Source: Paracrocinitomix mangrovi
Lineage (GTDB): Bacteria; Bacteroidota; Bacteroidia; Flavobacteriales_D; Crocinitomicaceae
Reading direction: 5' to 3'
Length of the DNA: 64,000 nucleotides
Assembly: GCF_019740355.2 (NCBI RefSeq)
Contig: NZ_CP091819.1
Span: forward strand, 2,790,001-2,854,000
Part shown: positions 1 through 64,000 of the stretch, piece after piece
Numbering within the stretch: the first letter of the stretch is position 1
Layout of the letters: each line of letters begins with the position of its first letter
The notes under the pieces: generated by a model
What the model saw: the letters and a program-made list of their open reading frames with translations, nothing else
The model's database searches: none
What the model was told of the DNA's origin: nothing
Translations under genes and position numbers: made by a program

Positions 1-476
1 TCACATTGATCACCATAAGCATTTTCGTTTTGGCAATTTGGGCAAGTACCTGTGATGTATCTGTCAGCTAAAAATTGCTTGAATTCTTCATCATAATACT
101 GTTCAGTAGTTTGCTCAATAAAGCTTCCTTTATCATTCAACTTTTTGAAGTAATCAGAAGCAGTTTTATGATGAATTTCATTAGATGTTCTTGAATAAAT
201 ATCAAATGATATATCAAAATCATTAAAAGCAGTGGAGTTGATTTGGTGGTATTTATCAACGATAGCTTTTGGTGTTGTGCCTTCTTTTTTAGCTCTTAAT
301 GTAATGGCCGCACCATGTTCATCAGAACCGCAAACAAAAACTACATCTTGTTCAGTCATTCGCAGGTATCTAACAAAAATATCTGCAGGTAAATAAACTC
401 CGGCAACATGACCTAAATGCAAAGGCCCGTTGGCATACGGAAGAGCGGCTGTAATAGTGTATTTATTTTCTGACAT
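1..476 (-). CDS. metG: Methionyl-tRNA synthetase, N-terminal part (runs off the window)
   Basis: Charges tRNA-Met with methionine in the cytosol. Only the first 158 codons are visible, because the gene continues beyond base 1. The start ATG at 476 opens a class I synthetase Rossmann domain. The HLGH form of the HIGH motif lies near residue 20 in a context typical of MetG ([13 protein letters not shown]), followed by VCGSDEHG. The visible end reaches the zinc-knuckle insertion (CPNC, then GDQC). It is divergent from the LD-carboxypeptidase gene, with a short shared promoter region between them. Family assignment is secure; the C-terminal domains cannot be judged. Confidence 0.96.
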
Positions 477-495
477 TTTGTGCTAAAAAGTTCAG

Positions 496-544
496 CAAAG
501 ATAAGGTTTGTTTCTATATTGAATCTTAATTCCAGCTATCTTTG
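496..544. promoter_or_regulatory. Divergent -7 promoter elements for metG and LD-carboxypeptidase
   Basis: The 75-bp gap between the divergent genes holds two exact matches to the Bacteroidota -7 element TAnnTTTG. One is TATCTTTG at 537-544 on the plus strand, 7 bases before the ATG at 552. The other is TATCTTTG on the minus strand (503 down to 496), 20 bases before the metG ATG. No clear -33 TTTG stands at the right spacing for either, so these are -7 matches only. Confidence 0.5.
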
Positions 545-551
545 AAACAAG

Positions 552-1415
552 ATGAAAATTAAAATAGTTTCGCCAGCAAAGCATATTGATGCAAAGCGCA
601 TTGATTTTGCAGAAGGATTTTTACGTAGTAAAGGCTTTACGGTTGAAGTGTCTGCCCACGCAAAAGGACAACATAACTACTTTTCAGGAACAGATGAAGA
701 GAGATTGCATGATTTGCAAGATGCTTTAGATGATGAAACAGTAGATGTTATTCTTTGTTCAAGAGGGGGTTATGGAACGGTACGAATTATTGATCAACTA
801 GATTTTCGTCAATTTCTAAGATACCCTAAAAAAGTTTTGGGGTATTCTGACATTACTGTTTTGCACAACAGATTAAACAGAATGGGTTATGAATCTGTAC
901 ACTGTACAGCACCTTTAAATTTTGAAGAGAATACTGATGAAGCACTTGACTCACTTTTGAAAGTCATCACTAATCAGACAAACAGCTATCATGTTCCCGC
1001 TCATTCATTGAACAGAAGCGGTATGATTGAGGAGAAAATTGTTGGTGGAAACTTGTCTATTTTATGTTCTTTATTAGGAACAGATGACGAGCTTAACACG
1101 AAAGGGAAAATTTTGTTTATTGAAGATATTGGAGAAGCAATTTACTCCGTTGATAGAATGATGCATCAGCTTAAAAAGGCCAAGGTGTTAAAAGGGCTGG
1201 CAGGGCTTTTAGTGGGTGGAATGACCAATGTAAAAGATTCTGAAATTCCTTTTGGAAAAACAGTAGATGAAGTGATCAGAGAGGCTGTAGAAGAATACGA
1301 CTATCCTGTATGTTTCAACTTCCCGGCAGGCCATATCAATGATAACAGAGCAATTATTTTTGGTAAAGAAGCGAGTTTAGCCGTTTCTGATGCTGGAAGT
1401 ATATTCAAACAATAA
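552..1415 (+). CDS. Muramoyltetrapeptide (LD-) carboxypeptidase, S66 family, cytosolic form
   Basis: Removes the terminal D-Ala from murein tetrapeptides during peptidoglycan recycling (family knowledge). The 287-residue protein has no signal peptide, which fits a cytosolic recycling enzyme. The S66 Ser-Glu-His triad is intact: Ser99 in GYSD, Glu191 in FIEDIGE and His261 in PAGHIND. An RGGYG segment near residue 71 and GGNLS near 165 are also family hallmarks. The gene is divergent from metG and is followed 32 bp later by a glycosyltransferase on the same strand. A second S66 gene lies 3 kb away on the other strand with an export signal. Assignment is secure; the exact peptide substrate is inferred. 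Confidence 0.92.
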   Translation: MKIKIVSPAKHIDAKRIDFAEGFLRSKGFTVEVSAHAKGQHNYFSGTDEERLHDLQDALDDETVDVILCSRGGYGTVRIIDQLDFRQFLRYPKKVLGYSDITVLHNRLNRMGYESVHCTAPLNFEENTDEALDSLLKVITNQTNSYHVPAHSLNRSGMIEEKIVGGNLSILCSLLGTDDELNTKGKILFIEDIGEAIYSVDRMMHQLKKAKVLKGLAGLLVGGMTNVKDSEIPFGKTVDEVIREAVEEYDYPVCFNFPAGHINDNRAIIFGKEASLAVSDAGSIFKQ

Positions 1416-1433
1416 TCTACAATTGATTTTCGT

Positions 1434-1441
1434 TACTTTTG
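1434..1441 (+). promoter_or_regulatory. -7 element very close to the GT2 start codon
   Basis: TACTTTTG at 1434-1441 matches TAnnTTTG. It ends only 6 bases before the ATG at 1448, so a transcript from it would begin at or beside the start codon. No convincing -33 element is seen, so the match could be chance. Confidence 0.3.
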
Positions 1442-1447
1442 GCGTTC

Positions 1448-2164
1448 ATGGAATCTAAGCCTAGTTTGTCTATTGTTTTACCTTGTTTCAATCCTCCTGA
1501 AGGATGGGCCGAGCAAGTTGTAAAGAGTATGGACATAATTGGACGTGAATTAACCAATGAAATAAACAGTTTAGGACTGATCATTGTAAATGATGGTTCC
1601 AATAAGAATTTCACCGCCGAAGATCAAAACAAAATTAAAGCTGCAGTTCAAGAAGTAGAATTTGTCAGCTATTCTGAAAATAGAGGTAAAGGATACGCCT
1701 TAAGGCAAGGAGTTGCAAAAGCCCATTCAGATATTATAGTTTATACAGACATTGATTTTCCTTACGAAGAAAAAAGTGTTGTAGCTGTTGCCCGAGAGTT
1801 GTTAAATGGCAATGAGGTAGTTTTAGGGCATAGAGGTAAAGACTATTACGAAAATACACCTTGGTTCAGAAAAGTTGTTTCAAAGACTTTAAGATGGGTT
1901 CTTAAAACTTTTTTAAGATTGCCAACAGATGACTCACAATGTGGATTAAAGGGATATGATCAAAATGGCGCTAAAGTATTTTTAGACACTAAAATAGATA
2001 GGTTTTTGTTTGATTTAGAATTCATCAAATTAGCAGCTAAAAGGAAAAAGAAAATTGGTTTGGTTACGGTTCATTTGAAGCCAAACATTGTGTTTTCAAA
2101 AGTAAACCTGAAAGTATTGATAAGAGAATTTGGCAATTTTCTTCGTGTCTTATTTAGAAAATGA
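1448..2164 (+). CDS. Family 2 glycosyltransferase (dolichyl-phosphate-sugar synthase-like)
   Basis: A single-domain GT-A glycosyltransferase of 238 residues that probably transfers a sugar from a nucleotide donor to a lipid phosphate or glycan at the inner membrane. It shows VNDGS (48-51) for nucleotide binding, the metal-binding DID (101-103) and a DSQCGLKGY segment typical of dolichol-phosphate-mannose-synthase-like GT2 enzymes. No membrane segment is present. I place the start at the ATG (1448) rather than an in-frame TTG 9 bases upstream. Its last 15 bases overlap the 3' end of the convergent GT-C-like gene. A GT2 that makes a lipid-linked sugar beside a GT-C protein that could use it is a plausible pair, but this is inference. 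Confidence 0.85.
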   Translation: MESKPSLSIVLPCFNPPEGWAEQVVKSMDIIGRELTNEINSLGLIIVNDGSNKNFTAEDQNKIKAAVQEVEFVSYSENRGKGYALRQGVAKAHSDIIVYTDIDFPYEEKSVVAVARELLNGNEVVLGHRGKDYYENTPWFRKVVSKTLRWVLKTFLRLPTDDSQCGLKGYDQNGAKVFLDTKIDRFLFDLEFIKLAAKRKKKIGLVTVHLKPNIVFSKVNLKVLIREFGNFLRVLFRK

Positions 2165-4426
2165 ATCGGCCTTAATCCATTCATTGTTGTAAATGATATA
2201 TTCAATTCCTTTTCTTTTTTCTCTTCTAAAAAGTGGAGGCCCGTCAGTTTTGTAAACCAATAATTCATCCACATAAAATGGAGTGTGGTTTCCGCTACCT
2301 TGCAAGTAGATTAATACTTTATCTGTATTGTCGGTCCATTCAAAGTTTAAATTTACCCTGCACCATTTATCTACGATAAGTGTGGAGAGTTTAACATCAA
2401 AAGTGCTGGCCCAGATGCTTTCTTCTTCACCGCCAAAATCCTGATCAATTATTCCCGCCATTGTAGGGGCATCTACTCCTAAATAATACCAAAATGAAAC
2501 AGTGTAAGAACCTTCTTCCAATCCATCTTCTTTAAAAAACTCGTGCAAAGGATTTAATTTTTCTTTCTGTGAATGCCATGCGCCCTCACCTCCAAGAGAT
2601 TCACCCTTATCATCATCCCATGATTTGTAGAAAAACCATACATCTGTAGTGTCACTTTTAAAACCTTCACCTACATCATATACAGCCGTTTTTTCCTTTT
2701 CTACTATTTGATTAAAGTAATAATCAGAATTGTATTTTTCTGGTTGAAATTCCAATGCAACGTATTCGTCATTATTGAAAACTTCTTTTGATGTAAACAA
2801 GAGTCTCATCTCACCTTCTGTACATGCTTCTTTTCTTTTAATAATTAATATTTTATCATCTTTTGGAAAGTCATTAATCAACTCCTTTTCAATGTATTCA
2901 GGGCTAAAGAAATTATTGAATTTTATCGCTTCTGAAATCGACATTCTTGAAGAGCTGCAATTAAGGGTTGGCTTACTACAATGATAGCTCAACATAAATG
3001 AATCAAAGTTAGATCCTTCAGTTCCAAGCAACATTATGTTTTCAGAAGACATGTGTTGGAATGGCAAAATCATAAATGCATCATAATCTGATTCGTCAAC
3101 AAAACTTATTAGTTCCTGAAGTTTAGGACTAAGGGTTTCTTTTTTAAATGAATTAGGTGCTTGCGATACATATCCACTTACTTCTTTATGCGCAAAAAGT
3201 CCTTCTGATAATTGCAACAACATTAAAAATACAAACAGTGCGGTCCAAATTTTCTTCTTGTTTTGCAACTGAAATCTATAATACAGCACTACACTTCCTA
3301 CTGTGGCCACATAAAAAAACACCCACGTAAACCTTCCTAAAACCCTGAATTGTTTCAAGGGAGAAATGCTGTCAGCCAACCAGTGCATGAATGAAAAACG
3401 AAGGGGGAAGCAGAATGAAAAAACCAATACTAACCAGGCGGCTATAACAAAAACGGTAAGTTCGTTCTTGAGGTATTTTTTAAACGGAATACTGGATCTG
3501 TTTTTAATCGTATATGTCAAAATAATCAAAAAGAAGATGATTGTTCCAAAACCTACGTATGCCATTGTTTCCCAATGAGGGATTTTAAAGTGTATTTTAT
3601 CCGAAATAAAGAAAACCGGTCCATGATGTGGAACAAGTACCGAACTCCATTTTGCGTAATAGTCATAAAACCCCTGAGGTTGTCCTGTTCTATCTAAATG
3701 AGTGTCTGTCAAAAAAACCAACAACTGGAAAATAACCACGGGGGCAATACCAATTATCAGGAACTTAATTAAGTTCCATTTCCATTGTTTCAAGATCACA
3801 CTTCTTACTATCCAAAATGCTGCGCCAAAAGTCACCAAGATCATTCCCAAATAAGGGTGTGTAAAAAAGAAAACCAGCAAATATGTGAATCCAATGAATA
3901 ACCATTTCAACTTATTTGATTGACTCGCTTTAATCAAGATGTACCACATGCCGGGTACTGCAAATACGTACGAAAGAGAAAAATGACCGGTTAATCTAAA
4001 AATTTGTGGAGATAAAAAAGTGATGGAAACAGCTGCCAAAATTGACCACCATTTTTCTACCTTGTAATGGTTTAAGATTTTATAAAGAATAACTGAGCAA
4101 ACAGGGTAAGAAAGTAGCATCAATAGGTTTAATATCCCAACACCATAAGCAGTTAAACCGAACAACCCAATCAAGTAAGATAAAAGTGGATGGCCATCTG
4201 TATAGACCATATGCTCATAATACGGATAATTCATGCCAGAAAAATCCCAGAATCCAGAGTCGTACTCCGCATGATACATGTAGGAGTAATAATTTTTCAC
4301 CCCATCTCCCCAAGCACTAAAAAGATAGTCGTTGGGATGCATTAAAACCTCATGATAAAATGCAAATAGGATCAGAAAAGAGATCGCAAAGGTGATAATT
4401 TCAGGAAGACCTTTTTTATTCAGCAT
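2150..4426 (-). CDS. Polytopic GT-C-like membrane protein with a C-terminal beta-sandwich region
   Basis: The 758-residue protein has about ten to eleven hydrophobic segments in its first ~400 residues. These follow an acidic first loop (WGDGVKNYY, near residue 40) of the kind that carries the catalytic Asp in GT-C glycosyltransferases, so a lipid-phosphosugar-dependent transferase is the likeliest role. Residues ~430-750 are soluble and presumably extracytoplasmic. The last ~130 contain an FWYYLGVD...YVDELLVY pattern resembling a carbohydrate-binding jelly-roll. No motif names the sugar. It converges on the GT2 gene with a 15-bp overlap of coding ends. It could instead be a membrane protein of unknown enzymology; the GT-C call is moderate. 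Confidence 0.6.
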   Translation of the reverse strand: MLNKKGLPEIITFAISFLILFAFYHEVLMHPNDYLFSAWGDGVKNYYSYMYHAEYDSGFWDFSGMNYPYYEHMVYTDGHPLLSYLIGLFGLTAYGVGILNLLMLLSYPVCSVILYKILNHYKVEKWWSILAAVSITFLSPQIFRLTGHFSLSYVFAVPGMWYILIKASQSNKLKWLFIGFTYLLVFFFTHPYLGMILVTFGAAFWIVRSVILKQWKWNLIKFLIIGIAPVVIFQLLVFLTDTHLDRTGQPQGFYDYYAKWSSVLVPHHGPVFFISDKIHFKIPHWETMAYVGFGTIIFFLIILTYTIKNRSSIPFKKYLKNELTVFVIAAWLVLVFSFCFPLRFSFMHWLADSISPLKQFRVLGRFTWVFFYVATVGSVVLYYRFQLQNKKKIWTALFVFLMLLQLSEGLFAHKEVSGYVSQAPNSFKKETLSPKLQELISFVDESDYDAFMILPFQHMSSENIMLLGTEGSNFDSFMLSYHCSKPTLNCSSSRMSISEAIKFNNFFSPEYIEKELINDFPKDDKILIIKRKEACTEGEMRLLFTSKEVFNNDEYVALEFQPEKYNSDYYFNQIVEKEKTAVYDVGEGFKSDTTDVWFFYKSWDDDKGESLGGEGAWHSQKEKLNPLHEFFKEDGLEEGSYTVSFWYYLGVDAPTMAGIIDQDFGGEEESIWASTFDVKLSTLIVDKWCRVNLNFEWTDNTDKVLIYLQGSGNHTPFYVDELLVYKTDGPPLFRREKRKGIEYIIYNNEWIKADSFSK

Positions 4427-4484
4427 GTTGAGGTCATTGAGCGCTTAAAAATATCAAAAACGAAACAATGCTCAACATAGTGTG

Positions 4485-5513
4485 TCAACTAATAACAGTT
4501 TTCTCTAAAGTTTTGATCGTAAAATTGTCCGCATCCATTTCAACCTTAATTCCTATTGGCAAAGTAAATTTAGGTTGAATATGTCCAAAACTGGCTCCTT
4601 GATATACAGGAAATGGGGCATTTGTAAAGTGCTGAGCAAAAATTTCTTCCAGAGTAAAAGACTTGTCCGGTTCTTCAGGAGTACATTTTCTAAAAGATCC
4701 GATAACAAGACCACTGATTTGCTTATAAACGCCTGCTTGTTTTAACTGCCATAACATTCTATCTACACGATAGGGTTCCTCTTTAATTTCTTCCAAAAAC
4801 AAGATTTTGTTGTTCCAATTGGGTTCATATGAAGTTCCGACCATGGATGAAATAACCGTTAGGTTTCCTCCCACCAGTTTGCCGCTTGCTTTACCTCCTG
4901 TCCATGTTTTAAGATCGTCTTTATTATCATCAGGATTTTTCATTGTAAAAGGCTCTCCTAAAACAACATTCTTAATTACTTCGTCCGTTGTAAAATCATC
5001 CCAAGATGAGTATCCGCATGGCCCGTGATATGTAACTAATCCTGTTTTTGTATAAATGGCATTTACAAGTGAAGTGATATCACTAAAACCCATTATTACT
5101 TTTGGATTTTTTGCAATTACTTCATAATCCAACATGTCTAAAATTCTGGCACAACCCCAACCTCCTCTCATGGTTAAAATTCCTTTGATGTTAGTATCTT
5201 CAAACATCTCCATTAGTTCCTTTGCACGCATTTCATCATTCCCGGCTAAAAATCCGTCTTGTTCGTATAATGTTTGCCCTAATTTTGTGCGATATCCCAA
5301 GTTTTTTAATATCCCAACAATCTTATCTATATGTGCTTTGTTCCAAATAGATCCGGCAGGACCTGTAATTCCGATAAGATCATTTTTATAAAGTGCTTTT
5401 GGTTTAATACTGGGTTCTTTAATAGTTTCTTGAAATGATGAGAGGCTTCCTACGACTAAAGGAGTTCCCAGTGCAATGCTGGCAGAATGCTTGATGAAAT
5501 TGCGTCTTTTCAT
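4485..5513 (-). CDS. Tat-exported LD-carboxypeptidase, S66 family
   Basis: A 342-residue S66 peptidase acting on murein LD-peptide bonds. The N-terminus KRRNFIK followed by a hydrophobic stretch to about residue 26 is a near-consensus twin-arginine signal, so a folded enzyme is predicted to go to the periplasm. The triad is intact: Ser144 in GFSDIT, Glu241 in LFLEEIKE and His311 in SFGHIQ. RGGWGCAR near 116 matches the substrate-side loop of the family. It differs from the nearby 287-residue paralogue by the export signal and about 25 more residues. It stands alone on the minus strand, divergent from the NifU-domain gene. Confidence 0.9.
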   Translation of the reverse strand: MKRRNFIKHSASIALGTPLVVGSLSSFQETIKEPSIKPKALYKNDLIGITGPAGSIWNKAHIDKIVGILKNLGYRTKLGQTLYEQDGFLAGNDEMRAKELMEMFEDTNIKGILTMRGGWGCARILDMLDYEVIAKNPKVIMGFSDITSLVNAIYTKTGLVTYHGPCGYSSWDDFTTDEVIKNVVLGEPFTMKNPDDNKDDLKTWTGGKASGKLVGGNLTVISSMVGTSYEPNWNNKILFLEEIKEEPYRVDRMLWQLKQAGVYKQISGLVIGSFRKCTPEEPDKSFTLEEIFAQHFTNAPFPVYQGASFGHIQPKFTLPIGIKVEMDADNFTIKTLEKTVIS

Positions 5514-5569
5514 AAGTTTAAATTAACGAATTCTATGCCAGTTTCATCAGTGCGGATAATAAAATGACT

Positions 5570-5577
5570 TAATTTTG
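5570..5577 (+). promoter_or_regulatory. -7 element upstream of the NifU-domain gene
   Basis: TAATTTTG matches the Bacteroidota TAnnTTTG element and ends 17 bases before the ATG at 5595. No -33 element is evident. Confidence 0.4.
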
Positions 5578-5594
5578 TACAAAATATTTGAAAG

Positions 5595-6200
5595 ATGGAA
5601 GAGAAAAGAGTACCAGTTACAATGTATGCTGAAATGACACCAAATCCTTTGACCATGAAATTCGTGGCCAATAAACATTTGTTAATGGATGATGCAAGTG
5701 TTGAATTTGGAAGCATGCAAGAAGCAAAAGGTTATTCTCCGTTAGCTGAGGCGCTTTTTGAGTTTCCATTTGTAGACAATGTTTTTATTGCCGGTAACTT
5801 TGTTACCGTTACCAAAACTGATAATGTTGACTGGGATTTTATCGTAATGGAATTACGAGAATTTATCAAAGAATGGATAGCACAAGGAAAGGACATTTTA
5901 GTAATGATGCCTCAAGGCGGCGGATCTAAAGAAGAAGCAGTAGCTGTAAAAAAGGAATTTGCTCCTTCAGAATTTGATGAAGTTATCATAGGATTGTTGA
6001 ATGAATATGTTAAGCCGGCTGTTGAAAATGACGGTGGGGCAATTGATTATGTGGGATTTGAAGATGGTGTGGTGACGGTTGAAATGAAAGGTTCATGTTC
6101 AGGTTGTCCTTCATCCACAGCTACTTTAAAAGGCGGGATAGAGCAATTGCTAAAATCTAGTATTCAGGAAGTAAAAGAGGTGGTTGCCTTAAGCGTGTAA
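5595..6200 (+). CDS. NifU/Nfu-type iron-sulfur scaffold protein
   Basis: Carries and transfers Fe-S clusters to apoproteins in the cytosol. The 201-residue protein has the two-domain Nfu layout. An N-terminal Nfu_N domain (about residues 5-95, with PNPLTMKFV near the start) is followed by a C-terminal NifU domain (~120-195) carrying the cluster-binding Cys168-x-x-Cys171 in GSCSGCPSS. The NDGGAIDYV segment before it is typical. It is a monocistronic gene whose stop lies 2 bp from the stop of the convergent saccharopine dehydrogenase gene. Confidence 0.92.
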   Translation: MEEKRVPVTMYAEMTPNPLTMKFVANKHLLMDDASVEFGSMQEAKGYSPLAEALFEFPFVDNVFIAGNFVTVTKTDNVDWDFIVMELREFIKEWIAQGKDILVMMPQGGGSKEEAVAVKKEFAPSEFDEVIIGLLNEYVKPAVENDGGAIDYVGFEDGVVTVEMKGSCSGCPSSTATLKGGIEQLLKSSIQEVKEVVALSV

Positions 6201-6202
6201 AC

Positions 6203-7573
6203 CTATAATCTTGCCGGTTCTAAATACATTACCGGAGGATTTATTTCTTTCTCTGTAAACTTAATATCATAAGTTTCCAATTCGTCTAAAATTGGATCAT
6301 AGATTTCTTTGTGAATCGGTAATTGAACACCTTTCATTTGGATGGTACCATTCAAGATCATTTTAGCACAAATTGCGCATGGCAACCCTACTGTATTACT
6401 CATGGCTGTGTAGGTTCGGTCTTCACCAATAGACACCATATGAGAATTGATTTCTTTAAATTCTCCGTCCATCTTGTAAACAAATTTATGCCACATGACG
6501 ATCATGTCTTTATCGTCTGAACCTAATGCCCATTTTTCTTCTAAGATCTTTTGTAGGAAATAAGCAGGAGTTACGTCTTCTGTAAAACCCATTTTTTCTT
6601 TTTCGAAAATCCCTAGCCAAACCAATTTGTCCCAAACGATATCATCCATGTCTATTTTTAGATAATACCTTAGTTTTAGTTCAACTGAATCATGTAGGTT
6701 GTATGGCAGAAAAGCATTAATAAAATCTCTTTTGGTCATATCCTTACTACCTTCCAAGATGTAGGTGTCATCAGTTGCTCCCAATTGTACAAAACAATCC
6801 CAGGCCTTTGAAAAACCTTTTCTTCTGAATGTTCCTCTGTAAATGGTTGGGATATCATCTAATCCGTATTTTGATCGATATTTTAAAGAATCTCGATTAG
6901 CATACCCTTCAAATTCGCCATATCCTTCAATGTTGATAATTTCTGTTCTTCTAAACAGTTTATTGTAAGGGATGTACTTGTATTGACCTTCTTGAATGAA
7001 TTTTGCAGCACTTCCTTGCCCTGCTAAAACAACGTTTCTTGGGTTCCAGGTAAATTTGTAATTCCATGGATTATCGTCACTTTCAGGGGCAATTAATCCA
7101 CCTGTAAACGATTCGAAAATGTGCATTTTACCACCTTTTTCTTCGATTTCATCAAGAATTTTTTTGGCAGACATGTGATCAATTCCCGGATCAACACCTA
7201 TTTCATTCATGATCAGGATTCCTGCTTCTTCGGCAGCCTCATTTAGTGCCACCATTTCTTTAGATATGTAGGAAGGTGTAATGAGGTTAGTTTTATACTT
7301 TATACAATCTTCTGCTACTTCAGTGTGAAATCTGGCGGGCAGCATAGAGATAACTAAATGAGCCCATTCAATAAGCGGTTGTCTTTCTGCCGGGTTTAAA
7401 GCGTCAATAGAAAACCCTTCTGCGCGATCACATCCCGCAACTTTAGCTTTTGCTAAATCTGCATTTTGATCAACTACTTTAATGTACCAATCTTCTTTTT
7501 CAGCATTTTGAGTGAAGTATCTCAACATTGAAGAGGCAGAAAGACCTGCTCCGATTACCAATATGTTTTTCAT
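6203..7573 (-). CDS. Saccharopine dehydrogenase family protein
   Basis: An NAD(P)-dependent oxidoreductase of the lysine catabolism or biosynthesis type, probably interconverting saccharopine and glutamate plus aminoadipate semialdehyde. The 456-residue sequence begins MKNILVIGAGLSASS, a Rossmann GxGxxA/S nucleotide-binding fold. It continues with the Sacchrp_dh C-terminal domain, including NEIGVDPGIDHM (~137-148), ESFTGGL and the C-terminal VGLPCAICAKM. These long conserved blocks match the bacterial LYS9-type enzyme of Bacteroidota. The start is fixed by the Rossmann motif and lies only 2 bp from the start of the divergent gene at 7576. Direction of the reaction in vivo is unknown. Confidence 0.88.
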   Translation of the reverse strand: MKNILVIGAGLSASSMLRYFTQNAEKEDWYIKVVDQNADLAKAKVAGCDRAEGFSIDALNPAERQPLIEWAHLVISMLPARFHTEVAEDCIKYKTNLITPSYISKEMVALNEAAEEAGILIMNEIGVDPGIDHMSAKKILDEIEEKGGKMHIFESFTGGLIAPESDDNPWNYKFTWNPRNVVLAGQGSAAKFIQEGQYKYIPYNKLFRRTEIINIEGYGEFEGYANRDSLKYRSKYGLDDIPTIYRGTFRRKGFSKAWDCFVQLGATDDTYILEGSKDMTKRDFINAFLPYNLHDSVELKLRYYLKIDMDDIVWDKLVWLGIFEKEKMGFTEDVTPAYFLQKILEEKWALGSDDKDMIVMWHKFVYKMDGEFKEINSHMVSIGEDRTYTAMSNTVGLPCAICAKMILNGTIQMKGVQLPIHKEIYDPILDELETYDIKFTEKEINPPVMYLEPARL

Positions 7574-7575
7574 GA

Positions 7576-8040
7576 ATGCTCGGCTTTAGTAATGACGAAA
7601 TTAACAAGATTAATCACGAAAGCCGTGCTTATTGTGAAGAATTTATCAACGATTTTTTAGAACGTAAATGGTTTACGATCTGCCCCGCGAATATTGTATC
7701 AAAATTAAATGATATGAGCGCAACATTTACAGTTTATCAGCAACTTAAAGTTAAGGAAGTAACTTATGAATTAGGAGATGAGACGGTTACCGCTACTTGT
7801 GAAGTTAACAATGGCAGCAACGTATCTGAGATAAAAATTCAAATGACGCATTCAGATTTGAATCGCATTATTGCCAAAATCTCAGCCTTAGGATATGAAT
7901 TCAAGGTTGAAAATGTTATTCATTTTGAATTGGACAATGGAGTGGAGGTAATCGACTACAAGTTTGAAAATGTATTTGGGGAATTGGTCACTTTAGATGA
8001 GTTCAGCTTTAATCAAAGAATATTAAAAATCAGAGCATAA
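7576..8040 (+). CDS. Conserved hypothetical protein, 154 aa
   Basis: I do not recognise a family. The protein is soluble, acidic, and has no signal peptide or membrane segment. Residues ~50-150 look like alternating beta strands with one central helix (HSDLNRIIAKISALGY). It begins 2 bp from the start codon of the divergent saccharopine dehydrogenase gene, so its promoter must lie inside that gene or its true start differs. The next in-frame Met is at residue 47, too far in to be attractive. Its stop overlaps the next gene as TAATG, which implies translational coupling, and the shared operon suggests a joint function. Confidence 0.65.
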   Translation: MLGFSNDEINKINHESRAYCEEFINDFLERKWFTICPANIVSKLNDMSATFTVYQQLKVKEVTYELGDETVTATCEVNNGSNVSEIKIQMTHSDLNRIIAKISALGYEFKVENVIHFELDNGVEVIDYKFENVFGELVTLDEFSFNQRILKIRA

Positions 8041-8393
8041 TGAATAGATTAATAAGACAATTAGGGATATCAGAAGATTTTACTTTGAAAACAATTATCA
8101 AAGTGGAAGAATTAATGAATCATGATATGATTTATATCTATCATCACATTGCGGTTGGAAGCGTATTAGATTTAGTTCCCGCTGGAAGCAATGTTATAGG
8201 TGATCCAAGATACGAGGTAAAATATGGACAGTTTAAATTGGGATACATAACCCTGAAAGGCTTAGTAAAATCAATTTTTGAAAAAGAAGAATGCCTGCAA
8301 GCCGAAGTGGCATCAGTAGGCAAGCAAAAGTTCATGCCGATTAAAGAACTAGATATTCAGTTAGGAGCAAAAACAATTAGAAAGGTAGGTTAA
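8040..8393 (+). CDS. Small protein with a HIRAN-like pattern, 117 aa
   Basis: Small soluble protein translated from an ATG that overlaps the upstream stop by one base (TAATG). Residues ~38-105 run as strand (VGSVLDLVPAGSN), GDPRYEVKYGQFKLGYI, then a helix and a strand ending MPIKELDIQL. That layout recalls HIRAN domains, in which a dN-x-yD...V...lGYi core binds DNA 3' ends. The match is by eye and the canonical NPYDxNAI segment is degenerate here, so the domain call is tentative. No helicase or nuclease is adjacent. It is followed by 176 bp of non-coding sequence. Confidence 0.5.
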   Translation: MNRLIRQLGISEDFTLKTIIKVEELMNHDMIYIYHHIAVGSVLDLVPAGSNVIGDPRYEVKYGQFKLGYITLKGLVKSIFEKEECLQAEVASVGKQKFMPIKELDIQLGAKTIRKVG

Positions 8394-8569
8394 ATAGCTG
8401 TCTTTGTCTAAAAAAGTTGGGAAATTAACAACCCTTACATTGTAAATTCCGTATTTAGATTAAATTGCATATCTTTACCGTTAACAACTCTCTTGTTTTG
8501 TGAATAACATCTAGGTTGTAACAAATAAGGGTAGAAAGTTGTTTTAGAAAGACATCAAAACTAAATCGG
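8394..8569. other. Intergenic region upstream of the lipoprotein gene
   Basis: This 176-bp AT-rich gap lies between the small coupled genes and the lipoprotein. It has a weak TATCTTTA match to the -7 element at about 8470 and no clear hairpin or repeat, so it probably holds the promoter and leader of the downstream gene. Confidence 0.3.
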
Positions 8570-9190
8570 ATGAAAAAGACCTTAATCGCCGGAACATTTG
8601 CAGGAGCTTTATTACTTGCTTCTTGTACAGATCATGAAGTAATTCCACCACCGGTTCCTATTGTTGACCTAGCATGTTTATGTGAAGGAACAATTACAAC
8701 TCAAAATGGTGACAGCACTTTCACTTATTCTGACACTTGTACTTATTCTTCGACAAAAACCATTAATACTGGAACTCAATCAAACGCTCAATATCAAACT
8801 CAAATTTTGAATAGTGGAATGAACCAGGGATGGGAAGTTGAAATGAGATCTCTTTATTGGGATGATGATGGGTCAAATAATCCAACTTCAACAGAGTGGC
8901 AAGCTTATTTCAACGGAAATACACAACCAACTTATGCACCAGATGTTGCAGCTGATGGAGTTATTGTGAGATGGACAGATTCAAATGGAGCGGTTTGGGT
9001 AAGTGATACAGGACAAGTTTGTTTAAGTAACTTCACTTACAACTTGTTTACGTATGATTCTGATACAACTGGAGAATATATGGAGTTTGATGCTGTATTA
9101 AACGGACATTTAATGAACTCTGATTATACATTAGACAGTACTATTTGCTTTTCAAATGTGCACATTAAGTCAGCATTTAGAAGAGAATAA
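8570..9190 (+). CDS. Lipoprotein of unknown function, 206 aa
   Basis: Signal peptidase II substrate: the N-terminus MKKTLIAGTFAGALLLASC places the lipid-modified Cys at residue 19. The mature part is Thr/Ser/Asn-rich and probably beta-rich. A short CLCEG near residue 37 and scattered Cys residues suggest disulfides. No catalytic motif is seen. A strong terminator follows, so it appears monocistronic. Its role is unknown; the envelope location is supported by the lipobox. Confidence 0.75.
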   Translation: MKKTLIAGTFAGALLLASCTDHEVIPPPVPIVDLACLCEGTITTQNGDSTFTYSDTCTYSSTKTINTGTQSNAQYQTQILNSGMNQGWEVEMRSLYWDDDGSNNPTSTEWQAYFNGNTQPTYAPDVAADGVIVRWTDSNGAVWVSDTGQVCLSNFTYNLFTYDSDTTGEYMEFDAVLNGHLMNSDYTLDSTICFSNVHIKSAFRRE

Positions 9191-9213
9191 CATATAGATA
9201 AAACATTGAATAA

Positions 9214-9247
9214 AAGGGAGGTTCTTGTGGAGTCTCCCTTTTTTTTA
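9214..9247 (+). terminator. Intrinsic terminator after the lipoprotein gene
   Basis: The 9-bp arms AAAAGGGAG (9214-9222) and CTCCCTTTT (9236-9244) flank a 13-base loop and run into a T tract. Confidence 0.8.
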
Positions 9248-9275
9248 TTAAATTGGTGTAACTTGGACACAAGAA

Positions 9276-9968
9276 ATGGATGAAGTACTAAGAATCGCCA
9301 TAATCGGAGATTACAATTTCGCCTACAATTCGCACAATGCGACAAATCAAGCTCTTCAGCATGCAGAAGAGGTGCTTGACCAACCCCTAAACTTTTATTG
9401 GATAAACGAGAAAGAATGTTGTGAACAGAACGAAACATTCTATGATAGTTATGACGGAATTTTAATTGCTCCGGGTCCATACAGACAACCATTTTATTTC
9501 AATTCTATTATCTCAAAATTATTGGAGAAAAATGTTCCGGTGCTGGGGACAGGAGATAGTTTTAAAAGCTTGGTAGAAACTTATTTCTCAAAAAGAGGAT
9601 TTGATTTAGCCCAAGAAAAAATCATTTCGGATAACTTAATTGATGGTAACCAGTTTACAGGTGTTCAGCTGGATAAAATGTCAGATGAGTTTGAAAAGTT
9701 GTACTTCAACAAAGGAAATATTGAATATAGTTCATCAAGATTTTCAATTTTACCTCAATACTCAGACTTATTAAGTGAAGACTTTGAAATTGGTGCGCGA
9801 AATCAATATTTTGATCCGGAAATATTAAAATCCAGAAAGCACGATTTTATGGTATTTACCATGTTTTGCCCACAAGTGCTTTCAACATCAGATTTACCTC
9901 ATCCAATATTCACTTACTTTATTAAGGCGGTAAGAAGAATTTATGACATTAAGACAAGTCAGTCTTAA
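9276..9968 (+). CDS. CTP-synthase C-terminal-like protein (class I amidotransferase fold, catalytic triad lost)
   Basis: The 230-residue protein matches the glutaminase half of PyrG without the synthetase half. It starts with RIAIIGDYN, has GILIAPGPY at the oxyanion-hole position, and ends with FCPQ...PHPIFTYFIKA where PyrG has FHPE...HPLFxxFxxA. The nucleophile elbow, LGICLGMQ in PyrG, reads LGTGDSFK, so the Cys is Gly. The catalytic His-Pro-Glu has become Cys-Pro-Gln. It belongs near the family called CTP synthase C-terminal region-related (seleno)protein, but glutaminase activity is not expected. Its stop overlaps the convergent biotin carrier gene by 4 bp. Function unknown; a regulatory or binding role is inference. 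Confidence 0.75.
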   Translation: MDEVLRIAIIGDYNFAYNSHNATNQALQHAEEVLDQPLNFYWINEKECCEQNETFYDSYDGILIAPGPYRQPFYFNSIISKLLEKNVPVLGTGDSFKSLVETYFSKRGFDLAQEKIISDNLIDGNQFTGVQLDKMSDEFEKLYFNKGNIEYSSSRFSILPQYSDLLSEDFEIGARNQYFDPEILKSRKHDFMVFTMFCPQVLSTSDLPHPIFTYFIKAVRRIYDIKTSQS

Positions 9969-10432
9969 ACAACATCCAATTCAACAAGTACTTGATTTTT
10001 TTCAACGTTGTCAGACGAAACAACATTTACTTTTTTAATACTGCAATCGTTTTCAGCTTTAAGGACATTTTCCATTTTCATAGCTTCTAAGATCAAAATG
10101 GTGTCGCCCTTAGCAACTTTGTCTCCAGCTTTAACAGCCACATCTAACACTTTACCTGGCATTGGAGCCTTAATGTCAGTGTTTAGGTTGTCTACAGATC
10201 GTTTTATACCCATTTTGTCCAACACAAGGTCTAATTCATTTTTAAAGGCAATGTCATAAACGCGGTGACGGTGACGTACAGTCAATTCTTTGGTAGCCAA
10301 ATCAACATTTAATACTTCAAAGACTTCTACATTTCCATCTTTCTCAACTTCAAAAACATTGTCCGATAAGTGACGAACTACACTTTTGCTCATTTCTTTA
10401 TCTAGCGCTATTGTATTAAACTGATTCACCAT
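9965..10432 (-). CDS. Biotin carboxyl carrier protein (biotin/lipoyl-domain subunit)
   Basis: Carries biotin for an acyl-CoA carboxylase. The C-terminal half (residues ~88-155) is a biotinyl domain with the canonical EAMKMEN motif, whose Lys119 would be biotinylated. The half-motif KAPMPGKVLDV at its start is also typical. The N-terminal ~80 residues form a beta-rich region like the one preceding the biotinyl domain in acetyl/propionyl-CoA carboxylase carrier subunits of Bacteroidota. Carboxylase and transferase subunits are not adjacent. Start ATG 10432 is used; an internal Met at residue 14 is possible. Confidence 0.88.
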   Translation of the reverse strand: MVNQFNTIALDKEMSKSVVRHLSDNVFEVEKDGNVEVFEVLNVDLATKELTVRHRHRVYDIAFKNELDLVLDKMGIKRSVDNLNTDIKAPMPGKVLDVAVKAGDKVAKGDTILILEAMKMENVLKAENDCSIKKVNVVSSDNVEKNQVLVELDVV

Positions 10433-10602
10433 AATAATTGAATAGGAAGCATAAAATTAATCATAAAAAAGGCTACTATAACCAATATTACAAGCTAAAA
10501 TTAGGTTCTTTTTAGACGAACTTTTGTTTAAGCTCGTTTAAATGCGTGGTTTTTTGCTGAATTTTTCGCAAATTTACGTAGGTAGTATTGAGGAACAATA
10601 GG

Positions 10603-12033
10603 ATGAGCAAAGATAAAGAAATCAACAAGTTAAAGGAGGAATTGCTTGCCCTAAAACAAGAGAATGAAAAATTACGCCAACAACTTAATTTCAGTAATAT
10701 TACTCAAACGGTAACTACCCCTCAAGCCTTCCAAGAAATTTTTTTAAAAGCCGAGCAGAACGTTAGAAAGTATTTTAGCGACAGTGAAAGCATTGCTGAA
10801 AATGGTGAAATCAAGATTAGTGGTGAACGATACATTCTAGTTAGAAGTGCAGCTTTATCCTACGAATTTTTAGACGTATTTAAAGAATTATATAGCAATA
10901 AAACCAAAGAAGAAGCTACACAAATTGGGAACAATTTTTTATTTGACATTGCCCATGTACTCGGTAGAGAAGACGCCAAAGATTTTCACAAGAAAATGAA
11001 GTTGAAAGAACCAATTGAAAGGCTCTCTGCCGGTCCGGTTCACTTTGCGTTTACCGGTTGGGCCAATGTGGAAATTTTACCGGAATGTAACCCCGTACCT
11101 AATGAAAACTTTTATTTAAAATACCATCACCACAATTCATTTGAAGCGCAGTCCTGGATAAAGGCGGGTAAAAAATCTGAAATACCGGTATGTACTATGA
11201 ATAGTGGTTATTCTTCGGGTTGGTGTGAAGAAAGTTTTGGAATACCCCTTACGGCAATTGAAATTGAATGTGAGGCACAAGGTGCTGAGAACTGTACGTT
11301 TATTATGGCGCCACCTAATCGAATCTATGAATATCTTAAAAAAGAAGATTCTAACCGAAAAGATGTGGAATATGAAGTGCCGGTATTTTTTGAACGTAAA
11401 TACAACGAAGATCAATTAAGAGATTCTTTAAAGCAAAAGGAAGTGTTATTGCAGGAGGTTCATCACCGAGTAAAGAATAACCTACAGGTGATTTCAAGCT
11501 TGTTAAATCTTCAAAAAGAAAACATAAAAGACCCTAAACTTAGAAAGGAGTTTGATACAAGTATTGCCCGTGTAAACACTATGGCACGAGTGCAAGAAAT
11601 GATTTATGGTAGCAAGAATTTATCTTCTGTAAACATTGAAAAATACATGTCAAAATTGATAAGGTCACTTTACCAATTTTTTGACCCTACGAAATCTAAA
11701 TTCACTTTTGATGTTAACATAGATGTTGATGAAGTAAAGTTTGATCCGGATGTAGCTATTCCGCTGGGATTAATCATTAATGAAATTGCATTCAATTCCT
11801 TTAAACACGCCTTTGATGAGGAGGGTAATTTTTATATCAAATTGACCCAAAAAGGAGATCAGTATAAATTGATTGCAGGAGACAATGGTAAAGGGATAGA
11901 CCAGGATGTTACGACCAATGGGATAGGTGTTTCTTTAATTAAAATTCTCTGTGATCAAATTGATGCAAAATTGACTATAGACAATTCAACAAAGGGTCTT
12001 GTTTACATTATGGAATTCAATATGAAGCGCTAA
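10603..12033 (+). CDS. Cytosolic sensor histidine kinase with XylR_N/V4R sensor and HisKA_2 core
   Basis: The 476-residue kinase starts with a Lys/Glu-rich coiled coil (residues ~1-35). An XylR_N-like segment follows, with [16 protein letters not shown] near 148, and then a V4R domain (~195-235: [23 protein letters not shown]) of the sort that binds small ligands. The transmitter has HisKA_2 ([11 protein letters not shown], His at 287-288) and HATPase motifs ([19 protein letters not shown]). No membrane segment is present, so it senses an intracellular signal. I prefer ATG 10603 over an in-frame TTG 15 bases upstream. No response regulator is adjacent, so it is an orphan kinase. It converges on eamA with a 4-bp overlap. 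Confidence 0.88.
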
Positions 12034-12959
12034 GCTTTTTTCGTCTTGAATAATCTTTGCAAGTCTTGCGGACGAATTACCAAATAGACACCAATAAAAA
12101 CCAAGAAAGCACAAATTATCTTGGATGCACTTAGATCTCCGGTATAATCTTGTAATCCCCAAAGTGAGAATAGAATTACGAATAAGGTGGATAAAATGGG
12201 TTGTAAATAGATGTAAACAGCAGCAATTGCCGGACTTAGTTGTTTCATGGCAAAAACATTTAACAAATAAGGGACAAAGGTTACTCCTACCACTACAAAA
12301 AGTATAGCAAATAACTCAGAGGAGCTCAAAGCTGACCAATTTACTTCGGCCACTTCTTTGCTACTTGGCGCCCAAATCAACACATAGATTAATCCAAAGG
12401 TAAATACCCAGGTTATTACGGTTATTGGCCTATACTTTGACATTAGTGGTTTTACTAAAACCAAATAAAAAGCATATGAAGTAGCATTTAGTAAAATCAA
12501 TATATCTCCTTCTCCGGATGCAAAGCCATCTGCTGAGTTTTGTAGGATAAAAAAGATAGAACCAATTGCACCAATCAATACACCTAAAACCTGTAAAAAC
12601 TTCACCTTTTCTTTGAGTACAATGGCAGATAAAATCAACACCAGGATTGGCGTTGTGGTCATAATAATAGGTGCATTTATTGGAGAAGTACGCATTAACC
12701 CGTTAAAGAACAATGTTTGATTCACAGCTACACCAAACAAACCACAAATAGCCAACCTACCCAAGTCTTTTTTGTTGACTTTTTCATATTTAAAGGATAA
12801 AACAAGCCAAAAAAGAGCAACAGCTCCTAAACCTCGAATCAAAATAAAACCGTTTGGCCCAACCACATTGTTCATTAATCCTTTTGCCACTACATAGTTG
12901 ATTCCGTACATTAATTGTACAACAAATAGTGCAAGATGAAACTGAAAGTGTCCTCGCAT
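12030..12959 (-). CDS. EamA-family (DMT) transporter
   Basis: Inner-membrane transporter of the drug/metabolite superfamily. The 309 residues contain about ten hydrophobic helices arranged as two EamA repeats. The first ends near [19 protein letters not shown] (~115-135); the second ends with the matching GVYLVI near residue 295, after a [12 protein letters not shown] helix. Substrate cannot be read from sequence. It is the last gene of an asnS-arsC-eamA run, 1 bp after the ArsC-like stop. Confidence 0.88.
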
Positions 12960-12960
12960 T

Positions 12961-13317
12961 TTAGCTGTTTGATACAGCTTCTTTAGCTGCAGCTACTGTT
13001 TTAGCAGCATTTCCAATAAAAATTTGATCATTATAAATCATAACAGGACGCTTTAAAAAAGTATACTCATCAATAATCAATTGACGGATATCTTTTTCAC
13101 TGAGGTTTTTATCTGCCAGCCCCATTGATTTATACTTCATAGCTCTTTTAGAAAAAAGTACTTCTGCAGATCCCGCAAGTTTGATCATTTCATCAACTTG
13201 CTGAGGAGTCATTCTGTCTGTTTTGATATCCTGCAACTCAAAAGAATTGTCTAAATCCCATTCTTTTAATATGCGTTGGCAAGTAGAGCAGGTATGCAAA
13301 TAATACACTTTTTTCAT
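12961..13317 (-). CDS. ArsC/Spx-family thioredoxin-fold protein
   Basis: A 118-residue protein of the arsenate reductase/Spx/YffB superfamily. It has an N-terminal redox site Cys10-Ser-Thr-Cys13 and the family's LFSKRAMKYKSMGL and KRPVMIYNDQIFIGN segments, the latter corresponding to the cis-Pro region. The Arg trio typical of true arsenate reductases is not evident and no ars genes are near, so an arsenate role is unlikely; a thiol-redox or regulatory role fits better (inference). It lies 13 bp downstream of asnS in the same operon. Confidence 0.85.
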   Translation of the reverse strand: MKKVYYLHTCSTCQRILKEWDLDNSFELQDIKTDRMTPQQVDEMIKLAGSAEVLFSKRAMKYKSMGLADKNLSEKDIRQLIIDEYTFLKRPVMIYNDQIFIGNAAKTVAAAKEAVSNS

Positions 13318-13330
13318 CAGCCTGATATTT

Positions 13331-14785
13331 TTAGAATTCAGCTTTTTTCGGAGTTCTAGGGAATGGAATAACGTCTCTAATATTGGTCATTCCTGTAACA
13401 AACATTACCATTCTTTCAAACCCTAACCCAAATCCTGCATGCGGAACTGTTCCAAATTTTCTGGTTTCTAAATACCACCACAATTCTTCTTCAGGGATAT
13501 TGAATTCAGCAATTTTTTGTTTCAAAACATCATAACGTTCTTCTCTTTGTGAACCTCCAATGATTTCTCCAATTCCTGGGAATAAAATATCCATTGCAGC
13601 AACCGTATCACCCGGAACACCATCTTTCTTCTCATTTAATCGCATATAAAATGCTTTAAAAGAAGCGGGATAATCCGTGATTATAACAGGCTTGTTAAAG
13701 TGTTTTTCAACTAAAAATCGCTCGTGCTCAGATTGTAAATCAGATCCCCATTCAACCGGGAATTTGAATTTGTTCTTTTTGTAAGGCTTTGAGTTCAGCA
13801 ATATGTTGATGGCCTCTGTATATGTAATTCTTTCAAAGTTATTTTCAACCACAAATTTTAAACGCTCAATTAAAGGCATTTCATTTCTTTCAGCCTGAGG
13901 TTTAGTGCTGTCTTCTTTAACTTCTCTTTCATTTAAGAATTCCAAATCATCAGCATTGTTTTCCATTATGTACTTCACTACATAAGTAAGAAAATCTTCT
14001 GCTAAATCCATATTGTCAACAATGTCTGCAAAAGCAACTTCCGGCTCAATCATCCAAAATTCTGCAAGGTGTCTTGCAGTGTTAGAGTTTTCCGCTCTAA
14101 ATGTCGGACCAAAAGTATAAACCTTGCTCAATGCCAAGGCAGCCAATTCAGCTTCTAATTGACCAGAAACAGTAAGGTTAGTTTCTTTACCAAAAAAGTC
14201 TTCTTCCCAATTAACAGAACCGTCATCTTTCAATGGTGGGTTTTTTGGGTCTAAGGTTGATACACGGAACATTTCTCCTGCACCCTCAGCATCTGAACCA
14301 GTTACAATAGGAGTATGGATATAGTAATATCCATTGTCATTGAAGTATTTGTGAATGGCATATGCTACAGCATGTCTGATTCTGAAAACAGCACCAAAAG
14401 TGTTCGTTCTAAATCTCAAATGAGCCTGTTCTCTCAAAAACTCCATTGAATGTTTTTTAGGTTGCATTACCGTTTTACTTACTTCATCCGGATTTGCTTC
14501 TCCTAAAACTTCAATAGCAGATACTTCAATTTCTATTGACTGACCACTCCCTTGAGAGGCAACAACATTTCCTGTGACACTTACAGCAGCAGCAGTAGAT
14601 ACTTTTGAAAGGACAGACTCGTCTATTTTTTCAAAATCTACAACCGCTTGAATATTCTTGATAGTAGAACCATCATTGATCTGAATAAATCTATTAGATC
14701 TAAAGGCTTTTACCCATCCTTTAACATTTACTTCTGCGCCAATTTTCTCTTCGGCTAATAGTTGTTTGATTTCAGTTCTTTTCAT
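13331..14785 (-). CDS. asnS: Asparaginyl-tRNA synthetase
   Basis: Class IIb aminoacyl-tRNA synthetase that charges tRNA-Asn. The 484-residue length is normal. Residues ~15-105 form the OB-fold anticodon-binding domain ([22 protein letters not shown]). The class II core has motif 2 ([25 protein letters not shown]) and motif 3 ([17 protein letters not shown]). The [11 protein letters not shown] form and [11 protein letters not shown] are AsnRS-specific rather than AspRS. First gene of the operon with arsC-like and eamA genes. Confidence 0.96.
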
Positions 14786-14917
14786 TGTGCGTCAACACTT
14801 AATTTTCAAAAGACGCAAAGTTAGGATTCTTCAGTTAAAAAACTGATGACCACATTCATTTTTTACTGTGCAAAAAAGCACAATGGATAAGCCGGAAAAG
14901 AGAATGATAGAATTGTA

Positions 14918-16468
14918 CTACTTCAAACTAACTTTAAAGTCAATTACTTTGGTTCCACTAGTTAATCTTCCAATATACATTCCGCTTGTTAATTCAGAAA
15001 GATCTACCTCAAAGAAAGTAGTTGTATTGTTAGCATTATTATCTGTGTAAACTAATTGACCTTGTTGATTGAATATGTTTAATTCAACTTGATTTAAAAA
15101 CTCAGGTAACTCAACAAAGAATAATCCATTAGTTGGATTAGGGAAAATGTTGATTTCTGTATAGTCATAATCTTTAACAGACATAAAACCTGACTTAAAA
15201 ATCTCGTCATTGTCAATTAGGAAATCTAAATCTTCTAACATTTGACCGCTTTGAGTAACGCTAAATGTGTAGGTAGATACTTGATTGTATCCAGGAAGAT
15301 CAATCACAATGTCATAATTTCCAAGTGGAACATATGCAAATTCAAAGAACCCATTCGCATCAGTAGTAGATTGCGCATAGGTATTGTTGTCAACATCTCT
15401 TAAGAACACCTCAACTCCTTCTGCAAATACAATAGGAGCTTTCGTAAAGCCGTTTGGTCCATATCCTAAAGTACCATTAACTGTAGTTCCGCCACTTAAA
15501 TTGATGCTTTGGAAAGGAGTGATATCTGCAGTATTAGTACTTGACAAGGCAGTATTTACTTCAGTTGCATTGATCCAGTCTATTACATCTGTATAGTAAG
15601 TTGCCACAACATCACTCATGTTAATTGGAACTGAACGTAACAAATAAGTTGCTTCAGCTGCCACAGTAAAGTCATATTGATTGCTACTGTTAACTGCTGC
15701 AGTGGCAATCAAAGAATAAGTATTTGGCGTAACGTTTGTATTTTTTTGATAAAGCTCCACAACTCCGTTATAAACCCCTCCATAAATGATGGTTCCGTTT
15801 ATAGAAGTAATAGGAGTTACAGTAATTGTTAAGTTGTCAGAGAAATATCCATCAAATGAGTTTCCACAGTGTGAGCTCAAAACATTGCCAATAGAAATGT
15901 TTGGATTACTAAAATCAAAAAGCGCTTTGATATGGTTATCATTCAATACCTGAACAGAGTTACCTACGGGTAAAATAGTGAAGGTTCCTTGTGTCAGGTA
16001 AATAGTGTTGTCAGTTGCCTGCGAAAAATGTGTGTTTTCCGTTGTTATCGTTACCGGTAAAATTTGGTTGATTGCTCCTGTTTCAGGCGCAGTTGACATC
16101 AGTGCAGGAGGAGCAGTATTTGGTCCAACATAAAACCCATTGTTCAATGTAACCATGTCTCCAACATTGCTATCATAAACCTCAACATTATAGTTTCCTA
16201 AAGGAGAAAGGTTTGAAATTCTTACGTCAAAATCAACGGTTGTAGAGGTAACATTATTTACATTTAAAACCTCTAATTGTTGCGAGTTTTGAGTCACTTT
16301 GACTACAGTTGAAGTAGCAGCTGTAAAATTGGTGTTGGTTCCGCTTATTGAAACCGGTAAAGACCATGTTCCTGTATTAGCAGAATTGGGAGAAACTGAA
16401 GAAATGCTTTGAGCAAATGTGCTTAACCCTAACAATACGGCTGATGACACTAAAATTAACTTTTTCAT
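14918..16468 (-). CDS. Secreted T9SS cargo protein with carboxypeptidase-regulatory-like domains
   Basis: A 516-residue secreted protein with an N-terminal Sec signal (MKKLILVSSAVLLGLSTFAQ). Two IPT/TIG-like beta-sandwich regions follow (SSVSPNSANTGTW... and STAPETGAINQILP). Two CarboxypepD_reg-like repeats come next (SINGTIIYGGVYNGVVELYQK and a YGPNGFTKAPIVFAEGVEVFL region that includes TTDANGFFEFAYVPLGNYDI). The last ~75 residues are a T9SS type A sorting domain (IFPNPTNGLFFVEL ... GMYIGRL ... FKVSLK) directing export and surface attachment. No enzyme domain is present, so a structural or adhesive role is likely. Monocistronic by spacing. Confidence 0.85.
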   Translation of the reverse strand: MKKLILVSSAVLLGLSTFAQSISSVSPNSANTGTWSLPVSISGTNTNFTAATSTVVKVTQNSQQLEVLNVNNVTSTTVDFDVRISNLSPLGNYNVEVYDSNVGDMVTLNNGFYVGPNTAPPALMSTAPETGAINQILPVTITTENTHFSQATDNTIYLTQGTFTILPVGNSVQVLNDNHIKALFDFSNPNISIGNVLSSHCGNSFDGYFSDNLTITVTPITSINGTIIYGGVYNGVVELYQKNTNVTPNTYSLIATAAVNSSNQYDFTVAAEATYLLRSVPINMSDVVATYYTDVIDWINATEVNTALSSTNTADITPFQSINLSGGTTVNGTLGYGPNGFTKAPIVFAEGVEVFLRDVDNNTYAQSTTDANGFFEFAYVPLGNYDIVIDLPGYNQVSTYTFSVTQSGQMLEDLDFLIDNDEIFKSGFMSVKDYDYTEINIFPNPTNGLFFVELPEFLNQVELNIFNQQGQLVYTDNNANNTTTFFEVDLSELTSGMYIGRLTSGTKVIDFKVSLK

Positions 16469-16522
16469 ATTTTGGATATAAATTCAGGCCAAATTACGGA
16501 TAAAATTCCTTGAATCAAACAA

Positions 16523-18430
16523 TTATCCGGCTAAGTATACATCAGCACAATACTTTCTGAGCTCATCTTCGTAACTTCTACTACTTTTTCTAGCCATAAT
16601 GGATATCTGATACAATAGTTCTTCGCTTTGTAATGCACTTTCCAAAAACGCTTCAAAAGGAGGGTCATCATGCAGTTCCATAAGCCAATAACACTTAGCT
16701 TTCAGAATAGGAATCAAAATACTTTTGTAATGAGGTGGTTCCCATTCTGGTAACACTTTTAAAATTTCTAGCAAAGCCGGATCGATCTCTCCTTTGTTAT
16801 ACAAGACCGCCGCTTTATTTATAAGTGCATCTGAAAAAAGTGGATTTATTTTAATGGCTTTATCAAAATATGTTTCTGCTTGTTCCATTTCTCCCATGAT
16901 GTAGTAAGTTGAACCAATATTGTTTAATACATGTACATGATATGGATTTCTCTTTTCAGCATCCAGATAAAGTTGCAATGCCATTTCAAAATTTTGTGCG
17001 CCATAATAGTAATTACCCTTGTACCAACTAATAGGGGTTGAAGTGGCATCTATAGTGTAGAAATCAGTGTTAATTTTTTCAATTTCAGTGATCTTTCCGT
17101 TGAGTTGATATTTAATTAAATGTTGCTCATTTTGGTAACGATAAATACTTATCCAAGCTACCAGAATCAATAGTATAAACCAGGTTGATTTTAAAATCCA
17201 TAAATAAACATTTCCAACAGCTTTGAGCCTTTTTATAGATATTGCCGGGATAATTCCTAAAATGAACAAGGTGGTTAATTCAATTCGTTCAAAAGGAAAT
17301 GAGAAAAAGGCAATTGCTGAAAAGCAAAAGAAGATAGACAAGCTGACAAATTTGAAAAACACATCTTGTTTCCATTTGATGATTTTCAAGAGGATAAATC
17401 CGAAAATAAATAACAGCAAAATCAAACCAACTACTCCTTGTTCGGTTAAAATATGGACAAACTCGTTGTGTGCTCTTTGATAATAGACTTCACTTTGCTC
17501 AGCCTGTGTGAATCTAAGAGGAGAATTTAATATTTGAATTTTCCAATCTGCAGTTCCCTGACCAATAATTGGACTTTCCTGCCAGATGTCAATTGAGTTC
17601 TTCCAAATTCTGAGTCGTTCATTTCCGCTTCCATAATTGGTTTCTAACAGATAAGAAATTTTGTTGTTTCCGGATTTTGCGACAATAAAAAAGGAAGAAA
17701 TGGCTAAAAAGGGCAACAATAAAAGAGTGATTTTTAATTTTTTGTTTTTCACTTTTAATGTCCAAAAAATGAAAAGAAGCATGGGATAAATTCCAAAAGC
17801 TATAAGGTATGCTGTTCGGTTTTGGAGTAAGAGGATCAATGCTAGAAAAAGCAACACAATGATTCCGGTAAAGATATTTTTCCAATAACTTTTTGACCAG
17901 AGTGAAATAATAAAGGGAATGCTAATAGTCAAAAATTGAGCAAATTGGTTTCGGTGCCCGAATGAATAACGGTATTGATATGTGCTTTTGTGGCTATATA
18001 CGCCTTGAATAATATCATTCAGAATATCATAGAGTGTATACACGACAAGTGGAGTAAGTAGGACAATCAATATGATTGCTATTATCTGCCAGCCACTTTT
18101 GAGCAGTTCAAGTTGTAGGATTATAGTGGTTGAGACAATACTTAGTAGTGGCGGTATTAGTACTAAAACGCCATCCCAGGGATTATTTGATCTGAGTGAA
18201 TTAAGCCCAATGAAAAGAAGTAGAACTAAAACTGTGATTTGTAAAATTGGGTTGACTTGATATTCATTTTTCAATAGCAGAAGTGGAGTTATCAAGAGAG
18301 CTGCTAAACATATCCATTTTGGAAGGGTTGAATAGTTCTGAATGTCTCCTGCTTCCACATAAATGAAAATAGCAAACATCAAAATCAATAATATGATTTT
18401 CAAATCTGTTATGTCCAGGATTTTCTTCAC
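16523..18430 (-). CDS. O-antigen ligase-like membrane protein with C-terminal TPR repeats
   Basis: The 635-residue protein has ~11 hydrophobic segments over residues 1-420. Between them lies the Wzy_C signature region (GNERLRIWKNSIDIWQESPIIGQG and AHNEFVHILTEQGVVGLIL), which marks O-antigen ligases and related glycan ligases. Residues ~450-600 hold TPR-type repeats (NPYHVHVLNNIGSTYYIMGEMEQAETYFDKAIKINP). The combination is widespread in Bacteroidota and may serve a ligase for O-antigen or exopolysaccharide, or for protein glycosylation. No polysaccharide cluster surrounds it, so the acceptor is unknown. Confidence 0.82.
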   Translation of the reverse strand: MKKILDITDLKIILLILMFAIFIYVEAGDIQNYSTLPKWICLAALLITPLLLLKNEYQVNPILQITVLVLLLFIGLNSLRSNNPWDGVLVLIPPLLSIVSTTIILQLELLKSGWQIIAIILIVLLTPLVVYTLYDILNDIIQGVYSHKSTYQYRYSFGHRNQFAQFLTISIPFIISLWSKSYWKNIFTGIIVLLFLALILLLQNRTAYLIAFGIYPMLLFIFWTLKVKNKKLKITLLLLPFLAISSFFIVAKSGNNKISYLLETNYGSGNERLRIWKNSIDIWQESPIIGQGTADWKIQILNSPLRFTQAEQSEVYYQRAHNEFVHILTEQGVVGLILLLFIFGFILLKIIKWKQDVFFKFVSLSIFFCFSAIAFFSFPFERIELTTLFILGIIPAISIKRLKAVGNVYLWILKSTWFILLILVAWISIYRYQNEQHLIKYQLNGKITEIEKINTDFYTIDATSTPISWYKGNYYYGAQNFEMALQLYLDAEKRNPYHVHVLNNIGSTYYIMGEMEQAETYFDKAIKINPLFSDALINKAAVLYNKGEIDPALLEILKVLPEWEPPHYKSILIPILKAKCYWLMELHDDPPFEAFLESALQSEELLYQISIMARKSSRSYEDELRKYCADVYLAG

Positions 18431-18505
18431 AATTGTTTTAGGTATAGCGTTCTAAATTAATGATCCTATGTAATTCAAATCACAAAAGAACGACTATAGT
18501 ATATA

Positions 18506-18513
18506 TACATTTG
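18506..18513 (+). promoter_or_regulatory. -7 element of the thioredoxin gene
   Basis: TACATTTG matches TAnnTTTG and ends 16 bases before the ATG at 18530. No -33 match is apparent. Confidence 0.45.
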
Positions 18514-18529
18514 TACTAAAATTAATGAA

Positions 18530-18889
18530 ATGGCAACAGTAAATTTAACAGCGGCAAAGTTCCGTGACGAAATATTTGATTACACTACTAGCAATGAGTG
18601 GAGCTTTAAAGGAGATAAGCCAGCCATCATTGACTTTTATGCAGACTGGTGTGGACCTTGTAAAATGGTAGCTCCGGTTTTGGAAGAATTATCAGAAGAA
18701 TATAAAGATCAGATTACGATATATAAAGTAGATACTGAAGTTGAGCAAGAATTAGCAGCAATTTTCAGAATCAGAAGTATCCCTTCAATATTGTTTATTC
18801 CTAAGGAAAAACAACCAATGATGCAGGCGGGTGCTTTACCAAAAAATGCTTTAAAAGAAGTAATTGATAAAGAACTTTTGGAGGTTTAA
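18530..18889 (+). CDS. trxA: Thioredoxin
   Basis: Cytosolic dithiol reductant. The 119-residue sequence has a classic thioredoxin fold with the active site Trp40-Cys41-Gly-Pro-Cys44-Lys, the preceding IIDFYADW strand and the cis-Pro loop RSIPSILF. There is no signal peptide. The N-terminus is about 10-15 residues longer than E. coli Trx1, as is common in Bacteroidota. It is monocistronic, with its own -7 element and a strong terminator. Confidence 0.95.
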   Translation: MATVNLTAAKFRDEIFDYTTSNEWSFKGDKPAIIDFYADWCGPCKMVAPVLEELSEEYKDQITIYKVDTEVEQELAAIFRIRSIPSILFIPKEKQPMMQAGALPKNALKEVIDKELLEV

Positions 18890-18913
18890 TTAGTTAAGAT
18901 CGATTATTAAATT

Positions 18914-18953
18914 AAATCGGGCCCTCTCTTTTGAGTGAGCCCGATTTTTTTTG
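18914..18953. terminator. Intrinsic terminator between thioredoxin and a convergent lipoprotein
   Basis: AAATCGGGC (18914-18922) pairs with GCCCGATTT (18939-18947), followed by a T run. The A-rich left flank allows function in both directions, serving the convergent gene ending at 18963. Confidence 0.85.
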
Positions 18954-18962
18954 AGAAAAGTA

Positions 18963-19373
18963 TTACTGTACTGTCAAAGTAAGTGCAACCTGATTGGTTA
19001 AACCGTCTCTGTTGGTAACAGTAAATGTATACTTGTTTGTTTGTCCACTAACTGTGTCCATGGTAGTGTTGAAGTCATAATCATACATGTCTTCTTGACT
19101 TGCGTCTAGATCAACATTATATATAGACGTATTGGCACCACCGTCAACTGATTCTGAGATGTCGAATTTTTTCAAAACATCTTTTCCTTCAGTTTTTTCA
19201 GCTTCAATTCCAATTGTTACAGCTGTACCTCCCGGTAGAGTTGCATCAGCAGATGTATAAGTTCCACCGGTTTTAAACATAATTTCCGGTAATTCTCCTT
19301 CATCTTTTTCGCATGAATTAAAAGCTGTCATCATTAATGCACTTAGTGCTACTGTTTTAAATATTGTTTTCAT
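18963..19373 (-). CDS. Lipoprotein of unknown function, 136 aa
   Basis: A short lipoprotein with N-terminal signal and lipobox FNSC (Cys21) followed by EKDEGELPEI. The rest reads as one Ig-like beta-sandwich (GGTYTSADATLPGGTAVTIGIEAE ... NKYTFTVTNRDG). It is the last gene of the TonB-receptor run, 70 bp after the previous gene, so it may share the transcript or have its own promoter. A surface or periplasmic ligand-binding accessory role is inference. Confidence 0.7.
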   Translation of the reverse strand: MKTIFKTVALSALMMTAFNSCEKDEGELPEIMFKTGGTYTSADATLPGGTAVTIGIEAEKTEGKDVLKKFDISESVDGGANTSIYNVDLDASQEDMYDYDFNTTMDTVSGQTNKYTFTVTNRDGLTNQVALTLTVQ

Positions 19374-19443
19374 TTCAGTGTTTTAAAATTTAAATTGTCT
19401 TTAATAATTAAGCCAGGTTTAGTTTTTGCTGAAATGAAGGGCA

Positions 19444-19893
19444 CTAAGGTGGTGGTCTTTTAATGTCTTTTGATACGGATATGTATAAAGGGTCTCTGTT
19501 ATAAATACTTTGTTTTTTCTTTTTTAATTTGAGCAAAGATTTTATTTCCAATAATGCATAATTCTCAGGGTGAATTTTTACCTCGAAATTTCTTGTAGGT
19601 TCTGCGTTTGGATGGTTTCTTAAATTTGTTTCACGGATATCCTTTATAGATTCAACTATTAGTTGTCCATTGACATTTTCCATTTCAGTGATGTCATATA
19701 GCACACCTTGAAACTCAAACTCCTTCATGTATTTCACCCAATGAATTTCTGTCATGCTGTGAAAGACAAAAGTTTGATGGATGACATTTTTATGTTTAAC
19801 TGCGACAAACATTTCTCTGGCATTACTATGTGTAGTGCTGATTGTGATTAATAAAATCACCAGAAACCATATGTTGCGAATTTTAAATGTCAA
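19444..19893 (-). CDS. Small secreted protein of unknown function, 149 aa
   Basis: Begins with a Sec signal (FLVILLITISTTHSNA, cleavage near residue 25), then a small mixed alpha/beta region. It ends in a Lys-rich stretch (LLKLKKKKQ) and a proline-rich tail (KDIKRPPP). No lipobox or known domain. Its start is 2 bp after the stop of the TonB-dependent receptor, so it is almost certainly co-transcribed and translationally linked. It probably assists that receptor, though the sequence gives no mechanism. Confidence 0.65.
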   Translation of the reverse strand: MTFKIRNIWFLVILLITISTTHSNAREMFVAVKHKNVIHQTFVFHSMTEIHWVKYMKEFEFQGVLYDITEMENVNGQLIVESIKDIRETNLRNHPNAEPTRNFEVKIHPENYALLEIKSLLKLKKKKQSIYNRDPLYISVSKDIKRPPP

Positions 19894-19894
19894 T

Positions 19895-21958
19895 TTACTT
19901 TTTCTTAATCCAGCTTATTTTGGCGTTTAACATGATGCTTCTTCCTTGATTTAAAAGTCCTAATGATTTAAATCTTGAAAGGTGATTGTAATATGATTCG
20001 TTCAACAAATTTTTCCCACTTAAACCTAAGTCTAGTGTGAAATGATCTTTCTTCAAAGAATAGATAATGGCCGCATTAAAAAGATAATACTGAGGAGTTC
20101 CAATTTCTTCAGTTGCCAAATGATATTGGTCAGCAAAGTATTCACATTCTACAAAAGCTTTTAGCTGTTGATCATCCTTTAATTCTGTAGTATAGTTTAC
20201 AGAAGCTACAGCTTTTTGCGCCGGAATATAAGGTGTAAACTCTCCGTTATTTGCTCTGCTTTCCATTCCGGTATAAGTCGCCTTGAATTGAAGCCATTTT
20301 ACCGGAGTAATTGAAACTCCGGCTTCAAATCCGTACTGTTTGGTGTCTTTTTGTTTGAATCTATAAACCGGGAACCCAAACCATTGTTCAGTAGTTGGTG
20401 CTAAATAGATGTAATCTAAAATGTAATTGTAAAAAGGGCTGGCTGATAGTTTAAACCACTTGTTCTGAACTGAAAACAAGGTATTTCCTGAAAACAGGTA
20501 TTCGTTTTTAAGTGTCGGATCACCAATTTCATAAGTAAAGATTCCTTCATGCAAACCATCAGATGATAATTCTGCCAGGTTAGGTGCACGGCTTCCGGTT
20601 GCTGCATTTAGTTTAACAGAAAAGGATTTTGAATGGTATGATAATCCACTTAAAAAGTTGTAGTAAGGAGCAATTTTCCTGAATGGATACAACTCTTTAG
20701 TATCATCATTAATGTTTTTAGTGGTTTTGGTTTGTATGTACTTTTCGCCTATTCCCCATCCATTTTCAAGCGACAAGCCATTATTAAATTTTGTTTCAAC
20801 TACAGCTGAAATGTTGGCTTCTTGCATATTGGCATCCGGAACTATTTTACGAGCTCCAAAATTGGTGTTGTTCTCAAAAGACCCTAAAGAAGAGAAGATT
20901 AAGTTGCTTTTTTCAGAGACTTGCTTGGTGTATTTTACAAGATATTGAAAAGTAAATAAGTGCATGTTTAAACTAATTGCTCCTCCACCTTCATTTTCCA
21001 TTCTTTCATTTGACTGTATACCAACATTTACAGATAAGTTGGATTTTTCATCTAGATAAATGGTGTTTTCAGATGATAGAATGTTAAGCAATACCAGATG
21101 AGCAGGATTAACATCCATACTTCTGCTCCAGCGTTCATCTTCCTCAATAAATGAATAGGCATCTTGAAAAATGAAACCAAAACGGTTGAAAGAGCTCATG
21201 TAATGATTATTAGAAACCCAGTTATTTTTCTTAAAACCATAATCTGTTTTAAGATAATAGCCGTCAAATCTGCTATTTACAATTCGTTGATTGTTGCCAT
21301 CTGTATAATCTGCGTAATTATCAATTCCTGCCCTAATTCTCCACCAGTTTTTTCCATTGTTAGTTTTGTATCCAAGCTGCAATTTTCCACCCAATGAATT
21401 TGTATTAATTCCTGTGGACACATCAAAAACAGAATGATTAAGTGGAGCAGGAAGCTCTTCAATTAAATTAATAACGCCGCCCATGGCTTCAGATCCATAC
21501 AGGATGCTCATTGGTCCTTTGATGACTTCAACTGAGCTGAGTCCCATACTACTTAATCCCAAACCATGTTCTTCTTGCCATTGTTGGTTGTCAAACTTTA
21601 AACCGGACATTAATACGAGAACACGATTACCACTTAAACCCCTAATGATTGGTTTTGAAATTCCATTTCCACTGGATAAAACTTCAACGCCAGGTTCAGA
21701 TGCAATGGCTTCTGTTAAATTATATGACCCTAAAAGACCCATGCTGTCCACATCAATTTTACTGATGTTTAAACTGGTTTCTTCAATTTGATGATTTCTA
21801 TATGAAGTAACGACAACAGGTTTAAAGGTTTTTGGTTGCAGTGTGTCAATTTTTTGACTAAATCCCATTGCAGGAAACAACAATAAAATTGTAACAAAGT
21901 GATTAAGTTTCACTTTGATAATATTAGAATAGTATGTCTGAATTTTTTGTTGTATCAC
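19895..21958 (-). CDS. TonB-dependent outer-membrane receptor
   Basis: Outer-membrane active-transport porin energised by TonB-ExbBD. The 687-residue protein has a signal region ending near FPAMGFSQ (~residue 34). A plug domain (~45-165) includes SEPGVEVLSSGNGISKP, IIRGLSGNRVLVLMSGLKFDNQQW and SVEVIKGPMSILYGSEAMGGVINLI. A beta-barrel ends in a hydrophobic/aromatic strand (SIMLNAKISW). There is no N-terminal carboxypeptidase-like extension and no SusD partner, which argues against polysaccharide import and leaves metals, siderophores or cofactors. The true start may be a later codon, since the first 17 residues are poor signal-peptide sequence. Confidence 0.9.
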   Translation of the reverse strand: MIQQKIQTYYSNIIKVKLNHFVTILLLFPAMGFSQKIDTLQPKTFKPVVVTSYRNHQIEETSLNISKIDVDSMGLLGSYNLTEAIASEPGVEVLSSGNGISKPIIRGLSGNRVLVLMSGLKFDNQQWQEEHGLGLSSMGLSSVEVIKGPMSILYGSEAMGGVINLIEELPAPLNHSVFDVSTGINTNSLGGKLQLGYKTNNGKNWWRIRAGIDNYADYTDGNNQRIVNSRFDGYYLKTDYGFKKNNWVSNNHYMSSFNRFGFIFQDAYSFIEEDERWSRSMDVNPAHLVLLNILSSENTIYLDEKSNLSVNVGIQSNERMENEGGGAISLNMHLFTFQYLVKYTKQVSEKSNLIFSSLGSFENNTNFGARKIVPDANMQEANISAVVETKFNNGLSLENGWGIGEKYIQTKTTKNINDDTKELYPFRKIAPYYNFLSGLSYHSKSFSVKLNAATGSRAPNLAELSSDGLHEGIFTYEIGDPTLKNEYLFSGNTLFSVQNKWFKLSASPFYNYILDYIYLAPTTEQWFGFPVYRFKQKDTKQYGFEAGVSITPVKWLQFKATYTGMESRANNGEFTPYIPAQKAVASVNYTTELKDDQQLKAFVECEYFADQYHLATEEIGTPQYYLFNAAIIYSLKKDHFTLDLGLSGKNLLNESYYNHLSRFKSLGLLNQGRSIMLNAKISWIKKK

Positions 21959-22043
21959 GCAATGATTTTAAAAAGTGTAGAACACTTGAAAATAATCTGA
22001 CTTCAGTCGTTGAAGCCAAAATCTCCATAAGGGAAATGTGATA

Positions 22044-22454
22044 CTATGAAGGAATTTTTAAACTACAAAAACGGATGTAGATTGGAATAACGGTTTTGGA
22101 ATCACCCGAACCGAATTTTAGCTGTTTATGCTGAGAACAGGAATTTCCAAGTGAATTTTGAAGAGAAATAAAAGTAAGAAGACCCTCATCATGACTGTCT
22201 GAATCTTCTTCGTCTTCTTCTTCATCCTCCAGGTTATTATTGTCAGTTTCATTTTCTTCTTCTCCCTCACCATACGGTAAATTATGAGATTCAGAAATGC
22301 TTGAAACATCCTCAACTAGAGAAAAAGAAATTTCAAAATCAAGATTGATTTCTTTAATTTCACTTTGTCCAAAAACTATTGCTGAGGTTGAAATGAAAAC
22401 AACCAGAATTAGGAATCTGAAAGATGCAATGCTATTTTTTAAAAGGTGAGTCAA
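22044..22454 (-). CDS. Small secreted protein with an acidic tract, 136 aa
   Basis: After a hydrophobic signal (residues ~12-29, ending VFGQ) the protein has a strongly acidic tract at ~62-91, mostly Glu/Asp with Asn, Ser and one His, suited to binding divalent cations or acting as a flexible spacer. Two Cys residues lie in the C-terminal ~35 residues. It sits 85 bp upstream of the TonB-receptor start on the same strand, where small metal-handling partners of such receptors often lie. I know of no matching family. An exported cation-binding accessory protein is inference. Confidence 0.55.
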   Translation of the reverse strand: MTHLLKNSIASFRFLILVVFISTSAIVFGQSEIKEINLDFEISFSLVEDVSSISESHNLPYGEGEEENETDNNNLEDEEEDEEDSDSHDEGLLTFISLQNSLGNSCSQHKQLKFGSGDSKTVIPIYIRFCSLKIPS

Positions 22455-22507
22455 ATCAGCATTTTAGTGGCCCCAAATTACGAAAAAAAGAAGTTTGGTA
22501 ATAATAC

Positions 22508-24232
22508 TTACTTAAAGATCTTCTTCCAACAGAAATAAAGGCTGACACTGGTTACCGCAAATACAATGAAAAAGTAAAGCGCTTGAGTAGTATCTCCCAG
22601 TATAAATTTCCCGGTGCAAAAGAGTGCTGAATAAATGGTGATTGTTCCTAATACCATGCTCAGTACTTTATACCCCATGTTTTTAAATTTGCCTTCATCC
22701 GCAAATGCTCTTTTTTCAAATTCAGGATTTAGGTGCTTATTGTTTTTGGTGATAAATGTAACTGCAACCCAGGCTACAGTGGTAATTAGAATTCCACTTA
22801 GCAGTTTGGTAACTGCGTCAATTTCCATTAGTTCATTTTTTTCTGCAGTAAAGAAAAACATGGCTACAAGAAAGCTAACAGTCATTGCGGTAATTTCACT
22901 GTATGGATTAATGTCCTTCCAAAACCATCTTAGAATAAATAACAATCCGGTTCCCGCACCTATGGTTAAAATTAGATCAAACGCCATTTTGGCTTCTTCT
23001 AATATTGGAGCTAGTGCAATAGCAAAAACCATCATTAAAACAGTAGATAGTCTTCCAACCATTACTAACTGTTTTTCTGTTGCATCTGGCTTGATGAATC
23101 TTTTGTATAAATCATTAACCACATAAGATGATCCCCAATTAAGATGGGTAGAAATAGTTGACATAAAAGCAGAGATCAAAGACGCAAGTACAAGTCCCAG
23201 AAGACCTGCCGGTAAATAAGTAAGCATTGCAGGATAAGCCAAATCATGTTTTACTAAATCGGGATTCATATCCGGATATTCGGCCTGTAATGATGCAATA
23301 TCAGGAAATATAACCAATGATGCTAAACCTATTAAAATCCATGGCCACGGGCGCAAAGCATAATGAGCAAAATTGAAAAATAAAGTGGCCTTTGTTGCAT
23401 GTTTTTCATCTTTAGCAGAAAGCATTCTTTGCGCTATGTATCCTCCGCCTCCAGGTTCAGCACCAGGATACCACACACTCCACCATTGAACTGCTAGAGG
23501 GATAACAAAAGCCATTAACCAAAGCTGTTCATTTGAAGATTGTGAAGGAACAAAGTCTAATTTAGATTGTACAAGCTCATTTGATAAGAGTCCGGACATG
23601 CCGCCAACTTCAGGTAAGTTAACAATGTAATAAGCAGCCCAAATTGAGCCGATCATAGCAACAATGAATTGGAAAAAATCTGTGAAAATAACACCTCTTA
23701 ATCCTCCTAACATTGAATATAAAATGGTAATAATCCCTGTTATCCCCAATGTTTTCCACCACACCAGGCCTAACATTGTTTCTCCTATTTTAATTCCCGC
23801 TAAACAAACGGTAGCCATAATAACAATGTTGAAGAATACACCTAAGTAAACCGCTCTAAACCCTCTTAGAAAACCCGCTGCTTTTCCCTGATATCTGATT
23901 TCGTAATACTCTAAATCTGTAGAAATTCCCAATCTTCTCCATAATCTGGCATAAACAAACACGGTTAACATTCCTGTTAAAAGAAATGCCCACCAAACCC
24001 AGTTACCTGAAACACCATCTTGTCTAACAATTCCGGCTACAAGATTTGGAGTGTCCGCCGCAAAAGTTGTGGCCACCATTGATACACCCAATAACCACCA
24101 GGGCATATTTCTTCCGGATAAAAAGAACTCGCTTGAATTTTTTCCGGCTTTTTTAGTTACAGCAACACCAATCAATAGTGTGATTATAAAAAATGAAATG
24201 ATAATTCCCCAATCTAAAGCAGATAGTTGCAT
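22508..24232 (-). CDS. Sodium:solute symporter family protein
   Basis: A 574-residue secondary transporter with about 13-14 predicted transmembrane helices. The SSS-family N-terminus is plain (LDWGIIISFFIITLLIGVAV..., then SSEFFLSGRNMPWWLLGVSMVATTFAADTP). The LSAFMSTISTHLNWGSSYVVNDLYKRF segment (~350-375) corresponds to the conserved helix 8 region with Na+-site Ser/Thr residues. Substrate is not predictable. It precedes the acidic-protein gene by 53 bp on the same strand, so read-through into the receptor run is possible. Divergent from uridine kinase. Confidence 0.92.
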   Translation of the reverse strand: MQLSALDWGIIISFFIITLLIGVAVTKKAGKNSSEFFLSGRNMPWWLLGVSMVATTFAADTPNLVAGIVRQDGVSGNWVWWAFLLTGMLTVFVYARLWRRLGISTDLEYYEIRYQGKAAGFLRGFRAVYLGVFFNIVIMATVCLAGIKIGETMLGLVWWKTLGITGIITILYSMLGGLRGVIFTDFFQFIVAMIGSIWAAYYIVNLPEVGGMSGLLSNELVQSKLDFVPSQSSNEQLWLMAFVIPLAVQWWSVWYPGAEPGGGGYIAQRMLSAKDEKHATKATLFFNFAHYALRPWPWILIGLASLVIFPDIASLQAEYPDMNPDLVKHDLAYPAMLTYLPAGLLGLVLASLISAFMSTISTHLNWGSSYVVNDLYKRFIKPDATEKQLVMVGRLSTVLMMVFAIALAPILEEAKMAFDLILTIGAGTGLLFILRWFWKDINPYSEITAMTVSFLVAMFFFTAEKNELMEIDAVTKLLSGILITTVAWVAVTFITKNNKHLNPEFEKRAFADEGKFKNMGYKVLSMVLGTITIYSALFCTGKFILGDTTQALYFFIVFAVTSVSLYFCWKKIFK

Positions 24233-24295
24233 GGCTGTTGTTTTGCTGTAAATGTATATAATTTAATTGATCAGGCTTTCTTGCTCATTTTAGGT

Positions 24296-24325
24296 TTTGC
24301 AACCAATTTTATATTGTTATTTTTG
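24296..24325 (+). promoter_or_regulatory. Bacteroidota-type promoter of the uridine kinase operon
   Basis: TTTG (24296-24299) is followed after 18 bases by TATTTTTG (24318-24325), which fits the -33/-7 consensus well. Transcription should start near 24332, giving a short leader before the ATG at 24347. Confidence 0.65.
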
Positions 24326-24346
24326 CAGCACTAACTATTGCTACTT

Positions 24347-24964
24347 ATGGAAAAAGTCAGGTTTGTTGTCGGAATTACCGGCGGAAGCGGAGTGGGTAAA
24401 ACTACGCTTATTGACGGCCTGCGCAAAGAGTTCGGCGAGCATGTTTCCACTTTTTCTTTGGATAACTACTATCTGCCAAAAGACAAGCAGCAATTAGATG
24501 AAAACGGAATCATTAATTTTGATTTGCCTTCTGCTTTAGATCTTGAACAAATGCAAAAAGACTTTGACAATTTAATGGCTGGAAATGCCATTCAACAGGA
24601 AGTCTACAATTTTAATAATCCATCCAACCAAAAAGAATACCTAACTATTGAACCTAAAAAATTACTCATTGTTGAAGGGCTTTTTGTGATGCATTATGAG
24701 TTTTTAAGAGCTGCATTGAATTATTCAGTGTTTTTGTCAGTTGATCCTGACTTACAGTTAGAGAGAAGGTTAATGAGAGATGTTAAGGAGCGCAACTATT
24801 CTGAAAAAGATGTGCTTTATCAATGGAATAATCATGTAATTCCTTCGTTTGAAAGTTTTGTTAAGCCATATATGAAACAAGTTGATTTGGTCATTACAAA
24901 TAATGATCGCTTTGATGAAAATATTCATATCTTAACATCTGTAATTCACCAAAATCTGGATTGA
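24347..24964 (+). CDS. udk: Uridine kinase-like P-loop kinase
   Basis: Phosphorylates uridine/cytidine in pyrimidine salvage, in the cytosol. The 205 residues have the P-loop GITGGSGVGKTT (residues ~9-20), the DNYY segment near 44 typical of uridine kinase/phosphoribulokinase, and ERRLMRDVKERNYS in the lid region. I use the ATG at 24347; an in-frame TTG 9 bases earlier is less likely given the promoter. It leads an operon with a giant sensor kinase 36 bp downstream and an antiporter. Confidence 0.88.
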   Translation: MEKVRFVVGITGGSGVGKTTLIDGLRKEFGEHVSTFSLDNYYLPKDKQQLDENGIINFDLPSALDLEQMQKDFDNLMAGNAIQQEVYNFNNPSNQKEYLTIEPKKLLIVEGLFVMHYEFLRAALNYSVFLSVDPDLQLERRLMRDVKERNYSEKDVLYQWNNHVIPSFESFVKPYMKQVDLVITNNDRFDENIHILTSVIHQNLD

Positions 24965-25000
24965 TTAGCATAAAAAACTAAGCTATTTAATCATCTGTTA

Positions 25001-28000
25001 ATGAAAAGTACCGCCAGAAAAAGATTCATCTTAGGAGCATCTATCGGTTTCCTTTTATGGATTATAGGTGCGTTTTTGCATCACTTTCAACTGGTAACCG
25101 GTTTGGATGAAAGTGTCGTGGCTGATTTTCAGGACAATTATCTGGAAACCTGTGAGGAATTGACCGACATTACACAGGAATTCATTGATAAAACAGAAAA
25201 AGTTAAATCAACAAAAGACAAGTTTGAAAAAGCAATAGAAATTGCATCAGACACGGATTTTGAGTTTTACCTCTATAGACATGATTCCCTTATTTTATGG
25301 ACCAATAATAATCCTGTAATACCGGAAAGAGCGGATGGAAGCTTTTATCAAGAGGAAGTACTTTATCTTGATAATGGATATTATCAAAGTCACGCAGTAG
25401 AAAAAGATTCATTCAGATATATTTCCCTCTTTAAGATTAAAAATGAGTACCGTTATGAAAATGAGGATTTAAGCAATAATTTCAGTAAAGAACTAGATGA
25501 AGATTTTCCGGCCAACTTAACTTTTCAAGAAACCAAATATCCTGTTTTGGGTGTAGATGGAGAAGTTGCTTTTTATGTGGCAGATAAAGAAGATGTTTCT
25601 CCAAATGAAAACACCGAATTGCTCATCTTCTTTGCATACCTCTGTGCCTTTATTATCCTTCTTCAGCTTTTAATTAACGCTTTTCAAAAGCTCCTCATCA
25701 AAAAGCCTTTTCTACTGATTGTTTTTCCAATTATTGTTGTTGGATTGAGATACTTGTGGCTTACACTTGGATGGGAAGGGTTCATGAATAATTTTGAACT
25801 TTTCAATCCCGAATTATTCGCCTCTTCTCAGTTTGTTCCTTCACTAGGAGATTTGATCATAAACGTGGCAATTTTTTACTTTTTAGTCCATTTTTTATTA
25901 AAAAGGACAAGAAATTGGTTCAAACAGGGAAATAAAAAGCTAAAACTGGTATTTTTTGTAGTTCCACTTTTTTTAATGAGTTTTTATGCTGCTTTTAAAA
26001 TCAATGATATCATCTATAGTTTGGTTTACGACTCAAAAATGTCTTTTGATTTGGAGCGTTTGTTTGACTTTAGCTTATACTCTTTCCTAGGTCTGGCAAT
26101 TATTGGAGCCAGTTTTTACGCCTATTTCAAATTGTTGCAATACATTATCATCCAGTTAAAGAAAAACGAGTTTGAATGGAACAGGTTAGCCTTTTTATGG
26201 ACACTATCTTCAGCTACTTATGTTACCATTGACCTAATTTATTTTGATCACTCATTTTTAACCTCACTTTGGCCGGTAATTTTAAGTGGATTTTTGTTGT
26301 GGTTTGAGTTCAAAGAAAAAGAGTACAAGTTTGTTCATGTTATCAGTATCGTAGCATTTATCTCCTTTTATGCTGCATATATTTTACAGGGATATTCAGA
26401 CAATAACGAGCGAGAAATAAGAATGGCTGAAGCTCAAATGATAGCAGAAGACAATGATCTATTTGCTGAGTTTGAGTATGATGATATTGAAAAAGATATG
26501 AGTAGGGATCATTTCTTGCTTCCATACTTTACCACAGATTTTGATCAATCCGAATTCTCTGAATATCTTGAAACCTCTTATTTCAATGGGCTTAAAAATG
26601 ACTATGATCTGACATTTTACCTATTTAATTCAAATAGAAAAATGATTGTTGATCTCGGAAATTATGAGATTCGAGATTACGATAGGTTTGAGGAAATCAT
26701 TACCGTTTCAGGACAACAATCATCTATTAACCGCAACATCTATTTTATTAAAGATTACACCGATAAGCTTACCTACATTGCCAAATATCCGGTTTATGGT
26801 GAACAAGATGACACCTTGTATGGATACATGCTCACGGAGATGAGGTCAAAGAAGTTCCCGGAAGATATTGGCTTGCCATCCCTTTTGTTAGATGGAGGTG
26901 CACACGCATATCATAGATTAAAGGAGTATTCTGTAGCCAAATATGTGGACAATAAATTGGTGACAAGAAAAGGAGAATATGCTTATCCAACTATTGGTAA
27001 TGATTGGAACAAAAAGAATGCTTTTATCAATATGGATGGATATAACCATTATGTGTACCAGGAGGTAGATGGATTTACAACGGTTATTTCTAAAAAGATA
27101 AAAACCAAACTATACCTCTTCACTTCTTTTTCATATCTGCTGATAATGTATGGTGTACTGTTACTTATTCCTCTCGGTTATCAGCAATTAAGGGCAGGAA
27201 TCTCCTTTAAAAGTATCAAACTTAACGTCAAAATTCAGGTTGTACTTATTGGATTAATTTTAACTACACTCATTGCTTTTGCCATAGGAGCCGGAACTTT
27301 TGTGGAAGAGCAGTACAAGCAGAGTAATGAAGGATTTATCAAAGAAAAGTTAGGTTCAGTTAAAACTGAACTGGAAAACAAGTTTTATCCTGAATCAGAA
27401 TTGAGATCAGATTTAGCGGTTTACTTACAGTATTTACTGATTAAGAAATTCTCAAAAGTATTTGCTGTTGACATCAATGTGTACAATACTTCTGGTGAAT
27501 TATTAGGAAGCTCACAACCTAAAATCTACTCAAACGGATTGATATCTCGTAAAATGAATGCCCAGGCATTTTGGGAAGTTCATTGGGATAAAAAGAGTGA
27601 ATACGTGCATGAAGAACACATTGGAAACTTGAATTATTTATCTGCATATGCACCTTTCTTTAATCAAAAAGGAGAGTTTTTAGCCTATGTAAATGTGCAG
27701 TATATTTCAAGACAAGATGAATTGGAAGATCAGATTTCAGGATTTTTATTGGCCATTATGAATATCATGGTTTTGATGTTAGCTATTTCAACCATCTTGA
27801 CCATTACCATTTCAAATAGATTAACACGTCCATTAAAATACATTCAGGAAAGTTTAAGACACGTTCAACTTGGGTCCAAATACAAACCTATTGAGTATGA
27901 TGGATCTGATGAGGTTGGAGAATTGGTAAAGGAATACAATCTCAAGGTTGAAGAATTACAGCAATCTGTTGAAGCTTTGGCCAAATCAGAAAGAGAAAGT

Positions 28001-28666
28001 GCCTGGAGAGAAATGGCCAAGCAAGTGGCCCATGAAATTAAAAATCCTCTTACTCCAATGAAGCTTTCTATTCAGCATTTGAAGAGAATAGTAAATGTAG
28101 CAGATGAAGAATCTGCTGAAAAGTTAGACAGGGTTTCAAAATCTTTAATTGAGCAAATAGATGCCTTGACGAAGATTGCAAATGAGTTCTCCAACTTTGC
28201 TAAAATGCCAAAACCAAATGAGGCTGAACTTAATTTGGTTGAAATTGTTCAAAATGCGGTAGCGGTTTTTAATCAAGATGATGATTATACTGTTGAACTA
28301 GATATTCAATCAGGCAAAGAGGCCATGATTTGGGCCGACAAAGATTTGTTGTTGCGTGTGTTTAATAATTTAATTAAAAACGCGAGTCAGGCTATTCCGC
28401 AGGAAGTAGAAGGGAGAATTAAGGTTAAAATCATTGCTGAAGAAAACGAGTTTATTGTAAGTGTAGAGGATAATGGAGTTGGAATTGATGATGAGGCTAG
28501 AGATAGTATATTTGTACCTTATTTTACAACCAAGTCAAAAGGTACAGGTTTGGGCTTGGCCATGACAAAACAAATTATTGAATCAATGTCGGGTGGTATC
28601 TGGTTTGAGTCGAAAGTTGGAGTAGGAACAACCTTTTATGTATCATTCCCGGTTTATAACAGATAA
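25001..28666 (+). CDS. Large multi-pass NtrY-like sensor histidine kinase
   Basis: A 1221-residue inner-membrane kinase. One helix near residues 10-28 is followed by an extracytoplasmic sensor region (~30-205) and a block of roughly seven helices (~205-460). A second large soluble region (~465-705), two helices (~710-760), a third sensor region (~770-905) and a last helix (~910-935) follow. The cytosolic part has HAMP (~935-985), HisKA (WREMAKQVAHEIKNPLTP, His1011) and HATPase (NNLIKNASQAIP, DNGVGID, GTGLGLAMTK). The HEIKNPLTP form is typical of NtrY-class kinases. No response regulator is adjacent. The following antiporter starts 2 bp after its stop, so the two are co-expressed. Confidence 0.88.
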   Translation: MKSTARKRFILGASIGFLLWIIGAFLHHFQLVTGLDESVVADFQDNYLETCEELTDITQEFIDKTEKVKSTKDKFEKAIEIASDTDFEFYLYRHDSLILWTNNNPVIPERADGSFYQEEVLYLDNGYYQSHAVEKDSFRYISLFKIKNEYRYENEDLSNNFSKELDEDFPANLTFQETKYPVLGVDGEVAFYVADKEDVSPNENTELLIFFAYLCAFIILLQLLINAFQKLLIKKPFLLIVFPIIVVGLRYLWLTLGWEGFMNNFELFNPELFASSQFVPSLGDLIINVAIFYFLVHFLLKRTRNWFKQGNKKLKLVFFVVPLFLMSFYAAFKINDIIYSLVYDSKMSFDLERLFDFSLYSFLGLAIIGASFYAYFKLLQYIIIQLKKNEFEWNRLAFLWTLSSATYVTIDLIYFDHSFLTSLWPVILSGFLLWFEFKEKEYKFVHVISIVAFISFYAAYILQGYSDNNEREIRMAEAQMIAEDNDLFAEFEYDDIEKDMSRDHFLLPYFTTDFDQSEFSEYLETSYFNGLKNDYDLTFYLFNSNRKMIVDLGNYEIRDYDRFEEIITVSGQQSSINRNIYFIKDYTDKLTYIAKYPVYGEQDDTLYGYMLTEMRSKKFPEDIGLPSLLLDGGAHAYHRLKEYSVAKYVDNKLVTRKGEYAYPTIGNDWNKKNAFINMDGYNHYVYQEVDGFTTVISKKIKTKLYLFTSFSYLLIMYGVLLLIPLGYQQLRAGISFKSIKLNVKIQVVLIGLILTTLIAFAIGAGTFVEEQYKQSNEGFIKEKLGSVKTELENKFYPESELRSDLAVYLQYLLIKKFSKVFAVDINVYNTSGELLGSSQPKIYSNGLISRKMNAQAFWEVHWDKKSEYVHEEHIGNLNYLSAYAPFFNQKGEFLAYVNVQYISRQDELEDQISGFLLAIMNIMVLMLAISTILTITISNRLTRPLKYIQESLRHVQLGSKYKPIEYDGSDEVGELVKEYNLKVEELQQSVEALAKSERESAWREMAKQVAHEIKNPLTPMKLSIQHLKRIVNVADEESAEKLDRVSKSLIEQIDALTKIANEFSNFAKMPKPNEAELNLVEIVQNAVAVFNQDDDYTVELDIQSGKEAMIWADKDLLLRVFNNLIKNASQAIPQEVEGRIKVKIIAEENEFIVSVEDNGVGIDDEARDSIFVPYFTTKSKGTGLGLAMTKQIIESMSGGIWFESKVGVGTTFYVSFPVYNR

Positions 28667-28668
28667 GA

Positions 28669-29985
28669 TTGGAAACGTATAGCTTAATCATAGGAATTTC
28701 GGGGATAATAATCATCTCTTTTTTGTTCAATATCATTTCAAAAAAGACGAATATTCCGTCTGTTTTATTACTCATTATACTGGGTGTAGTTATCCAACAA
28801 TTTGTCCCTGAAAAGTGGAATACAGATGAGTATGCCGACCTGGATACACTAGAAATAATTGGAAACATTGGTTTGGTAATGATCGTGTTGGAAGCAGCCT
28901 TGGATTTAAAACTGGCTAAAGAAAAAATGGGATTGATTATCAATTCCTTTCTAGTTGCCCTTGTAGCTTTGGTACTTTCATCTGCAGCAATTGGTGCTAT
29001 CATATATTTTATGGTTCCAAACGCAGACACGTTTCTTAAGAGTTTAACTTATGCCGTTCCACTTTCAATTATGAGTTCGGCCATTATCATTCCATCTGTT
29101 GGAGGATTAACCGGAATGAAGAAAGAGTTTATGGTATATGAAAGTACTTTTTCTGACATCCTGGGAATTATGGCCTTTTACTTTTTAATAGGAGCTGAAG
29201 AAGGAGAAACCGGAGGAGAAATAGCGTTGAGTATTGTACTTAACATATTGGTGACGGTTGTAGTTTCTATAATCCTGGCCTATGTGCTAACGTACATTTT
29301 CCAAAAATTAAAATCTCAGGTAAAGCTGTTTTTGATTATTTCATTATTGATGTTGATGTACGCCTTAGGTAAAAAGCTGCATTTATCATCACTACTCATA
29401 ATTCTAGCATTTGGATTAGTTTTAAATAATACGCAACTGTTTTTCCGTGGCAGATTAGAGAAGTACATGAATGAAGAAAAGGTAAAGCCTATCATGCATG
29501 ATTTTCACATTTTAACACTGGAATCGGCATTTGTAATCAGAACCTTTTTCTTTGTTTTGTTTGGAATGTTTATCACTTTAGATACCATTTTTAATCTCAA
29601 TGTGACCCTGGTAAGTTTGGCAATTTTGGGAGCGTTATTTGGAGTGAGGTTCTTGGTGTTAAAGTTAATTGTACGTACAGATATAGTTCCTCAACTGTTC
29701 CTGGCGCCTAGAGGGTTAATCACTATTTTATTGTTCTTTGTTATTGGGGCGCATCCTTCATTTGTTATTAAGGATTTTAATCCTGGAATATTGTTGTTTG
29801 TTATTATGATAAGTTCTTTGATAATGACATGGGCACTCATTAGGTATAGAGGACAAAAAGTGGCAGATGTGATTTTTTCTCAATTGCCAGGTAAAAGAAT
29901 TGACGAAGATAATGACGGCATCAATGATGCAAGTGAAGATGATGTAGAAACCAATGTAGAGAAGCAGGATTTTAACAACTTCTAG
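28669..29985 (+). CDS. Cation:proton antiporter (CPA family)
   Basis: A 438-residue monovalent cation/H+ antiporter with about 12-13 helices over residues 1-400 (Na_H_Exchanger fold). Family-like segments are LLIILGVVIQQF, IGLVMIVLEAALDLKL near residue 65-80 and APRGLITILLFFV near 345. The start is a TTG 2 bp after the kinase stop; no ATG precedes the first helix, so initiation is probably coupled. No TrkA domain is present. The last ~30 residues are very acidic and include DEDNDGINDASEDD, which resembles a thrombospondin-type calcium-binding repeat. It converges on the rhomboid gene with a 4-bp overlap. Confidence 0.85.
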   Translation: METYSLIIGISGIIIISFLFNIISKKTNIPSVLLLIILGVVIQQFVPEKWNTDEYADLDTLEIIGNIGLVMIVLEAALDLKLAKEKMGLIINSFLVALVALVLSSAAIGAIIYFMVPNADTFLKSLTYAVPLSIMSSAIIIPSVGGLTGMKKEFMVYESTFSDILGIMAFYFLIGAEEGETGGEIALSIVLNILVTVVVSIILAYVLTYIFQKLKSQVKLFLIISLLMLMYALGKKLHLSSLLIILAFGLVLNNTQLFFRGRLEKYMNEEKVKPIMHDFHILTLESAFVIRTFFFVLFGMFITLDTIFNLNVTLVSLAILGALFGVRFLVLKLIVRTDIVPQLFLAPRGLITILLFFVIGAHPSFVIKDFNPGILLFVIMISSLIMTWALIRYRGQKVADVIFSQLPGKRIDEDNDGINDASEDDVETNVEKQDFNNF

Positions 29986-30740
29986 TTTTTCTTTTTCACT
30001 TCATTGCTTTCCTCAGTTTCAACCTTAGGTTTTTCTGGAACAATTTGATAGTTGATAATGATTTTAGGGGCAGCTTCTTGTTGCTTTGGTTGATAGCCTT
30101 CTTTCCAGTATTCTTCTTCCGGTTCAATGCCTAAATCCTCTTCAATTTCATACATCAACTTTTTTGGTTGAGGTCCATTTTTTCTATAGAAAAGAGCAAT
30201 CATTATCCCTCCAATAAAACCAAATGCATGAGCTTCCCATGATACACCGGGTTGATTAGGGAAAATGCCCCATACTGTACTTCCGTAAAGAAAAACAACA
30301 ACTAAAGAAACAGCTGCCACACGCATGTTTCTCCTCAAAAATCCGCTTGTGATTAAAAAGGAAGTCATCCCGTAAATAACACCACTCATTCCAATGTGAT
30401 AGCCATTGTGTGCAAATAGCCATATGGTAGCTCCGGTAAACAAATAAATAAAAACAAATGCTTGTGCTGCAATGGTTCTATAATGATAAAACATCATCCA
30501 TGTTAGAATTAATGTAGGTACCGAGTTATTAATGATGTGCGCAAAATCTCTTGTGCTGTGTAAAAAAGGAGAAGTTATAATACCTATTAGTCCCTTTGCA
30601 GTTCGTGGATAAATCCCGTATTTGTACCAGTCTAAATCAAGCGCATATTCAATTGCAAATACAGCCCACATAAGGGCGACCAATGAAAGGGCTATGCCAA
30701 ATGAAATGCGTGTGATTTTAAGCTGAAACATAGTCTGCAA
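29982..30740 (-). CDS. Rhomboid family intramembrane serine protease
   Basis: A 252-residue polytopic membrane protease. The catalytic dyad is present: Ser119 in HIGMSGVIYG and His171 in SWEAHAFGFIGG. The upstream HIINN segment (~68-72) supplies the conserved His/Asn of helix 2. Six or so helices fill residues 10-185. A cytosolic tail of ~65 residues, rich in Glu, Lys and Pro, follows. It lies upstream of nothing on its own strand, and its stop overlaps the antiporter stop by 4 bp. Substrates unknown. Confidence 0.9.
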   Translation of the reverse strand: MQTMFQLKITRISFGIALSLVALMWAVFAIEYALDLDWYKYGIYPRTAKGLIGIITSPFLHSTRDFAHIINNSVPTLILTWMMFYHYRTIAAQAFVFIYLFTGATIWLFAHNGYHIGMSGVIYGMTSFLITSGFLRRNMRVAAVSLVVVFLYGSTVWGIFPNQPGVSWEAHAFGFIGGIMIALFYRKNGPQPKKLMYEIEEDLGIEPEEEYWKEGYQPKQQEAAPKIIINYQIVPEKPKVETEESNEVKKKN

Positions 30741-30799
30741 TGAGCAATTACCAGGCCGTGCTTAAAATTGTGACAAATAGGCAGAAAAAGTGTTTTTCC

Positions 30800-32641
30800 T
30801 TATTCTACTGTTACAGATTTTGCCAGGTTTCTAGGTTGATCCACGTTACAGTTACGCATTACAGCAATGTGATAAGAAATCAATTGGAATGGTATAGTTG
30901 CTAAAATTGGTACCAGGATATCATCTGTTTCTGGAATTTCAATTGCATGGTCAGCAATTTCTTTCACTGAAGTATCTCCTTTGGTAACAATGGCAATGAT
31001 TTTACCTTTACGCGCTTTTACCTCCTGAATATTACTTACAACTTTTTCGTAGTTAGGTCCACTGGTTGCAATAACAAACACAGGCATTTCCTCATCAATA
31101 AGTGCAATAGGCCCGTGCTTCATTTCTGCCGCCGGATATCCTTCTGCGTGGATATAGGAAATTTCTTTCAACTTTAATGCTCCTTCTAAGGCAATTGGGA
31201 ATGAACTTCCTCTTCCAAGGAAAAGAGCATTTGAAGCGTCTTTGTAGATTTCAGCAACTTCTCTGATGTAGTCATTACTCTCAAGAAGCTTCTCAATTTT
31301 TTGTGGTAAAGCTTCCATTTCATTTAACAAGTTCTGGAACTTGGTGTCAGAAATGGTTCCGCGTTTTTTACCAATCATTATGGCCATCATAGCCAATAAA
31401 GTTACCTGAGTGGTAAATGCTTTTGTGGATGCTACGCCTATTTCTGGACCGGCATGTGTATATGAGCCTGCATCAGTAATTCTTGATATGGAAGAACCTA
31501 CAACATTTACAATTCCTAATAAAGTTGCGCCCTCTTCTTTGGCCATTTTCAAAGCAGCCAAAGTATCTGCAGTTTCTCCAGATTGAGAAATAGCAATCAC
31601 CACATCATTTTGTCTGATGATCGGATTTCTATATCTGAATTCTGAAGCGTATTCTACTTCAACCGGAATTCTTGCCAATTCTTCAATATAATATTCACCT
31701 ACCAATCCGGCGTGCCATGAAGTACCACAGGCAACAATTACAATACGGTCTGAATTGGCAATTTGATCTTCGTAATCTTTCAAACCTCCTAAAGAAATCC
31801 AACCCTCAGAAGCATTTAATCTCCCTCTAAAAGAATCGTGAATAGCTCTTGGCTGTTCATAGATTTCTTTAAGCATAAAATGGTCATAACCACCTTTTTC
31901 TAACTCCTCAATTTGCAATTCCAATTCTTGCACATATGGAGATATTTCTTTATTGCTGATGTTGACAATTCTCAAACCATTGTGTCTGTCTACAATGGCA
32001 ATTTGTTCATCCTCTAAATACACCACATTTTTAGTGTATTCAACAATTGGAGTAGCATCAGATGCGATATAATATTCATCTTCACCTAATCCAATAACAA
32101 GTGGTGAACTTTTTTTGGCAGCAATTATTTTATCCGGATCGTCTTTTGAAATAACAACTATTGCATAGGCTCCATGAACTTCTCTCAAAGCCATTCTGAC
32201 AGCTTCTTCAATTGAAACCCCACTGTTGTTTTTAATTTCTTCTATCAAATGAACCAATACTTCGGTATCGGTTTCAGTTTTAAACTCGTGCCCTCTTTTT
32301 GCAAGAGATTTTTTAATTACGTCGTAATTTTCAATGATTCCATTATGAACCAAAACCAAATTACTGTCGCCACTTGAATGTGGGTGAGCATTTGTGTCAT
32401 TGGGTAAACCATGCGTTGCCCATCTGGTATGTCCAATCCCAACCGTTCCTTCTGTTGACAGACTTTCAGCATAATCAACTAAATGTTGAACTTTCCCCTG
32501 CTTTTTATAAACTTTTAAATCGCCTTCATCCAGTAAAGCAATTCCTGCACTGTCATATCCTCTGTACTCAAGTCTGCTAAGACCTTTTATCAAAATAGGA
32601 TAAGCTTTTTTATCCCCAATATACCCAACAATTCCGCACAT
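30800..32641 (-). CDS. glmS: Glutamine-fructose-6-phosphate aminotransferase (isomerizing)
   Basis: Makes glucosamine-6-phosphate for cell-wall and LPS precursors. The 613-residue enzyme begins MCGIVGYIGD, with Cys2 the N-terminal nucleophile of the Ntn glutaminase domain (1-~240), including GHTRWATHG. Two SIS domains follow (CGTSWHAGL, SQSGETADTLAA; LFLGRGSSFPIALEGALKLKEISYIHAEGYPAAEMKHGP). The ends LAKSVTVE are canonical. It lies 12 bp downstream of the DUF4270 gene, so no glmS ribozyme is present and it is transcribed with that operon. Confidence 0.97.
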   Translation of the reverse strand: MCGIVGYIGDKKAYPILIKGLSRLEYRGYDSAGIALLDEGDLKVYKKQGKVQHLVDYAESLSTEGTVGIGHTRWATHGLPNDTNAHPHSSGDSNLVLVHNGIIENYDVIKKSLAKRGHEFKTETDTEVLVHLIEEIKNNSGVSIEEAVRMALREVHGAYAIVVISKDDPDKIIAAKKSSPLVIGLGEDEYYIASDATPIVEYTKNVVYLEDEQIAIVDRHNGLRIVNISNKEISPYVQELELQIEELEKGGYDHFMLKEIYEQPRAIHDSFRGRLNASEGWISLGGLKDYEDQIANSDRIVIVACGTSWHAGLVGEYYIEELARIPVEVEYASEFRYRNPIIRQNDVVIAISQSGETADTLAALKMAKEEGATLLGIVNVVGSSISRITDAGSYTHAGPEIGVASTKAFTTQVTLLAMMAIMIGKKRGTISDTKFQNLLNEMEALPQKIEKLLESNDYIREVAEIYKDASNALFLGRGSSFPIALEGALKLKEISYIHAEGYPAAEMKHGPIALIDEEMPVFVIATSGPNYEKVVSNIQEVKARKGKIIAIVTKGDTSVKEIADHAIEIPETDDILVPILATIPFQLISYHIAVMRNCNVDQPRNLAKSVTVE

Positions 32642-32653
32642 GCTGATTGAAAA

Positions 32654-34036
32654 TTAATAATCTGTATAAGTAATTTCTAAACGCGCTCTATTTTTTAGAC
32701 TGCTATTTGGTCCATTAAAAATAACTCTTTCTATAGATGAAGCAAAGAAACTTGGAGCGTAAATTCGATAACCTTTATTCTCTATTTCACCATTTAATAT
32801 TGCTTGTATTTCTAATGTCAAATTAAATCTATATTCCTTCGCCGATTCACTATATGCAACGGTACTTGAACTCAAAGAGTTGGAAATATTGTAGTCTAAA
32901 GTGAATTCAGAATTGTTTTTATCTACAATTCTTGCAATGAACAATGTTTTAGGAGGATCATAACTATCTGATACAAAGTTTTGTATTGGTAAAATTAATT
33001 GGGCTTTATTGATAATTTTTCTATCCTCATTCCCCAGTGAATCTTTGTTCAATTCTTTGATATGAGGAAGTTGAATTACGGCCCATGCAGATCCGCCTTG
33101 AGTATAAAACTCATTTTGCCCATTAGTAGAATCTACCAATACATCATAAACAGATGTACCGGTTCGGTTATATTCTATTCGGTTATATCTGGCAGCAGAA
33201 CTATTGATATTAAAGTCGTATTCTTTTGAAGTAGGGTCACTTACTGTATGGAAATATAAAGTAACCTTAGACAATGGGTTTTCTAATGCAAAGTATAAAA
33301 CACTTCCTTGATTTGGTGCTAAACCGCTACCATTAACTTTGACATAAATTCCTTTAAATGCACTAACAAAAGCATCATCTGAAGTCATGTTTCCTGCTTC
33401 GTTTATAGCCACAAGTTTATCTCCTAATAATGTTGGGTCAAGGTTGATGCGTAAATGTGCAGACAAAGTATCTCCATTATCAAGGGTGACATCTGACAAC
33501 ACATCAGGGTAAATAACTTCAGTACCCGTAACTACTAAATTGCTGCCTGTTGTATTGGGTTCTTGAAAAATGTAATAGTCCTGATCATCCCTTACTAGAT
33601 CATCAGTAATTTCATATGCTTCAACTGTAATTGGATCACCTAAATTTGCATACCATTTAATTGATGTGTACTGTAATCCTAATACAACTGAATCAACTAT
33701 AACTTCTCCGGGATTGGCAGAAAAAGCCGGATTTGAAGAGGATAATCTTAGCTGTGACACGATTCCGCAATCTACTGATCCAAAAACAGGATCATTATAA
33801 TATCCTAATAAACTAACAGAGGTTTCATCACTTGCCATTGAATCAAGTGTATCTGTATAGGTCAAAATGGTAAATGTATCAGACTTGATGACGTTTAGTC
33901 CTTCTCCCTGTAAATTGTTACCAATGTTGGTTTCTTCTTTTTTACAAGACAGGGTTAACACTATGCTTATAAAAAAAGTAGCGGAAAGTTGAAAAACTCT
34001 CCGCTTACTCATTATTGTAATTTTGTTTCTTGACAT
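32654..34036 (-). CDS. DUF4270-family lipoprotein
   Basis: A 460-residue envelope lipoprotein. The lipobox TLSC (Cys31 from the first Met) is followed by KKEETNIGNNLQGEGLNV, the usual start of DUF4270 proteins. The body is beta-rich and ends RARLEITYTDY. Its start overlaps the upstream glycogen-synthase-like stop as TAATG, favouring the first Met at 34036; an internal Met at 34012 also fits a signal peptide. Such genes neighbour glmS and a glycogen-synthase-like gene in many flavobacteria. Function is unknown. Confidence 0.85.
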   Translation of the reverse strand: MSRNKITIMSKRRVFQLSATFFISIVLTLSCKKEETNIGNNLQGEGLNVIKSDTFTILTYTDTLDSMASDETSVSLLGYYNDPVFGSVDCGIVSQLRLSSSNPAFSANPGEVIVDSVVLGLQYTSIKWYANLGDPITVEAYEITDDLVRDDQDYYIFQEPNTTGSNLVVTGTEVIYPDVLSDVTLDNGDTLSAHLRINLDPTLLGDKLVAINEAGNMTSDDAFVSAFKGIYVKVNGSGLAPNQGSVLYFALENPLSKVTLYFHTVSDPTSKEYDFNINSSAARYNRIEYNRTGTSVYDVLVDSTNGQNEFYTQGGSAWAVIQLPHIKELNKDSLGNEDRKIINKAQLILPIQNFVSDSYDPPKTLFIARIVDKNNSEFTLDYNISNSLSSSTVAYSESAKEYRFNLTLEIQAILNGEIENKGYRIYAPSFFASSIERVIFNGPNSSLKNRARLEITYTDY

Positions 34037-34857
34037 TAATTTTCAACTAGTTCCTCAATGATTTGATCATAAAACTCATCTACTGGTTTAACGCAAGATT
34101 CCTCTGAAAAGTATTCAAGGAATGGTGTCCCGGTAGTTTGAATTTCTGACAATAAGTCGTCATGAATGTTTTCAGAACCCTGAACAACACCATCTGACAC
34201 ATTAATTGCCATTTTGTTCAAAGCAACAAAGTCAGTGTCTTTCAACAATTCAATGTCACTTTCATCAAAGCCGTCAAATTTAAGCTTATTGTGGAAGTTA
34301 GTATCCCAATTTTTGTTAAATCCTTCGTCATAAATTGAGTAAACAACTTTTGTGTCTTCAAAATGAGGATCGTTATTGTAAAGTTTTTTAATGTATAATG
34401 GAGTTAAGGCAGTCATCCATCCATGACAGTGAATGATGTCCGGTTTCCATCCTAATTTTTTTACAGTTTCTAATACACCTCTTCCAAAGAACATTGCTCT
34501 TTCGTCATTATCCTCAAAATAATCTCCTTTATCATTGCATACTGTAGCCTTTCTTTTAAAAAAGTCTTCGTTATCAATAAAGTATACTTGGATTTTTGCC
34601 TGTGGCACCGAAGCTACTTTGATGATCAATGGATGGTCTACGTCGTTAATGATAAGGTTCATTCCAGACAATCTAATCACTTCGTGTAATTGGTGTCTTC
34701 TTTCGTTAATACAGCCAAATCTTGGCATGAAGGCACGAATTTCTTTCCCCGACTCCTGGATACCTTGAGGTAATTTTCTTGCTACTTGAGCTATGTCTGT
34801 CTGTGATAAAAATGGAGCGATTTCTTGAGAGATAAATAGTACTCTTTTCTTTTCCAT
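34036..34857 (-). CDS. Truncated glycogen synthase-like protein (GT5 N-terminal half only)
   Basis: The 273-residue protein matches only the first Rossmann domain of glycogen/starch synthases, which are normally ~480 residues. After KKRVLFISQEIAPF, the place of the nucleotide-sugar-binding KTGGLGDV reads SQTDIAQV, so the conserved Lys and Gly-Gly are lost. Later landmarks persist (IHCHGWMTAL, SIYDEGFNKNW). With half the cleft and the binding motif absent, catalysis is not expected. I use ATG 34857 (MEKKRVL) instead of an upstream Met 19 codons earlier. It is divergent from panC and coupled to the DUF4270 gene, an arrangement I know from other flavobacteria. Confidence 0.8.
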   Translation of the reverse strand: MEKKRVLFISQEIAPFLSQTDIAQVARKLPQGIQESGKEIRAFMPRFGCINERRHQLHEVIRLSGMNLIINDVDHPLIIKVASVPQAKIQVYFIDNEDFFKRKATVCNDKGDYFEDNDERAMFFGRGVLETVKKLGWKPDIIHCHGWMTALTPLYIKKLYNNDPHFEDTKVVYSIYDEGFNKNWDTNFHNKLKFDGFDESDIELLKDTDFVALNKMAINVSDGVVQGSENIHDDLLSEIQTTGTPFLEYFSEESCVKPVDEFYDQIIEELVEN

Positions 34858-34924
34858 AAAGTATGTTAACTGAATATTGTTTACAAAATTACGAAAAAAA
34901 TGGCGAATATTCAACCGTAAAGTA

Positions 34925-34932
34925 TAGATTTG
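34925..34932 (+). promoter_or_regulatory. -7 element of panC
   Basis: TAGATTTG matches TAnnTTTG and lies 34 bases before the panC ATG at 34967; no clear -33 element. Confidence 0.45.
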
Positions 34933-34966
34933 TCGGTTGCTCTGTACTATTCTGAGCCTCTAAATA

Positions 34967-35815
34967 ATGAAAGTAGCAACAGATATTTCATCTCTTCAGA
35001 ACATTCTACAGGCTTTAAAATCTAGTAATTCAGATGCAACCATAGGCTTTGTTCCTACTATGGGAGCGCTGCATCAAGGTCATTTAAGATTAGTAGAAAA
35101 AGCAAAAGAATCTGCTGATTTTGTGGTAGTAAGTATTTTTGTTAATCCTACTCAATTTAATGACCCAAAAGATTTAGAAAAATATCCCAGAACAGTTGAA
35201 GCTGATAGTCAAAAACTTGAAAAAGCAGGTGTAGATTTACTTTTTTTGCCAACTGAAGAGGTAATGTATCCAAACGGAAAACCTACTGACTATCAAATTG
35301 ATTTAGGTAGACTGAATGAAGTGATGGAAGGTAAATTCAGAAAAAATCACTTTGAAGGGGTGGCAATGGTAGTTGAAAGATTCTTTAGAATTGTTGAGCC
35401 AAACAAGGCTTTTTTTGGTTTGAAAGACTTTCAACAATTAGCAGTGATAAAGCGATTGGTGAAATTGCGTCAATTCAACATTGACATTGTGCCGGTAGAA
35501 ATTGAAAGAGAGTCAAGTGGCTTAGCCATGAGCTCAAGAAATATGCTGTTAAGTGAAGAAGAAAAAAAGCAAGCTTTGGATATAATAAATTGCTTGAATT
35601 TTGGTTCAGCTAGAGTGGGTCAAGAAGTAAACCCGCAATCATTGAAAGAGATCATGATTAAGGAGTTTGAAAAAGGGCATCTAAAGCTGGAGTATCTTGA
35701 AATAGTAGACAGCAATAGTTTGGAGAATGCCACGAGCTTTGAAGGTTCTACACAATGTTGCGTTGCTGCTTATTGCGGGAGTGTAAGATTGATTGACAAT
35801 ATGAAGTTCAGTTAA
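34967..35815 (+). CDS. panC: Pantoate--beta-alanine ligase
   Basis: Joins pantoate and beta-alanine with ATP to form pantothenate, the CoA precursor. The 282-residue length is typical. The nucleotidyltransferase HIGH-type motif is HQGH (36-39) within VPTMGALHQGHLRLV, followed by SIFVNPTQF, FGLKDFQQL and ESSGLAMSSRN, all signature PanC segments. No panB or panD is adjacent. It is followed 76 bp later by metK. Confidence 0.96.
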   Translation: MKVATDISSLQNILQALKSSNSDATIGFVPTMGALHQGHLRLVEKAKESADFVVVSIFVNPTQFNDPKDLEKYPRTVEADSQKLEKAGVDLLFLPTEEVMYPNGKPTDYQIDLGRLNEVMEGKFRKNHFEGVAMVVERFFRIVEPNKAFFGLKDFQQLAVIKRLVKLRQFNIDIVPVEIERESSGLAMSSRNMLLSEEEKKQALDIINCLNFGSARVGQEVNPQSLKEIMIKEFEKGHLKLEYLEIVDSNSLENATSFEGSTQCCVAAYCGSVRLIDNMKFS

Positions 35816-35853
35816 AAAATAATGAAGAATAATCCTTACTAAGCTAAATTGGT

Positions 35854-35861
35854 TATTTTTG
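35854..35861 (+). promoter_or_regulatory. -7 element of metK
   Basis: TATTTTTG matches TAnnTTTG, 30 bases before the metK ATG. The leader is too short for a SAM riboswitch. Confidence 0.45.
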
Positions 35862-35891
35862 CCCCCTATCATTTTTTGAAACACATTTATT

Positions 35892-37145
35892 ATGTCATAC
35901 TTATTTACTTCTGAGTCAGTATCTGAAGGACATCCTGACAAAGTATCTGATCAAATTTCAGATGCATTAATCGATTATTTCATGGCTTTTGATCCACAAT
36001 CAAAAGTAGCTTGTGAAACACTTGTAACTACTGGGTTAGTAGTGCTTGCAGGAGAAGTAAAATCATCTGCTTATTTGGATGTACAAGAAATTGCCAGAAA
36101 TACAATTGCTAAAATTGGATACACAAAATCTGAATATCAGTTTGATGCGAAGTCATGTGGTGTTATTTCGGCAATTCATGAGCAATCAGATGACATTAAC
36201 AGAGGTGTAGATAGAGATGATCCAATGGAGCAAGGAGCAGGAGATCAAGGAATGATGTTTGGTTATGCTACCAAAGAAACTGAAAATTATATGCCTTTGG
36301 CGCTAGACCTTTCGCATAAAATTTTGCAAGTGCTGGCTGATTTAAGAAGAGAAAATAAAGAAATTACTTATTTGAGACCTGATGCAAAGGCTCAAGTAAC
36401 TATTGAATATTCAGACGATAATGTTCCTCAAAGAATTGATGCAATCGTAGTGTCTACTCAACATGATGATTTTAGCAATAATGATGAGGAGATGTTGGCG
36501 AAAATTAAATCAGATATTATCAATATCTTGATTCCTAGAGTAAAAAGTCAACTTTCTGCTGATTTACAAGGTTTATTCAACAGTGACATCAAATATCACA
36601 TTAATCCTACAGGAAAATTTGTGATTGGTGGACCTCACGGTGACACTGGATTAACAGGTAGAAAAATTATCGTTGATACTTACGGAGGAAAAGGAGCTCA
36701 CGGTGGTGGTGCATTCTCAGGAAAAGATCCTTCTAAGGTGGATAGATCTGGTGCTTATGCTACAAGACACATTGCTAAAAACCTTGTTGCTGCAGGTGTA
36801 GCTGACGAAGTTTTGGTGCAAGTTTCTTATGCAATTGGTGTTGTTGAACCAATGGGAATTTTCGTTGAAACTTACGGAACTTCAAACATAGACATGACTG
36901 ATGGTGAAATCGCAGCTAAAGTTGCTGAGATTTTTGACATGCGTCCTGCTGCTATTGAACAAAGACTTAAATTGAGAAATCCAATTTATTCTGAAACTGC
37001 TGCTTACGGTCACATGGGAAGAAATTCTGAAACTAAAAAATTGACTTTTACTAATGGTGGTCAATCAAAAACAGTTGAGGTAGAAACTTTCACTTGGGAA
37101 AAATTAGATTACGTAGATAAAGTAAAATCTGCTTTTGGATTGTAA
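35892..37145 (+). CDS. metK: S-adenosylmethionine synthetase
   Basis: Makes SAM from methionine and ATP. The 417-residue enzyme shows [19 protein letters not shown] at the N-terminus (ATP site His), [12 protein letters not shown], the loop sequence [20 protein letters not shown] and [17 protein letters not shown], all diagnostic. Codon use is even through the gene and the start at 35892 matches the family. A strong terminator follows. Confidence 0.98.
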
Positions 37146-37165
37146 TCAGATTTGACAAAATACTG

Positions 37166-37199
37166 AAACCCGATTCTTTTACAGGATCGGGTTTTTTGT
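37166..37199. terminator. Intrinsic terminator after metK
   Basis: AAACCCGAT (37166-37174) pairs with ATCGGGTTT (37186-37194) before a T-rich run. It also lies directly at the end of the convergent T9SS gene and can serve both. Confidence 0.85.
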
Positions 37200-37200
37200 T

Positions 37201-38115
37201 TTAATGTTGGATAATTATTTTCCTTGTCTCGTTAAAATGTTCGCCTTTCAAATGAACAAAATATAGGCCGTTTTCAAGTACAGAAACATCAATGGGCTCG
37301 ATTGAACCTTCGTCGTTTTGATATACAATTTTTCCTCTGGAATCTACCAGTTTAATGAAGCTCGGTTTTAATGTAGTGTTTAATTCAATTTGAATTTGCT
37401 TGTTGGCAGGATTGGGGTAAATTTTGAAATGTTCATCTGCTATAGCATCTAACAAACCTAAATCTGTATTCACTTGCACACAACCGTTGGGAATAGAGTC
37501 TGTATCTGAATAGTGTAAAGTCAGTTGATTGAAAAAACAGCTCAAATTACCTGCACCATCATACAAGGGCATACTACCCGGAGTATTAATTAAAGACAAC
37601 GAACCTATTCCTTCTACCCAAATGGTGTTGTTTGTGCCAGCCTGACCCGGGTTAAGCGCAGTTAAATAAAAGAACTTGTAATCTTCACCATCATCCAATG
37701 TGATCCATTCAGTAGAATCTAATCTAAAATATCCGGGATCTGAAGGTAAAGGGCTAATGGGATTGTGAATCTCAACAGAATCACCAACTGCTAACGAAAA
37801 ATCATAAATCAAAAACTCCTGACTGTTTTTATCGTCCCATATTTTATACAGAAAAACCTGCCTATCATTAGTGTCTTCTCTCAGTAAAAATGTTCTGGAG
37901 ATATAATGATATCCATCCAATACATGAAAATGATCCCCATTTATAAGGGTGTCTTTGTCCGTGAAATAAACATCTTCTGTACAACCATTGTTGCAAGTAA
38001 CAACATGCCATTCGTTAAAATGTTTTAACAAAGGGCGATAGTTCTGAGCTGTTGCACTTAGCCCAATTAAAAGGTGAAAAAACAATAATACTAGTTGATT
38101 TTTGCTGTTTTTCAT
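37201..38115 (-). CDS. Secreted protein with T9SS type A sorting domain, 304 aa
   Basis: N-terminal Sec signal (QLVLLFFHLLIGLSATAQ, cleavage near residue 24), a ~200-residue beta-rich middle of unknown fold, and a C-terminal type A sorting domain (~232-304: FKIYPNPANKQIQIEL ... KIVYQN ... NGLYFVHLKGE ... RKIIIQ). Export should go through the gliding-associated type IX system. Several Cys residues (CNNGC, CFF) suggest disulfides. No catalytic motif is seen. It is divergent from the giant SprB-repeat gene. Confidence 0.82.
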   Translation of the reverse strand: MKNSKNQLVLLFFHLLIGLSATAQNYRPLLKHFNEWHVVTCNNGCTEDVYFTDKDTLINGDHFHVLDGYHYISRTFLLREDTNDRQVFLYKIWDDKNSQEFLIYDFSLAVGDSVEIHNPISPLPSDPGYFRLDSTEWITLDDGEDYKFFYLTALNPGQAGTNNTIWVEGIGSLSLINTPGSMPLYDGAGNLSCFFNQLTLHYSDTDSIPNGCVQVNTDLGLLDAIADEHFKIYPNPANKQIQIELNTTLKPSFIKLVDSRGKIVYQNDEGSIEPIDVSVLENGLYFVHLKGEHFNETRKIIIQH

Positions 38116-38388
38116 GTCCTAAATATCAGAAAACTAAACTTTTTTTTAAAAAAATAATTTTCAAAGGGTGATATTCCTAAAACGGTTTAATATGCATGCA
38201 TAACAAAATGTATCAATCGATAGTTGAACACGTTATACCGATAATTGACATCAAATGTCGGATGAATAGACAACTGTGCATATTTTACCTCCGTCTTTTA
38301 TATAGAACATTTGTTAACCAATTTTAGTCAAACTTTTTACAAACGTATTTTTTATCACACATGACTACGCTTAAAAACACAAACTCCT
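38116..38388. promoter_or_regulatory. Intergenic control region upstream of the SprB-repeat gene
   Basis: This 273-bp AT-rich region between divergent surface-protein genes contains a 12-bp perfect palindrome TATGCATGCATA (38191-38202) inside a 23-bp element that recurs upstream of the other SprB-repeat gene. No TAnnTTTG element at a good position was found for either gene. Confidence 0.4.
38186..38208 (+). repeat. 23-bp palindromic element, copy 1
   Basis: The 23-base element runs from TTTAAT through the TGCATGCATAA core to AAAA. It is identical at 21 of 23 positions to 42569-42591. It is centred on a palindrome, lies ~180 bp before the SprB-repeat gene, and could be a regulator-binding site. 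Confidence 0.5.
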
Positions 38389-41300
38389 ATGAAATCAATT
38401 TCAAACTATTCAAATGGTCTGGTATGCGCTATAAGCCCATTGTATAAGAATCACAGATTAAATGCAATCATAACCAACTTTAAACTTGGTTTAAGCATAC
38501 TTATTTTTTCACTGATTTGTTGTGTTAATTCTACCTATGCAACACATGTTGTTGGAGGCGGAATCACTTATTCGCAATTAGAAAACAACAATTATCTTAT
38601 TACTGTTAAACTTTACAGAGACTGCTCTCAAGGAACTGCTCAGTTACCAGGAAATGTTAATGTACAATGTAGAAGAGGGGATGGATCTGTTCCTGCTGGA
38701 TACAGTTCTTTAGTATTACCTCAGGTTTCTGTAACAACTTTAAATCCTGCTGTTCCTGCGTGTGCTTTTGATCCGGGAATTTGTGTTTCAGAAGGTGTTT
38801 ATCAGGATATCGTCAATATTCCTCCTGGTGCCGGTGGATATCATTTGTACTACAATATTTGTTGTAGAAATGGTACGATAGGAAACATTGTCAATCCATT
38901 AAATGCAGAGGAAACATTCTATGCTTACATTCCTGACAACAGTACTTTGTCATCTGCAGAGAATTCAAGTCCTTATTTCTTAGACAATCCTCCCGTATAT
39001 GTTTGTGCCGGGCAACCATTAGACTTGAGTTTTATGGCCTATGATATCGACGGAGATTCTTTAGATTATTATTTCTACACGCCTTTTGATGGTCAAAATA
39101 ATGGTGGTATCACATACGGACCTGGAATGCCGCCAAACAACATCAACATTTCACCTGTTACATGGCAAGCTGGCTTTGGAGCAACAGATCCATTGGATGC
39201 TGCTCCTGGATTATTGCCGGGTTTAACAATAGACAACAATGGTTTAATTAATGGTGTTCCTACGGCTCCTGGCCAATATGTGGTTGGAGTGATGGTAGAT
39301 GAATACAGAAACGGTGTTTTAATTGGAAGGATAAGTAGAGATTTTCAGTTCAATGTTATAAACTGCCCTCCTCCTATTCAAGCCATGATTGATGTTCCTA
39401 ATGTTTGCAACGGATTAAATGTGACTTTTGATAATCTATCAACCGGTATTTTTAATGATCAATGGTGGGATTTTGGAACTGCTAATCCGGCTGATACTTC
39501 GCATGCATTTGAGCCTAATTTTGCATACAATGCGCCGGGAACTTATGATGTTACTTTAATTGTTCAACCAGGTACTGAATGTGCCGATACTATAACATAC
39601 TCATTGACTATTCAAGATCCTGTGAACTTTAATTTAACTGTAGATTCTATTAGTTGTAATGGTTTAAGTGATGGTCAGGCCAATGCATCTGCTACTGATT
39701 TAACGTATACGTATGACTGGAGCACAATGCAATCGGGTAGCTCAATTCAGAATCTTGCAATAGGAAACTATTGGGTTTATGCTACCAATACGATTGGTTG
39801 TACAGACACTCAATTTTTTAATGTATATCAACCAAATACTTTGGACGTTCAATTTGTTCAAAATGATCCGCTTTGTTATGGAGACAATACGGGTTCAATT
39901 CAAGCATTAGCCAATGGTGGAACAGCTCCATATACTTATCACTGGACTGTTCAAAATCAATTTGGTGATGTACTAAATAATATTGGAGATGGATATTATC
40001 ATCTTGAAGTAACTGATGCAAATGGTTGTGTTTTAAATGATGGAGCTTCTCTAAATGAACCACCTCAATTAACGGCTATACCTGTTGTAGTGAACAACGT
40101 AAGTTGTCATGGATTAAATGATGGCGCAGTTAATGTGAATATCAATGGCGGTACACCTGCTTATGCAATTGACTGGTTAACATTACCGAATGACAATACA
40201 TATATGGATAATCTTGCGCCTGGAAATTACATTGCAGAAGTAACAGACGCTAATGGCTGTTTAAGTATTGTAAATACGCAGATCACTGAACCAGATTCAT
40301 TTTTTGTAGACATTGTTATTATCAATCAAGAAACTTGTACCGGTTCAAATGGGGCGGCTTTTGCAGATGTGACAAACGGAATTGGAAACATCAATTTTAT
40401 TTGGGCTCCTGGTAGTCAAACTACTGATTTTATCAATGGTTTATCAGCTGGTCCTATTCAGGTGATGGTTCAAGATGAAAACGGGTGTACTGATCAGGCA
40501 AATGCAACAATTATTGATCAACCAACAGGATCCGCAGTTGCCGGTAATATCGTTCCTGTTAGTTGCCAAAATGGTAATGATGGACAATTTGAAGTATTAA
40601 TGAATGGTGGAACTGCTCCATTCAATTATGAATGGTCATTTAATGCACCTAATCAAAATACAGCTGTCAATTTATCTGCCGGATATTATTGGGTAGCCGT
40701 TACTGACAATAATGGTTGTGTTGATACGCTTGATTTTAGCATCAACGAATTGCCTCCATTAGAAGTACAACCAATTATGGTATTGGGACCACTTTGTAAT
40801 GGTGACAGTAATGGTGAAGCGCAAGCCGAAGCTATTGGCGGAACGGCTCCGTACAATTTTAGTTGGAATACAATGCCAATTCAAAATGTTGATCATGCTA
40901 CAGGTTTAGCAAATGGCTTTTACACAGTAACTGTTACTGATGCAAATAATTGTCAAGCACAAATGACTGTTGAAATTGTTGAACCACAAGCTTTGGTAGC
41001 TGATATACAAGTGTTAGGTAACAATATTTGCTTTGGTGATAGTGCCGGAGTTGCTTTAGGACAAGGTGTTGGAGGAACTGCACCATATACCTATTTCTGG
41101 GTTGAAACCGGAGAAACAACTGCTCTTATAGGACAATTACCGGCAGGTAATTATAATCTACAACTTACAGATGCTAATGGTTGTACAGCTGCCAACAATA
41201 TTGATATTGTGCAATATGACAGTGTAGTTGCTGAAGTAATATTTGATGAAGGATTTTGTCCTGGAGATGAGGTTGATTTTTACGTACAAACAAATGGTTT

Positions 41301-42489
41301 AAATAACCAATACGATTATTACTGGTTTGTAGATCACAATTTACAAGGTACTTCAAACACCTTTACTTATCCGATCAATGATACTTCAGTGGTGGCCATA
41401 GTTTTGGTAAATATTGGGAACTGTCCTTCAGTTGTTGATTCAGTTACGGTTGGTCCTATCATGATGCAGCCAAATAATGTAACGGCATTTGCGAGTCCTG
41501 ATACCCTTTGTTATGGATTGAATACTGAATTGGCAGCAACTGTTCAAGATACTTCATATATCACATCTATTAGTTGGAATCATCCTGATTTAACTGGCTT
41601 AGGAGTTCATAGTGTTTCTCCTACTTCAACCACAGATTATATCATTACGATTGAGAATGTTTGTGGAGAGCAGCAATCAGATGTGGTTACAGTAAATGTG
41701 TTTGAACCTCCTTATGCTCAAGCTAATGTTTATGGTTTAACGGGTTGTGAATCTATTGATGTAATGTTCGATTATACTTACGATCAGCAGTATGTTTATA
41801 GTTTGCAAAATGTAGCCTGGGAAATTCTAAATGAGCAGTACAATGAGGATTCTCCTACTTTGAACTTTACCTTATCTGCACAGGCAAATGCAACACTCTA
41901 CTTGACATTTAGCAATGGATGTACATTTGAGTATGATACTTCATTTGCTACAACAGTGTATCCTAACCCTGATGCCGACTTTTATTATAATCCTGACCCG
42001 GCTTTAGAAAATGAAATCACTGAATTTATAGATATCTCTTATGGGAATACACAATATTGGGAATGGTATGTAGATGGACAGTTCATTTCAAATGATGAAA
42101 GACCAACTCATGTTTTTGATGCTGCAGGATTTTATAATGTAATGCAGATTGTTGAAGACGAGAATGGATGTATTGACACCATGAAGCATGAAGTAGAAGT
42201 AATAGGGAATTACTTGATTTATGTTCCAAATGCTTTTACACCGGATGGTGATGGTGCAAACAATACTTTCAAGCCGGTTGTAAGCAATATTGAAACAGAT
42301 AACTATGTATTTCAAATCTTCAACAGATGGGGAGAAAAGATATTTGAAACCACTGTAATAGAAGATGCATGGGATGGAACATTAGAAGGTGAGTCTGTAC
42401 GTGACGGAGTTTATGTATGGAAAGTAAAATTCACCGACAATCAAGGAACAGAGCATGAGCGATACGGGCACGTTACATTGCTTAAGTAG
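38389..42489 (+). CDS. Giant SprB-repeat surface protein with gliding-motility C-terminal domain
   Basis: A 1366-residue secreted protein. A long signal region (hydrophobic at ~34-50, ending STYA) leads to THVVGGGITY, the usual beginning of these proteins. A PKD domain lies near ~350-405. Seven SprB-type repeats of ~75 residues (~415-940) follow; most open as SCxG-x-DG and carry GGTAPY...W and GNY-x-V-x-V-TDANGC. Ig/PKD-like domains (~1190-1270) come next. The C-terminal ~90 residues (YVPNAFTPDGDGANN ... YVWKVKFTD) are the type B gliding-associated domain, exported by T9SS. SprB-like adhesins run along the surface of gliding cells, so an adhesin role is likely. A strong terminator follows. 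Confidence 0.9.
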   Translation: MKSISNYSNGLVCAISPLYKNHRLNAIITNFKLGLSILIFSLICCVNSTYATHVVGGGITYSQLENNNYLITVKLYRDCSQGTAQLPGNVNVQCRRGDGSVPAGYSSLVLPQVSVTTLNPAVPACAFDPGICVSEGVYQDIVNIPPGAGGYHLYYNICCRNGTIGNIVNPLNAEETFYAYIPDNSTLSSAENSSPYFLDNPPVYVCAGQPLDLSFMAYDIDGDSLDYYFYTPFDGQNNGGITYGPGMPPNNINISPVTWQAGFGATDPLDAAPGLLPGLTIDNNGLINGVPTAPGQYVVGVMVDEYRNGVLIGRISRDFQFNVINCPPPIQAMIDVPNVCNGLNVTFDNLSTGIFNDQWWDFGTANPADTSHAFEPNFAYNAPGTYDVTLIVQPGTECADTITYSLTIQDPVNFNLTVDSISCNGLSDGQANASATDLTYTYDWSTMQSGSSIQNLAIGNYWVYATNTIGCTDTQFFNVYQPNTLDVQFVQNDPLCYGDNTGSIQALANGGTAPYTYHWTVQNQFGDVLNNIGDGYYHLEVTDANGCVLNDGASLNEPPQLTAIPVVVNNVSCHGLNDGAVNVNINGGTPAYAIDWLTLPNDNTYMDNLAPGNYIAEVTDANGCLSIVNTQITEPDSFFVDIVIINQETCTGSNGAAFADVTNGIGNINFIWAPGSQTTDFINGLSAGPIQVMVQDENGCTDQANATIIDQPTGSAVAGNIVPVSCQNGNDGQFEVLMNGGTAPFNYEWSFNAPNQNTAVNLSAGYYWVAVTDNNGCVDTLDFSINELPPLEVQPIMVLGPLCNGDSNGEAQAEAIGGTAPYNFSWNTMPIQNVDHATGLANGFYTVTVTDANNCQAQMTVEIVEPQALVADIQVLGNNICFGDSAGVALGQGVGGTAPYTYFWVETGETTALIGQLPAGNYNLQLTDANGCTAANNIDIVQYDSVVAEVIFDEGFCPGDEVDFYVQTNGLNNQYDYYWFVDHNLQGTSNTFTYPINDTSVVAIVLVNIGNCPSVVDSVTVGPIMMQPNNVTAFASPDTLCYGLNTELAATVQDTSYITSISWNHPDLTGLGVHSVSPTSTTDYIITIENVCGEQQSDVVTVNVFEPPYAQANVYGLTGCESIDVMFDYTYDQQYVYSLQNVAWEILNEQYNEDSPTLNFTLSAQANATLYLTFSNGCTFEYDTSFATTVYPNPDADFYYNPDPALENEITEFIDISYGNTQYWEWYVDGQFISNDERPTHVFDAAGFYNVMQIVEDENGCIDTMKHEVEVIGNYLIYVPNAFTPDGDGANNTFKPVVSNIETDNYVFQIFNRWGEKIFETTVIEDAWDGTLEGESVRDGVYVWKVKFTDNQGTEHERYGHVTLLK

Positions 42490-42508
42490 GCTTATCTAAC
42501 TAAATTTG

Positions 42509-42550
42509 AAAGGGATATAATTGATGAAAACTTAATTATATCCCTTTTTT
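42509..42550 (+). terminator. Strong intrinsic terminator after the SprB-repeat gene
   Basis: A 14-bp perfect stem (42509-42522 with 42534-42547, AAAGGGATATAATT and its complement) with an 11-base loop ends in a T run. Confidence 0.9.
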
Positions 42551-42568
42551 GTTGATCAGCACCAACAA

Positions 42569-42591
42569 TTTAATGTGCATGCATAATAAAA
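42569..42591 (+). repeat. 23-bp palindromic element, copy 2
   Basis: Second copy of the element at 38186-38208, with two substitutions; the TGCATGCA core palindrome is kept. It lies ~117 bp upstream of the single-repeat SprB gene. Confidence 0.5.
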
Positions 42592-42708
42592 AACTTGACA
42601 GCAATTGATTATTTTCTTAACTTATGGTCAATAACGTTGTTCGGATACTACTACAAACAATTTACTTTTTTATTACTACACAATTTTCCGGGCAAGAAAC
42701 TCAGTCCT

Positions 42709-43368
42709 ATGAAAGCTAAAGCAATTACTCTATTTGCCTTATCAGGCATTTTTTCACTTTTTTCATATGCCGGATCAGATATCACTATCCAGGTTATTGA
42801 AGTTCTAAAACCAAGTTGTAATGGTTTATCCAATGGTTCAATTCAAGTTGAAGCACAAGGCGGTGAAGGCCCCTATGAATACAATTGGAACACTTTTCCA
42901 AATCAATTTGCCGAAAAAGCACAAAACTTAAGTGCAGGCGTATATTTTGTTCATGTCAAAGATGCGAATGGAAATACTGCCTTTACCTCAATTGAAATGT
43001 CCGACCCTTCTTTTTCCCTTTTAACAAATGATCAAACATCAAACATCAAAGAGGTTGATTTAACTGCTTCAGTACAAGGTAAATCAGCAGGCTATGATTA
43101 TGAGCTAAACAATGAGCTTATTTCTAGTCAAAAAATCACCGATTTGGAAACAGGTGTACACAAATTGGTGGTAACAGATGCTGATGGTTGTACTATGGTG
43201 CAATATCTTGAAGTATTCTATAAAGTTAAAGATGAGAATACAGGAAGCAATTTTAAATCATCAACCAATTTGGATAGTGAAGGAAAGCAAATAAGAATTT
43301 CAAATTTGTACGCTCAATCTGGATCAGAGATGGGCAATTTCAAGATAAAATTGAAAAAAATCGAATAA
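42709..43368 (+). CDS. Small secreted protein with one SprB-type repeat, 219 aa
   Basis: Starts MKAKAITLFALSGIFSLFSYAG, a good Sec signal; an open frame upstream of this ATG has no signal character. Residues ~30-100 form one SprB repeat (PSCNGLSNGSIQVEAQGGEGPYEYNW ... AGVYFVHVKDANGN), and a second, degenerate one may follow (~105-165, ending VVTDADGC). The end (NLYAQSGSEMGNFKIKLKKIE) does not match a type A or B sorting domain, so export by T9SS is not shown. It follows the giant SprB-repeat gene and shares its upstream element, suggesting joint control. Confidence 0.72.
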   Translation: MKAKAITLFALSGIFSLFSYAGSDITIQVIEVLKPSCNGLSNGSIQVEAQGGEGPYEYNWNTFPNQFAEKAQNLSAGVYFVHVKDANGNTAFTSIEMSDPSFSLLTNDQTSNIKEVDLTASVQGKSAGYDYELNNELISSQKITDLETGVHKLVVTDADGCTMVQYLEVFYKVKDENTGSNFKSSTNLDSEGKQIRISNLYAQSGSEMGNFKIKLKKIE

Positions 43369-43397
43369 TTTTGGGTTAAACTAAAATTTAGATAGTT

Positions 43398-43429
43398 AAA
43401 GGAGTGATCAATTAAGGTCACTCTTTTTT
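43398..43429. terminator. Bidirectional terminator between the SprB-satellite gene and rnc
   Basis: AAAGGAGTGA (43398-43407) pairs with TCACTCTTTT (43418-43427). The T run on one side and A-rich flank on the other suit both convergent genes. Confidence 0.75.
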
Positions 43430-44144
43430 ATTGCAAACCTAGGAGTTCTAAAGTTTCATTTGAGGCTTGTTGTTCTGCTTCCTTTTTAGATTTTCCTTTA
43501 CCAAGACCCCATTTTTTGTCATTAATGACTACTACAGAGGTATATAAATAGTCATTTTCTCTTGAAGCCTCTTCAGTGATTCTGTATTCGATTTGCAATT
43601 TATTTTTCTGGCCCCAAATAAGTAATGCACTTTTAAAGTCAATTTCTTGCTCCAGCACCTCATTGAGGTTGATGTAATTGCGAATAATTCTGGTATTGAA
43701 GACCTTTTTTGTGATTTCAAAATTAGAATCAAGATAAATAGCTCCGATCAATGCCTCAAAAGCATTTCCTTCAATTGTTGCTATTCTGATGGATCTGCCG
43801 GTTTTATATCGGATATGTTTGGCAATTCCAATTTCTGCACCAATAGCTGCCAACATTTTACGATTGACTATTTTGGCTTTTACTTTGGTTAGGAAACCTT
43901 CGTCTTTATCGGGGAATTTATCAAATAAATAGTCTGCTACGATTAGGTCAATAACAGTATCTCCTAAATATTCTAGTCGCTCATTGCTTTTTAACTCATC
44001 TTTAGTGTTGCTGTACGATTTATGAGTTAACGCACGTGTAAAAAGCTCCAGATCTTTAGGTCGATAACCAAATTTCTTCACCATGAAAGAAATAACAGCA
44101 AGGTCACCTTTACTCCTTTTCTTACCAAGAAATAGCCTTAACAA
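43428..44144 (-). CDS. rnc: Ribonuclease III
   Basis: Double-strand-specific endoribonuclease for rRNA and mRNA processing. The 238-residue protein has the RNase III signature NERLEYLGDTVIDLIVADYLF with the metal-binding acidic residues, a second acidic cluster near EGNAFEALIGAIYLD, and a C-terminal double-stranded RNA-binding domain (~165-236: ALLIWGQKNKLQIEYRI ... GKSKKEAEQQASNETLELL). It is last in acpP-fabF-rnc, 5 bp after fabF. Confidence 0.95.
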   Translation of the reverse strand: MLRLFLGKKRSKGDLAVISFMVKKFGYRPKDLELFTRALTHKSYSNTKDELKSNERLEYLGDTVIDLIVADYLFDKFPDKDEGFLTKVKAKIVNRKMLAAIGAEIGIAKHIRYKTGRSIRIATIEGNAFEALIGAIYLDSNFEITKKVFNTRIIRNYINLNEVLEQEIDFKSALLIWGQKNKLQIEYRITEEASRENDYLYTSVVVINDKKWGLGKGKSKKEAEQQASNETLELLGLQ

Positions 44145-44149
44145 TTTAT

Positions 44150-45403
44150 TTAATCCTTGTATGACTTGAAAATGACAGAGGTATTATGACCTCCAAAACC
44201 AAACGTATTAGTCAAAGCGTAGTCAATATTTCTTTCTTGCGCTTTGTTAAATGTCAAGTTTAGTTTACTGTCAATCTCAGGGTCATCAGTAAAATGATTT
44301 ATAGTTGGTGGTACAATATTGTTTTGTATTGCTTTAATACATGCGATAGCTTCAATTGCACCGGCAGCTCCCAACAAATGCCCTGTCATTGACTTAGTAG
44401 AAGAGATGTTTAGATTATAAGCGTGCTCTCCAAACACATTTTTAATAGCTTTTGTTTCAGCTATATCTCCTAAAGGAGTTGATGTTCCGTGCACATTGAT
44501 ATAATCAATTGCTGAAGGATCAATTTTAGCTTCTTCTAACGCTTGTTTCATTACGCTAATAGCACCTAATCCTTCTGGATGAGGAGCAGTAATGTGATAA
44601 GCATCAGCAGACAATCCACTACCTACAATTTCGGCGTAGATTTTAGCACCTCTTGCCTTCGCATGTTCTAACTCTTCCACAACGATAGCACCAGAACCTT
44701 CACCTAATACAAATCCTTCTCTGTCTTTATCAAAAGGACGAGAAGCAGTTTTAGGATCATCATTTCTAGTAGATAGGGCTTTTAACGCATTAAACCCACC
44801 AATTCCATGCTCGTTCACACAAGCTTCAGAACCACCAGACATAATAATGTCTGCTTTTCCTAGGCGGATTAAATTAAAAGAATCTATCAAAGCGTTGTTG
44901 GATGATGCACAAGCAGATACAGTCACGTAATTAGGTCCTCTAAATCCATATTTAATTGAGATGTGCCCAGCGGCAATATCCACAATCATTTTAGGAATAA
45001 AGAAAGGATTAAAACGTGGTGTACCATCACCTGCAAAATAGGATCTGGCTTCTTCCTGGAAAGTATATAACCCTCCAATACCTGATCCCCATACGACCCC
45101 TGCACGGTCAAGGTCGATTTTTTCCAGATCGATCCCAGCATCTGCCATAGCTTCCGCAGAGGAAACCATGGCATACTGAGAAAATAGATCTAGTGTTCTA
45201 GTTTGTTTTCGATCTAGATGATCTTCAACATTAAAGTTTTTAATCTCACATGCAAATTGAGTTTTAAACTTACTTGCATCAAATGAAGTAATTGCAGCTG
45301 CACCACTTACACCGTTTTTCAAAGAATTCCAATATTCTTCAACAGTATTCCCAATCGGGGTTAGTGCACCTAATCCAGTTACAACAACTCTTTTTAAATC
45401 CAT
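44150..45403 (-). CDS. fabF: Beta-ketoacyl-ACP synthase II
   Basis: Condensing enzyme of type II fatty-acid elongation. The 417-residue thiolase-fold protein has the nucleophile Cys in TVSACASSNNA, the HGTSTPLGD histidine and the second His in KSMTGHLLGAAGA, plus the GFGGHNTS end. RRVVVTGLGALTPIG-type N-terminus (here KRVVVTGLG) matches FabF. Its substrate carrier ACP is encoded 47 bp upstream. Confidence 0.97.
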   Translation of the reverse strand: MDLKRVVVTGLGALTPIGNTVEEYWNSLKNGVSGAAAITSFDASKFKTQFACEIKNFNVEDHLDRKQTRTLDLFSQYAMVSSAEAMADAGIDLEKIDLDRAGVVWGSGIGGLYTFQEEARSYFAGDGTPRFNPFFIPKMIVDIAAGHISIKYGFRGPNYVTVSACASSNNALIDSFNLIRLGKADIIMSGGSEACVNEHGIGGFNALKALSTRNDDPKTASRPFDKDREGFVLGEGSGAIVVEELEHAKARGAKIYAEIVGSGLSADAYHITAPHPEGLGAISVMKQALEEAKIDPSAIDYINVHGTSTPLGDIAETKAIKNVFGEHAYNLNISSTKSMTGHLLGAAGAIEAIACIKAIQNNIVPPTINHFTDDPEIDSKLNLTFNKAQERNIDYALTNTFGFGGHNTSVIFKSYKD

Positions 45404-45450
45404 GAATAGACCTTAAGATTAAAAACTAAATTTTGAAAAGGTATTACTAA

Positions 45451-45687
45451 TTACTTAGCGTTTCCTTCAATGTAAGCGATAGCATCACCTACAGTTTGGA
45501 TCTTTTCAGCTTGATCGTCAGGAATAGCAATGTTAAATTCCTTTTCAAACTCCATGATCAATTCCACAGTATCCAAAGAATCCGCACCTAAGTCGTTTGT
45601 GAAGCTTGCTTCTGCAGTTACTTCATCTTCAGCTACACCTAATTTGTCTACGATAATAGACATTACTCTTGATTTTACATCAGACAT
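45451..45687 (-). CDS. acpP: Acyl carrier protein
   Basis: Carries acyl chains on phosphopantetheine. The 78-residue acidic helical protein has the GADSLD motif with Ser37 as attachment site, followed by [13 protein letters not shown]. First gene of the acpP-fabF-rnc operon, a very common arrangement. Confidence 0.97.
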
Positions 45688-45751
45688 AATAATCTGTTTT
45701 AAGGTTTAATTCAGTCTGCAAAGAAAATACTTAAAAGCAATAAATCAAAAT

Positions 45752-46426
45752 TTACTCATAAAATATTGCAATGTCGTCCAAACTCTTTCTGCTCAGATTA
45801 GGCACAGTACAGTCTTTAACAGGATATCCTATAGGCAATAATAAGAAAGGTTTTTCATTATCCGGCCTTTTTAGTGCCTCTGAAATAAAATTCATAGGAC
45901 TTGGTGTGTGTGTTAATGTGACCAAACCTGCATTGTGGATAGCGGTAATGAGCATTCCTGAGGCAATACCAACAGATTCATTGACATAATAATTTTGCGT
46001 TTTGTTCCCCTCTTCATCAAAATCATAAGATCTTTTAAACACAATAATTACCCAGGGCGCAACTTCAATAAACTCTTTCACTTCATTGGTGCCAAAAGGT
46101 TCCAAATCCTTTAACCAACGATCACTCATTCTTCCTCCGTAATTCTTTCTTTCTTCCTCCTCTGCTAATTCACGTACTTTCTTTTTTAAATCAGCATTTC
46201 TTATGATGCAAAAGGTCCAAGGTTGTTTATGTGCACCTGATGGAGCAGTTCCTGCACTTTTTACAATGTTTTCAATTACTTCACGCGGAATATCTTTGTC
46301 TGAATATGTTCTTACAGATCTACGCGTGTTTAAAAACTCATAAAATTCTTTTGACCGTTTAATCATTTCGTCATCTTCATAAACGGGTGCTGTGTAAGGA
46401 ATAAAATTTTCTTTAACCCCTGCCAT
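45752..46426 (-). CDS. Nitroreductase-family flavoprotein resembling iodotyrosine deiodinase
   Basis: FMN-dependent oxidoreductase of 224 residues. The N-terminal RRSVRTYSDKDIPREVIENI and GTAPSGAHKQPW are the FMN-binding segments of the family. Beyond that, the central EEEERKNYGGRMSDRWL lid, the NAGLVTLTHTPSP block and LLLPIGYPVKDCTVPNLSRKSLDDI at the end read like mammalian IYD. IYD lid residues Glu and Tyr that hold halotyrosine appear conserved (EE...NY). Bacterial relatives that dehalogenate tyrosines are known, so a reductive dehalogenase is plausible but not proved. Lone gene, divergent from purN. Confidence 0.82.
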   Translation of the reverse strand: MAGVKENFIPYTAPVYEDDEMIKRSKEFYEFLNTRRSVRTYSDKDIPREVIENIVKSAGTAPSGAHKQPWTFCIIRNADLKKKVRELAEEEERKNYGGRMSDRWLKDLEPFGTNEVKEFIEVAPWVIIVFKRSYDFDEEGNKTQNYYVNESVGIASGMLITAIHNAGLVTLTHTPSPMNFISEALKRPDNEKPFLLLPIGYPVKDCTVPNLSRKSLDDIAIFYE

Positions 46427-46469
46427 AATTTGAATGTTGATTCTCTTTAAAAGTAGTCATTTATTTTAG

Positions 46470-46498
46470 TTTGTTCCGGTTTAAACAACGTACCTTTG
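46470..46498 (+). promoter_or_regulatory. Bacteroidota-type promoter of purN
   Basis: TTTG (46470-46473), a 17-base spacer and TACCTTTG (46491-46498) match the -33/-7 consensus, 27 bases before the ATG at 46526. Confidence 0.6.
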
Positions 46499-46525
46499 CA
46501 AATTACTTTTATCTTGTAAAGGCGG

Positions 46526-47101
46526 ATGAGTCAAAACACACACATAGCAATTTTTGCTTCAGGAGGTGGATCAAATGCTGAATCCATTATCAGGCATTTT
46601 AATGCGGTAGATGATATAGATGTTAGTCTAATTGTAACAAACAAAGCTGACGCTTTTGTAGTTGAGCGAGCAAAAACACATGCCATCCCTTATTATGTGC
46701 ACACTAAAGAGGATGTTGATAATGGACAATTATTAAAAATGCTGTCAGAAAAGAACGTTGATTTTATTGTTTTGGCAGGATATCTTAAAAAGGTAGGAGA
46801 TGATTTGATCCAAGCTTATCCTAATAAAATTGTCAATATTCATCCGGCTCTTTTGCCAAAATTTGGAGGTAAAGGTATGTACGGAATGAACGTGCATAAA
46901 GCAGTGGTTGCTGCAGGTGAAACAATTTCAGGCATGACGATTCATTTTGTCAACGAGCATTATGATGAGGGACAAATTATTGAACAACATCAATGTGAGC
47001 TGGATGAGGTAGATTCTGCTGAAGATGTTGCAGCCAAAGTCCTTAAATTGGAACATGCTTATTATCCAAAAGCTATTGAAAAAATAATAAGACAGGCATG
47101 A
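46526..47101 (+). CDS. purN: Phosphoribosylglycinamide formyltransferase
   Basis: Transfers a formyl group from 10-formyl-THF to GAR in purine synthesis. The 191 residues have FASGGGSNAESI (phosphate loop), VLAGYLKKVGD, the active-site region NIHPALLPKFGG and TIHFVNEHYDEGQII with the catalytic Asp. Length is typical of PurN. Its stop overlaps the marC start by 4 bp (ATGA). Confidence 0.94.
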   Translation: MSQNTHIAIFASGGGSNAESIIRHFNAVDDIDVSLIVTNKADAFVVERAKTHAIPYYVHTKEDVDNGQLLKMLSEKNVDFIVLAGYLKKVGDDLIQAYPNKIVNIHPALLPKFGGKGMYGMNVHKAVVAAGETISGMTIHFVNEHYDEGQIIEQHQCELDEVDSAEDVAAKVLKLEHAYYPKAIEKIIRQA

Positions 47102-47700
47102 AAGATTTTGATTGGATAGAGATAGCGAAGGCTTTTACAATTTTATTTGCGGTAATAGATATTATTGGCAATGTTCCAATCATAATAAAACTCAAAGAAA
47201 AAGCTGGAGAAATTCATTCACTGAAAGCTTCTATTGTTGCGTTTATTTTAATGTTAGTTTTCCTATTTGCAGGAGAATTTTTGTTGCAGTTACTAGGAGT
47301 TAATATCAAAGCTTTTGCGGTAGCAGGTTCTTTGATATTATTTGCACTTGCGGCAGAAATGATTTTTGGGGTAGAGTTATTTAAAGATGATCAAACAAAT
47401 TACAAAATTGTCTCTATTGTACCGCTGGCATTTCCTTTAATTGCAGGAGCCGGAACTATGACAACTTTGATTTCATTAAGGGTAGAGTTTGCGGCCATCA
47501 ATATAGCAGTTGCCGTTTTTCTGAATATGATTTTGGTGTATGCTACGCTGAGACTTACCAGTAGAATTGAAAAATTATTGGGAGAAGGTGGTATCGCTAT
47601 TTTACAAAAGGTGTTCGGAATTATTCTTTTGGCTATTGCGGTTAAATTGTTCGCAGATAATGCCAAGGAATTATTCGCTTTTGCACCGGTGAATCAATGA
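47098..47700 (+). CDS. MarC-family integral membrane protein
   Basis: A 200-residue inner-membrane protein with six hydrophobic segments. It has the family features IDIIGNVPIII near residue 21 and PLAFPLIAGAGTMTTLI near 114, the second copy of the inverted repeat that defines MarC/YchE/YhgN proteins. Molecular function is unknown for the family; it was once wrongly tied to antibiotic resistance. Coupled to purN by an ATGA overlap, though no functional link is evident. Confidence 0.9.
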   Translation: MKDFDWIEIAKAFTILFAVIDIIGNVPIIIKLKEKAGEIHSLKASIVAFILMLVFLFAGEFLLQLLGVNIKAFAVAGSLILFALAAEMIFGVELFKDDQTNYKIVSIVPLAFPLIAGAGTMTTLISLRVEFAAINIAVAVFLNMILVYATLRLTSRIEKLLGEGGIAILQKVFGIILLAIAVKLFADNAKELFAFAPVNQ

Positions 47701-47812
47701 TTTTGTCAAATATTAGGTATATTTAAAACACCTGAAAAAGCTGTGCTGCTGTGAATTTGGCACAATTTTGTATTGAAAATAAAGTAATGAACATCCAACA
47801 AACTAATTTCCA

Positions 47813-48655
47813 ATGATTAAAAATTTTCTAGCTGTTTTTACAATAATATTTGCATTGAATTCATCTGCACAAGTATTTAACTACGGACATCAGGATTTAG
47901 CCTTCAAAAATTTGCTAAAAAACGGTGTTTGTTTTATGAAAACAGGAGATGAAAAGTTTGACAGTACATTGCTTGATGCCATGGAAAAGTACTGGACCAT
48001 TTCTGAATACACTTTCGTTGAACAGTACAAACATCCGCACAAAGAAATGACAGCCATGTTTGTTACCACAAAAACAAAAACAAAAAAGCATGTCATGGAC
48101 CGCAAAAATCAACACATTTTATGTTTACAACCGGCTGTAATGTGGAAGAAAGACAAACAAGTTCCTTTTGATCAAACTTTGGGTTATATGTACTACAATG
48201 GTTTTTTTGAATTGTTAGAAGAAGATGAAGAGTATTTGTTTAACAGGTATATTATTAAGGCTTTAAATAGAGGATTAACCATCATAAAAGAAAAGCGTTT
48301 TCACAACAATAACCAGGATTTGAATGAGCAAATTGCAGAAGAGATTAGAAATTCGTCCGGTAATCCTGTTGGAAACACGCTCATATTAAACAGAGAGTTC
48401 ACAGTGCATTTTGTTGATGTAAGTAAATTGGACAAAAACAATATTGATTATCGTCTATTTGCTAAAGATGAATTTTTTACGGCCATTAATTCAAAAAAGA
48501 AAACAGATTACTTATTGTACTATTCTGTAAATACGAGAACAGAATTTTCTTTGATAAATATTGTTTCGGGAGATGTAATTTATACAAAGCATTTTCCTGA
48601 AGGGTATACAATGATAAAACCCAAAGAATGGAAGTTAGTGGCTACTTTTTTCTAG
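47813..48655 (+). CDS. Secreted protein of unknown function, 280 aa
   Basis: Signal peptide MIKNFLAVFTIIFALNSSAQ, then a soluble mixed alpha/beta protein with no lipobox, repeat or sorting domain. A long helical stretch (~150-185) follows a YMYYNGFFELLEEDEEYL segment. I do not recognise a family; periplasmic location is all the sequence supports. It converges on the SulP gene, the stops sharing 4 bases (CTAG). Confidence 0.65.
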   Translation: MIKNFLAVFTIIFALNSSAQVFNYGHQDLAFKNLLKNGVCFMKTGDEKFDSTLLDAMEKYWTISEYTFVEQYKHPHKEMTAMFVTTKTKTKKHVMDRKNQHILCLQPAVMWKKDKQVPFDQTLGYMYYNGFFELLEEDEEYLFNRYIIKALNRGLTIIKEKRFHNNNQDLNEQIAEEIRNSSGNPVGNTLILNREFTVHFVDVSKLDKNNIDYRLFAKDEFFTAINSKKKTDYLLYYSVNTRTEFSLINIVSGDVIYTKHFPEGYTMIKPKEWKLVATFF

Positions 48656-50304
48656 TCTTCAGCTTCAATTAAATCTGTAACCACATAATATCTAGGATCA
48701 TCAATATCCTCTTCAATAACCGAATGGAAGGTTTTGCTGGCCTTTTTCAAGATTCGAACGCAATCTGGACTTAAGTGTTTTAACACTATGGTTTTGTCTG
48801 CGGCTTGATACTGTTTTACTAAATTAAAAATCGCCTCAATACCTGAATGATCAGATACTCTTGACTCAATAAAGTCAATTTCTACTTTGTCAGGATCTTC
48901 AGCTACTGTGAATTTGGACATAAATGTTTGCACTGACCCAAAGAATAGAGGTCCCCAAATTTCATACACTTTTGTACCGTCTTCTTTAATGTGTTTTCTA
49001 GCACGTATACGTTTTGCATTTTCCCATGAAAACACAAGCGCAGAAACTATAATCCCTGCAAATACGGCAATAGCCAGGTCAAATATTACCGTTAAGGTTG
49101 ACACAAGAACTAGCACAAATGCATCTGTCAAGGGAATTTTGTTCATGATTCTAAAACTCGACCAGGCAAATGTTCCAATTACAACCATAAACATTACACC
49201 AACTAAAGCCGCTATGGGAACTTGCTCAATTAGTGGCCCGGCAAATAAGATGAACATTAAAAGAGTTACTGCTGCTATAATTCCGGATAACCTACCTCTA
49301 GCACCCGAATTGATATTGATAATTGATTGTCCAATCATGGCACAACCTCCCATTCCACCAAATAACCCATTGACAATATTTGCACTTCCTTGCGCAATAC
49401 ACTCCCTGTTTCCGTTACCTCTGGTTTGTGTCAATTCATCAATTAAATTGAGTGTCATTAAAGATTCAATTAAACCAATGGCGGCTAATATTAAAGCATA
49501 AGGTAAGATGGTTCTGAAAAATTCTATATCAAATGTAATTCCCGAGAATATACCGGTTTGAAATTGGGGTAAACCACCTTCAATTGTACCAACTTTACCA
49601 TCAGGCAATCCATCCGTAATAAAAGATCCGACAGTACTAACTTCCATTCCACTGAAAATAACAACTCCTGCAATTACCAAAATTGCGGTAAGAGCTGCAG
49701 GAATCTTTTTAGTCAGCTTTGGTAAACCAATCATTATTCCCATTGTAAGAGCAACCAACCCAATCATTGTCCATAGCTCTGCACCCTGAATCATTTGTGT
49801 TTTAAAGCCTACACCATCTTCCAATGGAATTTTATGTCCCAAAGCGTCCAAAACAGGTTCTTTGAACATACCAAACTGAGCTGTAAAAATCACAATCGCC
49901 AATCCGTTCACAAACCCCATCATCACTGGATGCGGAATCAATCTCACAAACTTCCCTAACTTAAAAACTCCTGCTAAAATTTGAAATAGACCTACAAAAA
50001 GTAAAGTGATAAAAAGGTATTGTAGACCTTGATCTCCGTGTGCATTTCCTTCTTTTACTAAGCTAACCATAACAACGGCCATAGCACCTGTAGCACCTGA
50101 AATCATTCCTGGACGACCTCCAAAAATAGAAGTGATGATTCCCATCATAAATGCACCATACAAACCAATTAATGGATCAACTCCGGCAACAAAGGCAAAA
50201 GCAACCGCTTCAGGAACTAATGCCAATGCAACAGTTAATCCCGAGAATAACTCGTTTTTAAAGTTTTTTTGATGATTTCTGATTAATTCAAACATCCCTT
50301 CCAA
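48652..50304 (-). CDS. SulP-family anion transporter
   Basis: A 550-residue inner-membrane transporter, probably for sulfate, bicarbonate or another small anion. The N-terminal AFAFVAGVDPLIGLYGAFMMGIITSIFGGRPGMISGATGAMAVV covers the characteristic first repeat helices of SLC26/SulP. GLFGGMGGCAMIGQSIININSGARGRLSG near ~325-355 is also strongly conserved. The C-terminal ~110 residues are a STAS domain (VEIDFIESRVSDHSGIEAI). The substrate cannot be assigned; no carbonic anhydrase lies next to it. Confidence 0.93.
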   Translation of the reverse strand: MEGMFELIRNHQKNFKNELFSGLTVALALVPEAVAFAFVAGVDPLIGLYGAFMMGIITSIFGGRPGMISGATGAMAVVMVSLVKEGNAHGDQGLQYLFITLLFVGLFQILAGVFKLGKFVRLIPHPVMMGFVNGLAIVIFTAQFGMFKEPVLDALGHKIPLEDGVGFKTQMIQGAELWTMIGLVALTMGIMIGLPKLTKKIPAALTAILVIAGVVIFSGMEVSTVGSFITDGLPDGKVGTIEGGLPQFQTGIFSGITFDIEFFRTILPYALILAAIGLIESLMTLNLIDELTQTRGNGNRECIAQGSANIVNGLFGGMGGCAMIGQSIININSGARGRLSGIIAAVTLLMFILFAGPLIEQVPIAALVGVMFMVVIGTFAWSSFRIMNKIPLTDAFVLVLVSTLTVIFDLAIAVFAGIIVSALVFSWENAKRIRARKHIKEDGTKVYEIWGPLFFGSVQTFMSKFTVAEDPDKVEIDFIESRVSDHSGIEAIFNLVKQYQAADKTIVLKHLSPDCVRILKKASKTFHSVIEEDIDDPRYYVVTDLIEAED

Positions 50305-50492
50305 AATTTTGCGCGAAGGTAGTATATTCTTTTCCTTTGGGAGGCATCAATAACAAAGCTTTAGACTAATGAGAGAATAGAGAAGATATATTTACGTCAT
50401 TCCAAGATTGATAAAAGCTTGATTTAGTTGAAATTAAAATGTAACATTACTTTTTACCATTGTTATAACATCACAATTCAAAAACCTAAAAC

Positions 50493-51362
50493 ATGAAAAA
50501 ATTAGTTCCATTTATTTTACTGGCAATTCTGTCTTTTTCATTTACCAATAAGCAAAAAACAAAGAAATTTAAAGGACCTGAAAACTATGTTTTTATCCCA
50601 TCCGGCTCTACAGAGCGTGAAGGTGAGACGTACTCTTGCAACGCATTTTGGATGTCAAAACATGAAGTGACAAATGGAGAATATTTATTCTTCATCAAAC
50701 ACTTAATTGCCAATGGTAAAGAAGAAGATTTAAAAAAAGCTTTACCAGATACTACAAAATGGAAAACCAACACAGGTGGATATTTAGAGCCTTATTATAA
50801 GTATTATTTCAACCATCCATCATACCAAAATTATCCTGTGGTGAATGTTTCAAGAGAAGGAGCGTTGATGTATTGTGAGTATCTAACTCAGCAGTTAAAA
50901 TCTGTATATGGTGATGTAATCCAGAACTTTAGATTGCCTACAGAAAAGGAATGGATGTATGCCGCATCATCCGGCAAAAAAGAAAATGTTTACAGTTGGA
51001 CCGGACCGTATTTGAGGAATGGTGATGGAGATTTTCAAGCCAATTTTGCTCACATTGGAGAGCAAAATATTACTATGACATCTGATGGTCCAAGAGTAGT
51101 AGCAGATTCATTAAGAAAAGAAAATTTTGATTTTCTCGACACCTATATTATTGCGACAGGTGATTCTTATTGGCCAAATGAATTTGGATTGTACAATATG
51201 TGCGGAAATGTTGCAGAAATGGTGAATGAAACTGGGTTCACAAAGGGTGGAAGTTGGAGATCAGGTGGATACGACATTAGAATTGACCACAAGGAAAAAT
51301 TTACCCAAGGCAGCCCTAAAGTAGGTTTTAGACCAGTAATGACTTTTTTGAAAGTTGATTAA
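50493..51362 (+). CDS. Secreted FGE-sulfatase (SUMF1) fold protein lacking the catalytic cysteines
   Basis: A 289-residue exported protein with a signal peptide ending near SFSFTNK. The SUMF1/GldK fold is clear: GENYVFIPSG-like start, FWMSKHEVTNGEYLFFI, YPVVNVSREGALMYCEYL, FRLPTEKEWMYAAS, LYNMCGNVAEMV and a final GGSWRSGG...VGFRPVM. The Cys residues that formylglycine-generating enzymes carry after GGS are absent here (GGSWRSGGYDIRID), so sulfatase activation is not expected. Gliding proteins GldJ/GldK share this fold, but no lipobox or gldLMN genes are present. Non-enzymatic envelope role likely (inference). Confidence 0.82.
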   Translation: MKKLVPFILLAILSFSFTNKQKTKKFKGPENYVFIPSGSTEREGETYSCNAFWMSKHEVTNGEYLFFIKHLIANGKEEDLKKALPDTTKWKTNTGGYLEPYYKYYFNHPSYQNYPVVNVSREGALMYCEYLTQQLKSVYGDVIQNFRLPTEKEWMYAASSGKKENVYSWTGPYLRNGDGDFQANFAHIGEQNITMTSDGPRVVADSLRKENFDFLDTYIIATGDSYWPNEFGLYNMCGNVAEMVNETGFTKGGSWRSGGYDIRIDHKEKFTQGSPKVGFRPVMTFLKVD

Positions 51363-52063
51363 AGTTTTTTAAATACTGACAATACGTCTTTATAAGATGA
51401 ACTTACGGGAATTATTTTTTCACCGATCAACAAACTGCTTTTATCAAAACCATCAACATGATTAATGTTAACCACGAAAGATCTGTGAACTCTTTGTAAT
51501 GTTTCGGACTGAACTTCTTTTTGAAAGTGATTCAAATTAAAAGAAAGGCTGTATTTTTTTTCTTTTGTATGAACTAAACAATAGCTTCCATCTGCTTCAA
51601 TATGAGTGATGTCCTCAATGGGAACTTTTTTATAAAATTCATTGCTTTTGACAAACACTGCATCCACATTATTATTTGATGAAAATTGATGATCAGTGAA
51701 GTTATTAATAGCCAATTCTATTGAGACAATCAGATCTTTTTTGTTATATGGCTTTGTTAAAAAAGCGTGTGGTTTAGTTTGAATGGCTCTGTTAATATAT
51801 TGTTGTCCAGTGTTTGAAGTAATGTAAATTATAGGAACATTTGATGATTTCAGAATTTCTTCTGCCGTCTCAATTCCGTCTAAATCTCCCTTTATATTAA
51901 TATCCATTAAAATGACATCTGGCTTAAATTCTGAGAACATTTCAATGGCTTCCTGACCTGAAATTGCAATTCCGGCCACATGAAACCCTGCATTACTTAA
52001 ATCACTTGAAATATCTTCGGCAATTAGAACTTCATCTTCTACTATGAGTATGGATATTTTCAT
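51359..52063 (-). CDS. LytTR-family response regulator
   Basis: A 234-residue regulator with a receiver domain (1-~120, phospho-acceptor Asp54 in VILMDINIKGD, conserved ED at 9-10, Lys in FLTKPYNKKDL) and a LytTR DNA-binding domain (~135-234: VPIEDITHIEADGSYCLVHT ... LQRVHRSFVVNINHVDGF). Such regulators bind direct repeats. Its start overlaps the partner kinase stop by 4 bp, so they form a cognate pair. A candidate target is the divergent region before 54468. Confidence 0.94.
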   Translation of the reverse strand: MKISILIVEDEVLIAEDISSDLSNAGFHVAGIAISGQEAIEMFSEFKPDVILMDINIKGDLDGIETAEEILKSSNVPIIYITSNTGQQYINRAIQTKPHAFLTKPYNKKDLIVSIELAINNFTDHQFSSNNNVDAVFVKSNEFYKKVPIEDITHIEADGSYCLVHTKEKKYSLSFNLNHFQKEVQSETLQRVHRSFVVNINHVDGFDKSSLLIGEKIIPVSSSYKDVLSVFKKL

Positions 52064-54333
52064 TTGATCAGTTTAAAGTCTTTAATGTGAATAGTATATT
52101 TTAATCCCCCTTGATCTGATAATTCAGTTACGCCATTAATCTGTCTTATAAGTGAGTTTACTAATTTAAATCCAAATGAATCTGAATTTTGTACCTCATT
52201 TACTTTTCCTGAACCATTGTCCTTTACCATAAGTAAAAGTTCATCTTCTTTTTCTTTTAATGATATTTCCAATTGCCCTTTGTTACTTTTATTATAAGCG
52301 TACTTAAGAGCATTAATCACTAGCTCATTAATTATTAATCCTATTGGAATAGCAGAGTCAACATCTAGTTTGATTTGATCTAAATCTGATTTAAATTCAA
52401 ATTCATCTTTACTGTATCCAAATGATTCTAATAATCCTTCAACAAGAGTAGGAATGTATTGTTTCATTTCAATTCCTGAATAATTCTCGTTTTGGTACAG
52501 CAGTTTATGAATTAGTCCCATTGATTTAACTCGTTCCTTCCCTTCCAACATGGCCTTTTTAGCGGCTTCGTCTGAAAGTGATTTCTCGTGTAAACTAAGG
52601 ATACTGGAAATTACTTGTAGATTGTTTTTAACCCTGTGATGAATTTCTCCTAGTAAGAGTTCATTTTCTTTGTTTTTCTCCTTTAATTTCTTCCTATTTA
52701 TATACAAAAGTGAAAGAAGAGAAAGTAAAACAATTGCACCAATTAAAGCAATCAGCAATAGTCTCCCTCTTTGTTCATTTACCAATGATATGTTTTCATT
52801 TTCAACTTGCTGATTTTTAATTTCTAATGTTTGAATTTTAATGGAATCTTCTTTTTCTTTTAATTCATATCTTATGCTCAATCCTTCTGCAGCAGTTGAA
52901 TTTTTTTCAGATTTTAAACTATCCAAAAGTTCAATATACTTTTCGTGGTAGTCAAATACTTCAGGTGTTCCATTTAATGTGCTAAAGGTTTGTATGTAGT
53001 TGTTATAGGCTTTCATCTGAAGCTTCATACTTCCTACTTCTTCTGCAAACTTTACACCTTCATTGATATGATTTTTGGCTTTAGTAAAATCCCCTAATTG
53101 AATATATGCATTTGCCAAAGCCACTTGCCCTTCACCAATAAGTCTTTTATCGTTGATTTGTTGGTAGAGTAACAAACTCTTTTCTAACAACTCGGCAGAA
53201 GCAGCATAGTTTCCTTTTTCTTCTTCAATTACGGCTAAGTTTTGATAAGAAACTCCTAAAAAATTCCAGTTTTCTGTTTTTTTAGATAACTCCTCACTCT
53301 TTTTGTAATAATAATAGCTTGAATCAAGATTACCTGACTCTTTAAATAAACCACCTATGTTAACATATACAGCGGCTAGAAAAGAATCGTTTCCGGCATT
53401 TTTAAAGATAGATTCAGCTTTTTTTAATTCTGATTTTGCACGATCATAGTCTTCATTAAACACGAGTATTTCACCTAAAGCTAATAGTAATTGACCTTGT
53501 TCAATTATTCTGTTTGCACTTTTAAAATAATCTATGGATATGCTTAGATTGATAGCTGCACTATCCATGTTCCCCTTGTAGTAATAAATATTTCCTTTTG
53601 TTCCGTAGACATACCCTAGGTCAACATCATCCTCAGCTAAAAATTCAGCAATTTCAAGCTCTTTTAGCGCTTTATCATATTCACCTAAACCTTCATACAA
53701 ATTGGCCATATTGTTGGATATAGTTTGTAATGATCCCGAATCTTTGGTTTCATATGCCAACATTTTAGCAGGTTTAAAATAATTGAGTGCCGAATCATTG
53801 TGACCCAAATACATAAACATTGCACCTGTATTCACTAAACAATCAACTTGCTGACTTGCATCTTCAGCTATTACTGCTGAGGCATAGCCGTTTTTAAAAT
53901 GTTTAGCTGCCAATTGATATCTACTTGTGTTTTTCAAAAAGTTACCATAGTTCACTTCTGCCCATGCCAACAATTTGTGATCAATGGGATTCGCATTTAA
54001 TTCAAAATCTATAGATGATGAATAAACTTCGTTCGCTTCTTCAATCTTTCCTAATCTTGAAAGAACTCTACCTTGTAAAAAGTATGCAGTTGTAATCCAA
54101 CGGTGATTTTCTTTTTGTTTGGATAGTGACATTAATTTTTCACTGTAAGGCAAGGCATCTTCAGGTTTTGTTGATAGCAGATGCTCCCCAATTTGGGAGA
54201 GTAATTGAAGCTTTTGCTCTTCGTCTTCGGTTTTAGACAATTCAAATTTTAAGCTATCTAAATAACTTTTTGTTGACTGACTAAATGAAATTGAGACGCT
54301 TGCAAAAGCGAGGAGTAGTAGACAAAATTTCAT
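52060..54333 (-). CDS. TPR-containing sensor histidine kinase (HisKA_2 type)
   Basis: A 757-residue membrane kinase. After a signal peptide (~residues 1-18, ASVSISFSQ) come about ten TPR-like repeats (~30-460) placed outside the cytoplasm. One transmembrane helix (~524-546, LLLIALIGAIVLLSLLSLLYI) follows. The cytosolic transmitter has HisKA_2 ([18 protein letters not shown], His565-566) and HATPase (INELVINALKYAY, VKDNGSG). The periplasmic TPR array probably senses a protein or peptide signal. It precedes the LytTR regulator in a two-gene operon. It resembles the orphan V4R kinase at 10603 only in the transmitter. Confidence 0.92.
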   Translation of the reverse strand: MKFCLLLLAFASVSISFSQSTKSYLDSLKFELSKTEDEEQKLQLLSQIGEHLLSTKPEDALPYSEKLMSLSKQKENHRWITTAYFLQGRVLSRLGKIEEANEVYSSSIDFELNANPIDHKLLAWAEVNYGNFLKNTSRYQLAAKHFKNGYASAVIAEDASQQVDCLVNTGAMFMYLGHNDSALNYFKPAKMLAYETKDSGSLQTISNNMANLYEGLGEYDKALKELEIAEFLAEDDVDLGYVYGTKGNIYYYKGNMDSAAINLSISIDYFKSANRIIEQGQLLLALGEILVFNEDYDRAKSELKKAESIFKNAGNDSFLAAVYVNIGGLFKESGNLDSSYYYYKKSEELSKKTENWNFLGVSYQNLAVIEEEKGNYAASAELLEKSLLLYQQINDKRLIGEGQVALANAYIQLGDFTKAKNHINEGVKFAEEVGSMKLQMKAYNNYIQTFSTLNGTPEVFDYHEKYIELLDSLKSEKNSTAAEGLSIRYELKEKEDSIKIQTLEIKNQQVENENISLVNEQRGRLLLIALIGAIVLLSLLSLLYINRKKLKEKNKENELLLGEIHHRVKNNLQVISSILSLHEKSLSDEAAKKAMLEGKERVKSMGLIHKLLYQNENYSGIEMKQYIPTLVEGLLESFGYSKDEFEFKSDLDQIKLDVDSAIPIGLIINELVINALKYAYNKSNKGQLEISLKEKEDELLLMVKDNGSGKVNEVQNSDSFGFKLVNSLIRQINGVTELSDQGGLKYTIHIKDFKLIK

Positions 54334-54467
54334 TTACAAACTGTTTTGAGTCGTTCACAAATGTAAGCAATTGACTCACAAAATAGTAGAAAGTCCTTCA
54401 AAACAACATACAGACCTTTGACCTGATTCATATTTATGAGTCGGTTAGTCACTAAAAAGAAAGAAAA
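54334..54467. promoter_or_regulatory. Divergent control region with repeated TGAGTC elements
   Basis: This 134-bp gap between the kinase operon and the secreted-protein operon carries TTTTGAGTCG (54344-54353) and TTATGAGTCG (54434-54443), 90 bp apart and matching at 9 of 10 positions. An inverted TTGACTCACAAAA lies at 54371-54383. LytTR regulators usually bind direct repeats, so these are candidate operators. Spacing differs from the typical ~21 bp, so the link is tentative. Confidence 0.4.
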
Positions 54468-55493
54468 ATGAAAAAGTCAATTTTTACAATTGCGCTCATG
54501 GGTCTGATATTTGGCTCATGTTCAAAAAAAGTGGAGGTTTGTGTTGATGGCGACATGAACCCAGAATTGCCTGGTACTTATACATATACCTGGTGTGGAA
54601 TTAATGCCGAACATGTTGATTGGCAGTCTAGTTGGGGTCCAACATATTCTGGTCATTCAATTAATGTTGATTTTGAAACAAAAGGCTTGTATTCGTTATA
54701 CGTTACTGGTTACAACGGCAAAAAAGAATCAAGTCAGAATTATTCAATTCAGGTTGGATCTTATGAAGCAAGAGTTGAGCCTCTTGATTGTGGAGCTAAT
54801 CACATCTCCAATTCCGGAATGGAGATTCGTGCCTATGCTTATTTGAGTGTTGATGATCTAGACACTGATTTACACAATGCTGATAAAGTTCATTGTGTAG
54901 ACTCAATAGATCTGGCCCTTGACAATTACATTAATGGAACAGTAGGTTCAAATTATTATCAGGCAGGAGGTTTTACAACCCTTGGTGATGGAACTTATTT
55001 CATTTATGTGCAGGATATCAATTCAGGACAGAATAATCTGCAATCTATTCACCAGTCTCCTTATTCAAGTGCTTTGTACGTGTATAACGGAACAACTGAT
55101 GACAAAGTAAATCCTACACTTAATCAGAATTCTTCTAATTCTTTTTATGAATTGGTTAGCAAGGAGTATATCCTTACTGATTTATGGATAAATGGAGCAA
55201 CAACTCCGGTTTCTGCTTGCAATGCAGATGATGTAATTACTTTTCATTTAGATGGAACCTGGACGCATGATGTTGGTGCAGATGATTGCTCTGGTAATCA
55301 AACAAACAGTACAGGTAACTTTTACATTGACGCTTGTCACGATATATCCAGTATACAGTATCAACTGACGGTTAATGGAGGCACATGGTCTACAGCTTCT
55401 GTACAATTAAATTGCAACAGCTCAGGAAATACAATTGATATCACATTGTATCAAGGTGGAAACACTATTCTTCAAAAGTATACAGCACAATAA
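54468..55493 (+). CDS. Lipoprotein with a C-terminal lipocalin-like region, 341 aa
   Basis: Signal and lipobox FGSC (Cys18). Residues ~28-100 look like a PKD/Ig domain (LPGTYTYTWCGINAEHVDWQ). Residues ~110-215 are of unknown fold. The C-terminal ~115 residues, with Cys251, Asp254-Asp255, Phe259, Asp262, Thr264 and Cys274, follow the lipocalin-like pattern of envelope lipoproteins. The same spacing of residues occurs in the third gene of this run. First gene of a three-gene operon (19 bp to the next). Function unknown. Confidence 0.72.
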   Translation: MKKSIFTIALMGLIFGSCSKKVEVCVDGDMNPELPGTYTYTWCGINAEHVDWQSSWGPTYSGHSINVDFETKGLYSLYVTGYNGKKESSQNYSIQVGSYEARVEPLDCGANHISNSGMEIRAYAYLSVDDLDTDLHNADKVHCVDSIDLALDNYINGTVGSNYYQAGGFTTLGDGTYFIYVQDINSGQNNLQSIHQSPYSSALYVYNGTTDDKVNPTLNQNSSNSFYELVSKEYILTDLWINGATTPVSACNADDVITFHLDGTWTHDVGADDCSGNQTNSTGNFYIDACHDISSIQYQLTVNGGTWSTASVQLNCNSSGNTIDITLYQGGNTILQKYTAQ

Positions 55494-55512
55494 TCTTTAA
55501 AAAATCAATAAA

Positions 55513-56208
55513 ATGAAAAAATTTATAACAACAGCTTTGGCTATGTGCATGGTTTTTGCTGCCATGGCCGGAGGAAAAGAAACCCTAATTGAACAAATTA
55601 AAAACAAGGGAAAAGTAAATGTTTACATTCAATTTGCACCAATCGCACATGACCCGGGTTCGGCAACAGGATCTACATCACCTTGTGTAGCGAGCAAATT
55701 CAAAGAAACTTCAGAGTTTACTGAGGAATACAAGGCTCATTCACAAAAAATAGTGGACCTGTTAAACAAGCAGCTAAAATTAACTGAGCTTGCTTTAGGT
55801 GATTTGTCTACTATTCCTGTAAAGAGTGAAATGAATGACATGAAAATCTATGATTGGGCAAAATCAGGCGAAAAGTTTTTTGGATTGATTACCGTTTCAG
55901 GATCTTATAAAGCTACTGCTAGTACAACTACAAGTGAAATAGAAAATGCTTTGTGGATTCCGTCCAGATTGATGTTTATTGAAATGAAGGACAATGGCGG
56001 AATGAGTTTTATTGAACAAACTTCACTTGGTACAGCTATGTCTGAAAAAAAGATGAGCACGGGCTGTGAAAAATACGCCTATTTCAAGGAAAACTTCCCA
56101 ATCAATGATTTACTGCAAAAGTTTCAGGAAGGATACGAAAGTAAAATTGAAGATTTTGCCTTGAAACAATTAAAAAAGTACGATAAAGCACAGAAAAAGA
56201 AAAAATAA
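55513..56208 (+). CDS. Secreted protein of unknown function, 231 aa
   Basis: Sec signal MKKFITTALAMCMVFAAMAG, no lipobox. The mature protein is alpha/beta with a Lys-rich helical C-terminus (GYESKIEDFALKQLKKYDKAQKKKK) and two Cys residues (SPC and TGC). I do not recognise the family. It lies between two lipoproteins that share a motif, 19 bp after the first and 5 bp before the third, so it is co-transcribed and probably acts with them in the envelope. Confidence 0.7.
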   Translation: MKKFITTALAMCMVFAAMAGGKETLIEQIKNKGKVNVYIQFAPIAHDPGSATGSTSPCVASKFKETSEFTEEYKAHSQKIVDLLNKQLKLTELALGDLSTIPVKSEMNDMKIYDWAKSGEKFFGLITVSGSYKATASTTTSEIENALWIPSRLMFIEMKDNGGMSFIEQTSLGTAMSEKKMSTGCEKYAYFKENFPINDLLQKFQEGYESKIEDFALKQLKKYDKAQKKKK

Positions 56209-56213
56209 TAGAA

Positions 56214-56963
56214 ATGAAAAAGTCTTATATAATAATGATGGCATCTGTGTTAATGATGTCATGTTCAAAAGAAACCGAGTTTGATATAAACACAATGGAT
56301 CAAGATCAAGCAGCACTTGGAAATGTAGAAGTAAAGCTTTTTGGTTCATATGAGGGATGGTTAGCAGAAAATTCACCTGCTTATACATTTACTTCAGATG
56401 CAAACGGAAAAATCAATGTCACTGAAAAAGTAACTTCCGGGAACTATTGGATTTGGGCAGAAAAAGGTGATTATTCTAGTTGGATTGGCACTACAAGTAG
56501 TGAAACAGTCCCAAAAATCACAGTAGAAAAAGGAGAAATTGTAAACTTTGATGTTACACTCAATGAAAATTATCATCAGTATCTGGCCGGTGAAAAATGG
56601 AAGTTGGTTGATTATGTAAACAGCAGTGGAACTTCATTTTGGAATGCAATGGGTTCATGTTATCAAGACGATTTTCTTGAATTTAACAGAGACATGACAT
56701 TTTATTTTGACGGTGGAGATGAAGTTTGTACAGGTTGGCCTCAAAAACAGGATCTTCCTATAGATATAGTAAAGTCTGCTTCAGACAAAGTTGAAATGCA
56801 ATACTTTGGACCTTGCTATAAGTTGAATAGTACAATTCATACAGATCCGGATGGTTTTTCATGGAATTTTTACTTACAAGATGAATCAGCTAGCACGCAA
56901 TACATCATCATGTCATATGACACTACAGCAGTTTTGAACTTAATCTTTGAGAAAGCATTGTAA
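56214..56963 (+). CDS. Lipoprotein with a lipocalin-like C-terminal region, 249 aa
   Basis: The N-terminus MMASVLMMSCSK gives a lipobox with Cys at about residue 17. Residues ~35-110 resemble a Cna-B/carboxypeptidase-regulatory beta-sandwich (VEVKLFGSYEGWL ... SGNYWIWAEKGDYSSWIG). The C-terminal domain starts GEKWKLVDYVNSSG and holds Cys149, Asp152-Asp153, Phe157, Asp160, Thr162 and Cys172, then a further Cys. This matches the first gene of the operon residue for residue in spacing. A terminator follows. Confidence 0.72.
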   Translation: MKKSYIIMMASVLMMSCSKETEFDINTMDQDQAALGNVEVKLFGSYEGWLAENSPAYTFTSDANGKINVTEKVTSGNYWIWAEKGDYSSWIGTTSSETVPKITVEKGEIVNFDVTLNENYHQYLAGEKWKLVDYVNSSGTSFWNAMGSCYQDDFLEFNRDMTFYFDGGDEVCTGWPQKQDLPIDIVKSASDKVEMQYFGPCYKLNSTIHTDPDGFSWNFYLQDESASTQYIIMSYDTTAVLNLIFEKAL

Positions 56964-57006
56964 ACCTTTCTTTTTAACTGCACTAAAGTGTAGCAATGAC
57001 TAAATG

Positions 57007-57047
57007 TTCCACCTTGTTTTTAAAACAGGGTGGAGCTATTTTTTTAA
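57007..57047 (+). terminator. Intrinsic terminator after the three-gene secreted operon
   Basis: TCCACC (57008-57013) with continued pairing through TGTTTT meets AAAACA and GGTGGA (57029-57034), followed by a run of T. Confidence 0.75.
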
Positions 57048-57095
57048 GGTGAGCATTAACGTTTTTGAAACCATTTCAATGGCTGTTTTTGTTTA

Positions 57096-57125
57096 TTGTT
57101 GATCAGTTTACTATATGTACCTTTG
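57096..57125 (+). promoter_or_regulatory. Bacteroidota-type promoter of the radical SAM gene
   Basis: TTG (57096-57098), a 19-base spacer and TACCTTTG (57118-57125), 7 bases before the ATG at 57133. The leader would be very short. Confidence 0.5.
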
Positions 57126-57132
57126 CAAGTAA

Positions 57133-59040
57133 ATGGAAGATAAACGATCACTCACCGATTGGCTCCCAATCACCAAAAAAGAATTGCAATATCACGGCTG
57201 GGAAGAGCTAGATGTGATTATTGTTTCTGGTGATGCCTATGTTGATCATCCGGCATTTGGTCCGGCAGTGATTGGTCGTATCGTTCAAAGTGAGGGTTTA
57301 AGAGTAGGTATCATTCCACAACCAAACTGGCAGGACGATCTGAGAGACTTTAAAAAATTTGGTAAACCTAAACTGTTTTTTGGAGTTACTTCAGGATGCA
57401 TGGATTCTATGGTGAATCATTACACTGCATCTAAAAGAAAAAGATCTACTGATTCATATACTCCTGGAGGTGAAGCCGGATTTAGACCGGATTATGCTAC
57501 CACAGTTTATTCCAAAATCCTCAAGGATTTATATCCTGATGTACCGGTTGTTATTGGGGGAATTGAAGCTTCATTAAGAAGAGTTACTCATTATGATTAT
57601 TGGGCGGACAAACTTTTCCCATCTATTTTAGAAGACAGTGGTGCTGATATGTTGGTGTACGGAATGGGAGAGCAGCCTTTAAGAGAAATCTTACAACTGC
57701 TTAAAAAAGGTGTGCCGTTTGATTCATTGCGAACCACACCGCAAACTGCATTTTTGCAAGCTAAATCTGAAGAGATACCAAAAAACAAAAACTGGGAAGA
57801 TGTAGCAATTGCTTCACATGAAGATTGTTTGAAAGACAAACTGAAGTATGCTGCCAATTTCAAAGTGGTTGAGGTAGAATCTAACAAGCTTATTGCACGA
57901 AGAATTTCGCAAGAAATTGGAGATAAAAGATTGGTAATAAATCCGCCTTACCCAACCATGACCGAGAAAGAAATTGATGCTTCGTTTGATTTACCATATA
58001 CAAGATTACCGCATCCTAAATACAACAAAAGAGGAGCGATTCCGGCATATGATATGATTAAATTCTCTATCAATATGCACAGGGGTTGTTTTGGGGGATG
58101 TAGTTTTTGTACCATTTCTGCTCATCAAGGAAAATTCATTGCCAGCAGATCCGAAAAATCAATTTTAAAGGAGGTAGATGAGGTGGTAAATCACCCCGAG
58201 TTTAAAGGGTATATCTCAGATCTTGGAGGTCCATCTGCCAATATGTACAAGATGAAAGGGATTGACGAAAGCATTTGTGAAAAGTGTGTAAGTCCATCAT
58301 GTATTCATCCGGTAATTTGCTCTAATTTAGATACTACGCACAAGCCTTTAACTGAGATTTACAAAAAGGTTGACGCGCATCCAAAAGTGAAAAAAGCATT
58401 TGTTGGTTCAGGAATCAGATATGATTTATTGGTGAATGATTACAACAAACAACTCCAGGCTGATGATGCTGAGGAGTATATGGAAGAATTGATTACTAAT
58501 CATATCTCTGGAAGGTTAAAAGTGGCACCTGAACATACTGCAGACGATACTTTACGCGTAATGCGTAAACCATCCTTCAAATACTTTCACAAGTTCAAAG
58601 AAGCTTATGATCGCATTCAGAAAAAACATGGACTCAATCAGCCTTTAATTCCTTATTTTATTTCATCACATCCGGGATGTAAAGAAGAGGATATGGCAAA
58701 CTTGGCTGCAGAAACCAAGGACATGGGATTCAAGTTGGAGCAAGTACAGGACTTTACCCCAACGCCAATGACAGTAGCTACTGTGATCTATTATGCAGGT
58801 GTTCATCCATATACCTTGAAACCAACTTTTGTTCCTAAAACAGAAAAAGAAAAGAAAGATCAACACCGCTTTTTCTTCTGGTATAAAAAGGAGAACAAAC
58901 AGTGGGTAAAAGACAAATTATTAGGATCTGGCAATCAGGAATTGTACGATAAATTAACGGCCGGACAACATCAAGGTCAGCAAAAAGAAGTACCAAAGTG
59001 GTTGCAAGAAAAGAGAAAGCAGCACAAAAAGAAAAGGTGA
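57133..59040 (+). CDS. YgiQ-family radical SAM protein
   Basis: A 635-residue radical SAM enzyme of unknown reaction. An N-terminal UPF0313/YgiQ domain (~1-290: DWLPITKKELQYHGWEELDVIIVSGDAYVDHPAFG) precedes the radical SAM domain with the cluster motif CFGGCSFCTI (three Cys, ~318-325). A Cys-rich insertion (ICEKCVSPSCIHPVICSNLD) may bind a second cluster. The C-terminus is Lys/Gln-rich. Length is slightly shorter than the E. coli protein. It is monocistronic or co-transcribed with the FGE-fold gene 33 bp downstream. Confidence 0.92.
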   Translation: MEDKRSLTDWLPITKKELQYHGWEELDVIIVSGDAYVDHPAFGPAVIGRIVQSEGLRVGIIPQPNWQDDLRDFKKFGKPKLFFGVTSGCMDSMVNHYTASKRKRSTDSYTPGGEAGFRPDYATTVYSKILKDLYPDVPVVIGGIEASLRRVTHYDYWADKLFPSILEDSGADMLVYGMGEQPLREILQLLKKGVPFDSLRTTPQTAFLQAKSEEIPKNKNWEDVAIASHEDCLKDKLKYAANFKVVEVESNKLIARRISQEIGDKRLVINPPYPTMTEKEIDASFDLPYTRLPHPKYNKRGAIPAYDMIKFSINMHRGCFGGCSFCTISAHQGKFIASRSEKSILKEVDEVVNHPEFKGYISDLGGPSANMYKMKGIDESICEKCVSPSCIHPVICSNLDTTHKPLTEIYKKVDAHPKVKKAFVGSGIRYDLLVNDYNKQLQADDAEEYMEELITNHISGRLKVAPEHTADDTLRVMRKPSFKYFHKFKEAYDRIQKKHGLNQPLIPYFISSHPGCKEEDMANLAAETKDMGFKLEQVQDFTPTPMTVATVIYYAGVHPYTLKPTFVPKTEKEKKDQHRFFFWYKKENKQWVKDKLLGSGNQELYDKLTAGQHQGQQKEVPKWLQEKRKQHKKKR

Positions 59041-59073
59041 AACTTTTTGTAATTGATTGGTTATATTGATGCC

Positions 59074-60804
59074 ATGAAACCCAAAATCCTTTTATCAATT
59101 TTACTAGTTTATAGTGCGGTGAGTTTTGCTCAGAAAAAATCTATTGGAATCCATGTAGATGTATTAGGAGCTAAGAATGATTATTGCAGATATTATCATC
59201 CCATTGAAGGAGTTTATGAGATAAGCGATTCCCTACTTGAATTTGACAAAAAACAACTTAAAAAGTTAAAAGGACTTCATCTGATTCAGCCAATAGGCCT
59301 GGTAGAAAACAAATCTCATATTCAGGCTAATAGCTTGAGGTATCATATTGACCCCAATGATCTGTTGTATGTTAATTGGGGAATTGGCAGGGCAGATTCT
59401 GCTGCTAAATATGCTCTTTTGGATTCATTTGCGCAAGTTTCAGAAAGTGTCAGAAAAGAGAAGTACCAACAGCTTGTGATGGATTATTTCAATCCCTTTT
59501 TTATCAAACGCCACGAAGTAACTAATTATGAATATCGTGAGTTTGTTTTTTGGGTAAGGGATTCTTTGTTTAGAGAAGAGATTTATAAGTGCGATTCAAT
59601 TCCTAAAATGGAAAGATTGGCTATGCTTGACATTCCGGATGAGGTGAGGAAGTATGGAATTATGGACGAAGGAGGAGATACAAAGTACGAGGATTTTGAT
59701 CCTTTTATTTCAAGAGGAATTTATTCATTCAAGCAAGATATTAATTTGCCAAAAATGATTGAAAAATATCCTTTTTTGAAAGACAGTTTGAGAAAGTTTT
59801 ATTTGGATCCAAATGAACGCTGGTTTAAAAGAAGAGAAATAGATGTTAAGCAATTTAAGTACAAGTACTACACCATTGAATTATCAAAAGGAAAAGATTT
59901 AACTCAAAATAGAGGTAGGTATATACTTGAACACTCAATTCCGGTTTACCCAGACACATTGGTTTGGGTGAAAGGATATATGCATGAATGGAATGACGCA
60001 TTTACCAATATGTATTTTTGGCATCCGGCTTATGACAATTATCCGGTAGTAGGAATTTCATACGAACAAGCGTTGGCATTTTGTGATTGGAAAGAGAAAA
60101 TGTTAAGACTTGAACATCCTGAAATTTTCAGGTATTCTTCTTTGGGCCTACCTCGTCTTTACGAATATGAATGGGCTTTGATGGAAGGCAAATCCTACGA
60201 TTTGGCCAGCAATATTCAAGACAATCACATTTTGACAGATCTGGATTTGGGCGTTAATAAGGAAAGAGCAAAATTGATTGAAAAGAAAGACAGCTTGTAT
60301 AACTTCTACACCAATAAAGTATGGATGCCGTGTGATGAAACTGACCCCAAATGTAGAAAACAGTTAAAACTGTTGCTAAAGCGATTTGAGAAACACGCCA
60401 AGTATAATAAAATTGAAGAATTGATGAAGATGAGGGCGTATCAAAATCACCTAATCAACAATGTTGATTTTTTATCTAACAATGTTTCAGAATGGATGGA
60501 TGAAGATTTTAAATCCAATTATCAGGAATTAGCAGAAGCTTATCTGAATTATAATTGCCTGGTTAGTGTAGAGTATTGTGAAGATCAACGAAATATTGAT
60601 TACAGAAAAATCAGACAAAATGATCAGGAAGGAAAGTTAATATTGGGATCTAATTGGTTTGATGAAAGGTATGAAAATGTTTACGGTGTTAATGTTGCCG
60701 GAATTCACGCCAAGACATTCCAACATCCTGACTCCTCATTTAGTACAGTTGGATTTAGATACGTCATCAGGCTTAAACCAACATATTATACCTGGAATTA
60801 CTAA
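59074..60804 (+). CDS. Large secreted FGE-sulfatase-fold protein without catalytic cysteines, 576 aa
   Basis: Start at ATG 59074, giving the signal MKPKILLSILLVYSAVSFAQ; a TTG seven codons upstream is unlikely. No lipobox. SUMF1-fold landmarks are FIKRHEVTNYEYREFVFW (~145-165), YPVVGISYEQALAFCDWKEKML (~325), GLPRLYEYEWALM, NNVSEWMDEDF and a final VGFRYVIRLK. The domain is broken by long insertions, as in GldJ/GldK proteins. There is no Cys pair near the C-terminus, so formylglycine formation is excluded by known FGE chemistry. A gliding/T9SS-like structural role is possible but no gld genes flank it. Confidence 0.8.
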   Translation: MKPKILLSILLVYSAVSFAQKKSIGIHVDVLGAKNDYCRYYHPIEGVYEISDSLLEFDKKQLKKLKGLHLIQPIGLVENKSHIQANSLRYHIDPNDLLYVNWGIGRADSAAKYALLDSFAQVSESVRKEKYQQLVMDYFNPFFIKRHEVTNYEYREFVFWVRDSLFREEIYKCDSIPKMERLAMLDIPDEVRKYGIMDEGGDTKYEDFDPFISRGIYSFKQDINLPKMIEKYPFLKDSLRKFYLDPNERWFKRREIDVKQFKYKYYTIELSKGKDLTQNRGRYILEHSIPVYPDTLVWVKGYMHEWNDAFTNMYFWHPAYDNYPVVGISYEQALAFCDWKEKMLRLEHPEIFRYSSLGLPRLYEYEWALMEGKSYDLASNIQDNHILTDLDLGVNKERAKLIEKKDSLYNFYTNKVWMPCDETDPKCRKQLKLLLKRFEKHAKYNKIEELMKMRAYQNHLINNVDFLSNNVSEWMDEDFKSNYQELAEAYLNYNCLVSVEYCEDQRNIDYRKIRQNDQEGKLILGSNWFDERYENVYGVNVAGIHAKTFQHPDSSFSTVGFRYVIRLKPTYYTWNY

Positions 60805-60808
60805 ATCA

Positions 60809-61570
60809 TCATTCTTTTTTGTGGCCAATCTTGCAGATTAAAGACACCTCTGTGGTGATGTTGTTTTCATAAAGATTGCCCGGATTTCTAATAATTAATT
60901 GATCCAGTACCCCAAAGGCCAATCTGCATTTATCTATGAACTTCCAGCTCATTCCAACATATACTCGGTTTTGGCTAATTCCTGCAGGTGATGAATTATT
61001 CCCAAAGTCAAAAAACACTTCGTCAAAAGTCTTTAGAAAAAGCTTTTCGTGTTTTTTCATTTGTATAGATACACCAAATTTATAGCGAAGCCTTTGACTG
61101 AAATTGTAATCAGTTATAACAAATTCATTGTCTGCTATTTCAGTTGGCATCCCAATGAATCTCTCTTCAATTCTCAATCGTTGGGAAAATTGAAACTTCT
61201 TTTTGCCAAGTACCCAAACTAGTTCTTGCCAAACATTGTGTTCAGGAACATTAATTGGTTTTGAATTTTCCAGATAAGGAAAGTTTAAAACGTAGGTGTA
61301 TCCCAATCCTGGATTAAGATTCATTTTTGTAGAATAGTGAATGGATGGTCTTACAATAAATTGTTGCCAATCCATAATCACATTTGAACGGCGAAAATGT
61401 AATTCATTGAGGATGGACCAATTTTTATTCAGTTCGACAATTGTTTTGTTGCTCCACCATGTATGAACTTGCGTATCGAATGTTTTTTGCTGGGCATGAG
61501 AAGGATAGCTCAGATATAAAAAGGCTAAGCAAATTACCCTGTATAGGTATTTGACAAGAGATTTTGACAT
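60809..61570 (-). CDS. DUF2490-family outer-membrane protein
   Basis: A 253-residue predicted outer-membrane beta-barrel. The start at 61570 (MSKSLVKYLY) gives a signal peptide ending SHAQQ. Amphipathic strands alternate through the protein, and the motifs THVHTWWSNKTIVELNKNWSILNELHFRR-like (here TQVHTWWSNK, NELHFRRS), QQFIVRPSIHY and RLRIEERF are those of DUF2490 proteins. Function of the family is unknown. Convergent with the FGE-fold gene with 4 bp between stops. Confidence 0.82.
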   Translation of the reverse strand: MSKSLVKYLYRVICLAFLYLSYPSHAQQKTFDTQVHTWWSNKTIVELNKNWSILNELHFRRSNVIMDWQQFIVRPSIHYSTKMNLNPGLGYTYVLNFPYLENSKPINVPEHNVWQELVWVLGKKKFQFSQRLRIEERFIGMPTEIADNEFVITDYNFSQRLRYKFGVSIQMKKHEKLFLKTFDEVFFDFGNNSSPAGISQNRVYVGMSWKFIDKCRLAFGVLDQLIIRNPGNLYENNITTEVSLICKIGHKKE

Positions 61571-61651
61571 TGGTGAGCTGTTATCTCGCCAAAATATAAA
61601 AATCACCTCGCTAATTTTGTGACTTAAGTTACGTTGGGGTTTTGGAGATGC

Positions 61652-62167
61652 TTAGATCATAATACCCAGTTTAATTCCAGGACCTGAAAGTGAGGTGCCT
61701 ACCAAAGGTAGAGAATAAGTAAGGCCGGCTTCAACCAACTTATATTTTAAATTCAATTCGGGCACAAATTGCAAGGCATATCTGGTAAAAAGGTTTTGTT
61801 GGTTCAAACTTGATTGGTTGGTCAATGAAAATACATTGGAGACAATTGGCTTTAGGCCTAACTTAAACTTTGGTTTTCGAATAAAAATCACTCCTGTGAC
61901 AACATCTACATTTACATGATGTTGGTTTTTATAGTTGTTGAGATCAGCCTGATCAAACGTAATCCAATATCCATTTTGTAAACCAATGAGCAATGATCTT
62001 TTTGAAACCTCCATTTGCATATTAACTCCCGGAGATAAGAATGTTGAGTTCAATTGTTTGTTGCTCAAAAATCGGTTTGATCCATTCAAGCCAATGCTTA
62101 AATCCGGTCTTTGGCTCCAACTTAAGGCTCCGGCAGTAAGGAATAATATGGCAACTAAAAACCTCAT
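61652..62167 (-). CDS. Small outer-membrane beta-barrel-like protein, 171 aa
   Basis: Signal MRFLVAILFLTAGALSWSQ followed by strands alternating polar and hydrophobic residues (RSLLIGLQNGYWITF, HHVNVDVVTGVIFI, KFKLGLKPIV, GIKLGIMI). This is the pattern of a small 8-stranded barrel. No family name can be given. The ATG directly abuts the sulfatase stop (TAAATG), so translation is coupled with the sulfatase. Confidence 0.65.
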   Translation of the reverse strand: MRFLVAILFLTAGALSWSQRPDLSIGLNGSNRFLSNKQLNSTFLSPGVNMQMEVSKRSLLIGLQNGYWITFDQADLNNYKNQHHVNVDVVTGVIFIRKPKFKLGLKPIVSNVFSLTNQSSLNQQNLFTRYALQFVPELNLKYKLVEAGLTYSLPLVGTSLSGPGIKLGIMI

Positions 62168-63772
62168 TTATGCAGGAAAATAGTAGCTGGCACTATCAAT
62201 ATCGAATTTTCTGTCCATTAATCTAGGCCAAAGAGGTTTAATAGGTAATTCTTTGTTCCATTCTTCAAATAATGATTGCAGTTTTTCTAAACGTTGTGGT
62301 TGTGTACTTTTTAAATCAAATCTTTCTGAAATATCGTTTTCCAAATCATACAAATGCATCCAATTATCGCGCGTACTTAAAATCAATTTCCATTTTTCAG
62401 ATTGAATGGCTTGAATGTGGTCTGTTCTCCAATAAAGTACTTCGTGGGGCTTAGTTTTGTCAGTTCCCAATATAAATGGAATTAAATCTACACCATCTAA
62501 AGGCCTATTTTCCGGCCAATTTACATGACAGTTTTTAATTGTTGTGGTGAAGATATCCATTCCGGAAACCGGATGTACAAACTTGGTTCCGGCCGGAATT
62601 TTTCCTTTCCATTTCATCATAAAAGGCACATTAATTCCCCCTTCAAAATGAGTGATTTTCCCTCCTTTAAGGGGTCCGTTATCTGTTGCGCCGGTGTAAG
62701 AAGCTCCTCCATTATCTGAGATAAAATAAATAATGGTGTTTTCTTCTAGCCCCAGATTTTTAATCTTGTTGTGGATGTCTCCAATGGCATCATCCAATGC
62801 TTTAATCATGGCCAGATATACTCTTTTATTGGTGTCCTTAACATGTGAAAATTGATCAAAATAGGCCTGTGGTGCTTGAAAGGGAACATGTGGCGCATTG
62901 AAAGGGACATAAAGAAAAAAGTTGGTGTCTTTATTTTCTTCTAAAAAATCAATAGCTTTATCTCTTATAGCAAAAGTCAAATAGTCTTCTTCTTTCACAA
63001 CTTTTCCATTTTCTCTAATGGCGGCAGTTTCATGCCTTTTCATGTTCCACTGATGTTCTGCACTCATGTCATCCTGAATGTAGCTTTGATATCCCGGCGT
63101 TTTTTGACTAGGAGTATATAAAGAGAAAGCACCGTAAAAACCATATTGGTAAGTGAAGCCTCTTTTGTTTGGTACTTGCTCTTTTCCTTGTCCCAAATGC
63201 CATTTACCAATGATGCCGGTGTGGTACCCAGAAGCACTCATTACTTCAGCCAGGTTGATTTCAGTTTGTGGGATTCCTTGTTTGGCAATTTCCCATTCAC
63301 GAGGGTATGATGGAGGAGTAACTAATTTCCAATCACCTAAAAATTTAGCCTTTTTACCACGGTTGTATTCAATAAAATTGGAAGGATAAAAATCCATTGG
63401 TTGGGTTTCAAAACCATATCTCTGTTGGTATTGACCGGTTAATATTGCAGCCCTTGAAGGAGCACAAATAGGAGCAGTTACGTAAGCATCATTAAATAGC
63501 ACACCTTCCTCTCCAATTTGGTCAATATTGGGTGTTGAAATATGCTCGGCTCCGTAAGCTGAAACTTCGTATTTTCCTAAATCATCCGCCATAATAAGGA
63601 TGACATTGGGCCGGTTATTTTCGTTTTTGACTTTGGAATTTTGATCCAGAAAAAGTTGTTTCTGGGCCAACTTTTGTTGATCCCATTCAATTTTCCAGAT
63701 TTTACTTGTACTAGAAACAGAACACCCAATCAGTGCTAAACAGCTCAATATATAGATCAGCTTCTGCCTCAT
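62168..63772 (-). CDS. Lipoprotein sulfatase of the formylglycine-dependent (Cys) type
   Basis: Hydrolyses sulfate esters, probably on a sulfated glycan, at the periplasmic or cell surface face. Lipobox LIGC puts the lipidated Cys at 17. The active-site signature is Cys103-x-Pro-Ser-Arg (ICAPSRAAILTGQY), where Cys103 must be converted to formylglycine. Metal-binding Asp63-Asp64 (MADDLGKY) and the GKWHLGQG Lys/His motif (~193) are intact, as is NGGASYTGATDNGPLKGGK. Length (534) fits family S1 sulfatases. No maturase is adjacent: the two FGE-fold proteins nearby lack catalytic Cys. It begins a run with two outer-membrane proteins. Confidence 0.92.
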   Translation of the reverse strand: MRQKLIYILSCLALIGCSVSSTSKIWKIEWDQQKLAQKQLFLDQNSKVKNENNRPNVILIMADDLGKYEVSAYGAEHISTPNIDQIGEEGVLFNDAYVTAPICAPSRAAILTGQYQQRYGFETQPMDFYPSNFIEYNRGKKAKFLGDWKLVTPPSYPREWEIAKQGIPQTEINLAEVMSASGYHTGIIGKWHLGQGKEQVPNKRGFTYQYGFYGAFSLYTPSQKTPGYQSYIQDDMSAEHQWNMKRHETAAIRENGKVVKEEDYLTFAIRDKAIDFLEENKDTNFFLYVPFNAPHVPFQAPQAYFDQFSHVKDTNKRVYLAMIKALDDAIGDIHNKIKNLGLEENTIIYFISDNGGASYTGATDNGPLKGGKITHFEGGINVPFMMKWKGKIPAGTKFVHPVSGMDIFTTTIKNCHVNWPENRPLDGVDLIPFILGTDKTKPHEVLYWRTDHIQAIQSEKWKLILSTRDNWMHLYDLENDISERFDLKSTQPQRLEKLQSLFEEWNKELPIKPLWPRLMDRKFDIDSASYYFPA

Positions 63773-63796
63773 GCTCCCAATAAAATTTTGAAAAGT

Positions 63797-64000
63797 CTAT
63801 TCTTCTCCTGCTGACAATTCTGTAGGAGTAATATTAACTTCAGCTTTGATATCGGTAGTTTCTATTGTCTCTTCTCCAGTCTCATAATCTTCATCTCCGA
63901 ATTGAGTAAGGCCAGTCAGAGTGATTTTATCTGCAGTAATTTCACCTTCTATTTTAGTAACTCCCCAAACAGGTGGATCACCTCCGCCCGAGTATTCACC
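63797..64000 (-). CDS. C-terminal end of an unidentified protein (gene runs off the window)
   Basis: Only the last 67 codons and the TAG stop at 63797-63799 are visible. The reading frame is open to the window edge. The sequence is acidic and beta-like: GVTKIEGEITADKITLTGLTQ, then an Asp/Glu-rich linker and a final NITPTELSAGEE. It ends 24 bp upstream of the sulfatase start on the same strand, so it may lead that operon. No family can be named. Confidence 0.55.
   Translation of the reverse strand, partial: GEYSGGGDPPVWGVTKIEGEITADKITLTGLTQFGDEDYETGEETIETTDIKAEVNITPTELSAGEE

Follow-up and report, generated by a model that had tools for sequence, protein, structure and literature searches.

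Results

Organization of the locus

The window, i.e., the whole stretch of 64,000 nucleotides of Paracrocinitomix mangrovi DNA that was analysed, contains a TPR sensor kinase gene and a LytTR regulator gene that are divergent from three co-oriented genes for secreted or lipid-anchored proteins (Table 1), and the coordinates, strands and domains given for these five genes in a preliminary description were confirmed. Pfam families PF00072 and PF04397 were both found above their cut-offs in the regulator, i.e., it consists of a receiver fused to a LytTR domain; its score against the NCBIfam model of the SusR-type glycan regulators was 34.1 bits, below the cut-off of 480. Receiver residue Asp54 (D54) was invariant across the six regulators compared. 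As read from the sequence, the kinase has a signal-like N-terminus and a probable transmembrane segment near residues 524–546, and its histidine motif, ENELLLGEIHHRVKNN, was identical in the three kinases aligned (from the window genome and genomes G010 and G086). The kinase and regulator genes overlap by 4 bp, and a gap of 134 bp separates the kinase gene from the gene for output 1. All three outputs have signal- or lipobox-like starts according to a simple custom scorer, and no Pfam family above cut-off was found in any of them.

Table 1 Features of the kinase–regulator locus and of the intergenic gap (positions in the window)
Feature	Position	Strand	Remarks
LytTR response regulator, 234 aa	51359–52063	-	Receiver and LytTR domains; Pfam Response_reg 2.9e-22, LytTR 2.2e-16
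Sensor kinase, 757 aa	52060–54333	-	Pfam TPRs, HisKA_2, HATPase
Candidate operator, three direct repeats with a period of 21 bp	54335–54382	-	TTTGTG 54377–54382, TTTGTG 54356–54361, TTTGTA 54335–54340
Predicted -7 box of the kinase promoter, TACATTTG	54358–54365	-	Embedded in the middle repeat
Putative -7 box for the secreted operon, GACCTTTG	54413–54420	+	Differs from TAnnTTTG at one position; begins 30 bp beyond the last repeat
Output 1, lipoprotein with PKD-like N-terminal domain, 341 aa	54468–55493	+
Output 2, secreted protein, 231 aa	55513–56208	+
Output 3, probable lipoprotein (lipobox-like MMSC), 249 aa	56214–56963	+	Assigned by operon position only

Several neighbouring features were recorded in addition. 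The module is flanked by GldK-like proteins with FGE-sulfatase domains (50493–51362 and 59053–60804), which scored 138.9 and 161.5 bits, below the GldK cut-off of 350, and the first of their genes overlaps the regulator gene tail to tail by 4 bp (51359–51362). A second kinase of the window (10603–12033) has a HisKA_2-like catalytic part, matching the module kinase with 122.9 bits, and lacks the repeats described below.

Distribution of the kinase subfamily

The kinase search in 59 relatives yielded many paralogs and one close relative, in G010 (47% identity over residues 457–756). A profile made from three catalytic domains (window genome, G010 and G086) was then searched in 240 genomes of the family, giving scores of about 390 bits for these three, 292 for G066, 282 for G377 and 207 for the next match; the subfamily, delimited by the gap between 282 and 207 bits and with three of its five members having built the defining profile, is thus present in five of the 240 genomes, referred to here as module genomes. 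At all five loci, the regulator gene lies directly downstream of the kinase gene, and a gene for a predicted secreted protein diverges from it across a gap of 112–138 bp. Of the other kinases in the fetched loci, 43 in number and taken from chosen loci, not a random sample, 19 had a regulator downstream, so that kinase–LytTR pairs built in this general way are recurrent in these bacteria; one of the 19 (L043) had a divergent secreted gene as well. The window regulator was 43–61% identical to the four other module regulators.

The module is known from five loci only, two of them from one genus. Neighbouring genes differ among the window, G010 and G066 loci; G086, G377 and a further genome, G097, belong to one genus and have common neighbour genes. 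Extension of the search to 399 genomes of the order, family members already searched among them, added a single intermediate (237 bits) in G174, which represents another family of the order and carries a related kinase–regulator pair without the repeats and without a divergent secreted gene. The regulator tree grouped the five module regulators with that of G174 at 100/99; in the kinase tree, the five did not form a clade, with G010 placed outside and G174 among the others, at weak support.

Direct repeats in the intergenic gap

Three TTTRTR words at exact 21-bp steps were found on the kinase strand in all five module gaps, the third repeat of G377 being one letter off (TTTGCG). In the window they take the form TTTGTR, a feature that the preliminary description had overlooked. 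Relative to the kinase start, the repeats are located at -49/-28/-7 in the window, G010 and G066, at -59/-38/-17 in G086 and at -80/-59/-38 in G377; the pattern had been recorded from the first three loci before those of G066 and G377 turned up. All words at spacings of 10–35 were compared with 1000 dinucleotide-shuffled sets of five gaps. Among 5-mers, TTTGT at spacing 21 was common to all five gaps, against a shuffle maximum of three; among 6-mers, TTTGTG at the same spacing occurred in three of five gaps, against at most two in the shuffles; for 4-mers, five of five was reached by 2 of the 1000 shuffled sets. The pair TTTGT-N16-TTTGT was located upstream of 5/5 subfamily kinases and of 0/43 others, two of which had fewer than 160 upstream bases. 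A CRP-like reading of TTTGTGA was rejected, as the repeats are direct and not inverted, judged from the sequence. The array is a candidate LytTR operator: the genes, their arrangement, the repeats, their spacing and their co-occurrence are established by comparison, and binding by this regulator, activation, autorepression, phosphotransfer and periplasmic sensing are inferred.

Another word, TGAGTC, had been proposed earlier as a shared regulatory element of this gap. Its two direct copies, TTTTGAGTCG at 54344 and TTATGAGTCG at 54434, are present as described, and the inverted GACTCAC is located at 54373–54379, not at 54371. None of the four orthologous gaps contains the word, whose absence ruled it out as the operator; a direct-repeat array is indeed conserved, as had been expected, with TTTRTR as its word. 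Three copies of TGAGTC in 134 bp are rare for that single word (Poisson 2e-5), and some 6-mer with at least three G/C occurs at least three times in 77 of 2000 randomly drawn 134-bp segments of the window.

Genome scans for the triple repeat

In the five whole module genomes, the triple with at most one mismatch gave 13 matches versus 4 for the reversed control. The exact triple occurred there at six sites, with no control matches, namely at the kinase loci of four genomes and at two further positions in G010. The first is placed 56 bp ahead of a gene (554 aa) belonging to the 413-aa family (see below); as the G010 draft consists of about 400 contigs, location on another contig is the sole evidence that this site is separate from the kinase. 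The second (L102:1770-1817, G010:C72) lies 91 bp before the gene for a 1232-aa Reg_prop/Y_Y_Y/SpoIIE protein, a position that suggests a link to a second signalling protein. Both are oriented to their gene as in the kinase loci.

Across 200 family genomes, the exact triple was detected in 17 (4/5 module genomes and 13/195 others). Outside the module genomes, it represents background, since 20 sites were found against 20 control matches. Ten of these 20 sites, in three genomes, were 7-bp microsatellites; of the remaining ten, only that of G063 starts with TTTGTG, and it is located inside a kinase gene. The two-word pattern TTTGTG-N15-TTTGTR was mostly background, with 40 matches in the five genomes versus 28 in the control, and was not used as evidence because it is too common.

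Promoter geometry around the repeats

In the direction of the secreted gene, 6/7 operators have a -7 box (TAnnTTTG, no more than one mismatch; perfect in three) that begins 29–30 bp beyond the last repeat; the exception is G010:C72, which faces the Reg_prop/SpoIIE protein. This spacing was noticed first and tested afterwards: with any gap allowed, none of 3000 shuffled sets equalled 6/7, the best reaching 3/7. No TTG was found 16–24 bp upstream of any of these -7 boxes. In Flavobacterium psychrophilum, the -7 box spans positions -12 to -5 according to the available text of PMC9723704, so that transcription of the window secreted operon would start near 54425, which places the closest repeat at about -43 to -48. 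On the kinase strand, the middle repeat itself is a perfect TAnnTTTG in four of the five kinase loci and has one mismatch in G010; in both operators facing no kinase it has two mismatches. This arrangement suggests a kinase promoter built into the operator, through which the regulator would limit its own synthesis.

Output genes

The five genes do not form a conserved unit, as had been thought possible: among 150 family genomes, output 1 was found in one relative, output 2 in another and output 3 in none besides its own. The G010 homolog of output 1 is 40% identical and occupies the same place, facing the orthologous kinase–regulator pair without outputs 2 and 3; it and the window gene were also the only two among the 399 genomes of the order. 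Output 2 was found in the window genome and G086 (E 4e-11), where the homolog, 29% identical, is directly divergent from the module kinase of another such pair. Consequently, the three genes were not encountered apart from the pair in most relatives, the outcome that would have spoken against the proposed module; the sole homolog each of outputs 1 and 2 adjoins the pair (150 family and 399 order genomes for output 1; 150 of the 240 family genomes for output 2).

A search of genome contigs with a two-row alignment of output 1 gave one locus, JAKSBJ010000276.1 from a Flavobacteriales MAG, position-matched to G010:C41; the single-query contig search had returned 17 pattern matches, none of them a relative. 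The structure model of output 1 was poor overall (mean pLDDT 44), with a confident part at about residues 20–97, and this N-terminal part matched PKD domains in structure comparison (best E 2.4e-4), which hints at surface binding, and at no more than that. The C-terminal motif reported to be common to two outputs corresponds to a match between outputs 1 and 3, which is weak (29.7% over 64 aa, E 0.02–0.03; hhalign probability 6%, E 0.006). The C-termini of several outputs gave a lipocalin-like impression in their sequence patterns, and no such relationship is claimed here.

The outputs vary between module genomes, and a secreted family of 413 aa is the commonest. It provides the output gene in G086, G066 and G377, in G066 as the second gene, 170 bp behind a first one that carries a type IX sorting domain. 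Four of its proteins are 34–48% identical to the G377 member, and the family has no Pfam entry. Its structure model (66.9) gave no match at E 0.001 or better, and no sequence relative was found in the PDB (best E 0.17). The 209-aa protein of G377 was considered as a relative of output 2, and no relationship was detectable.

Strong matches to the 413-aa family (at least 125 bits) were obtained in 6/240 family genomes and weak ones (at most 36 bits) in three. These six include every one of the five module genomes (hypergeometric 9e-10, uncorrected for kinship, with three of the six coming from one genus). The member in the window genome is a divergent 353-aa protein located 420 kb away and lacking repeats. 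G097 is syntenic with G377 and there lacks the kinase, the regulator and the 209-aa gene, with the 413-aa gene kept; no subfamily kinase was found elsewhere in this genome, and no 21-bp repeats precede its 413-aa gene.

In G174, the sole genome looked at outside this taxonomic family, a relative of the 413-aa family is located at L132:2720-4324, with no repeats upstream. The family thus extends beyond the module genomes.

Discussion

The preliminary description had taken the locus for a self-contained module of TPR sensor, LytTR regulator and secreted outputs, and this proposal is supported by the comparison, as 5/5 subfamily kinases keep the regulator, a divergent secreted gene and the 21-bp repeats. 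We consider it likely that the pair constitutes a two-component regulon in which a LytTR operator of three repeats serves to activate envelope or secreted proteins that are exchangeable. In such a regulon, the kinase would use its periplasmic TPR array to sense an envelope signal and would phosphorylate the LytTR regulator, whose gene follows directly downstream; this regulator would bind the three repeats, which read TTTRTR on the kinase strand and YAYAAA on the secreted-gene strand and are 21 bp apart; once bound, it would activate the promoter of the secreted operon, which has a -7 box and no TTG at the -33 spacings searched; and the products would be exchangeable envelope or secreted proteins. 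The kinase promoter, with the middle repeat as its -7 box, lies under the same operator, so that the bound regulator probably also damps its own synthesis and the module is probably autoregulated. The combination of regulator and divergent secreted gene in 5/5 subfamily kinases versus 1/43 others supports the regulon, and the agreement of the repeat geometry with published LytTR sites, as given in the available text of PMC6193735 and PMC11347149, was likewise counted in its favour, as were the score gap, the repeats with their shuffle and control comparisons, the further G010 site before a 413-family gene, the -7 box spacing, the co-occurrence with the 413-aa family and the state of G097. Counted against it were the G010:C72 operator without a -7 box at the expected place, the 413-family member of the window genome without repeats, the G174 pair without repeats or a divergent secreted gene, the kinase tree in which the five form no clade, the small number of loci, the draft state of G010, a repeat word unlike the published ones and a -7 box spacing that was noticed ahead of its test.

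The position of the kinase -7 box inside the middle repeat would also suit a regulator whose binding to the repeats serves chiefly to repress the secreted operon or its own genes, and a precedent is described in the available text of PMC11347149, where CoxC represses its target through three LytTR repeats. We regard this as unlikely, for on the secreted strand the -7 box follows the end of the repeats by 29–30 bp, a geometry similar to that of activating LytTR sites, which in the available text of PMC6193735 consist of 9-bp repeats with mostly 12-bp spacers just upstream of -35. The lack of a TTG 16–24 bp upstream of the -7 boxes and the two further G010 operators, which face no kinase and precede another gene by 56 and 91 bp, also speak for activation rather than repression.

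A TTTG element belongs to the -7 consensus of Bacteroidota, and its overlap with the middle repeat in the kinase loci invites the explanation that the repeats are promoter sequence only, or the site of another factor, and have nothing to do with the regulator. This is very improbable: the usual promoter spacing is not 21 bp, the 21-bp pair was found in 0/43 other kinases, and the repeats recur before the 413-family gene of G010 that faces no kinase and are missing from G097, which lacks the pair. Finally, an ordinary two-component pair that happens to lie beside unrelated secreted genes would account for outputs that differ between genomes and for an output 3 without homologs in 150 family genomes, and it is hardly credible in view of the 5/5 arrangement, the recurring output families and the operator and promoter geometry.

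The proposed activating regulon can be compared with several known systems. AgrA and YpdB are LytTR response regulators with kinase partners that act at direct repeats about two helix turns apart. The window pair resembles them in its receiver–LytTR regulator, its kinase partner and its repeats about two turns apart; in contrast, its kinase is of the HisKA_2 type and is predicted to have a periplasmic TPR array, its repeats are three in number and consist of another word, and one operator lies between the divergent regulator and secreted genes. FimR belongs to a regulator class other than LytTR. Its partner in Porphyromonas gingivalis, FimS, is a periplasmic TPR histidine kinase controlling surface proteins (PMC11053733, available text) and is similar in this respect; however, the window kinase is not a FimS by NCBIfam (77.8 bits against a cut-off of 600), and the outputs differ.

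The operators of RcoM1 and CoxC consist of three direct repeats at 18–21-bp steps (two helix turns) bound by LytTR domains, and the window array shares this design; unlike the window regulator, RcoM1 and CoxC sense CO themselves, have no kinase–regulator pair and use the words TTCNNGCA and TTNNNGCN (PMC11347149, available text). The window word differs from the published LytTR words. The LRS systems HdrRM and BrsRM likewise have repeats just upstream of the target promoter, but their partner is a membrane inhibitor, whereas that of the window regulator is a HisKA_2 kinase, which places the pair outside the LRS as described in the available text of PMC6193735. The separate parts are therefore already known (three LytTR repeats in RcoM1/CoxC, PMC11347149; a periplasmic TPR kinase in FimS, PMC11053733, both as far as their available text goes). 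Among the matches listed from the open-licence literature, neither an operator for such kinase–LytTR pairs nor the combination of HisKA_2 kinase, window repeat word, bidirectional arrangement and 413-aa output was found.

What emerges is a candidate operator at base-pair level, with its promoter geometry, for a kinase–LytTR pair. It comes with a putative member of the regulon outside the cluster, with G097 as a case of natural loss, and with an output family that has no entry in Pfam. On a wider and more tentative view, which we hold to be possible and rather doubtful, this would be a Flavobacteriales cassette in which kinase, regulator and one bidirectional triple-repeat operator are inherited as a unit, at genomic sites that differ, and the secreted genes are exchanged, with the 413-aa family, a new one, as the ancestral output and a TPR array that may sense the very envelope proteins it controls.
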